21,479 bases of DNA from a virus. This document shows, piece after piece, positions 1 to 21,479 of this stretch. The translations under genes were made by a program, and so were the position numbers. Below the pieces are notes generated by a model. The model saw only the letters and a list, made by a program, of their open reading frames with translations, had not been told where the DNA came from and did not search any database. Every line of letters starts with the position of its first letter. Position 1 is the stretch's first letter. Where the stretch lies: IMG/VR virus record IMGVR_UViG_3300013014_000150, positions 1 to 21,479 of that record; one strand, written 5' to 3'.

Positions 1-225
1 CTCAGCCGAAAGGTCACCGATATTATCCTTCAACTCAGCAGCGCGAGCAGATGCTTTTTTGAACGCGTCACTCGTTTGATCCATTGTAAGCAACTGCTGA
101 TTCAGCGCACGCAACTCAGCCTTTGCACTTGAAAAACCTTGTGCCGTATTGTCCGCCGCTGCTGCCGTCTGATTAAGGACGGTGACCGCGTTCGTGTTTA
201 CGTTGAAGTCAATTGTATTCGCCAT
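1..225 (-). CDS. Tape measure protein, N-terminal fragment (cut by window edge)
   Basis: The frame is open from an ATG at 225 to the window edge, giving 75 residues of a longer protein. It starts MANTIDFNVNTNAV and continues as a hydrophilic helix-forming sequence with MDQTSDAFKKASARAAELKD, a pattern I associate with the N-terminal coiled region of phage tape measure proteins. Such proteins set tail length and fill the tail tube. The start directly abuts the TAA of the upstream 72-aa gene, and baseplate-like and fibre-like genes lie just upstream, which fits. In many siphophages the tail chaperone lies immediately upstream of the tape measure; here the chaperone is about 7.5 kb upstream in the same operon. 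The assignment rests on context and a short fragment. Confidence 0.65.
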   Translation of the reverse strand, partial: MANTIDFNVNTNAVTVLNQTAAAADNTAQGFSSAKAELRALNQQLLTMDQTSDAFKKASARAAELKDNIGDLSAE

Positions 226-444
226 TTAGAATAGTAGTTTATATAAGATAAATATCCATAACGCTACGTTTACGGAAATACGCGTCACTTTCCAAGCGTA
301 GTGCTTCCACATTTGTAGCTTGCGCTTGCCGTTCGCGATGCGTCCGAACTCGCTGTTGCTTTTCATATTCAATTTAATGAACTCTAAACAAGCAACCATT
401 GCGCCCGCCTTATTTTGTACTTGTTCCTTTGAAGTCGCTTCCAT
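226..444 (-). CDS. Small protein with C-terminal membrane segment, 72 aa
   Basis: I do not recognise a family. The first 50 or so residues are polar and rich in Lys/Arg. The last 15 or so (VNVALWIFILYKLLF) form a single hydrophobic segment ending at the C-terminus, as in a tail-anchored membrane protein. The stop TAA (226-228) directly precedes the tape measure ATG, so translation is probably coupled. With the first ATG (444) the gene overlaps the end of the 880-aa gene by 35 nt; an alternative ATG at 399 (Met16, MVACLEF) would leave a 10-nt gap instead. The position between baseplate-like and tape measure genes suggests a tail-assembly or membrane-contact role, but that is inference. Confidence 0.5.
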   Translation of the reverse strand: MEATSKEQVQNKAGAMVACLEFIKLNMKSNSEFGRIANGKRKLQMWKHYAWKVTRISVNVALWIFILYKLLF

Positions 445-3052
445 TACTTATTATTGTTATTGTGTCACCTGCCGCGCTCAACGTAACGCTTCCGCTACCT
501 TCAACCGTTTCTCCTGTGTATGCTTGAACCGTTAATGGATTAGCGCCCGAAACAACGCGTTGAATAATCAATTCACGTCCTGCCGTTGTAGTTGCGGAAG
601 GCAAGTAAATCGTTATGCCGTTTGCTGTCGTATCTGCGAAAATCATGCGGTCGAAATTCGTTACAACGTAGTCAGTCGTTATTGTTCTTACTGGTTGTGT
701 AATTGACGCGTTAAAGCTCACAGGCGCACCGAAACGTGTTGGTGCTAACGAAGGAACGCTTTGCGTGATGAATGAACGCGTGCCGCCGTTTGGTTGTGAG
801 AAACAATCGTCCCTTGCGATGTTCCAGTTGTAACCGAAACGCAAACAACATTCTTGGGTTATTACCGCAGGATCGCCATTGAACGTTTCCCAATTCATTG
901 TTTGGTCTAGGTTAGACGTAACAGGTCTGATGTCGCAGTCATTCTCAACGTCGAGAACGCGAATAAGTTTTACTTTTGTTAGGTCTTGTTCACCTACGAC
1001 GTAGCCTTGAATTTCCAACACTCTCCACCAAGAATCAATTATCCAAATCTTGTCGCTGAATTGAAACGTAAAAATGTCGTTCAAGGTTAGTGCAAACATT
1101 CCCTCTAAGATGCGCGCTTGTCCGTCGAATAGTTCTCGGTAGTAGTTACGCCACCAACGGTTGTAAAGGTTGTTGTACGGGTTCGCAATGATTGTATGCG
1201 GTGGTATCTCAGGAGCGAAGTTAAGGTCGCTATCTGTTACCGTCGCGTTCATTGTTGAGTAGTTGTTTAGACACTTGACAGCCGTTTGAATTACCGTGTC
1301 TGAAACCTCGTCGTACATATTGACAAAGAAGTCAGCGAAGTAATAAAGTATGCGCGGTTTAGGTTGCACGAACTCCCCTTCACTATTCAAGAATTTAGGC
1401 ACAACCACGTCTGTATTTTCCACAGGTGCGGAAGGTGTGGACGCAAAGGCTAACTCAACTTTTTCTTCGCCTGTTGCGAACTCGTTAATTACTTCAAAGT
1501 CGCTTTCTGTTACTTCGTAGCGTCCGTATATTCTTCCGTTGTCTTTGTATACTGAATTGAAATAGTCGCCGTCTTCGGTGTATGTGAAAGAGAACTTAGA
1601 CTTTTGTAGGTCAGTCGTTGGAGAATACATAATGTCTTTCGACAAGTCCAATTTCTGCGACCAATCGAGCGTGTTTCCGCTTGCGATGTATTCGACCATT
1701 GGTTCAACGCGAAGCGTGTTCGGTAGCGTCTTGTCAGCCACGAAAACGAGGTTGAACATCTTTTGAATTGATGTCATGAAATCAATTTGCTTCATATCTG
1801 GAGCGTTGAACTCCATGAGAACTGTGTCGTTTGTTAGTGCTGTTCCAACGCTTGTAAGTTCAAGACCACTACCAAATTGAGAAACTGTTGCGTTACCTAA
1901 CAAATCAACGTCCCAAGTGAATGTCCCTGCGGTTGAATCTTGTGGTAAAATTTGCAATTTGAATTTAACCGTATCACCTCCGTTAAAAGCGTAGGTTTGT
2001 GTTGTATTCAAAAAGAATAAATAACTTGTTTGAAGTAATTCGTATTCGTAAGTAAAAACATCGTTAACATAAACTAATATCTTAACTGGATAGTTTCCAA
2101 AGTCTTCTCCGTTCAAAGTATTTACGCGTCCATTTGCTGCAATGTTAAATGAGTATTGAGCAGAATATGGCGCAGTAAAAACACCAGCACTCCAATTGTT
2201 TCCTGCGTCTTCGTATTCAGTAAATGAAGAATATAAATTGTAAATGTTATTTGAAGGTGCAAATGTCAATCCGTTCACGTTGGAAGCAAGAGCAAGGTTC
2301 GCAGCATTGTCATTTAATCCTAACGAACTATTCAAGTATTGCCCATTCACAAAAGGAACGTACACGTTTTCGAGTATGTCGCCTAAGTAATCACTCGAAT
2401 ACTGCAAGCCTGCGTCGTTCATTATTTCGTCGAACAAGTATTGCGCCTTCACGGCAGGTGTCATGTGACCAACATAAAGTGGTTTATAAAGAAATGATAT
2501 AGGAACGGTGTTCGAATAAATCGGTTGTCCTTCTGGATTACTTGCTGTTAGATTCCACTTGTCGCATAGCGTTAGAATCGTGTGTTCGTTGGGTGGTGTT
2601 TCAACGTATTCGTGAAGCAAGTCGTAGTCCAAGTCGCCTGCGACAATGCTCTCAATGTCCTTCAACTTTTTCTCGTTGAGTAGACGCGCTAAGTTCGGTA
2701 CTTCACCAAAGAATACTACTTCAAATTCAAACAATTTGCCCGACTGCCAGTACAACTTCTTGACCTGAATGTGACCGCTTGCAATGGGTATAGTGTTAAC
2801 TGTCAACACCGCTTCGACCTTCTTGCGAAAATCAAACCAACCGTCGAAATTAACGTTGAAGATAGCACCGAAGAAATCTACATTCGTTGCACTTGCAGGA
2901 ACACGAAATTCCTGCGAATAGTTACCCACAGAAGCGAAGTCGGTGATGTCCGTGAACTTGTAGTTCAAGTGCATCTTTTCGTTTTCGTAAAGGTCGAGAA
3001 TTGCGCTGTTTCCGTCGTTGTCAGTAAGCGTTAGAATTACTTGGTTCATCAT
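410..3052 (-). CDS. Large tail/baseplate protein with fibre-like C-terminus, 880 aa
   Basis: This is a virion protein of the tail tip. The N-terminal 150 or so residues (ITDFASVGNYSQEFRVPAS, followed by beta-rich sequence) and a central part around residues 430-530 (VEYIASGNTLDWSQKLDLSK) resemble baseplate hub proteins of Bacteroidota phages. The C-terminal 80 or so residues (TTANGITIYLPSATTTAGRE and a Gly/Thr-rich end) resemble the beta-structured domain common in tail fibres and surface-binding proteins. It begins with two Met codons; the ATG at 3052 overlaps the TGA of the upstream 411-aa gene (ATGATGA), so the two are probably coupled. No lysozyme or peptidase motif was recognised. A structural tail role is well supported by context; the exact part (hub, tail-associated protein or spike) is inferred. 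Confidence 0.65.
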   Translation of the reverse strand: MMNQVILTLTDNDGNSAILDLYENEKMHLNYKFTDITDFASVGNYSQEFRVPASATNVDFFGAIFNVNFDGWFDFRKKVEAVLTVNTIPIASGHIQVKKLYWQSGKLFEFEVVFFGEVPNLARLLNEKKLKDIESIVAGDLDYDLLHEYVETPPNEHTILTLCDKWNLTASNPEGQPIYSNTVPISFLYKPLYVGHMTPAVKAQYLFDEIMNDAGLQYSSDYLGDILENVYVPFVNGQYLNSSLGLNDNAANLALASNVNGLTFAPSNNIYNLYSSFTEYEDAGNNWSAGVFTAPYSAQYSFNIAANGRVNTLNGEDFGNYPVKILVYVNDVFTYEYELLQTSYLFFLNTTQTYAFNGGDTVKFKLQILPQDSTAGTFTWDVDLLGNATVSQFGSGLELTSVGTALTNDTVLMEFNAPDMKQIDFMTSIQKMFNLVFVADKTLPNTLRVEPMVEYIASGNTLDWSQKLDLSKDIMYSPTTDLQKSKFSFTYTEDGDYFNSVYKDNGRIYGRYEVTESDFEVINEFATGEEKVELAFASTPSAPVENTDVVVPKFLNSEGEFVQPKPRILYYFADFFVNMYDEVSDTVIQTAVKCLNNYSTMNATVTDSDLNFAPEIPPHTIIANPYNNLYNRWWRNYYRELFDGQARILEGMFALTLNDIFTFQFSDKIWIIDSWWRVLEIQGYVVGEQDLTKVKLIRVLDVENDCDIRPVTSNLDQTMNWETFNGDPAVITQECCLRFGYNWNIARDDCFSQPNGGTRSFITQSVPSLAPTRFGAPVSFNASITQPVRTITTDYVVTNFDRMIFADTTANGITIYLPSATTTAGRELIIQRVVSGANPLTVQAYTGETVEGSGSVTLSAAGDTITIISNGSDFKGTSTK

Positions 3053-4284
3053 AGACCTACAGGTTGAGAATATTTAAGATTCAAAGTAACGTTGTAAAGT
3101 TTCGAATAGCGTTCGTCCTTGATAACAAAGTTCTGCGTGTCAACCAAGACAGGCGTGAGCGTTCCGTCGTCGTTAATTATATACACGTCATTTGAACGAC
3201 AAAGCGTTTGAAGTAGATTGAACTCACCAACCGACACCCAGTCGCTATTAATTTGTAGTCCTTTCGTTGTTGTGACGTAGCGGTCGGTTACACCTCTATC
3301 GAAGGTGTTGAAATCAAACGACGAAGCGTTGTATGTTCCTACCACTTTTTGGTATTGCTTACGATCGTAACTGTACGATAACTCCGACTTCTTTGTAAAA
3401 TTGAAGTAATCAACACCGCCACAAGTATTTGTCCAACCCAAACGCACATTGTCAAAACGACAATCGTCAGGAACAATATAGAAACAATAGACGCGTGAAG
3501 TAGGCGTGTAAACAGGGAAGGCGATTTCTTTTCCAATTTGTATCGTGTAGTATTTGACGTTTGTAAAATCTAAACCGCCCAAGATTAAGTTGGAAGGATT
3601 AGCACCAATTACGTTGACTATATCATTTGAGTTGATTAAATTGACATTTACGGTATCAATCAAAACGTCGCTATTATCGTAAGTTGAAAAAACAGCAATG
3701 TCGAAATCGCTATCTGCAAGCAATGCCGTTGCTGAAGGTGTGTACATTACACCCCAATCGGCTAATCGAGTTGGAATATAAACGAAGTTGCTTGACAATC
3801 CACGCGCTGCCGCTTCGCTCCATTTGTGCGTGTCGACATTTCGTTCGCTCATTAAATACTTCGTGATGCCGTCGAGCGCGTAGCGTGTGTTTGGGTTTGG
3901 TTTGTATCCGTCGCTCACTTGATATTCAGCAAGGAACGCGTACACGTCGTCGATGTCAGCCATTCCGCTACCGCTTACTGTGAACACCCCGTCAACGAGC
4001 CACCCTTCTTTTATCGTACAGGAAATGAACGCGACGCTTTTTAGGTCTACGTCGTTTGTTGTTGTAATTAAAGAAGCGTCGTGAAATAACGATTCGCGGA
4101 AGATAGGCGCGAGGTCTAAGATACCTTTGTTCGCAGCGTTTGGTTGTACGTTGACTTGGAACGAACCGAAGTCGAACACGAAACGGAAGCCTGCGTTAGC
4201 CACGTTGGTTGAAGATGCAACAAGCATCAATCGTTGTCCGACTGGAGTGTATTCGTATGGTTGGTCGTGTATTGTAATTGCCAT
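3049..4284 (-). CDS. Tail/baseplate structural protein, 411 aa
   Basis: The gene encodes a beta-rich protein starting MAITIHDQPYEYTPVGQRLM, a pattern I recall from structural proteins placed just before the baseplate hub in Bacteroidota phages. The sequence is rich in Asn, Thr, Val and aromatic residues with no catalytic motif or membrane segment. The frame is open 41 codons further upstream (to 4407), but that extension is strongly basic, overlaps the 180-aa gene out of frame and is not protein-like. The ATG at 4284, two nt after that gene's stop, is therefore chosen. It ends in a 4-nt overlap with the 880-aa gene. A distal-tail or baseplate-wedge function is inferred from gene order only. 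Confidence 0.6.
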   Translation of the reverse strand: MAITIHDQPYEYTPVGQRLMLVASSTNVANAGFRFVFDFGSFQVNVQPNAANKGILDLAPIFRESLFHDASLITTTNDVDLKSVAFISCTIKEGWLVDGVFTVSGSGMADIDDVYAFLAEYQVSDGYKPNPNTRYALDGITKYLMSERNVDTHKWSEAAARGLSSNFVYIPTRLADWGVMYTPSATALLADSDFDIAVFSTYDNSDVLIDTVNVNLINSNDIVNVIGANPSNLILGGLDFTNVKYYTIQIGKEIAFPVYTPTSRVYCFYIVPDDCRFDNVRLGWTNTCGGVDYFNFTKKSELSYSYDRKQYQKVVGTYNASSFDFNTFDRGVTDRYVTTTKGLQINSDWVSVGEFNLLQTLCRSNDVYIINDDGTLTPVLVDTQNFVIKDERYSKLYNVTLNLKYSQPVGL

Positions 4285-4286
4285 GT

Positions 4287-4829
4287 TTATTTTATGTCTT
4301 TTAGTTGATTCTCTATTGTCGCGTTGAAGTCCTTTCCGTATGCTGCTACGACCTTCGATTCGTATTCGTCCCAAATGTTTTCGTATGCGTAATCGAACGC
4401 TTTCCACCCCTTTATTCCGTCGCGTCCTATCTTGCGAGCAATTAAGAAAGCTACTTGTCTTTTGAGTGCTTCCGTTGGTTTCTGAAATTTACCACTTTCC
4501 TTGTCGCGTAGTTTTATCGGTTTGATTCGCATCCAGTCAAGAATCGCGCTCACAGGTGGCGGTGTCGCTCCTGGTCTTCTTCCGTTCTCACGCGCTAAGA
4601 AATACTGCGACGCTTTCCCCTTCGCGTAGACCGAAATGTTTATCGACGATCCTTTAATTTGCAACCGATAGGCAAGCGACTTTTCGAGCGTACCACTTGC
4701 TACCGCGTTCGTGAAGTTGCGTCCCACTTTTCGCTTCATGCGATAGTCGGACTGCATCAATTCGACAAAGCGTTTAGCCATGTCGTTCACGACAGCGAAG
4801 AAGTTGGGTGCGCTCTGTTCGTTAGGCAT
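4287..4829 (-). CDS. Putative tail-completion or head-tail joining protein, 180 aa
   Basis: The protein is basic and helical at the start (NDMAKRFVELMQSDYRMKRK), has a beta-type middle (INISVYAKGKASQYFLAREN) and an acidic helical C-terminus (FDYAYENIWDEYESKVVAAY). This order, with the RKIGRDGIKGW stretch before the last helix, recalls small HK97 gp10-like connector or tail-completion proteins of Bacteroidota phages. No enzyme motif or membrane segment is visible. The ATG overlaps the end of a 42-aa gene by 8 nt, and the gene ends two nt before the start of the 411-aa gene. The family name is tentative and comes from overall pattern; a virion-assembly role is supported mainly by the surrounding tail genes. 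Confidence 0.45.
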   Translation of the reverse strand: MPNEQSAPNFFAVVNDMAKRFVELMQSDYRMKRKVGRNFTNAVASGTLEKSLAYRLQIKGSSINISVYAKGKASQYFLARENGRRPGATPPPVSAILDWMRIKPIKLRDKESGKFQKPTEALKRQVAFLIARKIGRDGIKGWKAFDYAYENIWDEYESKVVAAYGKDFNATIENQLKDIK

Positions 4830-4950
4830 CTTGTTTCTCTTGCTCCTCTTTTATCTTGTTGAAAAACTGAATCAATGGCAAGCCAAATTTAACTGGCATC
4901 TCTTGAATGAAAGCGTCTAACTGCTTTAAGTGTTCTTCTGTTAAGTTCAT
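4822..4950 (-). CDS. Small helical protein, 42 aa
   Basis: A short frame starts with ATG at 4950 and ends with TAA at 4822-4824. The product begins MNLTEEHLKQLDAFIQEMPV and ends in a charged helix (FNKIKEEQEKQDA). It is amphipathic and has a natural amino-acid mix. It lies one nt after the stop of the upstream 89-aa gene and overlaps the start of the 180-aa gene by 8 nt, filling what would otherwise be a gap in a tightly packed operon. I do not recognise a family. Its tight packing on both sides is the main reason to believe it is real. Confidence 0.6.
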   Translation of the reverse strand: MNLTEEHLKQLDAFIQEMPVKFGLPLIQFFNKIKEEQEKQDA

Positions 4951-4951
4951 A

Positions 4952-5221
4952 TTAGAAAGATAAAATTGTTACTCCTATTGCGTTAGCTACGCATTCAGTC
5001 ACCCACGAATTGTCCTCACCCCATGCTGCAAATTCTTGTTCGGTTAAAGTGTAGTTACCACTGGTTAGAACTTCTGAAGGCACTTCCTCAGTTGCCTCAG
5101 TTTTCAATTCGTAGTACGTTGTGCAAGTTGTTGCGCTTATTTCAAAATTGAGAATGAGAACACTCATTTCTGTAGCTGTTCCTTGATTTAAAGGAAAGAT
5201 AACGGGTTGTATTTTAGCCAT
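4952..5221 (-). CDS. Small virion-operon protein, 89 aa
   Basis: The product starts MAKIQPVIFPLNQGTATEMS and is a small, acidic, beta-type protein with a Cys-Thr-Thr-Tyr-Tyr stretch in the middle and LTEQEFAAWGEDNSWV near the end. Proteins of this kind often lie beside fibre genes in Bacteroidota phages; I cannot name a function. The frame extends 12 codons further upstream to 5257, but that would overlap the fibre gene. The ATG at 5221 lies 11 nt after the fibre gene's stop and gives the more natural N-terminus. A structural or fibre-accessory role is inferred from position. Confidence 0.6.
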   Translation of the reverse strand: MAKIQPVIFPLNQGTATEMSVLILNFEISATTCTTYYELKTEATEEVPSEVLTSGNYTLTEQEFAAWGEDNSWVTECVANAIGVTILSF

Positions 5222-5232
5222 TGTATAAATTA

Positions 5233-7743
5233 TTAAATTGATGTTATTGTTTCCCACGATGAAGCTGTTCTAACGCAAAGTTTGTTTAGTGTTGTATCGT
5301 AAACTACCAAGCCTGTTGCTGGTGAAGCAATAGCGTTCTTTTGCGTTGTTGTCATTCTCGGAGGAAGGAAGCCGCGAGTAAGCGAATCAATCTGCGCTAT
5401 TGCTGACGCATTAATTGTAGTACCATTTACCAAAAAAGTGTTATCCGCCCTTAATGCTCCCGTCACCCTCGCCGTTCCATTCACATCGAGCTTGAAACCT
5501 GCGTCTGTTGTTGTGTTGATTAAGACATTACCCCTTAGCGCTGTAAGAGTAACACTGCTATTGCCTAAAACAACGCTATTTGAACCCAAACCAAAAGCAT
5601 TGTAACCTATTACTATTTGGTTAGTTTGAGAATCTGCAAGTGCTTTGCTTAAAGCACCTATAAAAACACTTTGATTTGTTGTTGTTACCACAGTTGTTCC
5701 ATCGGTAAGAAACCTTCCCGCTTGATAGCCTAATCCAACATTAAGACTTCCGCCTATATTATCTTGGATAGCTCGAACACCAACGGCAGTATTTTGATTA
5801 CCCGTTGTGTTCGAAAACAGTGCAAATTGACTTAATGCTGTATTTTGAGTACCTATCGTGTTTGAAAATAACGCATCGTTTCCAACAGCATTATTTGTAA
5901 CAATATTACCACTACCACGACCTACTCTCACACTATTGAATCTTGCGTCTGCGCCAACAGCATCTATAATAAAACTTGGAGTAGCCGTACCAATCCCCAA
6001 TCTATTATTGGTATCATCCCAAAATAAGTTAGCGTTGTCCTGCGCTATTGTTGTTCCATTGCTGAATAGAACACTTCCGCTTGTCAAGGCAGGAAGGTTG
6101 AACTTGCCGTTGAACGTAGACCAATCTGCTGAACTCAAAGCACCTCTATTCGCTGCGCTTGCCGTTGGTAAATTGAACGTGTGCGTACTTGTCGCGGAAG
6201 ATATACCGAAGTCTGTTCCTGTTGTCCCCGTTGCAAAGTTCTGCACCTGTGCCGTTAACCCATTCAACGCAGTTAATCCCGTTGAGAATGTCGTAATGAC
6301 TTGACAAAGGTGACTGTTTTCGGTATGAAGTTTAATCGTCCTTCCTGAGTTGTTAACGTAGATTCGAACCGCTAATCTATCTGTAACCGTTAACGCTGTT
6401 TGTGGTACTGCTAATGCGCTAACGTAAAGGTGTGTTGACGTTCCGTTTGTGATGCCTTCTGGATTAGCTGAACCTGACGCAATCAAAGATAACGTCGCTC
6501 CGTTCCACTTGTATAACTCAATGTAAAATGAAGGAGTGCCGCCTGCACTTGATGAACTGAAATACGTTTCGAAGTTCCAATTTCCTGCTGGTATCTCTAA
6601 CAAGTTTGGAACATTAGCGTCTGTGATAAAAGATTGAATATATCCGTTCGTTGCAATCGTGAAATCTGTTCCTGCACCTATTATGGGTGTTCTATCCATT
6701 TCCTTCATTGCCACACCGCCAAATGTTCCTTGTGCTACCGATCCGTTGAGGTAGTAACTTAATGAACCACCACCACCCGTTGACGCAGGAAAGTTGGCAA
6801 GGCTTCCGTCACCTCTCACATATTGAGAAACCGTACCCGCTCCCGTTACGTCTAAACTTCCCGAACTTGTAATAGGACTATTCGCCACGCTAAACGCAGA
6901 AGGCATGGTTAAACCAACGCTTGTAACCGTTCCCGTTGGTAATGTCGGCAAGTTGTCTAAGTCGTTGTAATCGTTTGAGAAACCAACCGCGCTTATGCTT
7001 GTAATGTCAGCCTTCAAAACAATTTCTTCTTCAAGCGCGTCAATGGCTGCTTCGATGTCAATAATCGTCTGGCAATCACCGATTGTTTCACACGTCAATC
7101 CTACTTCGTCGCTCAACAAATACCAACCGCGCACCCCTGCTCCATTCGTTCCGTAGTAGTAGTTCGGTGCTGGTGTTTCTTCGTCGTTGACAAGCGACAC
7201 GTTGCCGTTCTCGTCGCGATTGATTGAATCAATGAAAGTTAAGATCGAACCCGTACCACCGCTTCCGCTTTCGAAGAAGTCGTTCCATTCAGCGGGAATA
7301 GAACACGCGTCCCAGTAATAAGGGACAAGAAGGTCAAGACTAATCGTCCAACCCGTTAACGTGTGTTGAAATTCTTCTAAGAACGGTTCTAACGAAACGT
7401 TTTGTACCGTGATTAAGTCACCAAACAACATTCGGTGGTTTGTTATCTCAGCAACCAAGTCTTCAGCGATCCGTTGAAGGTCGGAAAGAACTTCGCGTTG
7501 GTATTCAGGTTTGTCTTCTTTGTCGCGTGGTAAGTCGGCAAGGACAATCTGAAAAGAGAACGTCTTCATACCTTTCGCGTAAGTAACGTTCGAAGGCACA
7601 ACGTGCATGAATGGATATTCACCAAACTTTTCAAGGTCGGATACTTCAATCTGTCCGTGTGAAAATCTTTTGAGAATAAAGTGTCCAGACGCGAATGCGT
7701 GGAATCTATCTATTAGCGCGTTGTAGCTTTGTACGTTCGACAT
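5233..7743 (-). CDS. Tail-fibre / receptor-binding protein, 836 aa
   Basis: Residues 1-150 or so form a separate alpha/beta domain (SHGQIEVSDLEKFGEYPFMH) resembling a virion-attachment domain of Bacteroidota phages. A linker follows with motifs typical of their fibres (residues 270-320: TVTSVGLTMPSAFSV, YVRGDGSLANFPA) and a GGGGS hinge at 323-327. Residues 350-485 form a beta-sandwich-like domain (GNWNFETYF, YIELYKWNG, TENSHLCQVITTF) that may bind the receptor. Residues 575-735 carry GIGTATPS and repeated N-T-A-V-G / GNDALFSNT / GYQAG units like trimeric YadA-type head repeats. The C-terminus (RGFLPPRMTTTQKNAI) is a common Bacteroidota fibre end; no S74 autoprotease is visible. Its start lies inside the -1-frame extension of the tail chaperone (38-nt overlap). 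Confidence 0.8.
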   Translation of the reverse strand: MSNVQSYNALIDRFHAFASGHFILKRFSHGQIEVSDLEKFGEYPFMHVVPSNVTYAKGMKTFSFQIVLADLPRDKEDKPEYQREVLSDLQRIAEDLVAEITNHRMLFGDLITVQNVSLEPFLEEFQHTLTGWTISLDLLVPYYWDACSIPAEWNDFFESGSGGTGSILTFIDSINRDENGNVSLVNDEETPAPNYYYGTNGAGVRGWYLLSDEVGLTCETIGDCQTIIDIEAAIDALEEEIVLKADITSISAVGFSNDYNDLDNLPTLPTGTVTSVGLTMPSAFSVANSPITSSGSLDVTGAGTVSQYVRGDGSLANFPASTGGGGSLSYYLNGSVAQGTFGGVAMKEMDRTPIIGAGTDFTIATNGYIQSFITDANVPNLLEIPAGNWNFETYFSSSSAGGTPSFYIELYKWNGATLSLIASGSANPEGITNGTSTHLYVSALAVPQTALTVTDRLAVRIYVNNSGRTIKLHTENSHLCQVITTFSTGLTALNGLTAQVQNFATGTTGTDFGISSATSTHTFNLPTASAANRGALSSADWSTFNGKFNLPALTSGSVLFSNGTTIAQDNANLFWDDTNNRLGIGTATPSFIIDAVGADARFNSVRVGRGSGNIVTNNAVGNDALFSNTIGTQNTALSQFALFSNTTGNQNTAVGVRAIQDNIGGSLNVGLGYQAGRFLTDGTTVVTTTNQSVFIGALSKALADSQTNQIVIGYNAFGLGSNSVVLGNSSVTLTALRGNVLINTTTDAGFKLDVNGTARVTGALRADNTFLVNGTTINASAIAQIDSLTRGFLPPRMTTTQKNAIASPATGLVVYDTTLNKLCVRTASSWETITSI

Positions 7744-7990
7744 AATTATAATCTATTAGGTAAGTCATAAATGTAAATATCTCCCACGCGCTTTTTTTCG
7801 TAATTGCGTCCAATTTAGTTATGTCGCGTCCACAGGCTTCCATAAAAAGATGATACCAACCGTAGCGTCCTAAGACTTGGTTTAGGTTGTCTCGGTCTTC
7901 AATTGCTCCGTCAGTTCCTCCGTCAACTTCTTCACTTCGTTCTCCAAATAATCGAGCGAAGTGTTGCTTAGTTCGTTGAGCAAAGTCGAA
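7706..7990 (-). CDS. -1-frame extension of the tail chaperone (gpGT-like T part), 94 codons
   Basis: This frame has no start codon at its left end and is open from just before the T9 run to TAG at 7706-7708. If ribosomes slip by -1 at the run, residues 1-159 of the chaperone are joined to 94 residues, giving a 253-aa fusion. The new part starts FDFAQRTKQHFARLFGERSE and contains the motif-like stretch LGRYGWYHLFMEACGRDITK, followed by an aromatic helix (SAWEIFTFMTYLIDY). In the same phage group, sequences of the form GWYH-(L/V)-(I/F) with a DI-K-D element occur in the frameshifted half of tail chaperones, to my knowledge. The frame covers the 138 nt between the chaperone stop and the fibre gene, which otherwise looks empty. 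Independent translation from the internal ATG (Met50 of this frame) is the alternative. Confidence 0.65.
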   Translation of the reverse strand, partial: FDFAQRTKQHFARLFGERSEEVDGGTDGAIEDRDNLNQVLGRYGWYHLFMEACGRDITKLDAITKKSAWEIFTFMTYLIDYNYVERTKLQRANR

Positions 7991-8466
7991 AAAAAAAGCA
8001 TCGCGCCGTTGAATTGTTCAAGTGTCATCTGCTCGACGTAGCCTTCAACGAGTTCTCTATTTTGCTTGCTGTGAGGTACGATTGTGTACTTTGAACCAAC
8101 GCGTTTGTCGATAGGACGGTAAAGCGTTCCCATAATCTTGACCATGTTTTCACCTACGTTTGCAGCCCACGTTGAAATGTCCGCGTACTCGCCCATGCTG
8201 ATTGAGTAAAGGTCAGGAATAAAACCGAAGTCTTTGTCCTTGATTGTTATCGTTTCAAAGAACTTCGCTGATTCGTTTGCGAGTGTTCCTTCGAATGCTG
8301 CGAGTAATGTCGGCAAGTGTTGGAAGGGAATCTGTTCCGCTTGTTCTTTCAGTAGGTTACTGATGCTAACCAACTTGTCGATGTCGTTCTTCGCGCTGTG
8401 GTAGTCAACGTATTGCTTTACGCTAATCGAAGAATAGTCAGCTGGTATACTTACTTTTATGCTCAT
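7882..8466 (-). CDS. Tail assembly chaperone, zero-frame product (lambda gpG-like), 194 aa
   Basis: The protein starts MSIKVSIPADYSSISVKQYV. It contains FGFIPDLYSISMGEYADIST (residues 80-100 or so), then a MGTLYRPIDKR segment and a Tyr-containing polar region before the helical C-terminus. This pattern matches proteins often annotated as tail assembly chaperones in Bacteroidota phages. By analogy with lambda gpG, it would bind the tape measure during tail assembly and be absent from the virion. Codons 157-159 read CTT TTT TTT, a run of nine T that ends at the S160 codon; a -1 slip there opens a further 94-residue frame. The short form continues past the run to a Glu/Lys-rich tail and TAA. Start: the only good ATG, 13 nt after the stop of the upstream 89-aa gene. 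Confidence 0.65.
   Translation of the reverse strand: MSIKVSIPADYSSISVKQYVDYHSAKNDIDKLVSISNLLKEQAEQIPFQHLPTLLAAFEGTLANESAKFFETITIKDKDFGFIPDLYSISMGEYADISTWAANVGENMVKIMGTLYRPIDKRVGSKYTIVPHSKQNRELVEGYVEQMTLEQFNGAMLFFSTLLNELSNTSLDYLENEVKKLTEELTEQLKTETT
7990..7996 (-). promoter_or_regulatory. Slippery heptamer T TTT TTT for -1 ribosomal frameshifting
   Basis: On the minus strand the chaperone reads CTT TTT TTT TCG. The heptamer T-TTT-TTT therefore fits the X-XXY-YYZ rule exactly in the zero frame, and it lies within a run of nine T (plus-strand A at 7989-7997). The -1 frame is closed by a TGA about 20 nt upstream of the run, so any shift must occur after that point, and this is the obvious run. 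A downstream pseudoknot was not searched for. Confidence 0.6.
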
Positions 8467-8478
8467 ATTATTTTTGTT

Positions 8479-8748
8479 TTAAGATCCGCAATAAAGACAA
8501 CCTTCGTCGTCGTCGTCGATTGTGTTTGCTTCTTCGTGTACGCGTATGGCTTCCATGTGAACCTGTTCCTTCGTCCACTCTGGATGAAACATTGCAATCT
8601 GTGACCTCAAGAAGTTTAATTTGTTTTCGCTCATTTGTTTGTTATGTTCATTTTGCATATTGCTCGCCTTCTTCAATATCGCGTTCCACTCGAACTTGTC
8701 CTTCGGTGTGTTCCACAGTTCTTCGAACATCCAGTCGAGTGCGTTCAT
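8479..8748 (-). CDS. Conserved-type hypothetical protein, 89 aa
   Basis: The product starts MNALDWMFEELWNTPKDKFE, is helical and charged, and ends in an Asp/Glu run followed by a CLYCGS terminus with two Cys three residues apart. The frame can be extended 13 codons to a GTG at 8787, but the ATG at 8748 overlaps the TGA of the upstream 54-aa gene in an ATGA junction, like several other gene pairs here, so it is preferred. I do not recognise a function. The acidic stretch followed by C-x2-C is notable; two Cys are too few for a full zinc site without partners. It precedes the tail chaperone, so a role in late gene expression or assembly is possible but not shown. Confidence 0.6.
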   Translation of the reverse strand: MNALDWMFEELWNTPKDKFEWNAILKKASNMQNEHNKQMSENKLNFLRSQIAMFHPEWTKEQVHMEAIRVHEEANTIDDDDEGCLYCGS

Positions 8749-8909
8749 TTCGATTTGATTTCTCGCACGTCCCAAAACATATCGCACTCGTTGTTCTTTA
8801 TTGGTGGCTTACAGAAATACGATTGATAGTTATTTGCCTTTGCAAGGAAACGAAAACAGTTGTCCCTTTTGTCGCACGACATACCTGAGCATTTTGTTAT
8901 ATCCGCCAT
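8745..8909 (-). CDS. Small Cys-rich protein, 54 aa
   Basis: A short gene with ATG at 8909 and TGA at 8745-8747. It starts MADITKCSGMSCDKRDNCFR and has five Cys (residues 7, 12, 18, 33 and 42) plus aromatic residues (YQSYFC, CDMFW). I know similar small Cys-rich proteins from Bacteroidota phages, with a C-x4-C-x5-C N-terminus and a QSYF segment, and no known function. The spacing suggests metal binding. It starts two nt after the stop of the 81-aa gene and ends in an ATGA overlap with the 89-aa gene, so it fills the operon without a gap. Confidence comes from the junctions and Cys pattern. Confidence 0.7.
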   Translation of the reverse strand: MADITKCSGMSCDKRDNCFRFLAKANNYQSYFCKPPIKNNECDMFWDVREIKSK

Positions 8910-8911
8910 TG

Positions 8912-9157
8912 TTATACGATTAATTGTTCAACGTCGATTTCATGATGAGTGAGTAGTGCGCGAAAGTATTCAAAGACTTCTTCGATGCCTTCCTGATACG
9001 CGCCTTCTTGTCGCTCATTGTATTTCGTAAACTTGCGATATCCATTCATTTCAATTTCCCAAAGTAACGAAGCCATATCGAGAGCCTTTGTTACGCGTGT
9101 GAACTCCATACGATCGTCTAAATCGTCAAGGTCAAATGTTAAATTTACTTTGCTCAT
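8912..9157 (-). CDS. Conserved small phage protein, 81 aa
   Basis: The product starts MSKVNLTFDLDDLDDRMEFT and continues with VTKALDMASLLWEIEMNGYR and an acidic helical C-terminus (EGIEEVFEYFRALLTHHEID). I recall this kind of protein, with a TFDLDD-DDR N-terminus and an MA-(L/V)-LWE helix, from many phages of different hosts. I know of no demonstrated function. It is acidic, has no membrane segment or catalytic motif, and is packed tightly against the 54-aa gene (2-nt gap). Its place between the possible small terminase subunit and the tail genes is the only functional hint. Confidence 0.65.
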   Translation of the reverse strand: MSKVNLTFDLDDLDDRMEFTRVTKALDMASLLWEIEMNGYRKFTKYNERQEGAYQEGIEEVFEYFRALLTHHEIDVEQLIV

Positions 9158-9180
9158 TCGGTAATTTGTCGAATTGGTGC

Positions 9181-9459
9181 TTATAATTTGTCATTGATTA
9201 TTATTTGTACTGGTGCTTCGCTGTCACCTGCATGAACTGTTCTCGCCTGTTTAGGTTTGAAATATTCGAGCATTGCAAGGTAATGGTGAAGATAGTCTTC
9301 GTCGTCCATTGAATGAAGAACCGACATCGCACGCTCCGCGCCTTGCGTCACGACGTAGTCACCTAACTGATTCCACATTTCAGTCTTCTTGCTTAGTGCG
9401 CCCTTAGGCTTCAAACCACCGTGTCCTTTCTTCAATCGTCCGTGTTCGTCTCTTTCCAT
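9181..9459 (-). CDS. Possible terminase small subunit-like DNA-binding protein, 92 aa
   Basis: The N-terminus is basic and Gly-rich (RLKKGHGGLKPKGALSKKTE), followed by two acidic helices (VTQGAERAMSVLHSMDDEDY and LHHYLAMLEYFKPK) and a beta-type end. In Bacteroidota phages, proteins with a G-KPKG-(S/A)-x-(N/S)-K-(K/R)-T start and a helical EYFKPK body are sometimes annotated as small terminase subunits or DNA-binding proteins. I use that name with caution because the large subunit lies about 8.5 kb away on the other strand. The frame opens at a TTG (9468), but the ATG at 9459 is the more usual start. A perfect 15-nt palindrome lies just upstream. Confidence 0.45.
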   Translation of the reverse strand: MERDEHGRLKKGHGGLKPKGALSKKTEMWNQLGDYVVTQGAERAMSVLHSMDDEDYLHHYLAMLEYFKPKQARTVHAGDSEAPVQIIINDKL

Positions 9460-9464
9460 ATCTG

Positions 9465-9479
9465 ACAATAATTTATTGT
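9465..9479. repeat. Perfect 15-nt palindrome upstream of the small terminase-like gene
   Basis: The sequence acaataatttattgt is a perfect inverted repeat of two 7-nt arms around one T. It lies 5 nt before the ATG at 9459, in the 41-nt gap after the preceding gene. It could be an operator or an RNA element at the start site. As it is AT-rich, chance is a real possibility. Confidence 0.35.
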
Positions 9480-9500
9480 GCTAAAATGTAAATATAAGAA

Positions 9501-9854
9501 CTACCCCAATTTACCCTTGTAATGGTTGATAAGTTGTTCCATTCGTGAGTCGTAATATTTCGAGAACGTCTTGAATCCGTCGTTGTCTTGTTCGAATAGT
9601 CGAAAGAGAACACCTCTCAATCTTTGTGAAGGTTTCTTTAACGTATCTTCAAGTTCACTCTTAAGACTTTCTACCGCGTCCAGTTCTTCGCGTTTGAAGT
9701 CTTCGTCTTTGAAGGCAAGATAACCGAACTGATTAGCTATTGTAAATAGTTCTGACGCTTGCAAAGGTGAAAGTTCATTCGTTCCAAAGGTCAGTTTGAG
9801 TGTTTTGTCCTTTCGCGTACCTACGCTTTCAAGTTGAGCTGCTATAATTATCAT
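9501..9854 (-). CDS. Conserved phage protein of unknown function, 117 aa
   Basis: The N-terminal part is beta-like (AQLESVGTRKDKTLKLTFGT), followed by LSPLQASELFTIANQFGYLA, a charged linker, a helical stretch with KKPSQRLRGVLFRLFEQ and a basic end (YYDSRMEQLINHYKGKLG). This plan of a short beta domain followed by a SQRLR-V-(L/F)-(Y/F) helix is familiar to me from Bacteroidota phages, without a known function. The SQRLR helix and basic C-terminus could bind nucleic acid or protein; that is a guess. The ATG at 9854 overlaps the TGA of the upstream 149-aa gene (ATGA), so the two are coupled. Confidence 0.6.
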   Translation of the reverse strand: MIIIAAQLESVGTRKDKTLKLTFGTNELSPLQASELFTIANQFGYLAFKDEDFKREELDAVESLKSELEDTLKKPSQRLRGVLFRLFEQDNDGFKTFSKYYDSRMEQLINHYKGKLG

Positions 9855-10300
9855 TTGTTTAAGTTCAATGTGATTGAATCGAATATTTTTTTATATTCTT
9901 TTTGGTTTTCTGGATGAAATATTGAATACAATTTGTATTCTGCTTCTGCAATATAATTTGAAATTTCTTTATGAAGAGTATTAATGTTAGAAGCAATTTC
10001 ATAAAATTCTAATTCAATAGCATCTGCTTCAGCCATTAAGCAACAGTCCAAAAAGTATTGAGTGTTAATAGTTGATTGATTGCCTGCGTGATATCCTAAC
10101 CAAAATCCTTCTATCAAACTTAATGAATTGCCATTGTAATTTAAAAATCTATCATTGCGACCTTTAATGTTGCTTACCAACATAGACCAAGAAGCATCGT
10201 CAGTTTGGAAGTCATCGTCATTAATGAATCCATAGCTTTTATCAAACCATTTTATTTGATATTCTGGAACTATTACAAGTTTTGTTTCAGTAAGTGTCAT
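9851..10300 (-). CDS. Hypothetical protein, AT-rich gene, 149 aa
   Basis: The product starts MTLTETKLVIVPEYQIKWFD and is acidic, aromatic and largely helical (MAEADAIELEFYEIASNINT, AEAEYKLYSIFHPENQKEYK). I do not recognise it. Its base composition is clearly more AT-rich than that of the surrounding genes, with many AAT, ATT and TTT codons where neighbours use more GC, which suggests separate acquisition. It is the first gene after the 10.3-10.67 kb intergenic region and heads the long tail operon; it ends in an ATGA overlap with the 117-aa gene. A phage accessory (moron-type) role is possible but unproven. Confidence 0.55.
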   Translation of the reverse strand: MTLTETKLVIVPEYQIKWFDKSYGFINDDDFQTDDASWSMLVSNIKGRNDRFLNYNGNSLSLIEGFWLGYHAGNQSTINTQYFLDCCLMAEADAIELEFYEIASNINTLHKEISNYIAEAEYKLYSIFHPENQKEYKKIFDSITLNLNK

Positions 10301-10667
10301 TGTATGTCATTAAATTTATTAGTAGGTCACTAAATATGCAAAGAAAAGAAAAGAACAAAGAAAACGTGTAAGCACTTTAAAGAAAGAACAAAAGAAAAAG
10401 CTCCCCCGAAAAAGATTACTCTCGCCCTTAAAAGGGCAGTTGCACGATCCAAGCATTGGTTTATTGCAAGTGTAGTCATTGTTTACTTCGCTGTGACTTA
10501 CGAAGGCGGTTTGTGTTCTTATCCAGTTTGTTTCATTTAGTTCAAAAAATATACCCCCAATTGTTTTGCTCCGTCAAGTGCTAAACAAAAGGGGGTAATG
10601 CTAAATACACTTGACTATACAAAGATACGTTCGCACTTCCAAAGGTTGCCTGCAAAGTTTTAAGTTC
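10301..10667. other. Intergenic region between regulatory and tail operons
   Basis: About 370 nt without a confident gene. It holds a strong minus-strand terminator (10544-10597), a short inverted repeat gcccttaaaagggc near 10428-10441, and an A/G-rich tract on the plus strand near 10336-10400. Three related motifs (tgtcatt, tgtcattaaat, ggtcactaaat) lie between about 10294 and 10336. Two frames are open: a minus-strand ORF 10479-10330 (49 aa, hydrophobic second half) and a plus-strand frame ending at a TAG near 10540 that looks membrane-like but lacks a usual start codon. A perfect -7-like element TATCTTTG (minus, 10620-10627) has no -33 partner at the usual spacing. A promoter for the tail operon would be expected here but was not found with confidence. 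Confidence 0.5.
10544..10597 (-). terminator. Rho-independent terminator of the regulatory operon
   Basis: Two arms around a 10-nt loop pair over 15 base pairs: a 7-bp outer stem TACCCCC/GGGGGTA (10552-10558 with 10591-10597), a 2x2 internal loop, a 6-bp inner stem, a single mismatch and two GC pairs. On the minus strand the hairpin is followed by six T (10549-10544). It lies about 70 nt beyond the stop of the Cys-rich gene, as expected for the end of the nuclease/sigma-like/Cys-rich unit. The plus strand has no T run after the hairpin, so it is one-directional. Confidence 0.75.
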
Positions 10668-11135
10668 TTAATTGTTCAAATCAACATCGACGTCCTTCAT
10701 TGATTCAAGAAACGTATTGATGTCTTTCTTCACGCAAGGTGGACACGTTGAACGCTCGTTGAACGCTCCTGTGGCTTTGTCCTTGAACGAATAGAACTTC
10801 AGCATATCTTTCTGTTCCAAACGTCCTTGCGCTTTCATATCGAGCAGGAATCGTTTGAACTCTATTTGTTCGTCCATTGAAAGAACACCTTCCCATTTTG
10901 ACGCTGGGCAAGATGCGAAAGCTAACTTTGCTTTTATCGGCATCACACACCCACAAAGTTGAATTGATTTGCGACGGAACAACACTTCGTATTTTGTTTC
11001 AAATACATTTCCTTCTGCGTCCACTTCGCCACCCACGATCAATGGTCCGCAGCTTTGCGTTGAAGGTTCGAAGAATTTACAGGTGCGACATATTTCTAAA
11101 CGTCGCTTATACTCATTTGATTTTGCGAATAACAT
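10668..11135 (-). CDS. Cys-rich, probably zinc-binding phage protein, 155 aa
   Basis: The N-terminal half carries repeated Cys pairs: ICRTCKFF near residue 15, SCGPL, LCGCVMPIKAKLAFASCPAS near residues 60-80 and a STCPPCVKKD pair near residue 130. The order ICxxCxxF ... CGCxMPxK ... ASCPxxKW matches small Cys-rich proteins I have seen in Bacteroidota phages, presumably binding zinc; no function is known to me. The second half is charged and helical. The ATG at 11135 overlaps the end of the sigma-like gene by 23 nt. Being last in a unit with a sigma-like protein suggests a gene-expression role (inference). Confidence 0.6.
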   Translation of the reverse strand: MLFAKSNEYKRRLEICRTCKFFEPSTQSCGPLIVGGEVDAEGNVFETKYEVLFRRKSIQLCGCVMPIKAKLAFASCPASKWEGVLSMDEQIEFKRFLLDMKAQGRLEQKDMLKFYSFKDKATGAFNERSTCPPCVKKDINTFLESMKDVDVDLNN

Positions 11136-11616
11136 TTGCTCTTATTTTAGTTTTAATTGAATCTATTGTTCTATAAAGGAATACGGTAGGTATTCCTGTT
11201 TGTTTCGAAAATTCACGATATGTGAAACCCTCGAAGATATACTCTTGGAAAATCAGACGTTCAAACTCGGTTAATCGACTTATAAGAATATCCAGTTGCT
11301 CGTTTGTCATTCGTGCGCCTAGCCACGTCTTGTCGACCTCGTGAGCATATTCTTTGAAGTCGCGTCGGTTTCTATTCCAAGCAATTGTTTGGCGGTAGAA
11401 TGGCGACGTTGGACTATTGACGGCTAAGTACATAACGCGTATTAAATAGAACTCGAAGTCGCCTGTGTCGATTAGTTTCTCGATGTGCTTTGAACCAAAC
11501 ATAGACAGCAAAGAATCGTGAAGCAAGTCTTCGTAATAGTCCTCACCTCGCGATATATTCTTCGCAAGTTCTTTGAACTTTTTATAGTTTCCGTCTATGT
11601 AATGTTCAAGTGTCAC
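11113..11616 (-). CDS. Sigma-factor-like transcription regulator, 167 aa
   Basis: The arrangement resembles short sigma70-family (ECF-type) proteins. An N-terminal helical part with SRGEDYYEDLLHDSLLSMFG (residues 22-41) looks like region 2. After a linker, LTEFERLIFQEYIFEGFTYR and EFSKQTGIPTVFLYRTIDSI (about residues 115-155) look like region 4 with its helix-turn-helix. It would redirect host RNA polymerase, plausibly to phage promoters such as those of the tail operon; that target is inferred. The start is GTG at 11616, overlapping the TGA of the nuclease gene (GTGA). Similar proteins in Bacteroidota phages are often labelled sigma-like without proof. Confidence 0.6.
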   Translation of the reverse strand: MTLEHYIDGNYKKFKELAKNISRGEDYYEDLLHDSLLSMFGSKHIEKLIDTGDFEFYLIRVMYLAVNSPTSPFYRQTIAWNRNRRDFKEYAHEVDKTWLGARMTNEQLDILISRLTEFERLIFQEYIFEGFTYREFSKQTGIPTVFLYRTIDSIKTKIRANVIRKIK

Positions 11617-12017
11617 TCATTGAAGTATTCGTCGATTACTTTGATTGCTTCTTCGCTACCTTTACAAATATAAGAACAATACCCTCTGTTTCTTAATTGT
11701 TCTTGCCAACGCTTTTGTTCTGGAGATGCGACACCCCCCTTTTCTTTCTTCATTTCAATAGCAAGACCGAAGAAAGCACCGCGTGGTTCGTAAATAAACA
11801 AGTCGGGGAAGCCTTTGACGTATCCAGTACGCTTCATTTTGATTGCTTGAAGATAACTTGTTCGCATACCACCTGCGGAAGCGCAATAAAGCGCGTCGGG
11901 ATATGCTAAACGAAGGTATTTTATTACAATTTCTTGTTGGTTCGATTCGCTTTCGGGTGTTATTTTACGCTTCACAACACTTTTTTTATACGTTTTCTTA
12001 AAAGTTTTCACGTTCAT
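11613..12017 (-). CDS. VRR-NUC domain nuclease, 134 aa
   Basis: A stand-alone VRR-NUC type nuclease of the PD-(D/E)xK fold. After a basic N-terminus, SNQQEIVIKYLRLAYPDALY is the first helix-strand. KGFPDLFIY (residues 69-77) holds the acidic metal ligand Asp72, LAIEMKKEKGG (85-95) holds the E-x-K pair (Glu88, Lys90), and SPEQKRWQEQL supplies the conserved Gln/Trp helix. The length fits single-domain phage members. Such enzymes cut branched or structured DNA; here a role in recombination or packaging is possible. The frame opens at TTG 12023, but the ATG at 12017 is preferred. It leads the leftward unit and diverges from the early genes. Confidence 0.85.
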   Translation of the reverse strand: MNVKTFKKTYKKSVVKRKITPESESNQQEIVIKYLRLAYPDALYCASAGGMRTSYLQAIKMKRTGYVKGFPDLFIYEPRGAFFGLAIEMKKEKGGVASPEQKRWQEQLRNRGYCSYICKGSEEAIKVIDEYFNE

Positions 12018-12062
12018 TTTCAATCAGTTAGAAATTATTTTCAATTTATTTTCATTTTTTTG

Positions 12063-12092
12063 TTGTGTATTCAAAAGTTTAGCATATATTTG
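12063..12092 (+). promoter_or_regulatory. Bacteroidota-type promoter for the rightward operon
   Basis: TTG at 12063-12065 is followed after exactly 19 nt by TATATTTG at 12085-12092. This matches the Bacteroidota housekeeping promoter (TTG at -33, TAnnTTTG at -7). The first rightward ATG (12125) lies 33 nt downstream, leaving a short A/C-rich leader. An identical pair with identical spacing occurs at 12744-12773. Confidence 0.8.
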
Positions 12093-12124
12093 TACTCAAC
12101 AAAACAAAGATAAACAAAAACAAC

Positions 12125-12238
12125 ATGAAAAAAACACTACTCTACATCGCAATCCTGTTCGCAGGAATGTTAATCGCAGGAACGATTGACGAACAAACAA
12201 GAATCTTAGAACAAACCCCAAACACAACAAACAAATGA
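12125..12238 (+). CDS. Small membrane or secreted peptide, 37 aa
   Basis: The frame starts 33 nt after the promoter and encodes MKKTLLYIAILFAGMLIAGT followed by a 17-residue polar tail. Two Lys and a hydrophobic segment of about 16 residues make a single membrane helix or signal-like sequence; there is no lipobox Cys. I do not recognise a family. The TGA overlaps the ATG of the next gene (ATGA), which supports translation. As the first gene after the promoter it would be expressed early, and a host-membrane role is possible (inference). Confidence 0.65.
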   Translation: MKKTLLYIAILFAGMLIAGTIDEQTRILEQTPNTTNK

Positions 12239-12405
12239 AAGTAGAATTAATTGAAGAACAAGCCTACAACGGAACAAAGTATTGGATAAAAGTTGATGGT
12301 ACTTACCAACGTATTTTTAGAACTTACGAAGAAGCCAAAGAAGAATTTGACAAAGCGGCATGTTTCGTACCAACACAAACAATCTTAGAAACAAAAGAAA
12401 TCTAA
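12235..12405 (+). CDS. Small hypothetical early protein, 56 aa
   Basis: The product starts MKVELIEEQAYNGTKYWIKV and continues as a strand-rich then helical acidic protein (YEEAKEEFDKAACFVPTQTI). The alternation YWIKVDGTY-RIF-TYEEAKEEF looks like a compact beta-beta-alpha domain. I cannot name a family. It is coupled to the preceding 37-aa gene by an ATGA junction and followed by a 14-nt gap. A host-takeover function would be typical of its early position but is not shown by the sequence. Confidence 0.7.
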   Translation: MKVELIEEQAYNGTKYWIKVDGTYQRIFRTYEEAKEEFDKAACFVPTQTILETKEI

Positions 12406-12419
12406 AACCAACAAATCAA

Positions 12420-12647
12420 ATGAACAATGAAAAACACTATTACACAACACCTTTCTTATTCGAAAGCGAAGTTAAACTCCTTCTGGATTCAATTATGCAA
12501 ACCCAAGATTATTGGGGCAATAAGAGAAATGGAACACTGGCTTGGGATACGTTTTGTCAAAGTCGAATTGACGAACTTGAACCACTACTCAACAAACTTG
12601 ATTCAACATCTTGGAAAGAACTACCAGAGCCAACAGAAGAAATCTAA
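12420..12647 (+). CDS. Small hypothetical early protein, 75 aa
   Basis: The product starts MNNEKHYYTTPFLFESEVKL and is acidic with Trp and Tyr residues (DYWGNKRNGTLAWDTFCQSR, ELEPLLNKLDSTSWKELPEP). It is not similar to anything I can name. The frame is open from 12360, but the ATG at 12420 follows the upstream stop and an A/C-rich leader, so it is chosen. A different frame is open across it from 12427 to 12783; the amino-acid mix favours the 75-aa frame here, while the part after 12647 is considered separately. Confidence 0.6.
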   Translation: MNNEKHYYTTPFLFESEVKLLLDSIMQTQDYWGNKRNGTLAWDTFCQSRIDELEPLLNKLDSTSWKELPEPTEEI

Positions 12648-12743
12648 CTTTGTTTGTGTTTACTCCTCAGCAAACGCATACAACCTAACGCACAACGAGG
12701 TCGCAGACAACATCGAGAAATGTCAAAAACTTTCAGAAGCGCG

Positions 12744-12773
12744 TTGGAACGACAACTTAATTGAATATATTTG
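12744..12773 (+). promoter_or_regulatory. Second Bacteroidota-type promoter, upstream of the SSB operon
   Basis: TTG at 12744-12746, 19 nt, then TATATTTG at 12766-12773, identical in sequence and spacing to the promoter at 12063. The ATG of the 99-aa gene lies 22 nt beyond the -7 element. It would give the replication genes a start independent of the small early genes. Confidence 0.75.
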
Positions 12774-12795
12774 TAATCACTAAAATCAAATAACT

Positions 12796-13095
12796 ATGAA
12801 ATCATTTTATTGCCCACGCGTTTCTTATTGCTTTACCAAAGACGATATGAACACGCTCAACGAAAGAATCAAATCAATTGCTTTAAACTACCACGAAGAA
12901 GAAACAGGATGGTTTGACGTTGATGAAAAACAACACCTTGTATTTATTGACGATCAAGACAATATGTACACCATTCATTTGCGTGGTCGCTTCTGGAGAA
13001 AAGATGAGCCAAACTTCGACCTTGAGTTTGTAAGACTTGAAAAGGACGGAATATCATTTCACTTTGACACAGAAATGTTTGACGAAAAAGTATAA
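12796..13095 (+). CDS. Hypothetical protein, 99 aa
   Basis: The product starts MKSFYCPRVSYCFTKDDMNT. It is acidic, with a helical first half (NTLNERIKSIALNYHEEETG) and a beta-rich second half with alternating aromatic residues (HLVFIDDQDNMYTIHLRGRF, FDLEFVRLEKDGISFHFDTE). I do not recognise a family. It is the first gene after the second promoter, and its TAA overlaps the ATG of the SSB-like gene (TAATG), so it is probably coupled to it. A role next to ssDNA binding is possible only by position. Confidence 0.65.
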   Translation: MKSFYCPRVSYCFTKDDMNTLNERIKSIALNYHEEETGWFDVDEKQHLVFIDDQDNMYTIHLRGRFWRKDEPNFDLEFVRLEKDGISFHFDTEMFDEKV

Positions 13096-13880
13096 TGGGT
13101 TATCATAAACGAATAAGCGAGGAAGAACAAATGTCTGAGAACGAATGGTTCTGGCAAAATGAAGAAGCGAAACTCGCAAACAAATTTGAATCTTATATAA
13201 ATCAACAACAAATAAACAACAACAACATGAGCATCATTGCCCAACAAACAAACAACGGCGGAGGACAAACAGTACCCGCAGGAACACACGTAGCGCGTTG
13301 CTACCAAATCATTCACATCGGCACAATCGTCGACACCTATCAAGGTGAAGAAAAGTTAGTAAACAAAGTTCGCCTGGTGTTTGAACTACCACTTGAAACC
13401 GCTGACTTCGGCAAAGGCGAACAACCGTTCTCAATTGGTCGCGACTTTACTTTATCAATGCACGAAAAAAGTGGGTTACGTGCCTTCGTTCAATCATGGC
13501 TCGGTAAGGCAATGTCCGATTCTGAAGCGTCTAAATTCGACATTGGTACTTTGCTCGGTAAAGAAGCAATGGTGTCCGTAATGCATCGCACAGCGAACAC
13601 AGGACGTACTTACGCAGACCTTAAAGGAGCTTCGCCACTTGCCAAAGGAATGACTTGCCCACCACAGGTGAACGCAGCGTTTCTTTTAGACTACGATTCT
13701 CAAGACTTCGACCTACGATTCAAGATGCTTCCAGAGTGGCTACAAAACAAAGTGAGTTCGTCTGCTGAGTTTAGTCAACGTTTAGATCGTGCAGCCGACC
13801 AAATCAACAAAGCGAAAGCAATGCTGGAACAAAGCGGTTTAGTTCAGTCAACGGACGACACGGACGATATGCCGTTCTAA
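13095..13880 (+). CDS. Phage ssDNA-binding protein (SSB-like), 217-261 aa
   Basis: The core (residues 45-190 or so: VPAGTHVARCYQIIHIGTIV, KVRLVFELP, SIGRDFTLSMHEKSGLRAFV, LLGKEAMVSVMHRT) matches an OB-fold-like family of phage ssDNA-binding proteins common in Bacteroidota phages. The C-terminus ends DDTDDMPF, the acidic-Pro-Phe tail by which SSBs bind partner proteins. It would coat ssDNA at the replication fork. The start is uncertain. The ATG at 13095 is coupled to the upstream gene, but a second ATG at 13227 begins the usual core and has an A/C-rich leader almost identical to that of the first early gene. The 44 extra residues are charged and end in a Gln/Asn stretch. A terminator-like hairpin follows. 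Confidence 0.8.
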   Translation: MGYHKRISEEEQMSENEWFWQNEEAKLANKFESYINQQQINNNNMSIIAQQTNNGGGQTVPAGTHVARCYQIIHIGTIVDTYQGEEKLVNKVRLVFELPLETADFGKGEQPFSIGRDFTLSMHEKSGLRAFVQSWLGKAMSDSEASKFDIGTLLGKEAMVSVMHRTANTGRTYADLKGASPLAKGMTCPPQVNAAFLLDYDSQDFDLRFKMLPEWLQNKVSSSAEFSQRLDRAADQINKAKAMLEQSGLVQSTDDTDDMPF

Positions 13881-13889
13881 ATCAATAAT

Positions 13890-13920
13890 GAGAGGGTTGA
13901 AATATACCCTCTCTAATTTT
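13890..13920 (+). terminator. Terminator-like hairpin after the SSB-like gene
   Basis: GAGAGGGT (13890-13897) pairs perfectly with ACCCTCTC (13906-13913) around an 8-nt loop and is followed by TAATTTT. It lies 9 nt after the SSB-like stop. The T tract is interrupted and short, so it may terminate only partly, allowing high SSB expression and reduced expression of later genes. Confidence 0.6.
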
Positions 13921-13933
13921 CAAAATCAAAACA

Positions 13934-14173
13934 ATGAATAAAGCAATCTATAAAACTCCGTTCGGTCGCCTTGTCAAGATAAACTTCAAGACAATGCAGA
14001 ACTTTAAGAACGTTCTTCGAATAAGCGATCCGACGGCACGACTTTACGTCACACATCCAGAGCGAATGAGAATCAAAGACTTCAACAACATTTGCCTTCA
14101 CACGGGACTTTCACGCGAAGAAGTGTTCAGCACCTTTACACCAACCAAATTAATAAACGAAGAAAATGACTAA
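13934..14173 (+). CDS. Small basic hypothetical protein, 79 aa
   Basis: The product starts MNKAIYKTPFGRLVKINFKT. It is basic in the first half and contains MRIKDFNNICLHTGLSREEV, which has the spacing of a helix-turn-helix (NICLHTGLSREEVFSTF). A DNA-binding role is possible, but I do not recognise a family. The ATG follows an A/C-rich leader after the hairpin. It overlaps the DnaA-like gene by 8 nt, which suggests coupling and a shared role in replication control (inference). Confidence 0.6.
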   Translation: MNKAIYKTPFGRLVKINFKTMQNFKNVLRISDPTARLYVTHPERMRIKDFNNICLHTGLSREEVFSTFTPTKLINEEND

Positions 14174-14699
14174 CGAGCAGATTAGACAAGAGATGATTGA
14201 CATGATTCCTTTCAGGCACATGGAACGCTTCGAAACATTGTGGATGATGCTAACGCCACGCTACGAACGATTGACGACGCAGCAAATAAAGATTCAACAG
14301 GAACTGGAGAACGAACGAGAAATGTTTTGGTCAGCACTTGAAGATATTACTTGCAGCGTTCTTGGAATACCTTCGCAGCAATTGTACACACCAACAAGAC
14401 GACGCGAAATAGTAACGGCACGTCAAGTGATATTCTTTCTTATACGTCCTTGCTATCTTCAGAGTTATGAAAGTATCGGGAAGCACTACGGCAAGGATCA
14501 CGCGACAGTAATGCACGGAGTCAAACAAGTAAGTTGGCAAATTGAGTGTGACAGGAACTACGCAGCCAACGTCGAAAGAATCTGTTACATCTTAAATGAT
14601 ATGGGTTATGCTAAACCTATGAAATTTTATACTAAATTTGTTGAACACTTAGAACATCAAAAAGAAATCAAACTTAAAAAACAACTAAAAAGAAAATGA
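14166..14699 (+). CDS. DnaA domain IV-like DNA-binding protein, 177 aa
   Basis: Residues 58-140 match the C-terminal DNA-binding domain of DnaA. ITCSVLGIPSQQLYTPTRRR leads into REIVTARQVIFFLIR, then YESIGKHYGKDHATVMHGVK with the DnaA signature GKDHATVMHG at 109-118. There is no AAA+ ATPase part, so it is not a full initiator. The first 55 or so residues are helical and acidic, and the C-terminus is Lys-rich. It may bind DnaA boxes at a phage or host origin, or recruit other replication proteins; both are inferences. It is packed between the 79-aa and 67-aa genes by short overlaps. Confidence 0.85.
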   Translation: MTNEQIRQEMIDMIPFRHMERFETLWMMLTPRYERLTTQQIKIQQELENEREMFWSALEDITCSVLGIPSQQLYTPTRRREIVTARQVIFFLIRPCYLQSYESIGKHYGKDHATVMHGVKQVSWQIECDRNYAANVERICYILNDMGYAKPMKFYTKFVEHLEHQKEIKLKKQLKRK

Positions 14700-14899
14700 A
14701 ATCAGAATTAATCTTTTGCCCAACGTGCGAAAGCGCGGAACTTGACGAACGCGTGAACGCCGTTCTTCATGACCAAAAACTTAAAACCTACGAGGAAGCC
14801 TACGAGCTAATCGACGACGATGGAGAAATAAAAAAATGTTTCGATTGTCAAGACTGGGACGATGCAGACGACGACGCAAAAGGTGAAGGTTGGGACTAA
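14696..14899 (+). CDS. Small acidic zinc-ribbon-like protein, 67 aa
   Basis: The product starts MKSELIFCPTCESAELDERV, contains a second pair CFDCQDWDDADDD and ends very acidic. The two C-x2-C pairs, about 40 residues apart, are the layout of a zinc ribbon with a helical insertion. No family is recognised. The ATG overlaps the TGA of the DnaA-like gene (ATGA). The strong negative charge could mimic DNA or bind a basic protein, which is speculation. Confidence 0.65.
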   Translation: MKSELIFCPTCESAELDERVNAVLHDQKLKTYEEAYELIDDDGEIKKCFDCQDWDDADDDAKGEGWD

Positions 14900-14907
14900 C
14901 TAAAACT

Positions 14908-15777
14908 ATGAAAACAGTAAATTCAATTAGTGGTGGAATGACAAGCGCATATATTGCAGCTCATTACCCAGCAGACTTTAATCAATTTGCCCTTGTGCGC
15001 ACAAATGATAAGACTTGCATTTTTCCAGATGAAAAAATTAGACAGGTTGTATCAGATAAAATTGGTAGAGAATTTATAGGCACTCTTGAAAATGATATGA
15101 TTGTTTATACTATTTTAGACCTTGAACAATTTATAGGTAAAGAAATTCATTGGCTAACAGGAGAGGCATTTGAAGATATTATTAGAAAAAGAAAAACATT
15201 ACCAAATGTTCAGCAAAGATTTTGTACTTCTGATATGAAAATACTTCCTATGAAAAAATTTTGGTATGAATTTATAAATGAGCCAATAGAAACAAGAATA
15301 GGATTTAGAGCAAATGAACAAGGTAGAGCCAAGTCAATGATTGAAAGATGTCAAGAAGACGGTTTTATGTATGAAAAATTTATTGTTGGAAAATCTGAAA
15401 ATGGTAGAAATCAATGGAAACAATTAAAATGGCAAAAACCAAAATTTCCCTTGATTGATTCTGGAACATTTAAAGATGAAATAGAATTTTTTTGGAAAGA
15501 TAAACCTGTTCGTTTTGCTTGGAAGAATAATTGCGTAGGTTGTTTTCATAATAATTGCATGTTATTAAAACACACGTCCAATAGAGATCCTATTAAATAC
15601 GAATGGTTTGCAAAAATAGAAAGAGAAATTCAACAAAATAAAAAAAATAAGAACGAAAAATTTTTTACATTTTTATCTAACGGAATGACATACGACGAAA
15701 TAAAAAATCACAAACTTCAATTAGATTTATTTGATACTGATTTTAACGAATGTGATTCTGGATATTGTGGATTATGA
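14908..15777 (+). CDS. PAPS reductase-like (PP-loop) protein, 289 aa
   Basis: The N-terminus MKTVNSISGGMTSAYIAAHY contains the PP-loop SGGMTS (residues 8-13) of the adenine-nucleotide alpha hydrolase fold, shared by PAPS reductases, DndC and related enzymes. QRFCTSDMKILPMKKFW (103-119) is the conserved R-x-C-T-x-x-x-K segment of phage PAPS-reductase-like proteins. Later Cys residues (209, 212, 217 in NNCVGCFHNNC, and 282 and 287) could bind an Fe-S cluster or zinc. The reaction is unknown; sulfur metabolism and nucleic-acid modification are both possible. The frame opens at 14890, but the ATG at 14908 begins the conserved part. The gene is much more AT-rich than its neighbours, as if acquired separately, and overlaps the next small gene by ATGA. 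Confidence 0.75.
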   Translation: MKTVNSISGGMTSAYIAAHYPADFNQFALVRTNDKTCIFPDEKIRQVVSDKIGREFIGTLENDMIVYTILDLEQFIGKEIHWLTGEAFEDIIRKRKTLPNVQQRFCTSDMKILPMKKFWYEFINEPIETRIGFRANEQGRAKSMIERCQEDGFMYEKFIVGKSENGRNQWKQLKWQKPKFPLIDSGTFKDEIEFFWKDKPVRFAWKNNCVGCFHNNCMLLKHTSNRDPIKYEWFAKIEREIQQNKKNKNEKFFTFLSNGMTYDEIKNHKLQLDLFDTDFNECDSGYCGL

Positions 15778-15914
15778 AAAAGACATTATTACAAATCTTT
15801 GAAGAAAATAATTTGTTAGATTCGCCAGAAACAGAAAATCTAATAAACAAAATTAACGAACTAATAAAAAATGATGCTAATACTACAACTCAAAAAGAGA
15901 ATCGAGATTCTTGA
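15774..15914 (+). CDS. Small hypothetical protein, 46 aa
   Basis: The product starts MKKTLLQIFEENNLLDSPET and is an acidic helix (ENLINKINELIKNDANTTTQ). The ATG overlaps the stop of the PAPS-reductase-like gene (ATGA), and the composition is equally AT-rich, so it may have moved in with it. It overlaps the start of the next gene by 44 nt in another frame. Evidence is limited to the start junction and reasonable composition. Confidence 0.5.
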   Translation: MKKTLLQIFEENNLLDSPETENLINKINELIKNDANTTTQKENRDS

Positions 15915-16293
15915 AGCGCAAATGAAGGAACAGGAACAAAAGATAAACGACATACTTATTCGCTTGTCCGTTCCAAACGCACCAACGCTAATAGCAAAAG
16001 AAAAGAAGTCGCCATTTAAGAAACCAACCGTTGTTGAAATATACGACTACGCCTGTGAAAAGTTAAGCGACAAAGACGCGCTTGCATTTACCGAGAAATT
16101 CCACGCGCATTACGAAGCGAATGGTTGGAAGGTCGGACGCAACCAGATGAAAGACTGGAAAGCTGCCGTTCGGAAGTGGGATTTAAGTACATTCGTAACT
16201 ACAAACCAAAACACTAAAATCAAAAATGGAAAATTCGATTCAGACGCTGCGCAGCGCATCTACAACGACGCTCACAACTACACAAAGGATTGA
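15871..16293 (+). CDS. Coiled-coil protein with replication-protein-like C-terminus, 140 aa
   Basis: Residues 3-35 form a coiled coil (LQLKKRIEILEAQMKEQEQK). After a Lys-rich linker the sequence KKPTVVEIYDYACEKLSDKD ... HYEANGWKVGRNQMKDWKAA (about 50-105) is a pattern found at the C-terminus of phage replication initiators and helicase-loader-type proteins: KPT-x-E-(I/V) ... YxxxGWKVG-x-x-MKDWKAAVR-x-W. It is probably a DNA-binding or protein-contact module of the phage replisome. Two Met codons start it (15871 or 15874). It overlaps the following gene by 68 nt, which is long for this genome. Confidence 0.7.
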   Translation: MMLILQLKKRIEILEAQMKEQEQKINDILIRLSVPNAPTLIAKEKKSPFKKPTVVEIYDYACEKLSDKDALAFTEKFHAHYEANGWKVGRNQMKDWKAAVRKWDLSTFVTTNQNTKIKNGKFDSDAAQRIYNDAHNYTKD

Positions 16294-16981
16294 TCGTGCA
16301 GAGCGTGAAAGCGCGTTCGTTGCCGACTACGAACTACCTGCGTTCGTAAAGTTATGTTCTAAGGTGTGCGCTATGTACGGCATCGCGCTTCCTGAAGCGC
16401 AACTACTCCAGATGCTTCACGAGTTCATAGGGAAGCACTTTCGTTGGGTGACGTTTGAACACTTCAATTTAGCCTTTGAATTGAACGCAGCAAATGAACT
16501 GTCAAAGAAATGCGAACACTTCGGAGCGTTTAGCGTAGTGTTTATTGGTGACGTACTTACTCACTACAAACCACACCGCGACAAAGCAAATCTACAAATT
16601 CAGAGAGAAATAGCGGAAGCAAAAGAGGAACAATCTAAACAACTAAAAGAAAAAGAAATGGCTATTAATGACGACAGCTGGCGCAGAATGTTTGCCGAAG
16701 ATTTGCACAACTTTAAGAAAGGAAAATACACGGTCATTGAGATTCGGGCGGTGTCGCTTATGCGGTGGCTCGAAGAAAGCAAACAGATAAACGCTGACAC
16801 CTTCACGGAAGAAGAATACAGGTTGTGCAAAGCAAACGCGAAGAAGAACATTTACTTTGAACAACAGCTCGTTCAATCAATGGTTGAGCGAATGAGCGAC
16901 AGGAAAAGAATGTTGCTCAAAGAATCAATTCGCTTTGAAGGAATGCGTGAGTTGTACAAATTATACTTGTCCAAGCAATGA
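16226..16981 (+). CDS. Probable replication-associated protein, 251 aa
   Basis: The product starts MENSIQTLRSASTTTLTTTQ. A helical domain follows (LPAFVKLCSKVCAMYGIALP, LLQMLHEFIGKHFRWVTFEH, FNLAFELNAANE), then FGAFSVVFIGDVLTHYKPHR, a long charged coiled-coil-like helix (IQREIAEAKEEQSKQLKEKE) and a basic helical end. I recall similar proteins next to the KPT/GWKVG-type gene in Bacteroidota phages, probably serving in replication initiation or helicase loading; no catalytic motif is visible. The ATG lies inside the preceding gene but has the usual A-rich leader; no later ATG would keep the conserved start. It ends in an ATGA overlap with the methyltransferase. Confidence 0.55.
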   Translation: MENSIQTLRSASTTTLTTTQRIDRAERESAFVADYELPAFVKLCSKVCAMYGIALPEAQLLQMLHEFIGKHFRWVTFEHFNLAFELNAANELSKKCEHFGAFSVVFIGDVLTHYKPHRDKANLQIQREIAEAKEEQSKQLKEKEMAINDDSWRRMFAEDLHNFKKGKYTVIEIRAVSLMRWLEESKQINADTFTEEEYRLCKANAKKNIYFEQQLVQSMVERMSDRKRMLLKESIRFEGMRELYKLYLSKQ

Positions 16982-17967
16982 ATCACGGATCGTTGTTCAG
17001 CGGAATAGGTGGCTTTGACTTGGCTGCCGAATGGATGGGTTGGAACAACACGTTTCATTGTGAATGGATGCCTTTCCCACGCAAAGTTTTAAGTCATTAT
17101 TTTCCAAACTCAATCAGTTATGAAGACATCACAAAGACAGATTTCTCTATTCACAGAGGAACAATTGACATACTCACAGGAGGCTTCCCATGCCAACCAT
17201 ACTCAAGCGCAGGAAAGCGACTTGGGAAAGAGGACGAGCGACACCTCTGGCCGCATATGCTCAGAGTCATTTCAGAAATTAAACCAACCTACGTCGTGGG
17301 CGAGAACGTTCGTGGACTTACTAATTGGAACGGGGGAGTGGTCTTCGAAGAAGTGTGTACTGACTTGGAAAATCAAGGGTACACCGTACAACCGATATTA
17401 TTGCCAGCTTGTTCCGTCGGTGCGCCACACCGCAGAGATAGAGTTTGGTTTGTTGCCTACTCCAATGGCGCAATGTTTCGAACAGAAAAATACGGAAGCA
17501 TACGATGCGAGAATGGAGAGAGTGAAAGCAAAGGGGCACAAGGAATTTACAATGCCGTTAGATCAAATGGCAATTCGGGGATTACTTCCAACTCCAATAG
17601 CAGGAGATTGGAAAGGTCAGAAGAGGTCAGACGGAACAGCATCAATGCTGAGTGGGAAAGCCAGTTTGGGATTACTTCCGATTCCGACGGTATTCGACAG
17701 CACGAACGCGAGTGCGACAATGAAGAGCAGCCAAGTGAAAGAAGGTTCAATGCATTCAATGACATTAACAAGACTCTTAAATACTGGAACAACTTCCCAA
17801 CTCAATCCCCGATTTGTGGCGGAGATGATGGGCTTCCCACCGAACTGGACGGAATTACCTTTCCTAAATGGCGACAAGAATCTATAAAGGGATACGGAAA
17901 TGCTATCGTTCCGCAAGTTGCTTATGAGATTTTCAAGGTAATACAACGACTAAATGACACCATATAA
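16978..17967 (+). CDS. DNA (cytosine-5) methyltransferase, 329 aa
   Basis: All core motifs of C5 DNA methyltransferases are present. Motif I is GSLFSGIGGFDLA (4-16), binding S-adenosylmethionine. Motif IV is GGFPCQPYSSAGKR (68-81) with catalytic Cys72. Motif VI is GENVRGL (108-114), motif VIII is the region ending APHRRDRVWFVA (149-160), and motifs IX-X include SIKGYGNAIVPQVAYEIFKV near the end. The target-recognition part (161-290) is Ser/Asn/Glu-rich with repeated SNSN and SDSD stretches; a second ORF lies in the +1 frame exactly there. The enzyme would methylate phage DNA, plausibly against host restriction. The target sequence cannot be read from the gene. It overlaps the terminase start by 14 nt. 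Confidence 0.9.
   Translation: MNHGSLFSGIGGFDLAAEWMGWNNTFHCEWMPFPRKVLSHYFPNSISYEDITKTDFSIHRGTIDILTGGFPCQPYSSAGKRLGKEDERHLWPHMLRVISEIKPTYVVGENVRGLTNWNGGVVFEEVCTDLENQGYTVQPILLPACSVGAPHRRDRVWFVAYSNGAMFRTEKYGSIRCENGESESKGAQGIYNAVRSNGNSGITSNSNSRRLERSEEVRRNSINAEWESQFGITSDSDGIRQHERECDNEEQPSERRFNAFNDINKTLKYWNNFPTQSPICGGDDGLPTELDGITFPKWRQESIKGYGNAIVPQVAYEIFKVIQRLNDTI
17120..17887 (+). CDS. Long ORF inside the methyltransferase gene, +1 frame, 255 aa
   Basis: The ORF starts at an ATG at codon 48 of the methyltransferase and lies wholly inside it. It starts MKTSQRQISLFTEEQLTYSQ and includes WARTFVDLLIGTGEWSSKKC, VLTWKIKGTPYNRYYCQLVP, three LPTP/LPIP units (FGLLPTPMAQ, RGLLPTPIAGDW, LGLLPIPTVFD) and a C-terminus with SQLNPRFVAEMMGFPPNWTE. 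I recall proteins with this organisation (T-K-CVLTWKLKGTK, LLPTP, LNPRFV-EMMGFP) beside or overlapping C5 methyltransferases in Bacteroidota phages, so it may be a true dual-coding gene. The alternative is a passive by-product of the methyltransferase codon pattern. The LPTP units coincide with the SNSN/SDSD stretches of the other frame. Not proven as a protein. Confidence 0.5.
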   Translation: MKTSQRQISLFTEEQLTYSQEASHANHTQAQESDLGKRTSDTSGRICSESFQKLNQPTSWARTFVDLLIGTGEWSSKKCVLTWKIKGTPYNRYYCQLVPSVRHTAEIEFGLLPTPMAQCFEQKNTEAYDARMERVKAKGHKEFTMPLDQMAIRGLLPTPIAGDWKGQKRSDGTASMLSGKASLGLLPIPTVFDSTNASATMKSSQVKEGSMHSMTLTRLLNTGTTSQLNPRFVAEMMGFPPNWTELPFLNGDKNL

Positions 17968-19264
17968 ACCAACATACCTGCCGCGTCAAATTGAAGCGTT
18001 GAATTACTTGAACACCGACAGCATCGTGGAACAATTGTTATACGGTGGCGCGGCAGGGGGTGGGAAGACGAAGTTCGGTTGTATGTGGCAGATACAACGT
18101 CGTTTGAAGTACGCAGGGACGCGTTCTTTAATTGGACGTAGCAAATTAGATACGCTAAAAAAGACGACGTTAAACACGTTCTTTGAAACTGCTGAAGAAT
18201 TCGGATTGATAGCGAACAAACACTACACCTTCAACGGACAGTCCAACGTAATAAAATTCTTCAACGGAAGTGAGATAGTATTGAAAGACTTATTCGCGTA
18301 CCCTTCGGACGTTAACTTCAACAGTCTTGGTTCGTTAGAAATCACAGACTACTTCATTGACGAATGTTCTGAAGTAACCGCAAAGGCGGTCAGCATTGTT
18401 CATTCTCGATGCCGTTACAAGTTAAACGAGTTCGGGTTAATACCCAAAGGTTTCTTGTCCTGCAATCCTGCGAAGGGGTGGCTTTACAACGAGTTCTACA
18501 TGAAGAACAACAGGAACGAATTGCCTTCACACCGCGCATTCGTGCAAGCGTTACCGCAGGACAATCCGTTCCTTCCTGTTGCTTATATTGAATCTCTTAG
18601 AAGACTGCCTGAGTATGACCGCAAAAGACTTTTAGAAGGCAACTGGGAGTTCGACGACGACAGCGACAAACTCTTTCAAACGGAGAACCTACTTCGAATG
18701 TTTCGCAACGAAGTAATCAATGAAGGAAAGAAGTACATCACAGCCGACATAGCGCGATTCGGGAAGGATAGAACGATTATCTGTGTTTGGGAAGGTCTAA
18801 CTATCATTGACATAATTGAACTCAATAGAGCAGCAATTGACGAAGTAGTGAACAAGATTCGTGTTGTAATGAAAGACCACTCAATTCTTCTGCAAAATGT
18901 TATCGCGGATGAGGATGGCATCGGCGCGGGAGCGGTTGATTATTTGAAGTGCGTAGGATTTCAGAACGGATCTAAACCAAAGCACCCGCAATACCAAAAC
19001 TTAAAAAGCGAATGTTACTATAAGTTGGCGCAATACGTTGAAGAAAACAAGTTGACGATTCTATCCAGTACGCGCAAAGAACAAATCGTTCGTGAGTTGG
19101 AGATGATTAAGCGACATCGCGCAGACGTAGACGGAAAACTTATGGTAACACCGAAGGACGTAATCAAGAACCGCGAAGGAATAAGTCCCGACGTTGCCGA
19201 CGCTATAATGATGCGAATGTATTTCGAACTCAATCCAAGTTATGGACAATATGTTGTAGGATAA
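17954..19264 (+). CDS. terL: Terminase large subunit, 436 aa
   Basis: The packaging motor and nuclease of a tailed phage. The ATPase has a Walker A GGAAGGGKT (residues 31-39), a Walker B segment ITDYFIDE (130-137) and a coupling-type motif SCNPAKGW (169-176). The nuclease half has TADIARFGKDRT with Asp265, IADEDGIGAG with Asp319/Asp321, and SPDVADA with Asp413/Asp416, the acidic residues of the RNase H-like site. The length is slightly shorter than typical (450-600), but both domains appear complete. It overlaps the methyltransferase by 14 nt. It is on the plus strand while the tail genes are on the minus strand, and no portal or capsid gene follows it; a small subunit candidate lies about 8.5 kb away. 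Confidence 0.95.
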   Translation: MTPYKPTYLPRQIEALNYLNTDSIVEQLLYGGAAGGGKTKFGCMWQIQRRLKYAGTRSLIGRSKLDTLKKTTLNTFFETAEEFGLIANKHYTFNGQSNVIKFFNGSEIVLKDLFAYPSDVNFNSLGSLEITDYFIDECSEVTAKAVSIVHSRCRYKLNEFGLIPKGFLSCNPAKGWLYNEFYMKNNRNELPSHRAFVQALPQDNPFLPVAYIESLRRLPEYDRKRLLEGNWEFDDDSDKLFQTENLLRMFRNEVINEGKKYITADIARFGKDRTIICVWEGLTIIDIIELNRAAIDEVVNKIRVVMKDHSILLQNVIADEDGIGAGAVDYLKCVGFQNGSKPKHPQYQNLKSECYYKLAQYVEENKLTILSSTRKEQIVRELEMIKRHRADVDGKLMVTPKDVIKNREGISPDVADAIMMRMYFELNPSYGQYVVG

Positions 19265-19287
19265 AAATAATTTAATAATTTAGCATA

Positions 19288-19512
19288 ATGAAACAAACAC
19301 CACTTTATGAGACGCTCAAAATGACATACGAGCGCGAACGCGAAATCGTTAATTCAATAGCGACCTACTTTCAACAGGGAAAGATTCTTGGAGACATTCT
19401 TCTGGAACTTTCTCAACGCAAAGACTTAAACGCGAAAGAAAAAATATACTTAGCGTTAATGATTGGAACAATGATGACTAAAAACAAAGAAGATGGCGCA
19501 GAGCAAAACTAA
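19288..19512 (+). CDS. Small helical protein after the terminase, 74 aa
   Basis: The product starts MKQTPLYETLKMTYERERE and is a helical, charged protein (IATYFQQGKILGDILLELSQ, LALMIGTMMTKNKEDGAEQN). No family is recognised. It lies 23 nt after the terminase, separated by a stretch with the tandem repeat aataattt-aataattt, and overlaps the RHH-like gene by 20 nt. The overlap suggests coupled expression. A DNA-packaging or regulatory accessory role is possible by position only. Confidence 0.6.
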   Translation: MKQTPLYETLKMTYEREREIVNSIATYFQQGKILGDILLELSQRKDLNAKEKIYLALMIGTMMTKNKEDGAEQN

Positions 19513-19669
19513 GAAAGGAATTTGTGTTTACTTACACAAAGACCTGTGGAATGAGATTGACGAGAAGCGAGGTGAGAACAGTCGCAATATATTCCTGAGC
19601 GAAGCAATCCAGTTCTCAATGAAGTTTTATATTCCTGAATCTAAAGTAAAATTGACAGAACAAAAGTAG
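19493..19669 (+). CDS. Ribbon-helix-helix-like protein, 58 aa
   Basis: The product starts MAQSKTKKGICVYLHKDLWN and continues EIDEKRGENSRNIFLSEAIQ. This has the order of a small ribbon-helix-helix protein: a short strand with alternating residues (GICVYLH), a first helix (DLWNEIDEK), a turn with GENSRN and a second helix (IFLSEAIQF). Such proteins bind DNA as dimers and act as repressors. The last 18 residues extend the second helix. Its 3' end overlaps the convergent minus-strand gene by 29 nt, and a plus-strand terminator lies about 30 nt downstream. Regulation of the lysis or late genes is inference. Confidence 0.65.
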   Translation: MAQSKTKKGICVYLHKDLWNEIDEKRGENSRNIFLSEAIQFSMKFYIPESKVKLTEQK

Positions 19670-20216
19670 AAAGAACTGCTACTGTAGTTGTTACAATCAA
19701 AGCGTGGTTTCTGCGCTTTTTTTGTTTTTCCAATTTCTTTTTATCAGCATTTAGACTGTTAATTTGTTCGGTCAACAACTGTTCCTTCTGTTCATAAGCA
19801 ACGACCACTTCTTGCAAGTTGTCAATCTTTCTATCTTCGATGTTCAATTGTTCTTTGAGGTTGTTGATTATAAGCGAATCGGACGCTATAACGCTATCGC
19901 AGGAGTTGACTAATGTGATAACATCACTGCGAACAATAGTATCTCGAATAACAATAGCAGCGCGAGTTCTTTGATAGGTGGCTTTGGCTGAAGATTGAGC
20001 ATTTTCATAGTAAGTAATTTGTTCTTGTAGTTCTAATTGTTCTTCCAATAACATCTGGTATTCCCCTGCGTTGTAGTTTATAAGGCTATCTTGTTTTTGC
20101 AGAATGGAATATGCAACATTTGCATCTTTCTTTCCCCAAATATTCCAACAAATAACCAACCAAAGAATCGATGTTCCGAAAAACAACAGTATTGCTGCGA
20201 GTATATTTCTGTTCAT
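19641..20216 (-). CDS. Two-TM coiled-coil membrane protein (possible lysis protein), 191 aa
   Basis: An N-terminal membrane helix (residues 5-24: ILAAILLFFGTSILWLVICW) is followed by a long periodic coiled coil (LLEEQLELQEQITYYENAQS, IINNLKEQLNIEDRKIDNLQ, QINSLNADKKKLEKQKKRRN). A C-terminal hydrophobic helix (HALIVTTTVAVLSTFVLSIL) closes the protein. Position downstream of holin and phosphoesterase genes suggests a lysis accessory; the N-terminal TM plus coiled coil recalls an inner-membrane spanin. Canonical i-spanins have no C-terminal TM and unimolecular spanins start with a lipobox, which is absent here. A membrane scaffold is the alternative. Start: ATG 20216, overlapping the TGA of the phosphoesterase (ATGA). 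Confidence 0.6.
   Translation of the reverse strand: MNRNILAAILLFFGTSILWLVICWNIWGKKDANVAYSILQKQDSLINYNAGEYQMLLEEQLELQEQITYYENAQSSAKATYQRTRAAIVIRDTIVRSDVITLVNSCDSVIASDSLIINNLKEQLNIEDRKIDNLQEVVVAYEQKEQLLTEQINSLNADKKKLEKQKKRRNHALIVTTTVAVLSTFVLSILL
19699..19723 (+). terminator. Plus-strand terminator inside the convergent gene
   Basis: AAAGCG (19699-19704) pairs with CGCTTT (19714-19719) around a 9-nt loop and is followed at once by a T run (seven T to 19723, then GTTTTT). It lies 30 nt after the stop of the RHH-like gene and so would end the rightward transcript. The sequence also codes on the other strand for the basic stretch before the second membrane segment of the 191-aa protein. Confidence 0.65.
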
Positions 20217-21214
20217 AATATTTTTCCTTCGTGTATTCTGTAATTGTGAACGCTAAAAGCACCATTAGCACCTTTGTTGACTATTGCAAATCCGTGATTA
20301 TAACGGGAATAGGGGTTGTAATCCGGCGAAAGTTCACTCAAACAAGCGACACCCCAACAAGTGATAAACTTTCCATTTGCGTCGCGTTCGCTATGTTCAG
20401 CTGTCTGATGGTGATGTCCGCACATAGCGGACACCTTAGTCTTCATAAATAAACCACGCGCTACGTTGACAGACGGAAGGAATTGCTTTCCAAATTCGTG
20501 TCCGTGAAAGATTGAAAGTTTTCCGATATTGAGTTTGCTCTTTCCGTCAATCCATTTCACGTCGTGCTTGTCGCAATGCGTAAGCGAAGGAAAGTCGAAC
20601 GCGTCAATGTCGAATAACTCAGGCGCTTTTATTCTCATGTATCTCCAATAACGTTCTTCGTGATTGCCTTCTTTGTAATAGATATTTGCGTTCGGGAACG
20701 TGTGTCTAAGCGACGCAAGGAATTGACGAATAGAATAAAGTTCGTCTTTGAATTTTCTTTTGCGAGGATCTTTGACGAAGTCTGAAATCATGTGACAGTC
20801 TAACGCGTCGCCGTTCAAAATGATTGAATCACACCCTTGTTTTATGCCTTCATTTATAGCGCACTCAATAGCTTCGTTATCTTGGTAAGGAAAGTGCAAA
20901 TCGCAAAGAATTAAAAACTTCGTTCCCTTCACTTCGACGTGTCTGCGTTTTTTAGCGTACGACTTTGGGAGCGCAAATGGGTTAAGTGGTCGTGTTTTTT
21001 CTTCGAACAATTTTTTATCTATTGTGGTTTTTCTTTTTAATTCGCCATTCTTTCCGCGAATTGTACGAATTAAAGACCTCGCGTGTTCGGTGTCTTTATA
21101 GACTTCTGGATATTCAGTAAACAACTTTTTCGCTAAGGTAAGCGTGGGTGTTTCTGAAAACTTACTACATATCTCCGCTGCTATTTGTCGTGCTGTCGTT
21201 AGTTCCTTTGTCAT
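20213..21214 (-). CDS. Calcineurin-like metallophosphoesterase, 333 aa
   Basis: The metallophosphoesterase core has all five signature blocks in order: CDLHFP (104-109, metal Asp105/His107), GDALDC (135-140), GNHEER (183-188), HGHEFG (237-242) and GHHHQT (266-271). The enzyme uses a two-metal centre to cut phosphomono- or diesters, possibly nucleic acid; the substrate cannot be read from the sequence. The first 95 residues are a separate basic helical domain (LTTARQIAAEICSKFSETPT, DTEHARSLIRTIRGKNGELK) that could bind nucleic acid or another protein. The frame is open from a TTG at 21241, but the ATG at 21214 is preferred. It overlaps the holin's 3' end by 50 nt. Its presence between lysis-type genes is unusual. 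Confidence 0.85.
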   Translation of the reverse strand: MTKELTTARQIAAEICSKFSETPTLTLAKKLFTEYPEVYKDTEHARSLIRTIRGKNGELKRKTTIDKKLFEEKTRPLNPFALPKSYAKKRRHVEVKGTKFLILCDLHFPYQDNEAIECAINEGIKQGCDSIILNGDALDCHMISDFVKDPRKRKFKDELYSIRQFLASLRHTFPNANIYYKEGNHEERYWRYMRIKAPELFDIDAFDFPSLTHCDKHDVKWIDGKSKLNIGKLSIFHGHEFGKQFLPSVNVARGLFMKTKVSAMCGHHHQTAEHSERDANGKFITCWGVACLSELSPDYNPYSRYNHGFAIVNKGANGAFSVHNYRIHEGKIL

Positions 21215-21431
21215 TTGATTTTTGGTTTGTGAATCGTTCAATTACTGTTCCTCCAAACAAACCACCACTTAACAACGCGAGTGTGTCGAACATCGCAATC
21301 GGAATAATGTAGGTCGTAAAAGTTGCAACATAACTGAAAACGATTAGGTTAATTGTAACAAATATAGCAACAATTCGTTTCGAACTAACTTTTGAACACG
21401 ATGTTAACAAAGATTTTAACCATTCCTTCAT
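21165..21431 (-). CDS. Putative holin, 88 aa
   Basis: A small protein with a short basic N-terminus (MKEWLKSLLTSCSKVSSKRI), a hydrophobic helix (IVAIFVTINLIVFSYVATF) and, after a short link, a second helix-like segment (FDTLALLSGGLFGGTVIERF), then a polar Ser/Asn/Thr/Lys tail. The SSKR-(I/V)-(V/I)-A start and the MFD-L-L-GG-G-(T/M)-V-E end are familiar from holins of Bacteroidota phages. A holin of this type would let an endolysin through the inner membrane; no endolysin gene is recognised within the window. The ATG overlaps the stop of a hydrophobic partial gene (ATGA); the tail overlaps the phosphoesterase start. Confidence 0.7.
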   Translation of the reverse strand: MKEWLKSLLTSCSKVSSKRIVAIFVTINLIVFSYVATFTTYIIPIAMFDTLALLSGGLFGGTVIERFTNQKSNDKGTNDSTTNSSGDM

Positions 21432-21479
21432 AATACTTTTACAATGAACTGAACGATTAACCCACCAATAACACCAGCA
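21428..21479 (-). CDS. C-terminal fragment of a hydrophobic protein (cut by window edge)
   Basis: A frame enters from the window edge and ends with TGA at 21428-21430, overlapping the holin ATG. The last 16 residues, AGVIGGLIVQFIVKVL, are hydrophobic with Gly and one Lys, as at the end of a membrane protein. The evidence is only the ATGA junction and composition; another lysis-related membrane protein is possible. Confidence 0.4.
   Translation of the reverse strand, partial: AGVIGGLIVQFIVKVL

Follow-up and report, generated by a model that had tools for sequence, protein, structure and literature searches.

The window analysed here is the whole 21,479-nucleotide stretch of a viral record (IMG/VR IMGVR_UViG_3300013014_000150), and the genes described below lie on its minus strand. 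A zero-frame ORF at 7882..8466, running from an ATG at 8466 to a TAA at 7882, encodes a short tail-assembly-chaperone-like (G-like) product of 194 aa that matches PHROG 32199. Within it, sequence and homologue comparison mark a putative slippage run of nine T (7989..7997), read in the zero frame as CTT TTT TTT TCG. A TGA at 8018..8020 shuts the -1 frame upstream of the run; from the run onward this frame is open to a TAG at 7708-7706, 94 codons beyond the run. The T-like domain encoded in it (7706..7993) comprises 95 residues, and joined to the zero-frame N-terminal part it would make a protein of 253 aa. Inserting one T into the run in silico, which is equivalent to a -1 shift, yields that protein. 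The zero-frame stop is separated from the next ATG (7743) by a gap of 138 nt, which only the -1 frame covers.

The first-pass annotation, made from the sequence alone, had given these coordinates and frames; re-checking found them exact, including the upstream TGA and the open -1 frame to the TAG at 7706. It had also named a slippery heptamer, and T-TTT-TTT does stand in frame in the X-XXY-YYZ arrangement, but this understated the site, which is a T9 and belongs to a family with a minimum of nine. No other A/T run in the window reaches nine, and only 0.2% of codon-shuffled versions of the ORF contained a T9.

The gene that follows (5233..7743) encodes 836 aa, of which the N-terminal ~160 aa are tail-terminator-like and fused to fibre/spike-like repeats; this N-terminal part is homologous to stand-alone genes of ~150-173 aa in several relatives. 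At the far end of the window, the first ~75 codons of the tape measure gene (1..225) are present before it runs off.

Conservation of the run and of the -1 frame

Close homologues in IMG/VR (88-100% aa identity) carry T9 in the same register in 80 of 80 cases, and the -1 ORF is open in all whose contig extends far enough. Profile searches extended the set to 365 distinct loci, falling into 67 clusters at 70% identity and reaching down to ~20% aa identity. All 365 loci, across the 67 clusters, have a run of 9-12 T at the site with the T-like domain in the -1 frame. Since the peptide patterns of the distant searches came from elsewhere in the protein, these searches did not select for the run. 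Homologue comparison, on which the first-pass annotation had staked its reading, finds the T run and the -1-frame protein conserved, and in none of the 365 homologues is the run interrupted.

Homopolymers are prone to errors, and the gene might in principle be a single frame broken by a sequencing or assembly error. Against this, the same frame relation recurs in P12024L, a cultured Nonlabens phage, and across independent metagenome contigs numbering in the hundreds; the homologues rule such an error out, leaving it a negligible probability.

We compared nonsynonymous and synonymous change in the two frames. In the stretch beyond the zero-frame stop, the -1 frame had a dN/dS of 0.09 in the window's family and 0.04 in a second family (that of L170), compared with 0.07 for the zero frame before the run and 0.9-2.6 for other frames of the same DNA, taken as controls. 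In the overlap region synonymous change is depressed in both frames. Judged by these ratios, the -1 domain is under strong purifying selection as protein. The gene shows one of the features that mark a tail chaperone pair, a C-terminal domain in another frame that lies behind a shift-prone site and is selected as protein.

How the -1 domain comes to be translated was considered in the light of its possible start codons. From the run to the GWYH motif, the window's -1 frame contains none of the codons ATG, GTG and TTG. At 347 of 350 scorable loci this stretch up to the conserved motif lacks an ATG, and at 245 none of the three codons occurs. With so few starts, separate initiation of the -1 domain is unlikely, even though P12024L has an ATG that its annotators used; production of the GWYH region from its own start, the other outcome against which the first-pass annotation had set its claim, fits neither the window nor most relatives. 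Replication slippage in the run might also cause phase variation, since runs of nine are hypermutable, yet the T-domain motif lies in the zero frame, the fused (ON) state, at 0 of 365 loci. Both were rejected on the homologue evidence and together are very improbable.

Conservation of the run and of the frame relation, together with selection on the -1 domain, makes a fused second product very likely. By comparative evidence, then, this one gene very likely specifies two products, a protein of 194 aa and a -1 fusion of 253 aa. The proposal of a short and a fused -1 product from a single tail-module gene is in this way upheld by the homologues.

Several observations stand beside the main set. 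Two single contigs (L211 and L241) have a premature stop in the -1 frame with the run intact. One IMG/VR contig of 61462 bp (G001, loci L085-L087) holds two different related phages of ~30 kb head to tail, with two chaperone genes that are 31% identical and a T9 in each; it is either an assembly chimera or a real cointegrate. A scan of genome contigs found no prophage or host copy of the gene. Flavobacterium phage 6H, a weak fold match checked as an outgroup, was uninformative: its coding ORFs lack T runs of at least nine, and nothing comparable to the site was seen.

Run length, codon register and the mode of frame change

The run occurs in three codon registers: TTT TTT TTT nnn (register 0, 10 clusters), nTT TTT TTT Tnn (register 1, 49 clusters) and nnT TTT TTT TTn (register 2, 13 clusters). 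The register has switched at least 11 times on the tree, and the minimum run is exactly nine in each. Register 2 has lost a T at the 5' side and is extended at the 3' side; register 0 shows the opposite, a 3' loss accompanied by 5' extension. For a ribosomal -1 slip the sequence T-TTT-TTT is required, which takes 7, 8 or 9 T according to the register. An X-XXY-YYZ heptamer does not account for a minimum of nine T that holds in every register; such a minimum suggests slippage of RNA polymerase.

Codon usage at the site was also inspected. Phenylalanine elsewhere in the window's family is written TTC 393 times versus 176 for TTT, and TTT TTT is invariant at the site. Register 1 has Y, L, W, F, S or C behind FF, residues with little in common beyond a codon that starts with T. 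Constraint on the residues encoded in both frames may account for part of the retention of the outer T's, but does not easily account for the way one flank compensates for the other.

To obtain an expectation for such runs we resampled synonymous codons in the coding DNA of 15 phage sequences, 264 kb in total. Relative to that expectation, A/T runs of 7 and 8 occur at ratios of 0.48 and 0.39. Runs of at least nine number 16, versus about 23 expected in all; 15 of them are the chaperone site and one is an A10 in the portal gene. Whole-genome dinucleotide shuffles had been tried and were replaced by the resampling, since they did not separate coding runs from leader runs. A/T runs of 9-10 also lie outside genes, just upstream of start codons, at L487:1460, L493:4421 and L491:11213, twice before the capsid gene; these are possibly A-rich leaders. 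Stimulatory RNA structures are frequent, though not obligatory, downstream of -1 ribosomal frameshift sites. Across the 67 clusters no downstream structure stands out (mean z -0.10).

Programmed transcriptional slippage would be expected to show a run of about nine or more kept in any register and avoidance of such runs elsewhere, and both are seen; of the marks of a ribosomal -1 frameshift, the in-frame heptamer is present and the downstream stimulatory structure is not. In the mechanism we propose, host RNA polymerase would slip on the run of 9-12 T and add one U, and the minority of transcripts with the extra U would encode the -1 fusion. One inserted U gives exactly the -1 frame seen here. 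Insertions by bacterial RNA polymerase in A/T runs are of a single nucleotide in 80% of cases and rise with run length (PMC5574713), and nine is the length from which A/T runs are avoided in many bacterial genomes (PMC1088944).

The alternative is classical -1 programmed ribosomal frameshifting on T-TTT-TTT, as in lambda G/GT, with the extra T's kept by coding constraint or because they raise ribosomal slippage. Descriptions of tail chaperone frameshifting to date are of ribosomal events (PMC5009743). An in-frame heptamer is found in every member, as any run of nine holds one, and a ribosomal -1 slip is therefore possible in each. The second domain, moreover, is always in the -1 frame, where base-deleting slippage might have permitted +1 relatives, and in the commonest register, register 1, the outer T's give hydrophobic residues in both frames, which partly accounts for their presence. 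A ribosomal mechanism, however, would permit runs of 7-8 T or other heptamers, seen at 0 of 365 loci, and it does not readily explain why loss of a T at one flank is met by extension of the run at the other in registers 2 and 0; nor does a downstream structure accompany the site. Three registers, a minimum of nine versus the seven needed, the lack of RNA structure and the rarity of such runs elsewhere fit RNA polymerase slippage better. We therefore infer, with moderate confidence, that the frame is changed mainly by slippage of the host RNA polymerase, and consider ribosomal frameshifting the less probable main route, at roughly one chance in three; both could act, and ribosomal -1 slippage on the same run may contribute.

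The tail module and the identity of the gene

Tail chaperone pairs bind the tape measure and the tail tube protein, and the fusion is the minor product; counterparts of gpG/gpGT exist in most long-tailed phages. In relatives, two of which have 127-bp terminal repeats and were taken as complete at about 30.7 kb, the gene order is chaperone, terminator-like gene, gp10-like gene, two large tail genes and tape measure, then protease, capsid, a 170-aa gene and portal. The labels terminator-like and gp10-like are our own reading of sequence and position, not database matches. The chaperone gene heads the tail module in most relatives, and the order recurs in most of those examined; in one lineage a fibre gene follows the chaperone. 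In the window the tape measure gene has its start at minus-strand position 225, about 7.5 kb and several genes downstream. The observation that the tape measure is not the next gene was right: the terminator-like, gp10-like and two large tail genes intervene. The gene is thus in the tail module, as expected of a chaperone pair, and away from the position immediately upstream of the tape measure, which is usual and perhaps not obligatory.

Structure and profile searches gave less. For the short product AlphaFold gave a good model (pLDDT 84.8), which matched no solved structure among PDB folds; its matches among viral structures are nearly all uncharacterised, with models named as tail assembly chaperones at E 0.3-0.4 only. 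The model of the T domain is poor (pLDDT 60.7). In a diverse alignment, 24 of 24 members matched PHROG 32199, which has no assigned function, one of 24 matched PHROG 3140, 'tail assembly chaperone', weakly (E 0.005), and two matched a tail-protein family. The C-terminal half corresponds to PHROG 38404 in some distant relatives. Pfam returned nothing useful for either half, and a sequence search of the PDB gave chance matches only.

A gene with two real products might serve some role other than tail assembly. The lack of a PDB fold match, the holding of its halves in PHROGs as two unknown families, its distance from the tape measure and a gene order unlike that of lambda all leave room for this, and the first and third of these also weigh against placing polymerase slippage in a chaperone gene. 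On the other side stand its place as first gene of the tail module in most relatives, the shared order from chaperone to tape measure, the matches to PHROG 3140 and the tail-protein family, and the short product with a -1 fusion, which is the hallmark of a chaperone. We consider another role rather unlikely, and the gene to be very probably a tail assembly chaperone pair, by context and logic and not by homology. As the counterpart of lambda G/GT that the first-pass annotation proposed, it is supported by context, with no PDB fold match and weak profile matches only; the logic of gpG/gpGT is supported for the short product and the -1 fusion, but the shift itself may not be ribosomal as it is in lambda.

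A second candidate site and known systems

The A10 run lies in the portal gene of complete relatives, outside the window. In the window's family the site reads TTA AAA AAA AAA GTA/GTT in 80 of 80 portals (codon 357 of L499:1001-2704 and 79 more, L500-L578), whereas 11 of 15 other invariant lysine columns mix AAA and AAG. After the run the -1 frame stops within 4-10 codons and the +1 frame within 1-2. In a second family (L579-L648), each of the 66 portals whose sequence spans the site has A10 in a different register, about as far from the C-terminus, and the other two frames stop after exactly 1 and 3 codons. The run stands just behind the end of the portal domain match. Portals of 418-430 aa that lack the C-terminal part are present in some relatives, and others have the long form but no run. 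A natural reading is a candidate slippage site that would give a truncated portal, as in dnaX, independently of the chaperone case.

The phages are uncultured aquatic ones, probably with Bacteroidota hosts, as judged from the host of the cultured relative (Persicivirga/Nonlabens). Frameshifting in tail chaperones is the textbook example of a ribosomal recoding event that phages conserve, and tail chaperone recoding is in itself already known. In the literature searched, which lay outside most subscription journals, we found no tail chaperone ascribed to transcriptional slippage. There is perhaps an even chance that a large aquatic phage group sets the ratio of its assembly proteins by host RNA polymerase slippage, at the chaperone run of 9-12 T group-wide and at the portal A10, giving a truncated portal, in two families. 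If so, evolution conserves the pair of products while the mechanism can be replaced, as is known for dnaX. The run-length rule, at least nine in any register, would then be a simple genomic test of polymerase versus ribosomal slippage and would expose missed second products.

Among the closest known systems are Nonlabens phages P12024L and P12024S, the only cultured relatives found in the phage collection searched. The P12024L protein is 28.6% identical to that of the window; its gene is the same one, the T9 has the window's register, and the -1 product contains WGWYH. GenBank, in contrast, lists two separate hypothetical genes (40 and 41), so that this record and PHROGs now hold the two halves as separate unknown proteins. 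Lambda gpG/gpGT shares with this gene a short product and a -1 fusion, a place in the tail module and a C-terminal domain reached only through a change of frame. It differs in having a heptamer where a T run of 9-12 stands here and in having the tape measure next and not several genes downstream, and no sequence or fold homology is recognisable. Transcriptional slippage is known from Thermus thermophilus dnaX (A9) and bacterial IS elements (PMC1088944, PMC5009743). They resemble the present site in their nine-residue A/T run, of threshold length, and work through nucleotides inserted into mRNA; the portal A10 of the relatives resembles dnaX further in leading to a truncation. Their outcome is a truncated subunit or a transposase fusion, whereas the one proposed here would be a fixed pair of virion-assembly proteins.
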